Of a stretch of DNA of 39,236 nt, positions 1-39,236 are shown piece by piece. The translations under genes were made by a program, and so were the position numbers. Location of the stretch: NCBI GenBank assembly GCA_938039915.1, contig CALHUA010000064.1, forward strand, positions 1 through 39,236, written 5' to 3'. How positions within the stretch are numbered: the first letter of the stretch is position 1; each line of letters begins with the position of its first letter. The stretch is from an uncultured Anderseniella sp. Lineage in GTDB: Bacteria > Pseudomonadota > Alphaproteobacteria > Rhizobiales > Aestuariivirgaceae. The notes beneath the pieces are model-generated. The model saw only the letters and a program-made list of their open reading frames with translations. It made no database searches and had not been told where the DNA came from.

Positions 1-293
1 TAACTGTCGAAGCCGGTTACTTCCTGCTTGGCCAGGTTGAATACCCGCGCCACGTTCTGGGTTTCTTCCGGGTGGATCACGAAGATCTCGCGGAACGCAG
101 CAATTTCCGCTTCACTGACCAGCCCGTCCGCCTTGGCCATCTTGGCAGACAACGCGATCACACCGATGGTGAAGGCAACGGATTTTTGTGGATCGCGTTT
201 TTCACGCGGTGCACCGACAATGCGCGACAATGCCTCGCTGACACTGTCTCCCACCGCCTGAAGTATCTCAGTGATTGTCGTCCATATCGTCAT
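1..293 (-). CDS. TerB/DjlA-type co-chaperone-like protein (3' part cut by window edge)
   Basis: Reading leftwards from an ATG at 293, the frame stays open to the window edge, giving 97 residues of an incomplete protein. The N-terminus is followed by a helical segment with VAFTIGVIALSAKMAKADG and then VSEAEIAAFREIF, which resembles the TerB-like helical domain at the start of alphaproteobacterial DjlA-type proteins (TerB domain followed by a C-terminal J domain). The J domain would lie outside the window and cannot be confirmed. DjlA-like proteins are co-chaperones that stimulate DnaK; whether this one does is inferred from the family only. It diverges from the EamA transporter starting at 361, leaving 67 bp for both promoters. 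A stand-alone TerB protein without a J domain is the main alternative. Confidence 0.72.
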   Translation of the reverse strand, partial: MTIWTTITEILQAVGDSVSEALSRIVGAPREKRDPQKSVAFTIGVIALSAKMAKADGLVSEAEIAAFREIFVIHPEETQNVARVFNLAKQEVTGFDS

Positions 294-360
294 TGCTTGT
301 CAGACTACCCGATGACCATTAGGTTTCGCACCTGTTTCCCACATCAATTACAAAGATTTC

Positions 361-1221
361 ATGTCGCACACCACCAAGGGCTATTTGCTGGCATTTGCCG
401 GTGTCGTCATTTTTGGCCTGACACTGCCGTTTACCCGCATTGCCGTGGCTGAACTGCCACCGGTGTTTGTCGGTCTGGGCCGGGCCATTGTCGCCGCCGT
501 GATTGCAGGCATCATGCTGAGTGTGACGCGTTCACCCCGCCCGGTCCGTCGCGACCTGTTGAAATTGTTGCTTGCCGGATTCGGTATCGTTATCGGCTTT
601 CCCCTGTTTTCCGCCATCGCCATGCAAACCGCCCCGGCAAGCCACGGTGGCGTGGTGCTGGGCATCCTGCCATTGGCGACAGCAGCGGCCGCGATCGCGT
701 TTGCCGGTGAAAACCCGTCGCTGAAATTCTGGGCCTGGGCCATTGCAGGCTCTGTTGCTGTGGTTGTGTTTGCCTTGCTGAACGCCGGTGGCGGTGAGCT
801 TTACGGTGCCGATTTGTGGCTGTTGGGCTCCATTGTCGCAGCCGCCGTCGGCTATGCCATATCAGGCGACCTGACCAGGCGGCTGGGTGGATGGCAGGTG
901 ATCTCCTGGTGCCTGCTGGTCATGGTGCCGATCATCATCATACCGGTGATGTTGTCCCTGCCCGAGGTAAACTGGAATGCGTCAACTTCCGCCTGGCTGG
1001 CGTTCGCCTATGTGGCCGTCTTCTCGCAATTCCTGGGTTTTTTCTTCTGGAACAACGGCATGGCACTTGCCGGTGTAGCCAGGGCCGGGCAGGTTCAGTT
1101 GCTGCAGATATTCGTGACACTGGCAGGATCATGGGTCCTGCTCGGTGAAACCGTGACGGCCGTTACCTTTGGCTTTGCCCTGATAGTGGCATTCTGCGTC
1201 TGGATGGGCCGCAAGGCGTAA
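361..1221 (+). CDS. EamA-family (DMT superfamily) membrane transporter
   Basis: A 286-residue, very hydrophobic protein with about ten predicted membrane segments arranged as two EamA repeats. The first repeat begins near residue 6 (GYLLAFAGVVIFGLTLPFTR) and the second near residue 150 (DLWLLGSIVAAAVGYAISG). The late ARAGQVQLLQIFVTLAGSWVLLGE is typical of the second EamA repeat, where the penultimate helices and a Gly-Glu turn are conserved. Such proteins export or import small metabolites across the inner membrane; the substrate cannot be read from sequence. The ATG at 361 has only a weak purine stretch (AAAGA) upstream. It converges with the flavodoxin-like gene, whose end is 12 bp away. 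A second EamA protein of a different subfamily is encoded at 11619-12611. Confidence 0.88.
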   Translation: MSHTTKGYLLAFAGVVIFGLTLPFTRIAVAELPPVFVGLGRAIVAAVIAGIMLSVTRSPRPVRRDLLKLLLAGFGIVIGFPLFSAIAMQTAPASHGGVVLGILPLATAAAAIAFAGENPSLKFWAWAIAGSVAVVVFALLNAGGGELYGADLWLLGSIVAAAVGYAISGDLTRRLGGWQVISWCLLVMVPIIIIPVMLSLPEVNWNASTSAWLAFAYVAVFSQFLGFFFWNNGMALAGVARAGQVQLLQIFVTLAGSWVLLGETVTAVTFGFALIVAFCVWMGRKA

Positions 1222-1233
1222 CTTGTTTGAGGT

Positions 1234-1698
1234 TTAGAATACCCCGGCCTCAAGCCCTGCCGCCATGGCGAGACCAAGCTCTTCGACCTGTTGCGTGAAA
1301 CCGTCCTGCCATCCGCCATGCAGGATCATCGGCTCCTGCACCAGCTTCCAGCGTAACCCCCCGGTAATGCTCTCAATGGCGCGGCGGGTGCCGGTGCCGT
1401 CAAGGCCTGCCCGGATATAGACGCCCAGCGGCAGTCCCTGCTTTTCCTCGATCACCCCGTTATAGGTGCGGTCAAAGAAGTCCTTCAGGGCGCCGGACAT
1501 GTAACCGAGGTTTTCCGTGGTGCCGAGGATGATGCCGTCACAGGTCAGCACATCGTCCGGGCCCGCCTCGAACGGCGTCTTCGATACGATTTCTACACCA
1601 GCTACATCCGGCGACGCGGCGCCCCGCACTGCCGCGTCACGAAGTGCCACCGTGTTGGGCGACGGCACATGCGCAACTATCAGAAGCCGCTTTGTCAC
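1234..1698 (-). CDS. Flavodoxin-like / NAD(P)H-dependent FMN reductase family protein
   Basis: The 154-residue protein begins MTKRLLIVAHVPSPNTVALRD, a flavodoxin-fold first strand followed by the FMN-phosphate-binding loop. The middle contains a strand and turn of the form CDGIILGTTENLGYMSGALKDF, the usual flavin-contacting loop of NAD(P)H-dependent FMN reductases and WrbA-like proteins. It is likely a soluble FMN-binding oxidoreductase; substrate unknown. Start is GTG at 1698, and its first base overlaps the end of the aldo/keto reductase gene in a GTGA, so the two are probably translationally coupled. With the aldo/keto reductase and META-domain gene it forms a three-gene minus-strand operon. 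A GTG start and tight coupling suggest it is made in fixed ratio with the reductase. Confidence 0.82.
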   Translation of the reverse strand: MTKRLLIVAHVPSPNTVALRDAAVRGAASPDVAGVEIVSKTPFEAGPDDVLTCDGIILGTTENLGYMSGALKDFFDRTYNGVIEEKQGLPLGVYIRAGLDGTGTRRAIESITGGLRWKLVQEPMILHGGWQDGFTQQVEELGLAMAAGLEAGVF

Positions 1699-2678
1699 GA
1701 GTGGCCCTGAACGGCACGTGGCGCATAGGGCGCTTCCAGCGAAGCGATCTGCACATCGGTCAGCTTAATGTCAGTTGCCGCAACTGCATCGGTCAGGTGA
1801 TGTGGTTTGGTAGCACCGATAATGGGTGACGTGATGCCCTTGGCCAGCACCCAGGCAAGAGCGATCTGTGCCGGTTTCACGTCCAGTTTCGCTGCCAGTT
1901 TTTCAACCCGCGCCAGTACGGCATAGTCCTGCCTGGTGCCGAAATAGCCTTGCGCGATCTTGTCGGTCTGGCCGCGCGATGTCGCGCCCTTGCCGTCCTT
2001 GGGCTGGTTGCCGGCCAGGAAGCCCCGCGCCATCGGCGACCACGGCACCAGTGCGACACCCTCCGCCTCGCAGTACGGTATCATCTCGCGCTCTTCCTCG
2101 CGGTAGCACAGATTGTAGAAGTTCTGCATCACGCGGAATTGCGCCCAGCCATTGGCACGCTGCAGTTCGCGCAGTTTGGCAAACTGCCAGGTCCACATGC
2201 TGGAGGCGCCCAGATAGGTTGCCTTGCCGGCCCGCACCACATCGTTCAGGGCATCGGCCAGTTCCTCAAACCCGGTATCAGGGTCAAGCCGGTGAATATA
2301 CAGAAGGTCGACATAATCGGTTTTCAACCGCTTCAGCGACGCATCAATGCCCTCCAGAATATGCTTGCGCGACAATCCCTTGTCGTTTGGACCATCGCCC
2401 ATCGGCAGGCACACCTTGGTAGCAATCACCGCGTCCGACCGCTTCATGTTGGCGGCAACGAAATTACCGAGAATTTCCTCACTGGCACCTGTCGAATAGA
2501 AGTCAGCGGTATCGAAGAAATTGATGCCGGCGTCCAGCGCGCCTTTGAGGAAGGGTTGCGCGTCCGCCTCGCCCAGCACCCAGGGATGGTGCGGCCATCC
2601 CGGCGTACCGTAGCTCATCATGCCGAGGCACAGCCGGGACACCTTAACGCCCGCTCCGCCAAGTTTCACATAATCCAT
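1695..2678 (-). CDS. Aldo/keto reductase
   Basis: A 327-residue aldo/keto reductase (NADPH-dependent carbonyl reductase, TIM barrel, cytosolic). The catalytic tetrad of the superfamily can be read: Asp56 and Tyr61 in FFDTADFYSTG, Lys88 in VIATKVC, and His129 in VDLLYIHRLDP. The N-terminus MDYVKLGGAGVKVSRLCLG and the C-terminal cofactor-binding PIIGATKPHHLTDAVAA are typical of the YajO/AKR11-12-type branch. Physiological substrate is unknown; aldehydes and ketones in general are expected. The ATG at 2678 is preceded by AGGAG, which overlaps the stop codon of the META-domain gene (12 bp gap). The stop overlaps the GTG of the flavodoxin-like gene, so this is the middle gene of an operon probably concerned with redox or carbonyl stress. 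Confidence 0.93.
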   Translation of the reverse strand: MDYVKLGGAGVKVSRLCLGMMSYGTPGWPHHPWVLGEADAQPFLKGALDAGINFFDTADFYSTGASEEILGNFVAANMKRSDAVIATKVCLPMGDGPNDKGLSRKHILEGIDASLKRLKTDYVDLLYIHRLDPDTGFEELADALNDVVRAGKATYLGASSMWTWQFAKLRELQRANGWAQFRVMQNFYNLCYREEEREMIPYCEAEGVALVPWSPMARGFLAGNQPKDGKGATSRGQTDKIAQGYFGTRQDYAVLARVEKLAAKLDVKPAQIALAWVLAKGITSPIIGATKPHHLTDAVAATDIKLTDVQIASLEAPYAPRAVQGHS

Positions 2679-2690
2679 GTAGCAAGTCTC

Positions 2691-3080
2691 CTAATCGAAA
2701 TCACGGCGCTTCAAGGTCGCCAGTCGTGTCCGTTCTGCACCGTACAGGATGAGCGTCAAATGCGTCAGTTCGATTGCCCGCACCCGTTTCAACATGCTGA
2801 GCCATTCCTTCTCCTGATTCATGGCAGCTTCACTGCATAACTTGCGCGTTGTGGCGATGCCGGCAATCTTCAGTTTCGAGCCGCTTTGCTCATAGCTTGT
2901 GAAAAACCGGTTGCACCCGGCATGCCCGGAAACCTTGTTATCAGAGCCAAACTGCACAAAACGGTCATCACCATTGCCCAGCCCCCATTCTGTGCCGGCA
3001 AGGGAACTGACACCAGCAAGCACAGGCGACACAAATATCAACAAGGCAATGGAGAAACGGCAAAAATTACGCGAATTCAT
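2691..3080 (-). CDS. META-domain (HslJ-like) exported protein
   Basis: I start this gene at the ATG at 3080, which gives 129 residues with a clear signal peptide (SIALLIFVSPVLAG, cleavage likely after VLA); a longer frame to 3134 adds residues that do not look like a signal sequence. The mature part carries the META/HslJ pattern: AGTEWGLGN at the start, then a FQFGSDNKVSGHAGCNRF-like block (here VQFGSDNKVSGHAGCNRFF) and later TRKLCSE followed by a helix. The two cysteines, in AGCNRF and in RKLCSE, are common in this family. HslJ-type proteins sit in the envelope of Gram-negative bacteria and are linked to novobiocin or heat resistance; the molecular role is unclear. It is the first gene of the operon with the aldo/keto reductase and flavodoxin-like genes, and it diverges from the outer-membrane barrel gene. 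Confidence 0.8.
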   Translation of the reverse strand: MNSRNFCRFSIALLIFVSPVLAGVSSLAGTEWGLGNGDDRFVQFGSDNKVSGHAGCNRFFTSYEQSGSKLKIAGIATTRKLCSEAAMNQEKEWLSMLKRVRAIELTHLTLILYGAERTRLATLKRRDFD

Positions 3081-3270
3081 GGCGCCGAGTATGAGTGAGC
3101 CTTCAGGCGTTGGCAATTGCCGGCAGGCCGGCAATCAAGGCGAAAGGTGTTGCAAATAAGTCACAGTTTGCAAAAATCGTGGTGAAATCGGTCATTTGGC
3201 TTCGATTACCAAAAGTTCCATGCTATTTTATCAGCGCACGTACTGAATGTTGGCTAGGGGATTCTTCAAC

Positions 3271-3864
3271 ATGAAATTGGCAACCGCAAAACACTTCACG
3301 GTTCTTGCAGGCGCTCTGTCTGTCACCACATTCAGCACAGCGCAGGCTGCGGACGTGTATGATCCGGCAACCAACCTGGAGTGGTACGTCGGCATTTTCG
3401 GCGGCGGCATGTTTGCAGACACCTCAGCTTTCGCGGGCGCAGATGATACATTTGGCATCGCGGGCGGCATCGCGGGCGTGACAATTCGACAGGATACATT
3501 TTTCTATGGCCTCGAAGCCGATTTCGGCGGCGTTTTCGGAGGGCCGGATAACGCCTTTTGCGGCAGCGTCTGCGATGCCAACTGGAAAGCCCATGTCAGG
3601 GGACGAGTTGGCATCTCTGCCAGCATGTTTGATGTGTTTGTGGCCGGTGGCCTGGCCATTGCAGAACTTGATGGTGGCTTGTTTGGTGGTGAACAGACGA
3701 GGACCGGTTGGTCTATTGGCGGGGGCGTTGAAGCTCCGTTTGCTGAAACCCTTAAAGCGCGTGTTGAGGTACTGTACGATGATTTTGGAAGTTCGCGTGA
3801 AGGTATCTACAACAATAGCTGGTCCGACCTAACCGTTCGCGGTGCTATCGTATTCAATTTCTGA
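3271..3864 (+). CDS. Omp25-like outer-membrane beta-barrel protein
   Basis: Starting at the ATG at 3271, the product is 197 residues with a classical signal peptide (about 27 residues, cleavage at AQA-AD). The mature protein is Gly- and aromatic-rich with alternating strands (EWYVGIFGGGMFAD, FFYGLEADFGGVFGG, WKAHVRGRVGISASMFDVFVAGGLA, GWSIGGGVEAPFAETLKARVEVLYDDFG) and ends in a terminal Phe (VRGAIVFNF), the C-terminal signature recognised by the BAM machinery. This is the 8-stranded Omp25/OmpA-barrel type common in alphaproteobacteria. Two cysteines (CGSVC) lie in a probable surface loop. An upstream in-frame TTG at 3247-3249 would add eight residues and is less likely; AGGGG at 3256-3260 precedes the chosen ATG by ten bases. 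Its stop is three bases from the end of the convergent acyl-CoA synthetase gene. Confidence 0.85.
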   Translation: MKLATAKHFTVLAGALSVTTFSTAQAADVYDPATNLEWYVGIFGGGMFADTSAFAGADDTFGIAGGIAGVTIRQDTFFYGLEADFGGVFGGPDNAFCGSVCDANWKAHVRGRVGISASMFDVFVAGGLAIAELDGGLFGGEQTRTGWSIGGGVEAPFAETLKARVEVLYDDFGSSREGIYNNSWSDLTVRGAIVFNF

Positions 3865-3867
3865 CGT

Positions 3868-5328
3868 TCAGGCCCCGTTTCCTGTAATAGCTTTTGCAAG
3901 TCTGGACCTGTCCAGCTTGCCGCCGGTATTGGTCGGCAGGCTCGCGAGCTTTTGCAGTTTTATTTCCATTGTCCCGGCCAGTCCGTGCCGCAACCGTCTG
4001 ATCAGGTCTGCCTCAACAAATCGATCGTCGGTGATCACGGCAACGCCAATATCATCAAAACCTTCCGCATTGGGTATTCCAACCGCTCCTGCAGCAACTA
4101 CACCAGCAACGGTTTCGGCCAGGGCTTCAATCGTTTCCGGCGCAATCTTGTTGCCGCCGGTATTGATCACCTCACTCACCCTGCCGCTGATCACCAATTC
4201 TCCCTGCTTATTGATGAACCCCAGGTCACCGGTAAAGAACCAGTCGTCTTGCAAGGTGCTGCCGTCGTCGTGTCCCAGATATGCTCTGACAGCGCGTTCA
4301 TCACCTGCTGCGATTGACACTCGACCGCTTTCTCCTGCCTGCACCAACTGGTTTGTCTCATCCAGTATGTTCACCTTCAGCCAGGGCATTGGCTTGCCAA
4401 CCACACCGGGCCCGGGACCATCATCCGTCAGCTCAATCATCGTGCAACTGCCTGTCTCCGATGCGCCAAACAGATGGAATACGCGTGTTTCAAGCGCATC
4501 GCGCGCCAGTTTGGCGCGGGCCGCAGAAATGCCGCTGCCGGCCATATAGATCCGCGACAGCCGCGACAGATCATGCCCGGAGTTTGCCTGTGCGTGAGCC
4601 AGTTCGCCAATCAGCACGGGCGTCGTGAATATTTCTTCGAATTGGTGCTCTGAGACAAACTGCAGAGTCTCGTCGGCACTGTTAACCGGCCAGGCAAGAG
4701 TACCGCCGGACCGGAGTGACTGCAGCGCCAGTTCCACCCCTAATGCAGCAACCGGCAATACCGTGACAAGTCGTTTCAGTCGCTCGCTGCCGTGCAGATG
4801 GTCTTTGTCATCCAGGCGCTGTGCAACCATTGACAGGGTAAAAGGCATGAACTTTGGCATGCCTGTAGTACCTGATGACCCCAGGATCATTGCCGTGGCT
4901 GTATTATCACTGTATCGCGGCAGGTCACGCTCCGCGGCAGATACATTGTCAGCCGACCATGTCTGGTCAAACAGCAACTCCTTGATTCCGCCGGGTGGAC
5001 GGACACGATCTGTCACGACTGCGTCGAGGCTGACGCCGTTGGAGACAACCGCTGCCGGACCTGCCCCGGCGACGTAAACGCCGCCGACACGGGAGATGGC
5101 AAGAACCAGAGCCAGTCGGGCCGCAGGATTTTGTATATCGACAGCCACCTGGTCTCCGGGCCCCACCCCACCATCAAGCAACTTGAGGGAAAAAGCCGTG
5201 ACCGTTTGCTGCAATCGCGCATAACTCACGCTCTGGCCGTGCTGAGTGATGATGGCTGACGCCGCAGGATCAATCTCAAAACCGCATCTAACCAATTGAA
5301 ACAGATCATGTGCCATGGCCGCAATCAT
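3868..5328 (-). CDS. AMP-forming acyl-CoA synthetase / ligase family protein
   Basis: A 486-residue adenylate-forming enzyme that would activate a carboxylic acid as an acyl-AMP and pass it to CoA or a carrier. The family motifs appear in order: the phosphate loop GSSGTTGMPK at residues 150-159, the aromatic/adenine motif HLFGASETGS, the ribose-binding FFTGDLG, the hinge ISGRVSEVINTGGNKI and the C-terminal catalytic lysine in NTGGKLDR. Length is at the short end for the ANL superfamily. Substrate specificity cannot be read. The gene stands alone: its 3' end is three bases from the outer-membrane barrel stop and 185 bp separate its start from the next gene. An alternative ATG at 5316 (MAHDLF) would drop four residues; neither start has a convincing ribosome binding site. 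Confidence 0.9.
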   Translation of the reverse strand: MIAAMAHDLFQLVRCGFEIDPAASAIITQHGQSVSYARLQQTVTAFSLKLLDGGVGPGDQVAVDIQNPAARLALVLAISRVGGVYVAGAGPAAVVSNGVSLDAVVTDRVRPPGGIKELLFDQTWSADNVSAAERDLPRYSDNTATAMILGSSGTTGMPKFMPFTLSMVAQRLDDKDHLHGSERLKRLVTVLPVAALGVELALQSLRSGGTLAWPVNSADETLQFVSEHQFEEIFTTPVLIGELAHAQANSGHDLSRLSRIYMAGSGISAARAKLARDALETRVFHLFGASETGSCTMIELTDDGPGPGVVGKPMPWLKVNILDETNQLVQAGESGRVSIAAGDERAVRAYLGHDDGSTLQDDWFFTGDLGFINKQGELVISGRVSEVINTGGNKIAPETIEALAETVAGVVAAGAVGIPNAEGFDDIGVAVITDDRFVEADLIRRLRHGLAGTMEIKLQKLASLPTNTGGKLDRSRLAKAITGNGA

Positions 5329-5513
5329 TGCGCTGGAAGCCGCGGAAAATCAATCAGTTCAGGAATCAAAAAAGCGATTCAGTTAAGGCCAAAGGCCAAA
5401 ACTAGAACCGCTTTCCAAACGCAGGACGTACATCCGGTCTCTGCGTGTATGCTGATCAATATGGGGACTAATTATGAAGAAACAATGAACGAGGCGAATT
5501 AAAGTGAACCAGT

Positions 5514-6131
5514 TCATGCATTTTCATCAGAAAACTGCGAAAAAATAATGCTTTTCCGGCTCGACATTTGCTCCATCCACCTGGTCAAACCAGCAAATTC
5601 CGCCAGTTGCGCCCGCCCTTCCGGCACAATCGAGACATAGACCAGCATCGGATATACATAGGCATCGGCCAGGCTGAACTGATCTCCTGCCATCCAGCTT
5701 TGTCCGGCAAGCCGATCCAGTTCGCCCAGAGTGAGACCGGCGCGCTCAAGGCCCGGCATGGGCTTTCCATCTTTCCACGGCACATATACACCCCAGACCA
5801 GGTGCCTGTAGATTTCAGCGTCCGCCAGCCGCATGATCTGGCGTGCCCGGGCACGGGCTTTCGTATCGCGCGGCATAAGTTCAGGGCCGTCAAAGGCCTC
5901 GTCTATGTAAGCCGTGATGGCATCGGTTTCATAAAGCTCGAACTTTTCATGCCGGAACGACGGTATACGGCCGAACGGGTTCATGTCGTGGTAGTCCCGG
6001 GGCGGTCCACCATCAGCAAAGATGTCTACCGGATGCAGCTTGTAGTCCACTCCCTTCTCAACCAGCGCTATACGGCAGATGCGGACATAGACGCTGTAGT
6101 CAGCACCGAACAGCTCTACTGAATTGCTCAC
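5514..6131 (-). CDS. Glutathione S-transferase family protein
   Basis: A 205-residue GST with an N-terminal thioredoxin-fold domain (residues 1-80) and an all-helical C-terminal domain. The cis-proline loop is NPFGRIPSF (Pro57), and the glutathione gamma-glutamyl contact is the Glu-Thr pair at 68-69 (LYETDAI). The C-terminal GQSWMAGDQFSLADAYVYPML contains the conserved N-capping box and hydrophobic staple (SLAD) of GSTs. It is expected to conjugate or reduce substrates with glutathione in the cytosol. The start is GTG at 6131, which overlaps the stop of the upstream MarR gene as GTGA, so the two form a coupled operon. The operon is divergent from a 5-oxoprolinase, which also belongs to glutathione metabolism. 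A visibly related but degenerate copy lies at 20426-21028. Confidence 0.92.
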   Translation of the reverse strand: MSNSVELFGADYSVYVRICRIALVEKGVDYKLHPVDIFADGGPPRDYHDMNPFGRIPSFRHEKFELYETDAITAYIDEAFDGPELMPRDTKARARARQIMRLADAEIYRHLVWGVYVPWKDGKPMPGLERAGLTLGELDRLAGQSWMAGDQFSLADAYVYPMLVYVSIVPEGRAQLAEFAGLTRWMEQMSSRKSIIFSQFSDENA

Positions 6132-6652
6132 AGGGATGCGGCAGCCCGTGCTGCCTGATCATAATGGCCGGACAAAACCCGCAATTCCTTGGCCAGCGCA
6201 GATGCCGTTTCGGCTTTGAGGCCCAGGGACTTGATGGTTTCAACCAGCAGTTCTTCGCGCACTTCGCGGTACTTGCGGCAGACCTCATCACCCTTGTCCG
6301 TGAGCACAACGGTCTTTTCCTTGCCCGACTTGCCCGATTTGACCAGCCCGGCCCCGTCCAGCTTGCGAATGGCATAAGTCACCAGATGAGTGTCCTCGAC
6401 GTTCAGCACCAGGCAGATATCCGCCAGTCGCTTCGGTTTGGTGCGATGATGCACTGAAAACAGCACCAGCACATCAAGCGGTGACAGGCCCGGCACGCCT
6501 GCAGCCGTCATGCAGCGAACCATCCAGCGCTGAAACGCGTGGGACGCCATGATCAGACCGAACTCAAATTCCGACAGTGACGGCATTGCGCCCTGCGCCA
6601 GGTGTGACGAAGAGACGATCGGGCCAAGTTTTCCAGGTTTTTCATTATTCAT
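6128..6652 (-). CDS. MarR-family winged-helix transcriptional regulator
   Basis: A 174-residue regulator. The core is a winged helix: GLSPLDVLVLFSVHHRTKPKRLADICLVLNVEDTHLVTYAIRKLDGAGLVKSGKSGKEKTV places the recognition helix near residues 82-97 and the wing near residues 104-115. The helical N- and C-terminal segments fit a MarR dimer interface. Proteins of this form resemble the HTH_27-type MarR regulators found beside GST genes. It is the first gene of an operon with the GST gene and is divergent from the 5-oxoprolinase; a perfect inverted repeat (6660-6673) lies immediately upstream of its start and is a candidate operator for both directions. The ligand is unknown. No Shine-Dalgarno-like sequence precedes the ATG at 6652. 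Confidence 0.87.
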   Translation of the reverse strand: MNNEKPGKLGPIVSSSHLAQGAMPSLSEFEFGLIMASHAFQRWMVRCMTAAGVPGLSPLDVLVLFSVHHRTKPKRLADICLVLNVEDTHLVTYAIRKLDGAGLVKSGKSGKEKTVVLTDKGDEVCRKYREVREELLVETIKSLGLKAETASALAKELRVLSGHYDQAARAAASL

Positions 6653-6659
6653 ATTGACA

Positions 6660-6673
6660 ATTTACCGATAAAT
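6660..6673. promoter_or_regulatory. Candidate MarR operator in the divergent marR-GST / 5-oxoprolinase promoter region
   Basis: The 86-bp space between the two divergent genes contains a perfect inverted repeat, ATTTA-ccga-TAAAT, lying 7 bp upstream of the marR ATG and about 65 bp upstream of the oxoprolinase ATG. AT-rich interrupted palindromes in shared promoter regions are the usual target of MarR dimers. The assignment as operator is an inference; the arms are short (5 bp) and such repeats also arise by chance. Confidence 0.35.
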
Positions 6674-6738
6674 CGTAGACGTTGGCAATCACTTTTTATC
6701 ACCCGGCATGACGGGCAGGGAAAACGCAGGAGCGTATA

Positions 6739-9700
6739 ATGGCCAAGTGGGATTTCTGGATCGATCGTGGCGGCACGTTCACCGACCTTGTGGCGCGGAT
6801 GCCGGATGGCACCCTGAAAGCGCACAAGCTGCTGTCGGAAAATCCGGAAAACTACCGCGATGCCGCCATCCAGGGCATTCGCGACCTGATGGGGATCGCC
6901 AAGGATGCCCTAATACCCGCAGACCAGATTTCCGCGGTCAAGATGGGGACCACGGTTGCCACCAATGCCCTTCTGGAGCGCAAAGGCGATCGCACGTTGC
7001 TGCTGACGACGCGCGGGTTTCGCGACGCACTGGAAATCGGCTATCAGGCGCGGCCCAACATTTTTGATCTCAACATCATCAAGCCGGAATTGCTGTACGA
7101 ACAGGTCACCGAAGTTGATGAGCGGGTGCTGGCCGACGGCGCGGTGGAAACGCCGCTGGACGAGGCCGGCACAAGAAAAGCCCTGCAGGCAGCGTTTGAT
7201 GCGGGCATCCGCGCCGTCGCCGTCGTGTTCATGCACGGATATCGCTATACTGCACACGAGATCCGGGCCGGAGAGATCGCTGAGGATATCGGCTTTACGC
7301 AGATCTCCGTCAGCCACAAGGTTTCCCCCCTGATGAAGCTGGTCGGGCGTGGAGACACCACCGTCGTGGATGCTTACCTGTCGCCGATCCTGCGCCGATA
7401 CGTGGACCAGGTCGCAACCGAACTTGGCACCGAAGGCAGCGACTGCCGGCTGATGTTCATGCAGTCATCCGGCGGTCTGACCGCAGCGGAACTGTTCCAG
7501 GGCAAGGATGCCATTCTGTCCGGTCCCGCCGGCGGTGTTGTCGGCATGGTTGAAACCGGCCGCATGTCGGGGTTTGAAAAGCTGATCGGTTTTGACATGG
7601 GCGGCACGTCAACCGACGTTGCCCATTTCAACGGCGAATTTGAACGCGCCTTTGAAACCGAAGTGGCCGGTGTGCGCATGCGCGCACCGATGATGCGCAT
7701 TCATACCGTTGCCGCCGGCGGCGGTTCCATCCTGCATTATGACGGATCCCGGTTCCGTGTCGGTCCGGATTCCGCCGGTGCCAATCCCGGTCCTGCCTGC
7801 TATCGCCGTGGCGGTCCGCTGGCCGTGTCGGACGCCAATGTCATGCTGGGCAAACTCAACCCGGATCACTTCCCCGCCGTGTTCGGACCCAATGGCGATG
7901 AACCGCTTGATGGCGACGTGGTTCGCGAGAAATTCACTGCCATGGCTCAGGACATCGGCGACGGCAAGACGCCTGAGGATGTGGCCGAAGGGTTCATCCG
8001 CATTGCAGTAGAAAACATGGCCAACGCCATCAAGAAGATTTCAGTACAGCGCGGCTATGATGTGCAGGGCTATGCGCTTAACTGTTTCGGCGGTGCCGGT
8101 GGTCAGCATGCCTGCCTGATTGCAGACACGCTCGGCATGAAGACCGTTTACATCCATCCTTTCGCCGGCGTGCTGTCAGCCTATGGCATGGGCCTTGCGG
8201 ACATTCGCAGTCACCGTCAGCAGGCGGTCGAAGAAACGCTGGCCTCTGAGATTGAATCGACACTCCAGGACATCGCGGCAAGTCTTTCAAAAGACTCCAT
8301 AAATGAGCTGATCGACCAGGGGGTGCCGTCACCCGAAACAACCACCTATCCACGCGCCTTGCTGCGCTACAAGGGCACGGATTCGGCGCTGGATGCGGAT
8401 CTGGACACAGCTGATAAAATGCGTACGCAGTTTGAAACGGCACACAAGGCCCAGTTCGGGTTTTCCAGCCCCGGCACGGATATCATAGTGGAGGCCGTGA
8501 CTGTTGAAACAGTGGGCAGCGGATCAGACAGCACAGAACCTGCCTGCACTCTCCAGCAGGGTTCTGCCGATGCCATGGGCCGGACACGTATCTACGCCAA
8601 TGGCGAATGGCACGACACGCCGCTTTATGACCGCAGCGTTCTCAAACCGGGCTTCAGCATATCCGGCCCCGCCCTGATTATCGAAGCCCACAACACCACG
8701 GTCATCGAACCCGGCTGGCAGGTTGAAATTTCCAGTCTCGATCACATGGTGCTCACCCGAGCAGTAGCAGCCACGCGCGAGTTTGCGATCGGTACCGACG
8801 CTGATCCGGTGATGCTGGAAGTGTTCAACAACCTGTTCATGTCGATCGCCGAGCAGATGGGCGTGACGCTGGAAAAGACCGCCTATTCGGTGAACATCAA
8901 GGAACGTCTCGATTTCTCCTGTGCGGTCTTCAATGCCGATGGCGCGCTGGTGGCGAACGCACCGCATATGCCGGTGCACCTGGGCTCCATGGACAAATCC
9001 GTGGAAACCATCATCGCCAACAATCCGGTCATGCACCCCGGCGATGTGTACATGCTGAACGCGCCGTACAATGGCGGCACGCACCTGCCGGATATCACGG
9101 TGGTCACCCCGGTGTTCGATACCGATGACAAGACCATCCTGTTCTATACCGCAAGCCGTGGCCATCACGCCGATGTCGGCGGCATGGCACCAGGGTCCAT
9201 GACACCACTGGCAACTTCCATCCACGAAGAAGGCGTCGTCATCGACAATTTCAAGATGGTCGACAAGGGCATCTTCCTGGAAGACGAGACCATGGCGGTG
9301 CTGACCGCGGGCGAATATCCGTGCCGCAATCCCGGCCAGAACATCGCAGACCTCAAGGCCCAGGTCGCCGCCAATGAAAAAGGCGTGCAGGAACTGCGCA
9401 AGATGGTGGCGCAGTTCAGCCTCGATGTGGTGCAGGCCTATATGAACCATGTGCAGGACAATGCGGAAGAAAGCGTGCGCCGCGTCATAGGCGCGCTGCA
9501 CGACTGCTCGTTCGATTATGAAATGGATGCGGGCCAGCGCATCAAGGTCCACATCCGGGTGGACCGCGAGGCCCGCACGGCCGTGGTCGATTTCACCGGC
9601 ACCAGCGAGCAGCAGGTGAGCAATTTCAATGCGCCGCGACCAATCACCAATGCGGCCGTGTTGTATGTGTTCCGGTGCATGGTGGCCGACAATATTCCGA

Positions 9701-10326
9701 TGAACGCCGGATGCCTGAAGCCCATCACCATCGTCACGCCGGAAAAATCCATGCTGTCTCCGGAATACCCGGCCGCCGTGGTAGCGGGAAATGTCGAGGT
9801 GTCTCAGGCCGTGACCAGTTGCCTGTTCGGGGCGCTCAACGCGGTCGCGGCATCGCAATCGACCATGAACAACTTCAACTTCGGCAATGACACGTACCAG
9901 TATTACGAGACCATCTGCTCCGGCTCCGGCGCCGGGCCGGGATATGACGGTACCTCAGGCGTGCACACCCACATGACCAATACCCGGCTGACCGATCCGG
10001 AAATTCTCGAATTCCGTTATCCGGTGGTGCTGGAGGATTTCCACATCAGGCGCGGCGCCGGTGGTCATGGCAAATGGTCCGGCGGTGGCGGCACCAGGCG
10101 CACCGTGCGGTTCCTGGAGGAAATGGATGTGTCGCTGCTGACAGGTCACCGGCGCGTCCCGCCGTTCGGTCTTGAGGGTGCAGACCCCGGCGAGGTCGGC
10201 ATTAATTCATGCCGTCGCAGGGACGGTACAGTTGAACCGCTCAAGGGCTGTGACCAGACCAAGGTGTTTGCCGGCGATGCCATCACCATCCAGACACCGA
10301 CAGGCGGCGGCTACGGCAAGGCTTGA
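6739..10326 (+). CDS. ATP-dependent 5-oxoprolinase (fused HyuA-HyuB type)
   Basis: A 1195-residue single chain joining the two halves of the hydantoinase/oxoprolinase family. The HyuA half has the nucleotide-binding DRGGTFTD at residues 9-16, followed by [16 protein letters not shown], and FDMGGTSTD near 285-293. The HyuB half starts near residue 690 and carries [10 protein letters not shown] near 777 and [18 protein letters not shown]. Full-length fusions of this size with this N-terminus ([15 protein letters not shown]) correspond to 5-oxoprolinase, which uses ATP to open 5-oxo-L-proline to L-glutamate in the gamma-glutamyl cycle; N-methylhydantoinases and acetone carboxylases are usually split chains. 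AGGAG at 6728-6732 supports the ATG at 6739. The gene is divergent from a MarR-GST operon, consistent with a glutathione turnover role. It ends 17 bp from the convergent LytTR gene. Confidence 0.93.
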
Positions 10327-10343
10327 GCGAGACGGTTTGAGCT

Positions 10344-11123
10344 TCAGGTGTATCCGGCCTCGCGCAGCGCCTTGGCATAGGTTCGGCTGACCGGCAGTTC
10401 GGTACCGTCGATCATGACCACGACTGGTTTGCCATCAACGCGCTTGATGGATGCAATTGCTGAAAACCCAACCCAGTGCGACCGGTGCACCTGAATACCA
10501 ATTGTACTGCCCGCCTCGGCAATGGCGTCCGCCAGCCTGAGTAGCACAAGCTCCCTGCCCTTGGTCGTAACAATTTCAACATAGTGATCCTGCATCGACA
10601 TATAGAGCAGTTCGCCCCGCTTCTCCGGCGGCAGGCGCAGCATCAGCCGCGCATCGGGATCGCGTGCGTCGGGATCGCTCGACGGCGACTGCGCAGGTTG
10701 AAAGAAGAAATAGGCGACGATGCCGATAATAACGGCAACCGGCAACGCCTGGACCACCTGCCAGAAAACGCTGGCAGCAGTTATCGGTTCGTTCAGAAAC
10801 AGTGTCCTGATCGCGCTGACGGCTAACCCGATGAACGGCGTTGCCAGGCAGCATCCGATCACCGTCTGCCATATGCCGATACGGGAGTCATCCCCGTTCC
10901 ACACGCTGACCAGGGCAATGCCGGTCAGCGCAATCGACCATGTCACCAGGTGCACTGTCAGCCAGAATCCCAGCCGTTCGGCAAATCCAAGCCGGTCTAT
11001 AGTGCCGAACGGACCGGTAAACACGAACAACGCGACAATGGCGCCAAACGCCATCCAAAGCCGTTTGTCGGAAAACAGCGACCGCATTTCACGAAGCGTG
11101 AGTTGCACAATCTGGCGTTTCAC
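10344..11123 (-). CDS. Membrane-anchored LytTR-domain transcriptional regulator
   Basis: A 259-residue protein with four predicted membrane helices (about residues 23-40, 53-75, 87-107 and 119-141) joined by a charged linker to a C-terminal LytTR DNA-binding domain (about 160-257). The domain shows the typical LLYMSMQDHYVEIVT opening, a VLLRLADAIAE helix, and the VHRSHWVGFSAIASI block of LytTR proteins, with an RTYAKALRE end. There is no receiver domain, so it is a one-component, membrane-tethered regulator rather than a two-component response regulator. The start is GTG at 11123 with AAGGG just upstream. It diverges from a small DUF2306-type membrane protein across 99 bp, which contains a 6-bp-arm inverted repeat, so that gene is a likely target. 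The signal sensed is unknown. Confidence 0.88.
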   Translation of the reverse strand: MKRQIVQLTLREMRSLFSDKRLWMAFGAIVALFVFTGPFGTIDRLGFAERLGFWLTVHLVTWSIALTGIALVSVWNGDDSRIGIWQTVIGCCLATPFIGLAVSAIRTLFLNEPITAASVFWQVVQALPVAVIIGIVAYFFFQPAQSPSSDPDARDPDARLMLRLPPEKRGELLYMSMQDHYVEIVTTKGRELVLLRLADAIAEAGSTIGIQVHRSHWVGFSAIASIKRVDGKPVVVMIDGTELPVSRTYAKALREAGYT

Positions 11124-11150
11124 GTAGCCCTTGCCCCTGTTGACGCATCA

Positions 11151-11167
11151 CAGCTTCTAAAAAGCTG
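11151..11167. promoter_or_regulatory. Inverted repeat between divergent LytTR regulator and DUF2306-type gene
   Basis: CAGCTT-ctaaa-AAGCTG is a perfect 6-bp-arm repeat in the 99-bp divergent promoter region. A single ACCGTTAAG at 11174-11182 just beyond it resembles a LytTR half-site, but I see no clear second copy at the usual spacing. The repeat may be an operator for the LytTR protein or an RNA hairpin in one of the leaders; which is unresolved. Confidence 0.3.
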
Positions 11168-11222
11168 CAGCTCACCGTTAAGCCTTCAGTCAAGACACAA
11201 GTCATACCTGAAGGAATGTCAG

Positions 11223-11615
11223 ATGAACATCAAGCCATTGCTGGACGCCAGTCCTGCAATTCAACTTCACGTGGCAGCCGCAGCCCTTGCCATCGCACTG
11301 TCAGCGGCGATCATTATCGTGCGACGAGGCACGCCCGCCCATAGACATGTCGGGCGGGCCTGGGTGACGATGCTGGCCATCATATGCATATCGTCATTCT
11401 GGATAACCGGCATGAACGGATCGAACTATAGCTGGATACATCTGTTGTCCGCATGGACACTGCTGGGATTGACCCAGGCCGTCTGGGCGGTCAGGTCAGG
11501 TAATATTCGCGCCCACAAATATGCAATGATATCAACCATGGTGGGTGCTTTGCTTGGCGCGGGCTTCTTCGCCTTCATGCCGGGCCGGATGATGAATGCC
11601 GTATTGTTCGGATAA
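11223..11615 (+). CDS. DUF2306-type small membrane protein
   Basis: A 130-residue protein with four predicted membrane helices. The pattern LHVAAAALAIALSAAIIIVRRGTPAHRHVGRAWV, an invariant-looking HRHVGR after the first helix, then SWIHLLSAWTLLGLTQAVWAVRSG and an IRAHKYAM motif, matches the DUF2306 family, whose histidines may bind haem or metal; this is uncertain. AAGGA at 11211-11215, seven bases upstream, fixes the ATG at 11223; a much longer frame reaching back to 10950 overlaps the LytTR gene and is not credible. It lies divergent to a membrane-tethered LytTR regulator, an arrangement that suggests the regulator controls it. Biochemical function is unknown. Confidence 0.78.
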   Translation: MNIKPLLDASPAIQLHVAAAALAIALSAAIIIVRRGTPAHRHVGRAWVTMLAIICISSFWITGMNGSNYSWIHLLSAWTLLGLTQAVWAVRSGNIRAHKYAMISTMVGALLGAGFFAFMPGRMMNAVLFG

Positions 11616-11618
11616 CAG

Positions 11619-12611
11619 CTAAAGTCCCCTCGGCAAAGGTTTTCGGCGTAAACCCGTCAGTGCATTGAACCCGATGGCCAGCATCAATATACCACCGCCA
11701 ATCAGCGTTGCCGTCGCGGCGGTTTCTCCCAGGACAACCCACACCCATATAGGTGCCAGAACCACTTCGGTCATGGACAAAAGCGCAAGTTCCGCTCCTG
11801 GCACAACCTGTGACCCGAATGTGTACAATGTCATGCCCAGTGCGAGCAAAACCACGCCAAGCATGACGGCAATTGCGATTTCGTGCACTGGCAGATCAAA
11901 CCCCTGCCCGGTGCCCGAGACTACCAGCCCCGACAAAACCAGTGCAAACAACCCACCCATGAATGAAACCGGCATCATGTCGGCTGCCTTGCCCCAGCGC
12001 AGCGCAAGCGTGAACAGGGCAAAGCCCAGTGCCGCGATCAGCGCAACAGCATCACCCAGCCAGTTACCGGTAGTGAAACTGTCTGCCACCATGAAACTGA
12101 TGCCAGCAAGGCCGATCACCATGGCCCCCCACGTGGCCGCGCGGACCCGCTCGCCCAGTACCAGAAAACTGAGCAGTGCAACCATGAACGGCGCAGTAGC
12201 AAACAGAAAAGCCGCATTGGCGACGCTGGTCAGCTGGACGGCTCCGATGCCGCCGGCATAAGCCATGGTCAGCGCCAGTCCTCCCACTACACCGGGAGCA
12301 CCCGCCTTGAATAATGCTTCCAGGGGCCGGCCGCCGGACCGCCAGTACATCAGACAGAACAGCATCGGCAAAAGCCCGGCTGAACGAAAGAACAGAATCT
12401 GCCAGACACTGGCCGTTTCTATGTGCCTGATACCCAGCGGGATGAGTGACCAGCACACACCAGCCAGCGCGCACAGGACGACACCCAGTGGATAAGACAG
12501 GTTGGATCCGCGATATGTTGCCTGGACAGTCACAGGTTCAGGGTATGTCGGACATGATCCATCTGTATATCGCGTCAACGACACCCGAAAACGTCGCAAA
12601 CAGACCATCAT
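11619..12611 (-). CDS. EamA-family (DMT superfamily) transporter
   Basis: A 330-residue protein with about ten membrane helices in two EamA repeats: the first starts near residue 41 (LGVVLCALAGVCWSLIPLGIRHIETASVWQILFFRS) and the second near residue 185 (LGDAVALIAALGFALFTLALRW), with the conserved LLSMTEVVLAPIWVWVVLGE close to the end. It probably moves an amino acid or other small metabolite; the substrate is not readable. The N-terminal 38 residues are hydrophilic and may be over-called: a GTG at 12533 (VTVQATYRG) would remove 26 of them. I keep the ATG at 12611 because AAAGG lies a few bases upstream of it. Its 3' end is three bases from the end of the convergent DUF2306-type gene. Confidence 0.87.
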   Translation of the reverse strand: MMVCLRRFRVSLTRYTDGSCPTYPEPVTVQATYRGSNLSYPLGVVLCALAGVCWSLIPLGIRHIETASVWQILFFRSAGLLPMLFCLMYWRSGGRPLEALFKAGAPGVVGGLALTMAYAGGIGAVQLTSVANAAFLFATAPFMVALLSFLVLGERVRAATWGAMVIGLAGISFMVADSFTTGNWLGDAVALIAALGFALFTLALRWGKAADMMPVSFMGGLFALVLSGLVVSGTGQGFDLPVHEIAIAVMLGVVLLALGMTLYTFGSQVVPGAELALLSMTEVVLAPIWVWVVLGETAATATLIGGGILMLAIGFNALTGLRRKPLPRGL

Positions 12612-12665
12612 CGGACCTTTGTTCGGCGACTGTGATCTATCGTTTTAACCGGTCAAGGCATGTCT

Positions 12666-13340
12666 TCAGCGGCAGTACTTGCCCTTGCCCGAGCGGCCAT
12701 GCTTGCCGAGATCAAAGTGAAAATGGTTGCGATGTGCAGCATCCGCCTTCGGGCCCAGAACGGTTGTGAACGTGCCGCAGGCTTTTCCGTGCACCTGTCT
12801 CAAAAACGCGCTGTCCTTGCCACCGCTGTTCCAGCCGTCTTCCACTTCCACAACCCTGCCGGATGCCAGCGTAAAGGCCGAGACATCGAGCGCGTTGCCA
12901 AAGGCGTGCTCGGAGATTTTGGCGCCGCGTTTGTTGTTACGCCCGCGACAGGCATAAGATGCGGCAATGCGCAGTTTGACGACCCGTTCCCCGAATGCCG
13001 ACCGGGCAGCCGGTTGCACCACCTTGCCGATCCAGCGGTTTGTGGCCCCGACCATCTGACAGCGTATCCTGGCAGGGGTTGAGAACGTCACCCCGCCGAC
13101 CGCCGAAACCTGCCATCCATTCCTGATACCGCACGCGCCCCTGCCGTCGATATTGCCCAGCGATACGGCGTCGGCAATCGATTTCGGGTCGACGCTGCAC
13201 TGATCCGACGGCGGGCGCACGCCGACACTGGTGAAGTCATCGGTGAGGTTCGGCGTGGACGAGCAGGCAGAAACACTGACCATCACGAAACCAGCGGCCA
13301 CCCGACCAATCACATATTTCGAAAGTCGCTTCACGTTCAT
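12666..13340 (-). CDS. Extensin-like lipoprotein (D,D-carboxypeptidase fold)
   Basis: A 224-residue protein of the extensin-like C-terminal family (metallopeptidase M15-like fold). The N-terminus is a lipoprotein signal (GFVMVSVSACSS, lipidated Cys at residue 26), so it is probably tethered to the outer or inner membrane facing the periplasm. The core has paired metal-site motifs: SYACRGRNNKRGAKISEHAFGNALDVSAF in the middle and AHRNHFHFDLGKHG near the end, giving the His-x-Asp and His-x-His ligands of LAS-type peptidoglycan peptidases. The cysteines at ACGIRN, IRCQM and KACG are conserved in the family. Likely role is peptidoglycan-related, inferred. Start chosen at the ATG at 13340; a GTG two codons upstream (13346) is an alternative. 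Confidence 0.87.
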   Translation of the reverse strand: MNVKRLSKYVIGRVAAGFVMVSVSACSSTPNLTDDFTSVGVRPPSDQCSVDPKSIADAVSLGNIDGRGACGIRNGWQVSAVGGVTFSTPARIRCQMVGATNRWIGKVVQPAARSAFGERVVKLRIAASYACRGRNNKRGAKISEHAFGNALDVSAFTLASGRVVEVEDGWNSGGKDSAFLRQVHGKACGTFTTVLGPKADAAHRNHFHFDLGKHGRSGKGKYCR

Positions 13341-13687
13341 TCTCACGGCGAATAGATTGCAACGATGTTGAAACTACGTCAGCTTAGGGTCAGGCCCCAC
13401 TGATCTTGTGCAATTCTGTTTTAAAGAAAACATTCAAATGATGTTAAAAAAGCGCAAGACAAGGCTTTGTGCCTTTTCGAGCATTTTTCGACTTCAGGCG
13501 GGTGTTTTCTTTCAAACCCGAAGGGCGGGGTCTATTTTGCCACTGACTGTGTTGAAATGTCATGAAAACCGGACGGTTTCCTGCGCCCTTTCGCCTTGTC
13601 AGAAGCAAAACATCCTCCCGCAGAATGGACAAGATCAACGGGTCCTGGCCCTAATTAACGAACCGCAACCAGAGTGAGCCATGTAAA
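13341..13687. other. Intergenic region with no supported gene
   Basis: This 347-bp stretch between the extensin-like and GST-like genes has locally AT-rich and irregular composition. A forward open frame of 89 codons (13408-13677) fills most of it, but its product is Cys- and Lys-rich with no recognisable fold and poor codon use, so I do not call it. No strong terminator hairpin, tRNA or riboswitch is visible. It presumably contains the outward promoters of both flanking genes, because they are divergent. Confidence 0.6.
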
Positions 13688-14314
13688 ATGTACACAATCT
13701 ATACGTCCCCGGGCACCGGCGCCTTCGCTGCCGAAGCGATGCTTGAGGCGGGCAATGCGCCGTGGAAGCGCGAGCTTGTCGATACCGGCAAGGATGAGCA
13801 CAGACACGCCGGTTACCTGGCCATCAATCCGGCGGCCCAGATACCGGCACTGATATTGCCGGATGGTCAGTTGATGACCGAGTCAGCCGCCATTTGCCTG
13901 TTCCTGGGCGATGCTCACAAGGAAACGAAACTGGCACCACAACCGGGCGATCCCGGGCGGGCGGCCTACTTGCGCTGGATGGTTTATCTGTCGGCAAATG
14001 TCTACGAGGCCGACCTTCGATGTTACTACTCCGACCGCTACACATCGGATGCCGCAGGTGCTGATGCGGTAAAATCCTGTGCGATCGACCAGATGAACAC
14101 CGCCTTCGCCATTATCGAAGAACACCTGTCCAGACATGAATGGCTGGCCGACAGGACCATGTCGGCAGCCGACATCTACCTGGCCATGCTGGCAAGTTGG
14201 CATCCCGACATACCGGCCCTGAAACTGTCATGCCCCCGTGTCGCCAGTGTCTGGGACAAAGTCGCCAAGGTCGATTTTGTGAACAAAGCAAACAGCTTCC
14301 ATAAGCTGTGGTAG
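13688..14314 (+). CDS. Glutathione S-transferase family protein
   Basis: A 208-residue GST-like protein. The thioredoxin-fold domain (1-80) has the cis-proline in NPAAQIPALILPDG (Pro53) and the gamma-glutamyl contact Glu65-Ser66 in LMTESAAI. The N-terminus is MYTIYTSPGTGAFAAEAMLEAG, in the position of the catalytic Ser/Cys/Tyr of GSTs (Ser7 or the following residues). The helical domain includes HEWLADRTMSAADIYLAML, with the family hydrophobic staple. It is expected to be a cytosolic glutathione-dependent enzyme; substrate unknown. It stands alone ahead of the alkaline-phosphatase-like gene with a gap of 77 bp. It is more distant from the other two GST-like proteins here than they are from each other. 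Confidence 0.9.
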   Translation: MYTIYTSPGTGAFAAEAMLEAGNAPWKRELVDTGKDEHRHAGYLAINPAAQIPALILPDGQLMTESAAICLFLGDAHKETKLAPQPGDPGRAAYLRWMVYLSANVYEADLRCYYSDRYTSDAAGADAVKSCAIDQMNTAFAIIEEHLSRHEWLADRTMSAADIYLAMLASWHPDIPALKLSCPRVASVWDKVAKVDFVNKANSFHKLW

Positions 14315-14391
14315 CACCGCCACACCTCACATTAGCGCCTGATTTGTGGTAAAAGTGGTTTGCATCGGCAGTTCGGGATAATGGATACGCC

Positions 14392-15549
14392 ATGGAAATT
14401 GGACGGCGAGCATTCAATCAGGGTCTGGTCGGCACTGTAGCTGCCGGCGTCATGGGCGCTTCTGCAGCGTCCGCGCCCGCATACAAAGGTCCCAACGTAA
14501 TCATTGTTCGCTTCGGTGGCGGGGTGCGGCGGACCGAGACAATTGCCGATCAGACAACGTATTCCCCCTATTTTCTGAACGTGCTGGCGAAACGCGGCAC
14601 ACTGATACCCAACCTGACCATCGCCCAGTTGCAGGATGTTGACACCAGCCATGCAGAAGGCACGCTCAACATTCTGACTGGACGCTACAAAGCCTACACA
14701 AAAGTGGGGGCACAAGGACTTGCTCCACTGCTCGAACCCGACGAACCAACATTGTTCGAGGCTGTACGCAAGGCCTTTGAAATTCCCGCGCACCAGGCAT
14801 TGCTCATCAATGGCGAAGACCGGCCGCAGGAAGAATATCTCACTTATGGAGGTCACAAGCACTTCGGCGTCTCTTTCCGATCCGAAGCGATCAGTCTGTT
14901 CCGGTTCAAGCTGCACAAATTCCGGCGCATTCTGGAAGACAACAAAGCACCTGAAAATGTACTTGCCGCCGCCCGCAAACAGCTGGACGAATTGACGGCA
15001 TATGACTTCCGCAACACAGCGCGCGACAGTTCGGACGTGATGGACCGGTTCTGGGACAATTGGCGCGGGCAATACGGTGACACGGGACTGAAGAACCCGC
15101 GCGGAGACCGACTACTGACCGAGCTTGCCGTTAGAGCGATGCGCGAGTTGAAGCCGCGTCTGATGATGATCAACTATCAGGACCCGGACTACGTGCACTG
15201 GGGAAATGCCAGTCACTACACCAGAGCGATTGCGATTATCGATCAGGGCTTAAGGCGTGTCGTTGAAACAGCAGACAGTGAACCTTCTTACAAGGATCAA
15301 ACGGTTTTTGTGATTGTTCCTGATTGTGGGCGGGATGCAAATCCACTGATGTCGGTGCCGTACCAGCACCATTTCAATTCCCGTTCTGCCCATGAGATTT
15401 TTGCCCTGCTGCTGGGTCCGGGGATTGCGAGAGGCAAAATACTCGACAAGCCGGTCGATCAGACCAGCATTGCCGCGACCGTGGGCGCAATTATGGGCTT
15501 CCGCATGCAGGCAGCAGAAGGCCGTGTGCTATCGGAAGTATTGACATGA
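14392..15549 (+). CDS. Tat-exported alkaline-phosphatase-superfamily (sulfatase-like) protein, divergent
   Basis: A 385-residue protein with a Tat-type leader (GRRAFNQGLVGTVAAGVMGA, twin Arg at 5-6), hence folded before export to the periplasm. The mature part follows the alkaline phosphatase/sulfatase layout: PNVIIVRFGGG strand at 34-44, VDTSHAEGTLNILTGRY at 83-99 in the nucleophile region, DPDYVHWGNASHYTRAIAIIDQGL from 264, and VIVPDCGRDANP near 308-317. The usual first metal-binding Asp appears replaced (FGGG instead of a D-G/D-D) and the usual Asp-His-Gly is Asp-Cys-Gly (311-313), so catalysis may differ or be lost. The stop overlaps the start of the next gene (ATGA at 15546-15549), coupling it to a six-helix membrane protein. 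Substrate unknown; phospho- or sulfo-esters in the envelope are possible. Confidence 0.7.
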   Translation: MEIGRRAFNQGLVGTVAAGVMGASAASAPAYKGPNVIIVRFGGGVRRTETIADQTTYSPYFLNVLAKRGTLIPNLTIAQLQDVDTSHAEGTLNILTGRYKAYTKVGAQGLAPLLEPDEPTLFEAVRKAFEIPAHQALLINGEDRPQEEYLTYGGHKHFGVSFRSEAISLFRFKLHKFRRILEDNKAPENVLAAARKQLDELTAYDFRNTARDSSDVMDRFWDNWRGQYGDTGLKNPRGDRLLTELAVRAMRELKPRLMMINYQDPDYVHWGNASHYTRAIAIIDQGLRRVVETADSEPSYKDQTVFVIVPDCGRDANPLMSVPYQHHFNSRSAHEIFALLLGPGIARGKILDKPVDQTSIAATVGAIMGFRMQAAEGRVLSEVLT

Positions 15550-16607
15550 GTGCCGAAACATCGGTCCGCGCCCCGGCACTGGAAGGTGCAGCTCGTCGCG
15601 GGGTGTTTCACCGGATTGCAGCGGTTGCGAACATCGCAATTGCAATTGTCCTGTGTCTCACGCCATTTACCGCGGTTGTTGTACTCGGCTGGATTGTGCG
15701 TTTGATGCGTCGGGAAATTGTCATCGAGGTCGCCCGTCACAGCCAGCCAGACGGCAGACGCGACGTGAGCCGAAAAGCAGCCCTGGTGAAAATGTCCACC
15801 CTTCAGCAACTGGAAGTCACCGCACGGTTCCCGGGTTGGTGGAAAGGGTTTTGGGACACCATACGCTCCGCGTTCAGGGCGATCACAGCGGTGTCGCTGG
15901 CCATATTGCCGTTCGGGACCATCCTGCTCCTGTCCTGGTGGGCCGGATGGGAAAACTCGTTCAACAAGGGTTATGAGCAGGCGTGGGTCGGTCCGGTACT
16001 GGCTGCCATTGGCAGTGCGTTGGCCGTCTTTACACTGGTTCATCTGCCAATGGCATTGGCGCATCACGCCGCAGAACAGCGAGCGGGCGCGATCTGGAGC
16101 CTGGGCCTCATCCGCCGGCTTATTGGCAGGGTCCGCTGGCGCTATCTCATGCTTACCCTGGCTACCATCTTTTTATCGGCGCCCCTGTTTCTGATCCAGA
16201 TACTGCCCACCTTTATCGAAAGTATTTATCCTGAACTGGCAACTGCATCTCCGGCCGAGATTGAAGAATTTTCCCTGCGCTACTTTGGAGCAGCAACAGC
16301 CTATCTTGTGCTGGCTCTGTTCGTTTTACGCCGCTGGGCGGCAAGGCTGTACGCCCGGGCAGCACTGTTACATCAGTCGAGCGAGTTGCACTTCATTCAT
16401 CAGGTTGCTGATACACTGGATCGGCCACCAGCCCCGGCACGCCCGGCACCTGGCCGGACCGGCGGCATCATTACAGGAGTATTGATGGTTGCAGCATGGC
16501 TGGCATTTGTTGCAGCGCTCTACGTTGCCCAGTTTGCCAATCATGCATGGTGGAACTGGATCAGCTTTCCACTTACCGGGCTGCCCTGGATATTTCGCCC
16601 GCTATAG
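15546..16607 (+). CDS. Unrecognised six-helix inner-membrane protein coupled to the phosphatase-like gene
   Basis: A 353-residue protein I do not assign to a family. Six hydrophobic segments are visible at roughly residues 26-50, 112-134, 146-172, 201-225, 246-264 and 307-330. Between the first and second lies a polar, probably cytosolic stretch of about 60 residues rich in Arg and Lys (MRREIVIEVARHSQPDGRRD); another Arg-rich loop precedes the fourth helix. A Pro-Ala-Pro linker precedes the last helix. There is no ATPase, kinase or known transport motif. The ATG overlaps the upstream stop by four bases, so it is most likely co-produced with the Tat-exported phosphatase-like protein and may form a complex with it at the inner membrane. 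It converges with the ArsR-methyltransferase gene, with one base between stops. Confidence 0.75.
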   Translation: MSAETSVRAPALEGAARRGVFHRIAAVANIAIAIVLCLTPFTAVVVLGWIVRLMRREIVIEVARHSQPDGRRDVSRKAALVKMSTLQQLEVTARFPGWWKGFWDTIRSAFRAITAVSLAILPFGTILLLSWWAGWENSFNKGYEQAWVGPVLAAIGSALAVFTLVHLPMALAHHAAEQRAGAIWSLGLIRRLIGRVRWRYLMLTLATIFLSAPLFLIQILPTFIESIYPELATASPAEIEEFSLRYFGAATAYLVLALFVLRRWAARLYARAALLHQSSELHFIHQVADTLDRPPAPARPAPGRTGGIITGVLMVAAWLAFVAALYVAQFANHAWWNWISFPLTGLPWIFRPL

Positions 16608-16608
16608 G

Positions 16609-17562
16609 TCACGCCTTTTCGATTACCCAGAACGCAACCGCCAGACCTTCCTGCGCCAGGTGCGCGGGCGGATTTAGCTGTTCGTGCCTGGTGATTTTGG
16701 CGCCAGCAGCCTTTACCCAGGATGTCATGTCATAATGAGCGATACCCAGGCGGCGGTGTGCAAATTGCTCGCGCAGAAACTCCAGGTCGTGCGAGGCAAA
16801 ATCCGCCACCACAAGACGCCCGCCCGGTTTCAGCAGCCGCACTGCTTCAGCAATCGCCTTCGCGGGGTCTGCAAGAAAGTGCAGCACCTGATGCAAGGTG
16901 ACCAGGTCTGCAGATGCGTCCTGCAGTGTCAGGCCGGAAATATCACCCTGTCGGACCTGAACATGGTCCAGACCCGCCTGCCCGAGATTGGCGCGGGCGA
17001 AACTCAGCATCTCGCGGGACAGGTCGACGCCGATTGCCTCGTCTGCCAGCGGTGCAAACATCTCCAGCATGCGGCCGGTACCGGTCCCCAGGTCGACATA
17101 CCTGCCGACATGAGCGTCTCCGACCAGTTGGCGTATGGCCTCTTCGGTCTTCTCCTCGGCCACATGATAGGCCCGGATTGCCGTCCAGTTCTCGGCGTTC
17201 TCCGCAAAATACGCCTGGGCGTCGGCCTGGCGCTGCGCCTTGACCTGGGCGATGCGTTCGAGATCCCGGGCAACCTGCGGATCATCATCAGCCATGAACC
17301 GGATCAGGGACCGGGCAAGTTCAGCATTGCCTGAACTTGAATTGATGCGAAACAGCATCCAGGCCCCTTCCCGGTATCGCTGCAGCAGTCCCGCCTCGAC
17401 CATCAGTTTCAGATGGCGGCTGACCCGCGGCTGGCTTTGCCCCAAAATGGCGGTGAGTTCAGATACATTGAACTCGCCGCGCGACAGGATGAACAGCAAA
17501 CGCAGCCGGGTTTCCTCTCCCGCTGCACGCAATCCTGCCAGAAGTTCGTCAATCATTGCCAT
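16609..17562 (-). CDS. ArsR-family regulator fused to a SAM-dependent methyltransferase domain
   Basis: A 317-residue two-domain protein. Residues 1-90 form an ArsR/SmtB winged helix (TRLRLLFILSRGEFNVSELTAILGQSQPRVSRHLKLMVEAGLLQRYREGAWM), with the recognition helix in SQPRVSRHLKLM; no Cys metal-sensor motif is present. After a helical linker, residues about 120-317 form a class I methyltransferase: YVDLGTGTGRML at 155-166, IGVDLSREML, the acceptor region DLVTLHQVLHFL and LKPGGRLVVADF. Fusions of this kind are known in alphaproteobacteria, often near methionine-cycle genes; metF is not present here. It may sense S-adenosylmethionine or a related ligand, which is inference. It is divergent from the first MlaC-like gene, with an inverted repeat at 17680-17696 in the intergenic region. 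Confidence 0.9.
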   Translation of the reverse strand: MAMIDELLAGLRAAGEETRLRLLFILSRGEFNVSELTAILGQSQPRVSRHLKLMVEAGLLQRYREGAWMLFRINSSSGNAELARSLIRFMADDDPQVARDLERIAQVKAQRQADAQAYFAENAENWTAIRAYHVAEEKTEEAIRQLVGDAHVGRYVDLGTGTGRMLEMFAPLADEAIGVDLSREMLSFARANLGQAGLDHVQVRQGDISGLTLQDASADLVTLHQVLHFLADPAKAIAEAVRLLKPGGRLVVADFASHDLEFLREQFAHRRLGIAHYDMTSWVKAAGAKITRHEQLNPPAHLAQEGLAVAFWVIEKA

Positions 17563-17679
17563 TCAACCGGACAGCCCGTTTTTCCAATCCCGTGTGATTG
17601 AACAGCCTTAGCCTGCCTTGGCATTACCAGCAAGTCCGTCCCATCGCTCGATAATCTTGACGTCTGCCGCGAAACCGCT

Positions 17680-17696
17680 TTAGTTGTGTTAACTAA
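17680..17696. promoter_or_regulatory. Inverted repeat between the ArsR-methyltransferase and MlaC-like genes
   Basis: TTAGTT-gtgtt-AACTAA is a perfect 6-bp-arm repeat in the 212-bp divergent intergenic region, 118 bp upstream of the ArsR-fusion start and 78 bp upstream of the MlaC-like ATG. Both distances are compatible with an operator or promoter element. ArsR proteins commonly bind dyads of about this size, so autoregulation is possible but unproven. Confidence 0.35.
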
Positions 17697-17774
17697 TTGA
17701 TTTGCAGAACGGGCAAGGGCCTCTCGGCTCCGGGTCTCAAGTCATAGTAATAAAACTCAAAGGACACAATCCGC

Positions 17775-18377
17775 ATGAACCGGCGCACGTTTACATTGGG
17801 CACGGCATTGATAGCTTTCACGATGGCAACAACCTTGATTGCACCGATTGCTGCGGCTGATCAGGCGGCAATCAAGTTCACCAAAAAGGTGGCCAATGAC
17901 CTGTTGGCGGCCAACCGGTCCGGCACCATCACAAGCTTTGCGCGCGTCCTGCGCCGCCATGCCGACATTCCCGGAATTTCGATTTATTCGCTTGGCAAAT
18001 ATCAGCGGTTTTTGCGCTCATCACAAAACAAGCGCTACTACAATGGCGTTACTGCTTTCATGGCCCGTTACTTCGCCGATCAGACCCGTGAGTACCGTGT
18101 GGCAAAAGCAGATGTACTGGACGCCAAGAAGGCAAAGGGCTCCGATATCGCGGTCAACACCCTTGTGACCTTGCGGACCGGAAACAAATATACGGTGCAG
18201 TTCCTGCTGCGTCCCAAAGGCAAATCCTTCAAGATCGCTGATGTGAAAGTGTCCGTGCCGATTGTGGGCTTTGTGTCACTGACCTATCAGCAACGCGGTA
18301 TTTTCCAGAAATTCCTGGTGAAAAAAGGTGGCGATCAGCGCGCTGTCAATCAACTGGTTGAAACCCTCAATCGTTAG
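17775..18377 (+). CDS. MlaC-family (Ttg2D-like) periplasmic phospholipid-binding protein
   Basis: A 200-residue exported protein. The leader (MNRRTFTLGTALIAFTMATTL, ending near AAA-DQ at residue 28) has a twin Arg resembling a Tat signal. The mature part matches the MlaC/Ttg2D fold: a helical start (FTKKVANDLLAANRSG), the YSLGKYQRFLRSSQNKRYYNGVTAFM block, strands with long hydrophobic faces (YTVQFLLRPKGKSFKIADVKV) and the ending IFQKFLVKKGGDQRAVNQLVETL. MlaC carries phospholipids across the periplasm between MlaA-OmpC and the MlaFEDB transporter. No other mla gene is in the window. AAGGA at 17759-17763 supports the ATG, with a rather long spacing of 11. A divergent paralogue lies at 19252-19836, beyond the crotonase gene. 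Confidence 0.86.
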   Translation: MNRRTFTLGTALIAFTMATTLIAPIAAADQAAIKFTKKVANDLLAANRSGTITSFARVLRRHADIPGISIYSLGKYQRFLRSSQNKRYYNGVTAFMARYFADQTREYRVAKADVLDAKKAKGSDIAVNTLVTLRTGNKYTVQFLLRPKGKSFKIADVKVSVPIVGFVSLTYQQRGIFQKFLVKKGGDQRAVNQLVETLNR

Positions 18378-18391
18378 TTTCGAGGCGTCAT

Positions 18392-19159
18392 CTACTTGGC
18401 GAACTTCGCCCGGGCCGCCTGAAAATCGTCCGACATCCATGCCACCAGTTGCTGGTCCTTGTCATAGGCACTCGTGGCATAATCGAGCGCGTGCGCTGAT
18501 GCATCGATCTGGCGTTTAATCATTCTTACGGCCAGTCCCGGATACCCGGCAATCCTTTCTGCCATCTGTCTTGCAGCAGCTAGCGCTCCACCTGCGTCAC
18601 ACACCTCGTCTGCAAACCCAAGCCGCCTGGCTTCATCCGTCGTCCACTGTTCACCGGCCAGCAAGACCCGCCGTGTTGCCTGAACGCCGACGAGCGCGAT
18701 CAGCCTCGGCACGGAATGCCACCCCATATTGTGCGCTACCTGGACCTCAGGAGCACCAAACCGGGCACTTTGCGACGCGACGCGAAAATCGCACATGGAC
18801 GCAAGTGCCAGCCCGCCGGCAAGGCACGGGCCTTCAATGGCACATATGACCGGCACCTCAATGCCGGCCCACGCCCGCCCCAGACGGGGACCCCGTTCGC
18901 TGTAATGACGTTTTTCCTGCAGGGACATCTCATTGATCCGGTCAAAAACCGGGTCTGAAAGGTCCATGCCGGCTGAAAAAATTCTGTCTGTGCCCGTCAG
19001 CACGACACATCTCAGATCATTGTCATCGACAAAACTCAAGGCGGCGGAAGCCAGTTCATCCATGACGGCAAATGACATGGCGTTGGCCCGCCCGCCACGG
19101 TCATAGGTCACAATTGCAATACCGGCTTCACGAGCAATGGTTACGGTTGGTGCTTTCAT
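18392..19159 (-). CDS. Enoyl-CoA hydratase/isomerase (crotonase) family protein
   Basis: Starting at the ATG at 19159, a 255-residue crotonase-fold enzyme of the usual length; longer frames to 19267 add an Arg-rich stretch overlapping the divergent promoter region. Oxyanion-hole backbones are present in IFSAGMDLSDP (residues 60-70) and AIEGPCLAGGLALAS (107-121). Glu138 (FGAPE) aligns with Glu144 of rat enoyl-CoA hydratase, but the position of Glu164 is occupied by Arg164 (GVQATRRVLLAG), so classical syn-hydration of enoyl-CoA is unlikely. Other crotonase reactions (isomerisation, decarboxylation, dehalogenation, thioester hydrolysis) remain possible. It sits between two MlaC-like genes, converging with the first and diverging from the second. 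No clear ribosome binding site precedes the start. Confidence 0.86.
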   Translation of the reverse strand: MKAPTVTIAREAGIAIVTYDRGGRANAMSFAVMDELASAALSFVDDNDLRCVVLTGTDRIFSAGMDLSDPVFDRINEMSLQEKRHYSERGPRLGRAWAGIEVPVICAIEGPCLAGGLALASMCDFRVASQSARFGAPEVQVAHNMGWHSVPRLIALVGVQATRRVLLAGEQWTTDEARRLGFADEVCDAGGALAAARQMAERIAGYPGLAVRMIKRQIDASAHALDYATSAYDKDQQLVAWMSDDFQAARAKFAK

Positions 19160-19251
19160 GGCCACACGCTGCACTTTTACCCGCATTGGTTCAAGCCCGC
19201 ATGCCGATTCCGACCTTGCCCGGGCAAGCGAGTTTCCGCATATTGGGCGCG

Positions 19252-19836
19252 ATGATACATGGATCAATCAGACGCCGCGGCCTGCTTGCTGCACTATCCG
19301 CCAGCCTTGTCGTTCTGGGCTGTTCCGGTTCCTCCGTGGCGCTGGCGACGCCTGCATCATCATCGGAAAAACTGGTTCACGATGCTGCCAACCGGTTTCT
19401 GGAGGTGATGAGAAACGGCGCTGATCGCGATGAGATTGCCAATACCCTGAACAAGTATGTCGCCATGAGTTCCCTCGCCTTGTTCGTCCTGGGCAAGCAC
19501 CGCCGCAAACTCAAATCGGACCGGCAGCAGACATATGTCGACCTGTTCAACCGGATGGTACTCAAAGTCATTGCCAAAAACGGCAAGAAAGTTGGCGGTA
19601 CGGCATTTGTGGTGACCGGTTCGCGCAGCAACATTGTGCAAGGCTATGTGCAGCACGCCCAGGACCGCCGTACGGAACTGGAATTCAGGATCAAAAAAGA
19701 CCGTATCACCGATATCCGCATTCAGGGCATCTGGATGGGCATCCTGCTCCGTCAGAGTTTTGATCACGTCATACACAAGGGTGGCAATATCGACGCGATT
19801 TTCGTTTTCCTGAAGTCCGGCAAGGTTCCCCTATGA
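19252..19836 (+). CDS. Second MlaC-like exported (possibly lipidated) protein
   Basis: A 194-residue MlaC/Ttg2D-family protein, start chosen at the ATG at 19252 (MIHGSIRRRGLLAALSASLVVLGCSG); an ATG at 19201 in frame would add 17 residues. The leader combines a twin-Arg-like SIRRRGLL with a possible lipobox VLGC, so it may be an anchored lipoprotein. The mature part shares FVLGKHRRKLKSDRQQTYVDLFNRMV, LEFRIKKDRITDIRI and the IHKGGNIDAIFVFLKSG end with the first MlaC-like protein, but overall similarity is low, so these are old paralogues. The stop overlaps the start of the TrmO-like gene (ATGA at 19833-19836). A role in lipid traffic is inferred from family only. Confidence 0.82.
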   Translation: MIHGSIRRRGLLAALSASLVVLGCSGSSVALATPASSSEKLVHDAANRFLEVMRNGADRDEIANTLNKYVAMSSLALFVLGKHRRKLKSDRQQTYVDLFNRMVLKVIAKNGKKVGGTAFVVTGSRSNIVQGYVQHAQDRRTELEFRIKKDRITDIRIQGIWMGILLRQSFDHVIHKGGNIDAIFVFLKSGKVPL

Positions 19837-20345
19837 CCGAAAACCCCGCCAGGTGTGGTTCAGCAGACATTCGCGACGGTGAGATCAGATCATCACGTGA
19901 TCCGGCACTGGAGGCCGGTGATGCCCATGTGGTGTTTATTGGCCGGATCAGGACACCATGGCAGGAACGCAGCGAGTGTCCGAAAAACATGCGTCAGGCC
20001 CGCGAGAATATTACCGGCGCTTTTCATCTGGAAATCGATGAAGCGTGGCGGCCCGGCTTAGCCGGTCTGGCGGCCGGCGATTACCTGCATATCCTGTACT
20101 GGATGCATCAGGCCCGACGCGATATTGTCCTTCAGAAACCGCGGCATCGCGACACGCCGGCCGGGGTTTTTTCGCTGCGTTCGCCTGTGCGCCCCAACCC
20201 GGTCGCCATGGCGCTGGTCAGGATCACTTCTGTTGATCCAGCCGCCGGCATCATCGGCATCGATGCTTCAGATGCACTCGATCGAACACCGCTGGTCGAT
20301 ATCAAGCCATATTTACCCTCCATTGATCACCCGTCCGGCGGCTGA
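19833..20345 (+). CDS. TrmO-like tRNA methyltransferase (TsaA/YaeB family)
   Basis: A 170-residue protein of the TsaA/TrmO beta-barrel family, which uses SAM to methylate N6-threonylcarbamoyladenosine at position 37 of some tRNAs. The family blocks are all visible: VVFIGRIRTPWQERSECPKN, a strand FHLEIDEAWRPGLAGLAAGDYLHILYWMHQARRD, FSLRSPVRPNPVAMALVRI, and ASDALDRTPLVDIKPYLPSID. It lacks the extra C-terminal domain of the E. coli protein, as short alphaproteobacterial members do. The N-terminal 25 residues are not conserved and the start is set by the ATGA overlap with the MlaC-like gene. Whether this short form is a tRNA enzyme or acts on another substrate is not certain. Confidence 0.87.
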   Translation: MTENPARCGSADIRDGEIRSSRDPALEAGDAHVVFIGRIRTPWQERSECPKNMRQARENITGAFHLEIDEAWRPGLAGLAAGDYLHILYWMHQARRDIVLQKPRHRDTPAGVFSLRSPVRPNPVAMALVRITSVDPAAGIIGIDASDALDRTPLVDIKPYLPSIDHPSGG

Positions 20346-20425
20346 CACTACTCCGGCGCATGGTTCACAGCCGGTTGTATGTCAGTGTGCTTTATGCAAT
20401 AGCGATGCGCGGCGGAGTGGTGGCG

Positions 20426-21028
20426 ATGGCAGAGTTGGAAATTATCGGACCGGCACATGATGCAGGTGTACGCATCTGCAGGATGGCGTGTATCGAAAAG
20501 GGCATTCTGTATCGCTTCCGGGAGATTGGCTCGGATTCCCAGCAGGCACTGAAGGAGAACATGTTCGGTTCTTTACCGGCCTTGCGGCACGGCAAGATCC
20601 GACTGTTCGAGATACGCGGTATCACCCATTATATAGATCATCGCTTCAATGGCCGCGCGCTGGTGCCGGCCGATCCAATTCGATCAGCCGAAGTGGAACA
20701 GTGGATTGGTGTCATTGACTCGCGTCTGGGCAAATTGATGGGTGCGCAGTCAACTGCGGCGGCCGTACAGTGCGACGATACTCTGTCCTGCCTCAGGATA
20801 TTGAATGATTGCATCGGCAGCCGAACCTGGCTGGTTGGGCGTGGATTTACCCTCGCTGACATGTGGCTGCTGCCGGCAGTGCATAACTTCTGCATGCATA
20901 CCGGCCACACCCACCTGCTGCGCGACCTGCCCGCAATCGGCATCTGGTATGACAAGCACAAATCGCGAAAATCCTGGAAATCGCTGTGTGGCGGGGAAAC
21001 CCCTGACACTGAGGGCGCTGGCAATTGA
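20426..21028 (+). CDS. Degenerate glutathione S-transferase-like protein
   Basis: A 200-residue GST-like protein; the ATG at 20426 is preceded by GGAG at 20414-20417, while the longer frame from 20360 adds a non-homologous leader. It is a clear paralogue of the GST at 5514-6131: both have VRICRxA.xEKG near residue 15-25, LRHxK..LxE then ITxYID..F.G..L.P.D. The cis-proline is kept (Pro51, SLPAL), but the Glu-Ser/Thr gamma-glutamyl contact has become Glu62-Ile63, so normal glutathione binding is doubtful. The C-terminal domain retains the WLVGRGFTLADMWLLPAV staple. It may be a structural or regulatory GST-like protein. It is followed 19 bp later by a LysE-family exporter, possibly as one transcript with the TrmO-like gene. 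Confidence 0.84.
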   Translation: MAELEIIGPAHDAGVRICRMACIEKGILYRFREIGSDSQQALKENMFGSLPALRHGKIRLFEIRGITHYIDHRFNGRALVPADPIRSAEVEQWIGVIDSRLGKLMGAQSTAAAVQCDDTLSCLRILNDCIGSRTWLVGRGFTLADMWLLPAVHNFCMHTGHTHLLRDLPAIGIWYDKHKSRKSWKSLCGGETPDTEGAGN

Positions 21029-21047
21029 CCCTTTGGCGTAACCGGCA

Positions 21048-21641
21048 ATGATTGAATTTGCGCTTGCCTGCTTCTTCCTGCTTATCACACCTGGACCGGG
21101 CGTCCTGAGTGTTGCCGGCGTTGGTTCCGGTTTCGGATTCAAGGCAGGGTTTTCCTATCTGTGGGGGTTGTGTACGGGTAATCTTGTTGTCGGCATGGCG
21201 GTTGCAACCGGTCTGGCGGCCGTGTTGTTTTCCATCCCCTACCTGCGTTTGGTTCTGTTGTTTGCGTCGATCGCATATCTGACCTATCTGGCCGGAAAAA
21301 TCGCCTTCTCCGGTAACAGGGTCGCTCTGATCGCGCCGGAAAAGGCACCCGGGTTCTGGAACGGCTTTACACTCCAGTTCATCAACCCCAAAGCCTATGC
21401 AGTCAACACAGCGCTCTTTACCGGCTTCGCCTTCCTGCCCTCCAACTATACGGTCGAGGTGGCCCTCAAGATCGCCGTGCTCAATGCATTCTGGATACCA
21501 ATTCACTTTTTGTGGCTTGGCATCGGTGTCTATCTGAAACGGCTCAACCTGCCGGACGGCATTCAGAGACTGATCAATGTCACCATGGCGGTCACCATGC
21601 TGGCAGTGGTCGCACTCGCGCTGTGGGCCGAACACAGCTGA
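21048..21641 (+). CDS. LysE-family amino-acid exporter
   Basis: A 197-residue inner-membrane protein with about six hydrophobic segments. It starts MIEFALACFFLLITPGPGVL, the LysE/RhtB pattern with the Thr-Pro-Gly-Pro motif in the first helix, followed by GFGFKAGFSYLWGLCTGNLVV and, in the second half, GFTLQFINPKAYAVNTALF with the conserved Asn-Pro-Lys. LysE/RhtB proteins export amino acids or related solutes. The substrate is unknown. Only 19 bp separate it from the GST-like gene, so they are probably transcribed together. A second family member lies at 30700-31320. Confidence 0.9.
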   Translation: MIEFALACFFLLITPGPGVLSVAGVGSGFGFKAGFSYLWGLCTGNLVVGMAVATGLAAVLFSIPYLRLVLLFASIAYLTYLAGKIAFSGNRVALIAPEKAPGFWNGFTLQFINPKAYAVNTALFTGFAFLPSNYTVEVALKIAVLNAFWIPIHFLWLGIGVYLKRLNLPDGIQRLINVTMAVTMLAVVALALWAEHS

Positions 21642-21721
21642 CGGTTAACAGACACTTGCCACGATCATACAAATCTCGATTCCTGCGCTAAACGCCTGCC
21701 AAGATTTATCCGCTACGATCC

Positions 21722-21757
21722 GGTCCGACAACTCAGATTTGAGTTCAAATGCGGACC
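21722..21757. promoter_or_regulatory. Two-part hairpin between the LysE-family and histidine-kinase genes
   Basis: GGTCCG (21722-21727) pairs with CGGACC (21752-21757), and inside it AACTCA (21730-21735) pairs with TGAGTT (21740-21745) around a GATT loop. Two stacked perfect 6-bp stems separated by an asymmetric 2/6 internal loop are unlikely to be chance. No T-run follows on the + strand, so it is not a classical terminator; it may be a leader RNA structure, a processing site or an operator. Confidence 0.4.
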
Positions 21758-21865
21758 TTGAGCGCCTGTGTTCATCCGAACAGAAAGGGGCTCTGAAATT
21801 GTGGAACCTTGAGTTTGCTCTGATGAGGTGAATTCGCCTTGTCGGAGGTCGCTCAAGGTGTGGAT

Positions 21866-23641
21866 ATGACCTTGCCAGACAGGCGTGACAGCACGAAGAA
21901 GAGAGCGGACCGGCGGGCGGGTCGTTACCTGCATCTGCTTGTGCTGTTAGCCGTCGTCGCGACGGCGGCATTGCTGAACTGGATCGAAACCCGGCACATT
22001 GATCTCGAAGGTGCGGATCAGCAGGTTGAGTTCACCCGTGCATCACAACACCTTGTCAACACGATTTCAGCCATACCAGGAACTGACAAACCATCGGAGA
22101 ACGTCCGCCTAGGCCTGCTGAACACCATAGCCCTTCGTCCTGAAGTCGAGTGTGCGGTACTGTCAACTCCCCACGGCGAAAACCTTGTGGGCGGCAAGGC
22201 GAAAGCGACATGCGGCGAATGGGAAGCCAAGGCGGAAACGGCCGTCGCACAGCACAACGGGTACACCCTGAAAGTCTACCACACCCGGACACTGCTTGAA
22301 CGCTCACATGAAATATTTCTGAGAATAACGCTGGTCGCATTGTTGTGCGGTTTGTCACTGGCGATAATTTTCAATGGCCTGTTCCAGGATTTGCATATCA
22401 AGCGCGAGCTGCTTGCCACGTTCAGAGCTCAAAGAAAGGCACAGCGCGCCCGTGCGATTGCAGAACAGGTAGCAGTTGAAGCTGAAGCCCACAGCGATGC
22501 AAAGAGCAATTTCCTGGCGACAATGAGCCATGAAATTCGCACACCGCTCAACGGTATTGTCGGCATGGCAAACTTGTTGTCGGATAGTCTGAACGATGAA
22601 ACCAAGCGCGGTTACGCCCAGATGATACGCACATCCGGCCACGCATTGCTGGACATTCTCAACGATTCACTGGACCTGTCAAAGATCGACGCCGGCAAAC
22701 TGACCATGCGGCCTGAAACCTGTGATCTGAAACATTCAATCTCGGAAGCAATTGATCTGTTCAATGCCAGGGCCCGCGAAAAAGGCATCGATCTGGTATG
22801 TGCTCTGGACGACAGTCTGCCTGAACTGGTGACTGTCGACCCAATGCGGCTGCGGCAATTGCTGACCAATCTCATATCCAACGCAATCAAGTTCACCGAG
22901 CAAGGCGGCGTCGTGCTGAACGCAAGCGCCGTGCAAAGTACTACAGAACCTGGCCACACTCACATTCGTATTGAAGTAACTGATACAGGCATTGGTATCG
23001 GCAGCGACAGTATTGCTGAAATTTTCGATCGATTTTCACAAGCAAGCCAACCGTCGCATGTGCAGGTTCAGGGTACCGGTCTTGGTCTCGCCATCTGCCG
23101 CGAGATCGCCCATCTCATGCAAGGCAGTATCGATGTCACCAGCAAACTGGGCGAAGGAACGACATTTACCGTCGACCTTTGCTTACCCGTCGCGGCCCAA
23201 GCCCCGGTCGGCAAGGCCCCAGCCAGCCAGAACACCGATCAGGCAGAGAATCGCAGCGCCGCCAATATCATGCTGATCAACAACAATTCCAGCGTCGCCT
23301 ACGAGATAAAGGCGCGGCTGGAACAACGCGGTTACAAGGTGGCTCACGTCGCCAACTACAGCCAGGCGCTGAACGGACTGCGCAAAGGTCACATCGGCCC
23401 GGTCGTTGCCAACCTGGACCAGAACCAGGATGTTTCAGCGGAGGTAACCGCGTTCCTTACTGAAACCAGACAGCGGCATGTAAAGACAATAGGTATTTCC
23501 GACCGGCCGGCCGCCCTGGATCACACATTGACGAACCTGGTTGATGCTCTCGTGGTAACGCCAGGTCCCTGGGATGACCTGATGCGGGAAGTGGCTTTTG
23601 CCAGTATGGAAGTCGAGAACACCGTCTCTGATGCTGCCTAG
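21866..23641 (+). CDS. Membrane-bound hybrid-type histidine kinase with a degenerate receiver domain
   Basis: A 591-residue sensor kinase. Two membrane helices (about residues 21-39 and 150-170) enclose a periplasmic sensor of about 110 residues containing two Cys. A coiled linker leads to the dimerisation domain with the phospho-acceptor His222 in MSHEIRTPLNG, then the ATPase domain with the N box (NLISNAIKF), G1 (DTGIGIG), F (FDRFSQA) and G2 (GTGLGLA). A C-terminal receiver-like fold (about 465-585) has lost its acidic pair (LINNNSS instead of LVDDN), the phospho-Asp (VVANLD aligns Asn at that place) and the conserved Lys (VVTPG), so it should not be phosphorylated. No response regulator is adjacent. 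I prefer the ATG at 21866 with AAGGTG upstream; a TTG at 21839 would add nine residues. Confidence 0.9.
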   Translation: MTLPDRRDSTKKRADRRAGRYLHLLVLLAVVATAALLNWIETRHIDLEGADQQVEFTRASQHLVNTISAIPGTDKPSENVRLGLLNTIALRPEVECAVLSTPHGENLVGGKAKATCGEWEAKAETAVAQHNGYTLKVYHTRTLLERSHEIFLRITLVALLCGLSLAIIFNGLFQDLHIKRELLATFRAQRKAQRARAIAEQVAVEAEAHSDAKSNFLATMSHEIRTPLNGIVGMANLLSDSLNDETKRGYAQMIRTSGHALLDILNDSLDLSKIDAGKLTMRPETCDLKHSISEAIDLFNARAREKGIDLVCALDDSLPELVTVDPMRLRQLLTNLISNAIKFTEQGGVVLNASAVQSTTEPGHTHIRIEVTDTGIGIGSDSIAEIFDRFSQASQPSHVQVQGTGLGLAICREIAHLMQGSIDVTSKLGEGTTFTVDLCLPVAAQAPVGKAPASQNTDQAENRSAANIMLINNNSSVAYEIKARLEQRGYKVAHVANYSQALNGLRKGHIGPVVANLDQNQDVSAEVTAFLTETRQRHVKTIGISDRPAALDHTLTNLVDALVVTPGPWDDLMREVAFASMEVENTVSDAA

Positions 23642-23681
23642 AACGGTCTTACTTTGCTTGCTGGCAGCCGGCTTACCGAAT

Positions 23682-24769
23682 TCAACTGCAGGAACTTGAT
23701 ACCAGGTTTGCTGCCCGCATACCGGCAGCCAGCGCCCCTTCAATCAGGCCTGGACTGACATCAGAAATCTCCGCAACAGAGAAAACAATCCGCCCGTTTG
23801 CATGAGGTTGTCGCAAAACGTCAGGACCGACGTCAGGATGGGGCATTGGCTCTGCAAGATCGCCGGGCGCACAGATAAACCGGTTTGCCGCCCAATCCTC
23901 TACATGAATCTGCGTCGGGTGCGCCGCCATTTCTCCAAAACAGCGCACAAGCTGTGCAATGATTTCGGCATCGAGCCTGTCCTTGTTGGCGGCCCGCATA
24001 TCGTGCGGCCATCCGACAAACCCGAACAGCGCAGCAGGATCATCGTTTTGCCCACTGATGTCATGGGCTTCGACCAGGGGCCCTGCCTGGCTGGCAATGC
24101 GGCCTGACAATCCTTTCTCACGCCAGAAAGCCTTGCGATAAACGATCAGTGCCTTGGCATGGACCGACATCCAGGTTGGCGTAGCCCGCATGGCGTGAGC
24201 CAGGTCATCGGGAAGAGCCGGAGACCAGTTGACGGACGTTTCCGCCACCCGCAACGGCGTCGCGACAACCACCTGTTCAGCGGAGAATTCACGCCCAGCG
24301 GCCTCGACCACGACCCCCTTGTCATTGGCAAGAACAGCGGTAACCGGAAGTCCTGTGTGCAGCACACCTTCAGGCAACATGGCCACCAGCGCATCAATCA
24401 GCGCAGCGGGCCCTCCCGCAATCCGGGCAATGCCGTGCTGACCGGGCAAGGGCTGAAACTGCACCGGCGCCGAAGGCCCGTAATCAAGCGCCGCATTGCC
24501 GGTTTCAAACTGGGCAAATGTAGGCAGGCCGAGCCGTTGCAGCCACTGCACCACAACAGGTTGATAGGGTGGCCACACCCAGGTGGGCCCCAGATCGCCC
24601 AGCACCTCGCCGGTCGCAGCATCACGCAGGGAGCGGATACGCCCGCCGGGATATTCTCCGGCCTCGAGCAAAATGACCGACCGCCCCTGCTCCAGCAACA
24701 ACGTCGTTGCAACAAGGCCAGACAATCCAGCGCCGATGACAATGACATCGGCGCTGCGGCGGTCATCAA

Positions 24770-24773
<4 letters not shown>
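23682..24773 (-). CDS. FAD-dependent amine-oxidase-family oxidoreductase
   Basis: A 363-residue flavoprotein with the monoamine oxidase/NAD(P)-binding Rossmann layout: [15 protein letters not shown] (Gly14, Gly16, Gly19) for the FAD dinucleotide, then [16 protein letters not shown] with the ribose-binding Glu and the GGR flavin motif. The C-terminus carries the second FAD block, here [10 protein letters not shown] followed by [17 protein letters not shown]. At this length it is shorter than eukaryotic amine oxidases and has lost part of the substrate domain, as many bacterial relatives have. Substrate unknown. The start is GTG at 24773, overlapping the end of ettA as GTGA, so it is probably translated with it. 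A TGA at 23682-23684 ends it 40 bp from the end of the histidine kinase gene. Confidence 0.86.
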
Positions 24774-26425
<1,652 letters not shown>

Positions 26426-26529
26426 GGCAGGCTCGTGCCCCTCTTTAGGAAATAGTATGGAATTGGTGAGCGGGTTTTAGCCGATGGGCGCGGTTTACGC
26501 AATCATTCACACACGCTTCACAACAAGAG

Positions 26530-26555
26530 GCCCGGCGCATGAGAATGCACCGGGC
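26530..26555 (-). terminator. Rho-independent terminator downstream of the DUF1508 gene
   Basis: GCCCGG-c-GCAT-gaga-ATGC-a-CCGGGC forms a 10-bp stem with one internal mismatch and a four-base loop. Read on the minus strand, the stem is followed by CTCTTGTTGT, a T-rich tail. It lies 53 bp beyond the DUF1508 stop and separates that gene from ettA. Confidence 0.7.
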
Positions 26556-26608
26556 GTTTCAGTCCGAACTGATCTTCAGATCATGGCTCTGTCGGCAGAG
26601 CCTCAAGT

Positions 26609-26920
26609 TTAGCCCTTGCCGGCCCAGCCATTGGCCATGGCGTTGTTCTCGGCAGACTTCTTGCCCTTGTAGCCTTCGGTGGCGCGGCCAACCTGCTTGC
26701 CATTGGACGCAAAGCAGCGCCAACGGTGCTCGCCCTTCTTGTCCTTGTAGAACTCCCACTTGTCGCCGGCCTTTGTGCCGCGATTGGCATTTGCCTGGCA
26801 GTCCTTCTTGTTCACATAACCTTCCGAGGACGCACCGATGATTTCACCGTTCTTGGCCGTCTTGCGCCAGCGCCACTCACCCTTTTTATCTTCGTAGTAT
26901 TCCGTTTTCACATCAGCCAT
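26609..26920 (-). CDS. DUF1508 (YegP-like) duplicated-domain protein
   Basis: Starting at the ATG at 26920, with GGAGAAGG just upstream, a 103-residue soluble protein built of two similar YegP/DUF1508 repeats: EYYEDKKGEWRWRKTAKNGEIIGASSEGYVNKKDCQANA and then FYKDKKGEHRWRCFASNGKQVGRATEGYKGKKSAENNA. Each has the W-R-W/R-C strand, the N-G turn and the S-E-G-Y helix. The two repeats are a tandem duplication, as in E. coli YegP. The fold is known but function is not. It is followed by a good terminator and is monocistronic; a longer frame to 26962 adds residues without homology. Confidence 0.9.
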   Translation of the reverse strand: MADVKTEYYEDKKGEWRWRKTAKNGEIIGASSEGYVNKKDCQANANRGTKAGDKWEFYKDKKGEHRWRCFASNGKQVGRATEGYKGKKSAENNAMANGWAGKG

Positions 26921-27020
26921 CGCCGACCTTCTCCCAAACCGTTTGGTGTAACAACGCGGCAAGAAGAAATCGATTCGGTTGCGAAGTCACGTAGGGAATC
27001 TCAACGTAAAGATGCAGGTT

Positions 27021-27398
27021 TCACCGGGCTGCAGCCAAATGGCTGGCGGACCTGGCCGCCACTTGTGCCTTAGTTTTGCGCCGGCAGCGTTCCTGCACCA
27101 CATCTGCCAGCATCGCCGTGAACGGCACGAAGTAGAAAATGGCCCTGCTCTTGAGGTCAATTTCGCAGCTAAGGAGCACTGGATGACCAACTCTACTCGT
27201 CCGCACAATGTCGACCAGTAAAAGAACAAAAAGACCAACTACTTCGCACATTCGGTTGTGTTCGAAAAAGCACGCCATATGCCGTGCCATGACCAGTATG
27301 GGAACACCCAACGCCATGATGGCAAACACCACAACCTGGCACACACCGGTCAGGGCGATGACCGCCAATACGACATCGAGCGAGAGCCAGCCACTCAT
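27021..27398 (-). CDS. Uncertain membrane-protein ORF, possibly the 3' part of an interrupted gene
   Basis: The ATG at 27398 opens 125 residues with two or three hydrophobic stretches (LDVVLAVIALTGVCQVVVFAIMALGVPILVMA near the start, VVGLFVLLLVDIVR in the middle, AIFYFVPFTAMLADVV towards the end). Codon use in the first half looks like real coding sequence. No ribosome binding site precedes the ATG. The same frame is also open and plausible upstream as far as about 27550 (for example NYAALNEIFHILVMPDLHGE), but is cut by a TGA at 27408-27410. This could be a small real membrane protein, a gene broken by one nonsense change, or a chance frame. I do not recognise a family. Confidence 0.4.
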   Translation of the reverse strand: MSGWLSLDVVLAVIALTGVCQVVVFAIMALGVPILVMARHMACFFEHNRMCEVVGLFVLLLVDIVRTSRVGHPVLLSCEIDLKSRAIFYFVPFTAMLADVVQERCRRKTKAQVAARSASHLAAAR

Positions 27399-27569
27399 GA
27401 TCAGCTGTCACATGAGCGCGGGGGAAACCATGTACGTGGCGCAAATATCGCCATTTTCACCATGCAGATCGGGCATCACAAGTATGTGGAAAATTTCGTT
27501 CAGCGCCGCATAATTCAGGAAAACACCTCCCGGACGCGCAATGACTGACCGGTTTGGATGAGACTGAAC

Positions 27570-28313
27570 CTACTGGAGCCCAACCGCATCAACAACGCCT
27601 GAGGGGCAGCCCGGGTCGGTCGGTGATGATGCAGCAATAAGATCCGACATGTCGCTGTCCGGTGAGACCGTGCCTGACAGTCCGATGGTCAGTTCCACAA
27701 TCAGGCGTCTCCCCTGATCGTTCTTGCAGGCAATCCGCACGCGATCCCCCGCCCCCGGCCCGAAGCTTGTGTCGAAGGCGGCACGAATCTGCTCACCGGT
27801 CAGTTCATCGCCAATTCGCGCGGCAAACAGTTTCCGAACCTCCGATCCGTTGAGCTTGTCCATAAGGTGCAGTGAATCGGAAAAGTATTCATCGGCGTCC
27901 GTCCCGTCATAGCAGGTCCCATGCTTGATCCATTCATGCTTGTGCAGGCCGGACCGGGTGCCCGGCATGACCTGTTGCAACCTGCGCCATGTGGCTTGAT
28001 CAAGCCGATCCCACGGCAGGTCATGCCAGCGCCGCTTCCTGTCCTTGGTGATGACGCTTTCAGAAACACCGCAATAGGCCTTGCTGCGCGGCTGCGGCCA
28101 CAGTCCGTGCAAGGTGAAGTGCGAGGCGTCGAACCTCTGTGACGTTTGTGAACGGCATTCCGGCAGCCGTGAGCGGCCTTCACAAAATGCCGGCTGCCAG
28201 CTGACTGCCAGCACATACTGCGCCGGCCCTGCCGCCAGTTGCTGGAACCCGAACAGTCCGGCTCCCAGCACCAGCAGCAGCAGAATGAAATTTCTGGAGC
28301 CTGACGACAGCAT
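27570..28313 (-). CDS. Ribonuclease T2 family protein
   Basis: A 247-residue secreted or membrane-tethered RNase T2. The N-terminus has one hydrophobic stretch (FILLLLVLGAGLFGFQQLAAG, residues 9-29) acting as a signal or anchor. The first active-site block is SHFTLHGLWPQ (catalytic His69) and the second is KHEWIKHGTCYDG (His126, Glu127, Lys130, His131). The flanking Cys at CEGR, PECR, YCGV, GTCY and IACKN suit the family disulfides. RNase T2 cleaves RNA to 3'-phosphates through a 2',3'-cyclic intermediate, probably in the periplasm here for nutrient scavenging or defence. It begins three bases after the methyltransferase stop, so the two form an operon on the minus strand. Confidence 0.94.
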   Translation of the reverse strand: MLSSGSRNFILLLLVLGAGLFGFQQLAAGPAQYVLAVSWQPAFCEGRSRLPECRSQTSQRFDASHFTLHGLWPQPRSKAYCGVSESVITKDRKRRWHDLPWDRLDQATWRRLQQVMPGTRSGLHKHEWIKHGTCYDGTDADEYFSDSLHLMDKLNGSEVRKLFAARIGDELTGEQIRAAFDTSFGPGAGDRVRIACKNDQGRRLIVELTIGLSGTVSPDSDMSDLIAASSPTDPGCPSGVVDAVGLQ

Positions 28314-28316
28314 CGC

Positions 28317-28988
28317 TCAGGGCGTCTTGCTGGCTACGAAAACCGCCCAGAAATAATTTCGGTAAACCACATCAACCTTGGTAAAGCCGGCCCGCTGCAG
28401 CCATAGCACCTGATCATCCAGGTCGGCATTGATGTCCATGGCTTCCATGCGGGCCTCGCCGTCTGCAATGTCCTGTTCCAGGGCCCCGGCGGCCAGCGCA
28501 TCCTTTCGCCATAGCCGCCTGTGAATATCCTGCACCGCCTGTGAACACGCCTGTACCTGATCGATATTGACGAACAGGCCACCGGGTTTCAGCGCAGCGC
28601 ATACATTGGCAAACACCTCGCGCTTGGCTTCATGCGGCAAATGGTGAATGACGAAAGAAGAAATGATCCGGTCCCAGCCGGAGCCGAATTCTCCGTTGAT
28701 AATGTCCAGCTGACGAAACGAGAACCGCGGGTCGGAGCCAAATCTGGCGCGCGCCTGCTCCAGCATGGGCGCCGACAAATCAGACAGTTCCACCTGACAG
28801 TCGGGATGGGCATTTATCACCTCCTGCGAGAACCCGCCGGTACCGGCGCCGAGGTCCAGCACCCTGGGACTTTGAACCCCGTCAAGCTCCAGCGCCTCGA
28901 CGGCGGCACCGTAAAGGTCGTCATAGTCCGGTATCAGCGCGTGGCGTGACCGGTCGTAGGTGGCTGCAGCTTTGTCAAATCCCGGCAT
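28317..28988 (-). CDS. Class I SAM-dependent methyltransferase
   Basis: A 223-residue soluble methyltransferase. SAM-binding motif I is RVLDLGAGTGGFS at residues 42-54, followed by the acidic VELSDLSAPMLEQAR ribose contact, FRQLDIING, and the post-I RIISSFVIHHLPHEAKREVF and LKPGGLFVNIDQ blocks. The C-terminal half (QAGFTKVDVVYRNYFWAVFVA style end) is that of Methyltransf_25-type enzymes. Acceptor unknown. I take the ATG at 28988 because GAGG is eight bases upstream; a TTG at 28994 would give two more residues. It is cotranscribed with RNase T2, but a shared pathway is not obvious. The divergent space to the nitroreductase operon holds that operon's operator region. Confidence 0.88.
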   Translation of the reverse strand: MPGFDKAAATYDRSRHALIPDYDDLYGAAVEALELDGVQSPRVLDLGAGTGGFSQEVINAHPDCQVELSDLSAPMLEQARARFGSDPRFSFRQLDIINGEFGSGWDRIISSFVIHHLPHEAKREVFANVCAALKPGGLFVNIDQVQACSQAVQDIHRRLWRKDALAAGALEQDIADGEARMEAMDINADLDDQVLWLQRAGFTKVDVVYRNYFWAVFVASKTP

Positions 28989-29061
28989 GTTCAAATCCTC
29001 ACAGCTTGCTTTGCATCTTTTAACCCCGACCAGCGTCGCTTTTCCACCCTCAAGGGAATAT

Positions 29062-29103
29062 TTGCATTAAGTACGATTTCGTATTATATAGTTCGATATC
29101 GTA
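29062..29103 (+). promoter_or_regulatory. Predicted promoter with two near-palindromic operators 20 bp apart
   Basis: A predicted core promoter, TTGCAT (29062-29067), 17-bp spacer, TATATA (29085-29090), lies ahead of the nitroreductase gene. The 12-bp box TACGATTTCGTA (29072-29083) sits in the spacer and a second, TTCGATATCGTA (29092-29103), sits just after the -10, over the expected start site. Their centres are 20 bp apart, about two DNA turns. The pair lies within a larger inverted repeat whose 11-bp arms, ATTAAGTACGA and TCGTACTTAAT, run from 29066 to 29109. The MarR protein of the same operon is the natural candidate binder, inferred from position. Confidence 0.65.
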
Positions 29104-29123
29104 CTTAATTGAAAGGTGATCCC

Positions 29124-30230
29124 ATGACAATGTCCCGACGCAAGGCAATCAGTCTGATCGGTGGCGGCACAGTTCTCGCCGCCACTGCAGCCACAGCCGG
29201 TTTTCTGACGACCCGCACTCCACACTCAGCCCTGAAACCATGGAAGGCAGCAGGCGATTATTCGGAGCCGAGGAAATTTGCCTTGTCCTACGCCATCCTG
29301 GCGCCCAACCCGCACAACCGGCAGCCATGGATTGTTGATCTGAGACAGGAGGGAAAAATCATCCTGTTGCGTGATCCACAACGCAACCTGCCGATGACCG
29401 ACCCCTATAATCGGCAAATTACAATCGGGCTCGGTTGCTTTCTGGAGCTGATGAGCATAGCCGCAACACAACAGGGCCTGGGCGTGAAGCATGACCTGTT
29501 CCCGCAAGGCGAAGATGGCCCGGTTGCGATTTCAACGTTCACACCGGGAGCGCAACCTGATCCGCTGTTTTCGCAAGTCATGCAGCGACGCTCGTGCAAG
29601 GAACCATTCGAAGACCGGCCCGTTCCTGCTGATCTCGCAACCACGCTTGCAGACTTCGCAACCATCATCGACCAGGCAGATCCCGTCGCGGCACTTCGCA
29701 AGCTGACCTGGGATGCTTTTATGGTCGAAGCCATGACGCCGCACACGATGCGCGAGAGTGTGGACCTGATGCGCTTCGGCAAGGCCGAGATCGACGCCAA
29801 TCCCGACGGAATTGATCTGGGTGGCCCGTTCCTCGAAACCCTGATGCTGGCAGGCCAGCTCACCCGCGAAGATCAGCTGGATCCATCCTCGAACGGCTTC
29901 CAGCAAGGCATCGAGATATACCGCGACATGCTGGCGGCCACGCCTGCTTATGCCGTTCTGACCAGCACGACCAATACCCGCGCCGACCAGATCGATGCCG
30001 GACGCAAATGGCTGCGGCTCAACCTGATGACCACACGTCTGGGCCTGGCGTTACATCCGGTCAGCCAGGCCCTGCAGGAGTATCCGGAAATGGCGGCGCA
30101 CTACAATACGGCGCACGACATGCTGGCTGAACCCGGTCACACTGTTCAAATGCTGGGTCGACTTGGTTTTGGACCGAAGGTACAACAAACACCCCGGTGG
30201 CCACTTGAGACCCGAATAGCGCATGGATGA
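29124..30230 (+). CDS. Tat-exported Acg-type nitroreductase-like protein
   Basis: A 368-residue protein with a twin-Arg leader (MTMSRRKAISLIGGGTVLAA, Arg5-Arg6, then a hydrophobic stretch to about residue 28), so it is probably exported folded with its flavin. The mature part follows the Acg/nitroreductase-like layout: FALSYAILAPNPHNRQPWIVDL near the start (the nitroreductase APSxxNxQPW flavin-binding motif), a helical middle, and RKWLRLNLMTTRLGLALHPVSQ before the end, another FMN-contact block. AAGGTGAT just upstream fixes the ATG at 29124. It may reduce quinones or nitro compounds; physiological substrate unknown. It is first in an operon with a MarR regulator (8-bp overlap) and a LysE-family exporter, and is preceded by a striking double operator. 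Confidence 0.85.
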   Translation: MTMSRRKAISLIGGGTVLAATAATAGFLTTRTPHSALKPWKAAGDYSEPRKFALSYAILAPNPHNRQPWIVDLRQEGKIILLRDPQRNLPMTDPYNRQITIGLGCFLELMSIAATQQGLGVKHDLFPQGEDGPVAISTFTPGAQPDPLFSQVMQRRSCKEPFEDRPVPADLATTLADFATIIDQADPVAALRKLTWDAFMVEAMTPHTMRESVDLMRFGKAEIDANPDGIDLGGPFLETLMLAGQLTREDQLDPSSNGFQQGIEIYRDMLAATPAYAVLTSTTNTRADQIDAGRKWLRLNLMTTRLGLALHPVSQALQEYPEMAAHYNTAHDMLAEPGHTVQMLGRLGFGPKVQQTPRWPLETRIAHG

Positions 30231-30678
30231 CAAGACCAGATCGACCTATTTCACCTTCTTCAACGAGATCGGCATCATCAGTCAGCTCAGCCGCACCATT
30301 CTGGAAAGTCGCCTGCCCGACGGTATGCTGATCTCGCATTTTTCCGTGCTCAATCACCTGATGCGCGTCGGGGATGGTCGCACGCCACAAGATATCTCAA
30401 GGGCATTTCAGGTCCCCAAGACGTCCATGACACATACGCTTGCCGTACTGGAAAAACACAATCTCGTGGAGATGAAGCCCAACCCCAAAGACGGCCGCAG
30501 CAAGAATGTCTGGATCACCGCAAAGGGCCGGGAATTTCGTGATCACGCTATCGCCGGCATGGACCCGGATATAGAGCGGTTGTCCGGATTGTTGGCAGAA
30601 TTTGATGTTGCAACCGTCAGCGAGCAGCTTGCGGGCATTCGCAAAATCATGGATGCTTCGCGCGACGAGAAAGACTGA
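30223..30678 (+). CDS. MarR-family regulator of the nitroreductase-LysE operon
   Basis: A 151-residue MarR protein with a helical dimer start, a winged helix (MLISHFSVLNHLMRVGDGRTPQDISRAFQVPKTSMTHTLAVLEKHNLVEMKPNPKDGRSKNVWITAKG), recognition helix in PKTSMTHTLAVLEK, and a wing in NPKDGRSKNVWI, then a C-terminal helical tail. It starts inside the end of the nitroreductase gene (8 bp overlap) and is followed 21 bp later by the exporter, so its level tracks theirs: a classic self-limiting repressor arrangement. The natural target is the pair of boxes at 29072-29103 ahead of the operon. The ligand that releases it, perhaps the nitroreductase or exporter substrate, is unknown. Confidence 0.88.
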   Translation: MDDKTRSTYFTFFNEIGIISQLSRTILESRLPDGMLISHFSVLNHLMRVGDGRTPQDISRAFQVPKTSMTHTLAVLEKHNLVEMKPNPKDGRSKNVWITAKGREFRDHAIAGMDPDIERLSGLLAEFDVATVSEQLAGIRKIMDASRDEKD

Positions 30679-30699
30679 CGTCCTGATGATCGGATAGAC

Positions 30700-31320
30700 A
30701 TGGAGTTTTTGATCCCCCTGATTACGCTGTGGGCCGCACAGCTGCTGGCGGCCATCAGCCCGGGCCAGTCATTCGTGCTGATCTCCAAGCTTGCCTTGTC
30801 GAACCCGAGACCCGTTGCGCTTTCTGCAGTCATGGGCCTGGGGGCTGGAACCATCATCTGGTCAACGGCAGCGATTGCCGGTCTCGCCATTGTGCTGGAA
30901 CACGCAGCCTGGGCCTACACAGCCTTCAAGATCGCCGGTGGTGTCTATCTGCTGTTTCTGGCCATCATGCTGTGGCGCCATGCTCGAGATCCGGTCGAAC
31001 TGGACCCGGCCCGCCAGAAGCAGGTCAGGCCATGGCCCGCCTTCATGCTGGGCCTTGCCACGCAACTGGCCAACCCGAAGGTAATTGTATTTTTCGGTTC
31101 GATTTTCGTGGCGCTGCTGCCTGCTCACTCGCCTTTGTGGGTCTACGTGGCCGCCGTCTTCATCGTGTTCAGCAACGAGATCGGCTGGTATGCCATCGTC
31201 GCCATGTTGTTTTCCGTGAAAAAATCCCGCAATGCCTATATTGCCGCCAAGACATGGATTGACCGGGCCATGGGCGGTTTTCTCGGCCTGATCGGCGCGC
31301 GGCTTATTGCTGACGCCTAA
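30700..31320 (+). CDS. LysE-family exporter
   Basis: A 206-residue inner-membrane protein with about six hydrophobic segments and the LysE/RhtB pattern: LLAAISPGQSFVLISKLALS at the start (Ser-Pro-Gly in the first helix), GLGAGTIIWSTAAIAGLAIVL, FKIAGGVYLLFLAIMLWRHA, and GLATQLANPKVIVFFGSIF with the Asn-Pro-Lys of the second half. It probably exports an amino acid or related compound. As the last gene of the nitroreductase-MarR operon, it may remove a product or substrate of the nitroreductase. Its TAA overlaps the TAG of the convergent desaturase gene by two bases. It is a different branch from the LysE-family protein at 21048. Confidence 0.9.
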   Translation: MEFLIPLITLWAAQLLAAISPGQSFVLISKLALSNPRPVALSAVMGLGAGTIIWSTAAIAGLAIVLEHAAWAYTAFKIAGGVYLLFLAIMLWRHARDPVELDPARQKQVRPWPAFMLGLATQLANPKVIVFFGSIFVALLPAHSPLWVYVAAVFIVFSNEIGWYAIVAMLFSVKKSRNAYIAAKTWIDRAMGGFLGLIGARLIADA

Positions 31321-32210
31321 CGCCCCAGTTGTTTCGCGAATTTGGCATTGAACCGCGCATAACCGTCCTCGGTTACCTGCAGGTGCTCGCGCGTTCTGGC
31401 GTGAAACGCCGGTAGCTTGTGATATGGCACAGCCGGGTAGGCATGATGTTCGGCGTGATACGGCATGTTCCAGGCCAGCCAGCGTACCACGCGGTTGGTA
31501 AAGGTGGTTCGGGTGTTTTCAAACATGTTGGCGACGTATGCACAGCGGCCGTGTTCGGCCAGCAGATAAAGCCGCAAGAACGGTTGACCTAAAAGCAGCG
31601 GAACAATCCATGTCCACAGCAACATTGTCGACCCTGTCCAGAGAGACCCGGCAATCAGGCTCACATAAAATACGATCATGAGTTGCGCCTCGCGCATGAC
31701 TTTCGCCCTGCCACGCGCCGGTACAAAGCTGTCATCGTTGGTCCGCGTCGCGTTGCGAAACATCGCCATTAGCTGCCCCCGCCACACAGCGAGCCCGGAA
31801 ATGTGCACAACATATTGCGCGATGGTTTCAGGCTTGGGTTCGGCCAGTTCCGGATCCTTGTCGGGCTCCTGGGTAAACCGGTGATGAGCCAGATGGAAAT
31901 ACCGGAACCAGTCTGCCGGCAGAAAGAGAATGAGGCTGCACACCCGCCCGACCAGCTTGTTGAGCCAAACACTGCGAAAAGGTGTCAGGTGAACAGTCTC
32001 GTGCAGCAGAGTGAACAGAAACACCTGCTGTATGCCAAGCGGCAGCATCAACAGCTGCCAGCCCGGCATTTGAGTCGTGATCAGCCAAAGCAACATCCCC
32101 ATGCAAACGACATGCTGGAAAAGTCTGATCAGCCCCGGTCGATCGGACAATTCGGTCAGTTCTTTGCGCTCATCACCGCTCAGGGATGCAAGCAGATGTT
32201 TGTGATCCAT
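31317..32210 (-). CDS. Membrane fatty acid desaturase family protein
   Basis: A 297-residue integral membrane protein with the three His boxes of the di-iron desaturase/hydroxylase family: HETVH at 70-74, HLAHHRFTQ at 106-114, and HAEHH at 252-256. Hydrophobic stretches flank the boxes at about 33-68, 89-100 and 176-218. Type-1 membrane desaturases introduce double bonds into lipid acyl chains using O2 and electrons from a ferredoxin or cytochrome; related proteins act on other lipids or carotenoids, so the substrate is open. The ATG at 32210 has no good ribosome binding site. It lies 29 bp downstream of the HyuA gene on the same strand and could share its transcript. Confidence 0.9.
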   Translation of the reverse strand: MDHKHLLASLSGDERKELTELSDRPGLIRLFQHVVCMGMLLWLITTQMPGWQLLMLPLGIQQVFLFTLLHETVHLTPFRSVWLNKLVGRVCSLILFLPADWFRYFHLAHHRFTQEPDKDPELAEPKPETIAQYVVHISGLAVWRGQLMAMFRNATRTNDDSFVPARGRAKVMREAQLMIVFYVSLIAGSLWTGSTMLLWTWIVPLLLGQPFLRLYLLAEHGRCAYVANMFENTRTTFTNRVVRWLAWNMPYHAEHHAYPAVPYHKLPAFHARTREHLQVTEDGYARFNAKFAKQLGR

Positions 32211-32239
32211 GGGATTTCTTACAATCTAGCCGGTCACAA

Positions 32240-34252
32240 TTAAAGTGCCGGACGTGCCGTTGCCTCGATCTTCACCGTGGCGCGCAGCAGACCGTTGTCA
32301 TCAACCGCATCCGGCAGCAGGAATTTCTCAGTATCTTCTGCGAAACTGACCTCACCACCGCCCATGGCACTGACCTGCGCGCCCGCGGTCTCGCGCGCCA
32401 GCCGATTGGCTTCATCTATTGCATCACTGGCACTCGCAAACTGGGTCACGCTGTGCGGTCCGTGCACCCTGAACACACCCGCCCCATTACCGTTGACTTC
32501 GATTGTCACCGTGCGCGCGATCAAACCCGTTGCCGCACCAACCGCGTTTGCCACTTCGCACGAGTTCGGGAATACCATTTCGCACTCAAGCCGCTTGCCG
32601 ACTTCCGGATAATAGATTTTCACCGGGCCGCCGACGGCAACCACCGGCACCTCAGGTGAAATAGACACCCGTGCCAGAGACCGCCTGCCCTCACCCCGGC
32701 ACACAACATCAATCAGGCCACCGGCATTGCCGGGTTCAATTGCATGGTGTCCCAGCGCGGTTTCCAGAACGGCTCGTCCGGTCAGGCGGACGGTTTCTTC
32801 CCATACCCGTTGCGCAAGCTGTGTGACGAGTTCATCGGACGGTGCTTTCTGAAACACGTTTCGCACCAGCAACTGTGCTGCCAGCACGGCTGCTTCGCGC
32901 GACCAGTTATTCTGCAATCCCAGTACGTGAGCCGCATCGGACGGTGTAAATCCGGCAAGCTGCACATGGCCTTTACGGGACAAGGCTTCCAGAGTGCGGT
33001 GCGCGCCCGATCCGGCAGCCAGTTGGCGCAGTGCCGACGGCTCCGTCGTAATGCTTTCAAGCAGTTCCTGCTCGCGCTTCGACAAGCCGGCAGGTTGAAC
33101 ATCACCGGCCACCCGTCCAAGCGGCAACATGACAAACTGCCCGGCCATGGAACCAGACTCGGCATCCGAAATATCGTCTTCAAGCTGCTGCATGACACGC
33201 GGAAACCTGCTGGCGATCAGCGACACCGGAACCGACCGGCGGGCACCAACAGTGGCGACGCCCTTGATGTCGAACGCCACTTCGCTGTCACCGCCAAGCC
33301 CGAGTGTGCGCACATCGATCGCCTGCACCATGGTGCGCCATCCGCCAACGTCCGCACCTTGTTCATTGACTTGCGGGCGGCCGTTTTCCAGCACCCCCAG
33401 ATCGGTCGTCGTCCCGCCCATGTCAGACAGGATGAAATCACTCAGGCCCGACAGGGTGGCAGCACCGACAAGGCTCGCGGCAGGTCCCGACAATACGGTT
33501 TCGATGGGACGAAGCGCCACTGACTCTGCTCTTGCCAGGGAACCGTCGCCCTTGGTCATCATCAGGGGCGCATCTATGCCAAACCGCGTCATGGCGTGTT
33601 GCACAGCCTTGATAAGTAGCGAGATACGCGAGATCAGGCGTGCATTGAGGGCTGCCGTCAGCGCCCGTCTGGGCGCGTCCAGGGCAGATGCCAGTTCAGT
33701 CGATACAGTAACCGGCAGGGAGGTTTTTCCGGTAATGAAATCCCGCGCTGCCAGTTCATGTGCCGGATTGCGGACAGCAAACTGTGACGCAACAGCAAAA
33801 GCCTCGACACCAGAAGCGTGTTTTGCAACCACGTCGGCGAGTGCCCCGGTGTCCAGTTTCTCGACCTCGCCCCCATTGTGATCATGACCACCGGCAATGC
33901 GCTCAATCACCAGTCCCGGAAACGCCGAACTCAGGCCCGACCGCTGCACCATGGTTTCGTCAAAACCGACAAGCACGACACAGACCGGGGATCCGTGGCC
34001 TTCAACGACTGCATTGGTGGCAAGAGTAGTGGAAACCGACACCAGCCTGACCTGCGCTGCCGCGTCGTCGTCACTCAAGGCGGACAATACCCGCTCCATG
34101 GCTTCACAAACACCAACCGCCAGATCACCGCGCGTGGTCAGCGCCTTGGCACTGGCCAGCACCTCATTGGTTGCAGCGTCCATAACCGCTGCATCCGTAT
34201 AGGTTCCACCGGTATCTACGCCGATGAGATAAGACTTTGTCGAACCGCTCAT
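32240..34252 (-). CDS. Stand-alone hydantoinase/oxoprolinase HyuA-type subunit
   Basis: Starting at the ATG at 34252, with AGAGGA just upstream, a 670-residue HyuA protein. The N-terminal nucleotide-binding IGVDTGGTYTDAAV is at residues 10-23, the second block FILSDMGGTTTDLGV lies near 270, and the C-terminal Hydant_A_C region follows, ending in EGAGVFRVHGP-like strands. HyuA proteins need a HyuB partner to hydrolyse N-methylhydantoins or 5-oxoproline with ATP, or act in acetone-carboxylase-like complexes. No hyuB-like gene is next to it: upstream is uup, downstream a desaturase. It is a different branch from the 5-oxoprolinase HyuA half at 6739. The partner may be elsewhere, or the protein may act alone. 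A longer frame to 34312 adds 20 residues without homology. Confidence 0.88.
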   Translation of the reverse strand: MSGSTKSYLIGVDTGGTYTDAAVMDAATNEVLASAKALTTRGDLAVGVCEAMERVLSALSDDDAAAQVRLVSVSTTLATNAVVEGHGSPVCVVLVGFDETMVQRSGLSSAFPGLVIERIAGGHDHNGGEVEKLDTGALADVVAKHASGVEAFAVASQFAVRNPAHELAARDFITGKTSLPVTVSTELASALDAPRRALTAALNARLISRISLLIKAVQHAMTRFGIDAPLMMTKGDGSLARAESVALRPIETVLSGPAASLVGAATLSGLSDFILSDMGGTTTDLGVLENGRPQVNEQGADVGGWRTMVQAIDVRTLGLGGDSEVAFDIKGVATVGARRSVPVSLIASRFPRVMQQLEDDISDAESGSMAGQFVMLPLGRVAGDVQPAGLSKREQELLESITTEPSALRQLAAGSGAHRTLEALSRKGHVQLAGFTPSDAAHVLGLQNNWSREAAVLAAQLLVRNVFQKAPSDELVTQLAQRVWEETVRLTGRAVLETALGHHAIEPGNAGGLIDVVCRGEGRRSLARVSISPEVPVVAVGGPVKIYYPEVGKRLECEMVFPNSCEVANAVGAATGLIARTVTIEVNGNGAGVFRVHGPHSVTQFASASDAIDEANRLARETAGAQVSAMGGGEVSFAEDTEKFLLPDAVDDNGLLRATVKIEATARPAL

Positions 34253-34364
34253 GTTTCCTCTGCCATGAAATATGCCACGGGCATTCGTGAGCAATGCGTG
34301 ATGTTGATGCAAAGGTAAAGTGCCAGCACGCCCGGATTGCGGAAAACGGTGCCTGCCCGTCGTG

Positions 34365-36188
34365 TCAGCTGTTCAGTTCCTCACGCAGCATTTCCAGTTC
34401 CAGCCAGCGCTCTTCCGCCTGGGCCAGTCTTGTTTGTGCAGCCTTGAGGTCCGCCGCTGCGGCCTCAAACCCTGCCGGGTCAACTGAATAGAAATCCGGC
34501 ACCGCCATCTTTGCCTGCAGCGCGGCAATACAGTCTCCAAGCACCTCTATCTCATTCGGCAGTGTTTCCAGGGCGTGTTTGTCCTTGAAGGACATTTTGC
34601 GTTTCTGCGCTGCGGGCGGACTGTCCGGCGCACCAGACGCCCGGACCGTCTTGTGCACAGGTTTCACGTCCCCGGCCTGTTTGACTTCCGCCCTTGCCTC
34701 ACCGGCCTGACGCATCATGTCCGTATAGCCGCCGGGATATTCGCGCCACATGCCGTTGCCCTCAAAGGCAAGCGTTGATGTAGCCACCTTATCTATGAAA
34801 TCGCGGTCATGGCTGACAAGCAGCACTGTGCCGGCATAGGACGACAACAGTTCCTGCAGCAGGTCCAGTGTCTCCAGATCAAGATCATTGGTCGGTTCGT
34901 CCAGCACCATGAAATTTGACGGCTTCGACAAGGCACGGGCCAGCATGATGCGGCCGCGTTCTCCGCCGGACAGGACATCGACAGGCGTGCGCGCCTGTTC
35001 AGGGCGAAACAGAAAATCCTGCATCCATGACATCACATGGCGCGCTTCACCGTTGACGATCACCTGGTCCGAACCGCCACCGGTCAGCGCGTCGCGCAAC
35101 GTCGTTCCCGGTGTCAGAGATGTGCGGTCCTGTTCCAGTGACACGATTTCAAGATTGGTACCGAGCCGCACTGATCCGGTGTCCGGCGCCAACTGTCCGG
35201 TAATCAGGCGGATCAGGGTTGTCTTGCCGGCACCGTTCGGCCCGGTGATGGCGATACGGTCCCCGCGCAGCACCCGCAGGTTCAAGTCACTCACGATGGC
35301 CCGGTCGCCAAATGACTTTGACAGGTTCCTGGCTTCGATCACCAGCTTGCCGGACGCGTCGGCATCGCCGGAAGACAGGTTGACATTGCCTTGCGCACGC
35401 AAAGCCGTGCGACGCTTTTCCCGCAGCGCTTCCAGATCACCCAAGCGGCGCACATTGCGCTTGCGCCGGGCCGTAACGCCATAACGCAACCAGTGTTCCT
35501 CGCGAACAATCTTGCGGTCCAGCTTGTGCTGTTCGCGTTGTTCTTCCTCCAGGACCTCATCGCGCCAGGTTTCAAAGTGAGCAAAACCACGGCCCATGCG
35601 CCGCGCCGTGCCCCGGTCGAGCCACACTGTCGTCTGCGACAGGTTTTCCAGAAAACGCCGGTCATGGCTGATCAGCACCATCGCCGAGCGCAGTGATTTC
35701 AACTCTGCCTCTAGCCATTCGATGGCCGGCAGGTCAAGATGGTTTGTCGGCTCGTCCAGCAACAGGATGTCGGGTTCCGGTGCCAGTACCCGGGCCAGTG
35801 CTGCACGGCGCGCCTCGCCGCCGGAAAGATGGGCGGTATCCTCGTCGCCGGTCAGCGACAACTGCTCCATCAGGTAATTGGCGCGATACTCGTCATCACC
35901 TTCTGTCAAACCTGATTCAACGTAAGCGCGGACAGTTGAGAACCCCGTAAAATCAGGCTCTTGCAAGAGATATCTGATGGTCGCTCCAGGTTGAAGAAAG
36001 CGCGTACCACTGTCTGCCTCAACATCTCCGGCAGCAATCTTCAGCAGCGTGGACTTGCCTGATCCATTGCGCCCGACCAGACAGATGCGCTCACCGGCAG
36101 ACGCACTCAGGTCTGCGCCTGCCAGCAACGGCCTGCCGCCAAAGGTCAGCGTGATATCCTGCAATGTCAAAAGTGGCGGTTGAGCCAT
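34365..36188 (-). CDS. uup: ABC-F ATPase Uup-like
   Basis: A 607-residue ABC-F protein with two nucleotide-binding domains: Walker A GRNGSGKST at 39-47 and GPNGAGKTT in the second, signatures LSGGEARR and LSGGERGR, Walker [13 protein letters not shown] and [12 protein letters not shown]. The linker is short and charged (REEHWLRYGVTARRKRNVRRLGDLEALREKRR), characteristic of Uup. The C-terminus ends with a helical coiled-coil domain after a Pro- and Ala-rich linker (KMSFKDKHALETLPNEIEVL...), matching the Uup C-terminal domain that binds DNA in vitro. Uup acts on ribosomes and affects transposon excision in E. coli. It is the second ABC-F protein in the window. It starts 37 bp after the DUF3726 gene on the same strand, possibly the same transcript. 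Confidence 0.93.
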   Translation of the reverse strand: MAQPPLLTLQDITLTFGGRPLLAGADLSASAGERICLVGRNGSGKSTLLKIAAGDVEADSGTRFLQPGATIRYLLQEPDFTGFSTVRAYVESGLTEGDDEYRANYLMEQLSLTGDEDTAHLSGGEARRAALARVLAPEPDILLLDEPTNHLDLPAIEWLEAELKSLRSAMVLISHDRRFLENLSQTTVWLDRGTARRMGRGFAHFETWRDEVLEEEQREQHKLDRKIVREEHWLRYGVTARRKRNVRRLGDLEALREKRRTALRAQGNVNLSSGDADASGKLVIEARNLSKSFGDRAIVSDLNLRVLRGDRIAITGPNGAGKTTLIRLITGQLAPDTGSVRLGTNLEIVSLEQDRTSLTPGTTLRDALTGGGSDQVIVNGEARHVMSWMQDFLFRPEQARTPVDVLSGGERGRIMLARALSKPSNFMVLDEPTNDLDLETLDLLQELLSSYAGTVLLVSHDRDFIDKVATSTLAFEGNGMWREYPGGYTDMMRQAGEARAEVKQAGDVKPVHKTVRASGAPDSPPAAQKRKMSFKDKHALETLPNEIEVLGDCIAALQAKMAVPDFYSVDPAGFEAAAADLKAAQTRLAQAEERWLELEMLREELNS

Positions 36189-36225
36189 GATGGAAGCCGG
36201 GAAAACGGATGAAGATCAGATTGCG

Positions 36226-36849
36226 CTAGTCGTTGTCAGTCAGGCCCGCGCCTGCACCCTTGAGCCGAGAGGCCTCACTGGCAGGTACGTAAGTGCGATG
36301 AGCGAAGGCCGACAGGGCTTCCCATATATCGTCGGCAATGTCCACGGCTCCCGGTTGCCAGCGATGAGTGGCTTCTTTTGCAGGTTCACTGCTATCGATC
36401 GAAACCTGATCAGCCACTTTTGCATCCGGAGCGCCGTCAACAAGAAATCCTTCATCGCACGAGCGGATGGTGCACCCGCTCCAGTTGAACACGACATTGT
36501 CGAATGCCATCAGGCAAAACGGCACCAGCAACAATGGCGCTTGAACCTGGCGTAACTTCACTGCTTGCGATTGCGCGCCCAGATCTGAGATGAACGCGCC
36601 GACGAGAGCCGGACACATCGGACGGTCCGCCTGCCACCATTCGGCTTGCGTGGACTGAGGCCTCAATTTCTCACAAGGCACACCATCACTGGCGATCAGG
36701 AGATCGAGCAACGACGCAGCACCGGGCAGGCGCAGGGCTTCCAGTGTCGACATGGCACGGCCCGCCTCCTGCGCGAGGCCCCAGGGACGCCCTGCTCCCC
36801 ACGCCGCTTTCATCGCCATGACTTCCGCTTCGTTGAGGGACACGATCAT
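36226..36849 (-). CDS. DUF3726-family protein
   Basis: A 207-residue cytosolic protein. The N-terminus IVSLNEAEVMAMKAAWGAGRPWGLAQEAGRAMSTLEALRLPGAA is the DUF3726 opening, with the conserved AAxGAGxxWGLAxEAG block. The rest has a helix-strand pattern with PLLLVPFCLMAFD and no recognisable catalytic motif. Function unknown. Its ATG overlaps the stop of the upstream 573-residue gene (ATGA at 36846-36849), and that gene overlaps the HDAC-like gene, so all three are very likely made together. The co-occurrence argues for a shared biochemical pathway, perhaps polyamine-related; this is inference. Confidence 0.75.
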   Translation of the reverse strand: MIVSLNEAEVMAMKAAWGAGRPWGLAQEAGRAMSTLEALRLPGAASLLDLLIASDGVPCEKLRPQSTQAEWWQADRPMCPALVGAFISDLGAQSQAVKLRQVQAPLLLVPFCLMAFDNVVFNWSGCTIRSCDEGFLVDGAPDAKVADQVSIDSSEPAKEATHRWQPGAVDIADDIWEALSAFAHRTYVPASEASRLKGAGAGLTDND

Positions 36850-38567
36850 CTGAGCTGGGCTTCGTCAAACAGTGGCCAGGCCCAGTCATCTGCATCCATT
36901 TCTGCTATCTCATCCGGGAATGGCGCATCGGCAAACATGGTAATCCGCACCCAGCGATCAGATTTAGGATCAAATCGCGAAGCGCCGAAAAACGCCAATT
37001 TACAGCGCAGCATATCAATCGGCATCATGGTCGCCGACAGAACATTATCGTGTATTTCCGCATAGGGAAGCTTGGCTGCAAGCTGTACCCGGCGCGCAGC
37101 ATGACGATGCTCGGGATGACGCAACAGGAATTCAGCCAGCAATGTGCCTGCCGGTTCAGCCTCAAGTACCGCCATCATCCTGGCGACCTCCCGGCCAATG
37201 CCAAGGCGCTGTTCGAGTTCAGCACCGTCTTCCTCGTGTCGTTCGCCCAGCCGCGGTTCAAGCTTTTCTTCCGATACATACCAGAACCGCGCGGTCTGAT
37301 CTGCCAGGTTGAAGTCCGTTGCCAGCGCCCAGTCAAAATGCCTGGCGGCCAGACCGGCCAGCACATCGACGCGCATTTTACCGTCTATGGAAAACACCTG
37401 CCGTTCATCCGCGGCCATGTCACCGGCCAGGTCATCAACCAGGTCACCGTGGGGTTCGATCATCAAGGAGCATACTGCCTCCTGCCCCTCCAGGGTCAGA
37501 TTGGCGGCAGCCCACAGGTATAGCTCGTTCCACGGTTCTGCGCCCTCCAGGACCCCAGTCTCCAGATGGGTTTTCAGCTTGTCGAAATCACCGGCAAGTT
37601 CGCATACCCGCTCGGACTGGCGTTCGTCCGGTGTGTGCCAGCGCTCAAGTCCGGCATGGGCTCGGTCCAGTTGCTCCCGAAACCGATTGATCGTTTCGGA
37701 ACTGGCGGCCGGTAGTGCCCGGACCCGTGCCAGGGCTGTTTCCCGCGCCGTTATCCAGGCATTCAGCAAGGCGGGATGGGTCACCAGAAACGGCGCCATG
37801 CCAAGCCCCGTTGAATTTCCAACTCCGAGCCGCCTGCGAATTTCAGGGTCAAGCGGAACCGCATCCGCGCCTCCCCTGATACGCGCCATGTGTTCAACGA
37901 TGTCCACCGTAAAGGTGCGGATCAGCCACACCGCCAGCAGCTCAACCCGGAACGGCCCGCCGGCCTCTTCACGCGCTGCATACAGATCCCTGTCAGCCAG
38001 GCCGAACTTGCCATTGCCATAAACCGCAGTGGTGCGCATCAGGTAACCGACTTTATCTATTTCCGCCACATCAGGCTGGCGGCCTTGCGACAGGCAGTCG
38101 GCAACATGATCGAACAACCGCACAGACCTGTTGGCGCGCGACAAAACCAACTCGCTCGCGGCGCACCGGCCTGCCTCCTGTTTCGGCACATTGCCACGCA
38201 ACCGGTCAATGTCTGCCTTGGTCGGAACACCGTCGAACAGGGCAAATGTTGCATCCCACTCAGTGGCAATAACCCGGTCGGAGCGTTTTTCCGGTGGCAG
38301 ATCATTGGCATAGGCGATCAGTGAATAGGTCCGTTCAGGCCCGCGTGCTTCATAAACGCCGACGCCAACACCCTTCTCATCCACATCCCACAAGGTGCAT
38401 TCCACCTGCCAGCCTTCGCGCTTCACCCGGCGCAGGATGGCGCGCATGAACGAAAGCCGCGTCTGGTGTGATGCGCCCATGCGGGCCAGCCGCATAACTT
38501 CTTGCGGTGTCCGCATCAGTTCGCCGACACGTGCCTCGTCAGGTAGCGCCAGTATCGCATCAGCCAT
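36846..38567 (-). CDS. Unrecognised 573-residue protein in an operon with an HDAC-like gene
   Basis: From the ATG at 38567 (AAGGA seven bases upstream) this is a 573-residue soluble protein that I cannot place in a family. It is acidic, helix-rich, without signal peptide or membrane segments. It has a charged middle with a short repeat-like VSEEKLEPRLGERHEEDGAEL region, and a C-terminal MFADAPFPDEIAEMDADDWAWPLF tail rich in Asp and Trp. I see no Walker motif, helix-turn-helix or metal-binding His cluster. The gene overlaps the HDAC-like gene upstream by eight bases and the DUF3726 gene downstream by four, so it is translationally tied to both. It may be a partner or carrier for the deacetylase. 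Confidence 0.72.
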   Translation of the reverse strand: MADAILALPDEARVGELMRTPQEVMRLARMGASHQTRLSFMRAILRRVKREGWQVECTLWDVDEKGVGVGVYEARGPERTYSLIAYANDLPPEKRSDRVIATEWDATFALFDGVPTKADIDRLRGNVPKQEAGRCAASELVLSRANRSVRLFDHVADCLSQGRQPDVAEIDKVGYLMRTTAVYGNGKFGLADRDLYAAREEAGGPFRVELLAVWLIRTFTVDIVEHMARIRGGADAVPLDPEIRRRLGVGNSTGLGMAPFLVTHPALLNAWITARETALARVRALPAASSETINRFREQLDRAHAGLERWHTPDERQSERVCELAGDFDKLKTHLETGVLEGAEPWNELYLWAAANLTLEGQEAVCSLMIEPHGDLVDDLAGDMAADERQVFSIDGKMRVDVLAGLAARHFDWALATDFNLADQTARFWYVSEEKLEPRLGERHEEDGAELEQRLGIGREVARMMAVLEAEPAGTLLAEFLLRHPEHRHAARRVQLAAKLPYAEIHDNVLSATMMPIDMLRCKLAFFGASRFDPKSDRWVRITMFADAPFPDEIAEMDADDWAWPLFDEAQLR

Positions 38568-39236
38568 TCTCAAATCCTTCCAGCACGTTCACCGTGTTTA
38601 TGCCGATTTCTTCCACTGCATATCCGCCTTCCATGCAAAACAGGGTCGGCAGCTTCAGCTTGGCAATGCGGCTGCCATAGTCGGTAAAATCATCCGACCT
38701 GAGCTTGAAGAAGCTGATCGGATCCCGTTCGAATGTATCAACCCCCAGCGAGACGACGAGCGCGTCCGGCGAGTAGGCTTCAATCCGCCTGATGGCGTCA
38801 TCCATGGCATTGCCCCATTCATCATACCCGGTGTTGGGCGGCATGGCGTAGTTGACTGTAAACCCTTCTCCCTTGCCGGCACCCGTCTCGTCCTCGTATC
38901 CCAGAAAGTGCGGGAATGCATGCTCCGGCGCGCCATGCAGCGACAGGAAAAGGACATCATCGCGATCATAGAAGATATCCTGGGTCCCGTTGCCATGGTG
39001 GAAATCAGGATCAAGGATCGCAACCCGCTTTGCCCCGTCATTGAGAAACATCTGGGCAGCGATGGCGGCATTGTTCAGAAAACAATATCCCCCATACATA
39101 TCCCTGGCAGCGTGATGACCAGGCGGACGGCACAAGGCAAACGCCGATCGCGCGCCTGATGCAACGACACGCTGGGCCGTTTGCGCAATCGCCGCACTGG
39201 CACATGCCGCTTCCCAGGTGCCGGATGTGATCGCGG
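38560..39236 (-). CDS. Histone-deacetylase-family acetylpolyamine amidohydrolase-like protein (5' end outside window)
   Basis: The 3' 225 residues of an HDAC-superfamily deacetylase; its start lies beyond the window. The Zn-site and catalytic motifs are visible in order: RPPGHHA (tandem His), GGYCFLNNAAIAAQ, ILDPDFHHGNGTQDIFY (metal-binding Asp and His and the active-site His-His), SLHGAPEHAFPHF, VVSLGVDTFERDPIS (metal Asp) and FCMEGGYAVEEIGINTVNVLEGFE. The wording GVDTFERDPIS and MEGGYAVEEIG fits acetylpolyamine amidohydrolase rather than acetoin-utilisation or histone type, so N-acetylputrescine, acetylspermidine or a related amide is likely; the residue proof is incomplete without the N-terminus. 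Its stop overlaps the ATG of the 573-residue gene by eight bases. Confidence 0.9.
   Translation of the reverse strand, partial: AITSGTWEAACASAAIAQTAQRVVASGARSAFALCRPPGHHAARDMYGGYCFLNNAAIAAQMFLNDGAKRVAILDPDFHHGNGTQDIFYDRDDVLFLSLHGAPEHAFPHFLGYEDETGAGKGEGFTVNYAMPPNTGYDEWGNAMDDAIRRIEAYSPDALVVSLGVDTFERDPISFFKLRSDDFTDYGSRIAKLKLPTLFCMEGGYAVEEIGINTVNVLEGFENG

Follow-up and report, generated by a model that had tools for sequence, protein, structure and literature searches.

The recurrent unit at this locus is a pair of genes, one encoding a protein of 573 residues, here called M573, and the other a protein of the family DUF3726; the gene of a histone-deacetylase-like protein (HDAC) which overlaps the pair is not part of the recurrent unit. 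M573 and DUF3726 are usually found together beside genes for the catabolism of small methylated nitrogen compounds. They therefore probably form one unrecognised catabolic enzyme, to which the deacetylase is a rarer add-on. The best overall explanation, to which we give slightly better than even chances, is a two-subunit M573–DUF3726 enzyme which acts together with an M19 amidohydrolase in the catabolism of N-methylated zwitterions and which HDAC joined in some lineages.

Gene arrangement and the deacetylase

The window is the entire contig of 39,236 bases from an Anderseniella genome, and the three genes are all encoded on its minus strand. The HDAC-family gene (38560..39234) is open at the contig end. 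The M573 gene spans 36846..38573 if it starts at a TTG (575 residues) or 36846..38567 if it starts at the ATG, which fits the 573 residues stated in the earlier note. The DUF3726 gene (36226..36849) codes for 207 residues. Overlaps of 8 and 4 bases had been claimed and both joints are exact: the HDAC stop and the M573 ATG share 38560..38567, which reads ATGGCTGA, and the M573 stop and the DUF3726 start share 36846..36849, which reads ATGA. The 8-base joint, ATGG(C/T)TGA, is shared by the window and three of four Anderseniella relatives compared; the fourth has ATGA there. Between M573 and DUF3726 the spacing is most often -4 among the best 80 of 578 confirmed relatives. In all six Anderseniella genomes searched (that of the window and G001–G005) HDAC lies directly upstream of M573. 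Since the arrangement is present in each of them, we do not regard the HDAC–M573 overlap as a chance event, and the suggested coupling of the genes is borne out.

The HDAC of the window comprises 224 residues and matches Hist_deacetyl of Pfam (PF00850, E = 2.1e-62). In relatives the full-length protein has 342 residues, and by comparison with locus L060 the 118 N-terminal residues (5′ part of the gene) are missing in the window. The HDAC of L060 (7986-9011) aligns without gaps and over nearly the full length to the PDB entries 6phr and 3q9b (E = 2.5e-129 and 2.1e-127), which we take to be the acetylpolyamine amidohydrolases of Marinobacter and Mycoplana ramosa. H158, H159, D195, H197, D284 and Y323, presumably the catalytic set of these enzymes (zinc ligands, histidine pair and tyrosine), are all present in the window HDAC as well as in L060. 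The closest solved relatives thus support the proposed acetylpolyamine amidohydrolase type, and deacetylation of N-acetylpolyamines is predicted. In length, catalytic residues and gapless alignment the protein is like the solved bacterial enzymes, whereas its gene differs by overlapping the M573–DUF3726 pair.

Upstream, where the window is cut by the contig end, the neighbour of HDAC in relatives is ChaN, GSDH or M20. Downstream follows a Uup-like ABC-F ATPase (34365..36188, minus strand; NCBIfam ABC_ATPase_Uup 617.5 bits, under the cut-off of 900). It is the next downstream gene in Anderseniella (seen in L027–L030), and its membership in the unit is doubtful. Equally doubtful is the membership of the HydA-type hydantoinase/oxoprolinase subunit (32240..34312, minus strand; PF01968 and PF05378), which in L028 and L029 is separated from the unit by other genes. 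A fatty-acid-desaturase-family protein (31317..32210, minus strand; PF00487) without match among the PDB sequences has relatives of 49–52% identity in L066, L067, L070 and L101; outside Anderseniella no further fetched locus carries one. As it is common to the HDAC-linked Rhizobiaceae loci, it is a possible partner of the unit.

The M573–DUF3726 pair across genomes

The surroundings of M573 were sampled at 166 places, namely the best 80 of 578 confirmed relatives, 36 places from the order (excluding the window's own place and G111) and 50 places from 48 genomes of the class (leaving out fragments in G338, G347, G350 and G361). The samples overlap slightly, as L028 (genome G001) recurs as L060 and L141 as L073. 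Within 6 kb of M573, DUF3726 is encoded in 79 of the best 80 of 578, in 31 of 36 and in 40 of 50 places; for an M19 dipeptidase the counts in these samples are 70, 29 and 45. HDAC is found within this distance in four of the best 80 of 578 (one of these four is Anderseniella) and in none of the 36 and 50 places, which rules it out as a constant partner of the pair. Natural fusions of M573 and DUF3726 exist in Mesorhizobium (WP_199201047) and in L085, L095 and L120. Among 13 regions examined out of 168 plasmid records, eight carry DUF3726 (one of them fused), four an unnamed protein of similar size and one is unannotated; no HDAC is annotated in the 12 annotated regions.

Of 385 genomes sampled from the class, 53 carry M573, and the pair occurs in many marine and soil bacteria. 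The core is retained in two genomes of 1.2–1.3 Mb, where the locus has a GC content of 28–30%, as well as in SAR116-titled records. Thus M573 reaches small marine-type genomes, mostly together with DUF3726. Searches of viral contigs for M573 gave no match.

The earlier note proposed that the three genes may be an undescribed amide- or polyamine-processing system. The coupling of the genes, which overlap throughout Anderseniella, the type of the HDAC with its intact catalytic residues and the association within the genus all stand. A role of HDAC as the core enzyme is not supported, because nearly all sampled pairs have no HDAC nearby and their usual partner is the M19 dipeptidase. A polyamine substrate could be read from PotABCD-like transporters, which adjoin a few loci and a distant M573 branch (Sinorhizobium, Bosea, Alloyangia). 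M573 has a different partner protein in this branch, for which no relatedness to DUF3726 was found. Against a polyamine system, the Anderseniella stretches L027–L030 (8–20 kb) contain no PotABCD-like gene. Among the 15 window genes scanned (20.8–39.2 kb) the sole candidate for polyamine transport or oxidation is a gene of the amine-oxidase family (FAD; 23682-24773), which would suit such a system and lies 14 kb away from the unit. We consider a dedicated system built around HDAC to be quite improbable.

A neighbourhood search had been proposed for a conserved association with HDAC. Such an association exists in all six Anderseniella genomes and in three Rhizobiaceae MAGs but in none of the other sampled loci. 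The HDAC-linked genes occupy two places both on the M573 tree (187 different rows, each of at least 500 residues) and on the HDAC tree, and it appears from these sequences that the linkage arose at least twice. Being rare and apparently of at least twofold origin, the linkage is a variant and not the core. In the Rhizobiaceae loci HDAC heads the same operon, and HDAC and dipeptidase are both present. Dipeptidase genes 74–79% identical to that of L066 are located elsewhere in all six Anderseniella genomes. For both reasons we reject a plain exchange of the dipeptidase for HDAC in Anderseniella.

HDAC could also be an ordinary acetylpolyamine salvage enzyme which stands upstream of the pair by chance, the overlap reflecting compact packing and the pathway genes lying elsewhere. 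Related HDACs (E ≤ 1e-50) are common, being encoded in 70 of the 150 order genomes. The 13 HDAC neighbourhoods obtained from other genomes all lack M573, and several of them carry PotABC-like genes. The lack of HDAC at the sampled M573 loci of order and class agrees with a salvage enzyme, as does the genome of the window, in which the genes LysR|ALDH-dipeptidase-BCCT are on another contig. This contig, C6, breaks off just after BCCT, where in G004 a second M573 copy follows. Chance is however difficult to reconcile with an arrangement kept in six of six Anderseniella genomes and with another linkage, separate on both trees, in three Rhizobiaceae loci where HDAC is the first gene of the operon. 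Moreover, where a genome encodes an HDAC of at least 65% identity, M573 is always present too (seven of seven, versus 18 of 142 others; Fisher 1.7e-6; 149 genomes by handle number, relatedness uncorrected). We therefore rate the salvage enzyme as rather unlikely and prefer an HDAC which joined the pair. Its simplest role would be to free the substrate amine of its N-acyl group, and to this we give somewhat less than an even chance. The HDAC-linked form gives the deacetylase a small-molecule partner pathway which can be tested.

The M573 and DUF3726 proteins

M573 matches no known family by sequence; there is no Pfam match at E ≤ 1, and the NCBIfam match is sub-threshold (13.4 bits versus a cut-off of 50). 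Alignment A2, which holds the window and 45 of the best 80 loci of 578 (L074, L103, L120 and L135 are among those left out), has more than 100 columns that are invariant throughout its 46 sequences; Arg, Asp, Glu, Trp and Gly account for many of these. Conserved stretches lie around MRTTAVYGNGKFG, GVGNSTGLGMAPF and SEEKLEPRLG. Structure prediction, as the earlier note had advised, gave a confident model (pLDDT 87.6, pTM 0.90). The whole-model fold search found nothing significant by Foldseek and Z values of at most 4.6 by VIA, and viral models gave no significant match. By profile comparison M573 and DUF3726 are unrelated.

The DUF3726 protein matches PF12525 (E = 1.7e-13, 50.7 bits, above the cut-off of 22.1) as the sole family listed, with no match to PF02615 at E ≤ 1. 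Its predicted model (pLDDT 88.5, pTM 0.84) matches 15 entries of type-2 malate/L-lactate dehydrogenases (YiaK, AllD, DpkA family) with Z of 10.1–13.4 over 157–183 residues; for the best match Z is 13.4 and the rmsd 3.3 with 181 residues aligned, and the next unrelated row has a Z of 4.0. Foldseek alone reaches E = 1e-3 at best, and the profile comparison with DpkA-like genes is weak (E = 0.00098, probability 22%). DUF3726 is thus predicted to have a shortened fold of these DpkA-like dehydrogenases, which have 313–361 residues and are about 105–155 residues longer than its 207. In the dehydrogenases the histidine of the SHG motif is presumably catalytic, and H48 is invariant in alignment A5. 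In contrast, the DUF3726 alignment A4 (window and 37 loci) has no histidine in invariant or nearly invariant columns, and a majority histidine is seen near the C-terminus (FAHRTY). The C-terminal tail is conserved, with the A4 consensus APATEASRLxGAGAGLxDND.

We suggest that M573 and DUF3726, whose pairing and fusions are observed, could assemble as subunits of one enzyme. The active site would then belong to M573, whose fold is without detectable solved relative, and DUF3726 would serve as a subunit without redox function that may touch M573 through its conserved tail. The pair might instead be a sensor, a chaperone or a regulatory complex of the dipeptidase pathway. This would agree with a DUF3726 that is shorter than its dehydrogenase-like matches and has no near-invariant histidine, and with an M573 without detected known fold. 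The many invariant columns of M573, in residues usual for an enzyme, argue against it, and many clusters already have a LysR or IclR regulator of their own. We hold a non-enzymatic role to be very unlikely and retain the two-subunit enzyme.

Neighbouring genes and a possible pathway

Named neighbours in annotated records are LysR, ALDH, membrane dipeptidase, BCCT, an Ldh-family gene, RidA, sarcosine-oxidase-family genes and glycine-betaine ABC transporters. ALDH, Ldh, BCCT and RidA each occur in a part of the sampled loci, and methylamine/betaine enzymes are less frequent among the recurrent neighbours. As betaine transporters, ALDH, a DpkA-like reductase and RidA are nearby, catabolism of an N-methylated zwitterion is suggested and fits better than the polyamine processing proposed earlier. 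The best NCBIfam model for ALDH is 2,5-dioxovalerate dehydrogenase (478.6 bits; the cut-off of 750 is not reached). For Ldh it is L-sulfolactate dehydrogenase, far under the cut-off, and the best PDB match is delta1-piperideine-2-carboxylate reductase (E = 2.6e-54). The dipeptidase here matches best to 2i5g, which we take to be PA5396 of P. aeruginosa. We suggest that the M573–DUF3726 enzyme works with the M19 amidohydrolase ('dipeptidase') on a small N-methylated zwitterion, which BCCT or betaine ABC transporters would import. Judged by the gene families, ALDH might take a C5 semialdehyde, and the DpkA-like reductase or RidA might remove an imine.

Clusters of the form LysR|ALDH-membrane dipeptidase-(BCCT)-M573-DUF3726-(Ldh) in Phaeobacter and Ruegeria have the pair with the same 4-base junction as the window; in Phaeobacter inhibens DSM 17395 the genes are PGA1_RS19005-RS19015. 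They carry ALDH and dipeptidase where the window locus has HDAC. These clusters are annotated in public records, and no description was found in the literature searched. Ferrer-Gonzalez et al. (2026, Nat Microbiol 11:1531) are said to report a homarine operon, homABCDER. In gene number this operon would fit the Ruegeria-type clusters (LysR with ALDH, dipeptidase, M573, DUF3726 and Ldh; L122, L139), and N-methylglutamate as product would fit the choice between Ldh and RidA. Conversion of homarine to N-methylglutamate is our favoured candidate, though we hold it to be less likely than not; its literature basis is an abstract and a single passage from a second paper. In a more specific form, which we consider unlikely, M573 would be a new-fold enzyme that opens or hydrolyses homarine or a related N-methylated heterocycle or betaine. 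It would need DUF3726 as a dehydrogenase-derived subunit without redox function, with the tail inserted into the M573 active site, and HDAC-linked forms would open the pathway to N-acylated amines. Should the pair prove to be an enzyme for the use of homarine or another betaine, two orphan families would gain a function, and so would a flow of carbon and nitrogen through the surface ocean gain its enzyme.

Our literature searches found no paper naming DUF3726 and, for homarine genes and the gene combination, no description of the M573–DUF3726 genes; the passages available from PMC12817926, PMC9038784 and PMC9723723 leave the homarine genes unnamed. In the part of PMC12093977 available, a dipeptidase and a hypothetical gene precede dgcAB in Vibrio natriegens and Pseudomonas aeruginosa, so that there, as near M573, a dipeptidase gene is found in methylamine/betaine catabolism.

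Ldh is present in 48 and RidA in 14 of 159 same-strand runs and both in none (hypergeometric P = 0.005, relatedness uncorrected). Both co-occurrence tests, HDAC/M573 and Ldh/RidA, give weak support because relatedness is ignored and the base of 149 genomes was set by handle number. Against the proposed pathway, in L093 an Ldh-like gene adjoins RidA on the opposite strand. Also against it, Rieske-type genes are near none of the best 80 of 578, none of the 36 and four of the 50 loci, and no oxygenase is constant. Sarcosine-oxidase-type genes are near few loci, and the NCBIfam models do not separate Mgd (N-methylglutamate dehydrogenase) from Sox. In TM1040 and Phaeobacter 2.10, sarcosine-oxidase-family genes and a helix-turn-helix regulator gene adjoin the cluster.

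The three-gene unit and the M573–DUF3726 pair

Three overlapping genes on the minus strand form the right end of the window, which is a complete contig of an assembly of 258 contigs and 78% completeness. These are an HDAC-family gene (38560-39234) truncated where the contig stops, the unnamed gene M573 (36846-38567 from its ATG, or starting with TTG at 38573) and a DUF3726 gene (36226-36849). The earlier note claimed overlaps of 8 and 4 bases, and the joints ATGGCTGA (HDAC/M573) and ATGA (M573/DUF3726) bear this out. Between the window and two public Anderseniella records M573 is 88% identical. Downstream of the unit, also on the minus strand, lie a Uup-like ABC-F gene, a HydA-type hydantoinase/oxoprolinase subunit gene (32240-34312; none of the scanned genes around it is of the HydB type) and a desaturase-family gene (31317-32210). 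A 373-residue ORF at 29109-30230, which matches no Pfam family at E<=0.001, adjoins genes for a MarR-type regulator and a LysE-type protein.

Among close relatives, 18 of 60 carry M573; across the order the gene is present in 33 of 249 genomes and across the class in 53 of 385, the window's genome being counted each time. It also occurs in 168 plasmid records. DUF3726, separate or fused, is located within 6 kb of M573 at 79 of the best 80 of 578 genome-collection loci, at 31 of 36 loci of the order and at 40 of 50 loci of the class; the 80 loci were chosen for similarity to the window and are thus an uneven sample, and neighbours were called by BLAST against few references, so that absences may be misses. 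In the same three sets and within the same distance we find an M19 dipeptidase (70, 29 and 45 loci), an ALDH (53, 11 and 18), Ldh, a DpkA-like reductase gene (21, 19 and 20), and a BCCT transporter (30, 0 and 7). In Mesorhizobium (WP_199201047) and at loci L085, L095 and L120, M573 and DUF3726 are fused into one protein. In a distant branch at 30-34% identity, found in Sinorhizobium, Alloyangia and Bosea, M573 is accompanied by an unnamed partner, a dipeptidase and PotABCD-like genes; comparison of this partner with DUF3726 detected no relationship. M573–DUF3726 is thus a real and conserved pair of proteins that have been little studied, and for which there is a good structural lead.

The HDAC gene as a secondary attachment

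The HDAC gene lies directly upstream of M573 in all six Anderseniella genomes searched (the window, L027-L030 and G005; in G005 M573 is split over two contigs and HDAC adjoins its first part). The overlap ATGG(C/T)TGA is shared by the window and three of four Anderseniella relatives, the fourth having ATGA. Upstream of HDAC lie genes of the ChaN and GSDH families or else an M20 amidohydrolase gene, the latter directly before HDAC in L029 (6843-8087) and L030 (994-2238); the L029 protein scores high with allantoate amidohydrolase-type models. In the window's genome contig C6 (L275) carries LysR|ALDH-dipeptidase-BCCT and ends after BCCT, and contig C90 (L276) has a second M19 dipeptidase gene of the same type. 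The nearly complete genome G002 holds this LysR|ALDH-dipeptidase-BCCT cluster without M573 beside it, and in G004 a complete second cluster is present. Thus, the pair seems to be detached from its usual partners and tied to HDAC in at least part of Anderseniella.

Outside this genus, three Rhizobiaceae MAG loci (L066, L067, L101) read HDAC-dipeptidase-M573-DUF3726, and their sister locus L070 has LysR|ALDH in place of HDAC. The suggested association of both genes with HDAC holds for Anderseniella and these three loci but for no other locus sampled, with HDAC within 6 kb of M573 at 4/80, 0/36 and 0/50 loci. The same counts do not bear out HDAC as the core of a three-gene system; HDAC is a secondary attachment to the pair. 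Since the HDAC label changes three times on the M573 tree (187 rows, FastTree; all forced by starred branches) and twice on a quick HDAC tree (37 rows), the linkage appears to have originated two or more times, the alternative being a single gain followed by many losses. Where an HDAC at least 65% identical occurs, M573 is present in 7 of 7 genomes of the order versus 18 of 142 others, a comparison involving few families and genes on different contigs.

Relatives of the window's desaturase (49-52% identical) adjoin M573 in L066, L067, L101 and L070, and in none of the other fetched loci outside Anderseniella. With E<=1e-60 as the limit, desaturase relatives turn up in 19 of 150 genomes of the order, counting that of the window. 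The nearest NCBIfam model is arginine hydroxylase, far under its cut-off.

The acetylpolyamine type claimed for HDAC agrees with a full-length relative, L060 (same genome as L028), which aligns without gaps to the acetylpolyamine amidohydrolases 6phr (E 2.5e-129) and 3q9b (E 2.1e-127). Six catalytic-type residues, H158, H159, D195, H197, D284 and Y323, are present in both L060 and the window protein. Judged by sequence, the window-type HDAC would be active as an acetylpolyamine amidohydrolase. A flavin amine-oxidase-family gene (PF01593; 23682-24773) lies about 14 kb from HDAC.

Predicted structures of M573 and DUF3726

Prediction of M573 alone, as proposed earlier, gave a confident model (46 rows; mean pLDDT 87.6, pTM 0.90). 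Searched as a whole, which may overlook a known domain, the model matched nothing in the PDB under E 0.58 with Foldseek, reached Z 4.6 at most with VIA-align 2 on Foldseek's own candidates and found nothing significant in a viral library.

The DUF3726 model (38 rows; pLDDT 88.5, pTM 0.84) matches the type-2 malate/lactate dehydrogenase family, with 15 entries at Z 10.1-13.4 before a drop to 4.0; Foldseek E-values are weaker (best 1e-3). DUF3726 has 207 residues versus 313-361 in the matched chains, which leaves 105-155 residues without counterpart. In profile comparison with DpkA-like genes of the same operons the N-termini are weakly in register (E 0.00098, probability 22%). The DUF3726 alignment has no near-invariant histidine, the only majority histidine being near the C-terminus, in contrast to the DpkA-like set with its invariant H48 in the SHG motif. 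We infer that DUF3726 may derive from a dehydrogenase and serve as a non-redox subunit. The tail at its C-terminus shows good conservation and the lowest model confidence (56-65), as would be expected if it became ordered by contact with a partner.

A candidate pathway

The mechanism and substrate that we infer for M573–DUF3726 are putative. The top-scoring model of ALDH is 2,5-dioxovalerate dehydrogenase, under its cut-off. The closest PDB relative of Ldh is delta1-piperideine-2-carboxylate reductase, and among NCBIfam models it scores best with L-sulfolactate dehydrogenase, at a value far under the cut-off. Among 159 same-strand runs with M573, Ldh occurs in 48, RidA in 14 and both in none (P 0.005, uncorrected), a pattern that would suit two alternative fates of an imine, reduction or hydrolysis; at L093 an Ldh-like gene adjoins RidA on the opposite strand. 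Part of the M573 loci have transporters, BCCT or glycine-betaine ABC.

Ferrer-Gonzalez et al. 2026 reportedly described homABCDER, a homarine operon of Rhodobacterales, SAR11 and SAR116 that yields N-methylglutamate. Set against this operon, the Ruegeria clusters (L122, L139), ALDH-dipeptidase-M573-DUF3726-Ldh opposite LysR, comprise five genes plus a regulator. As to taxa, M573 is present in public records titled SAR116 and in genomes of 1.2-1.3 Mb with 28-30% GC at the locus, which look like SAR11. In the 6-kb neighbourhoods (80, 36 and 50 loci) no oxygenase recurs as a constant partner. The fit to the homarine operon is suggestive only. The clusters of Ruegeria TM1040 and Phaeobacter 2.10 are flanked by genes of the sarcosine-oxidase family and by one for a helix-turn-helix regulator. 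In R. pomeroyi mgdABCD lies next to tmaR, and Mgd is reported to participate in homarine catabolism (PMC13390433). L171 and L172, two loci from small genomes with a local GC content of 28-30%, keep dipeptidase-M573-DUF3726 and carry, a few genes off, a gene resembling sarcosine oxidase alpha.
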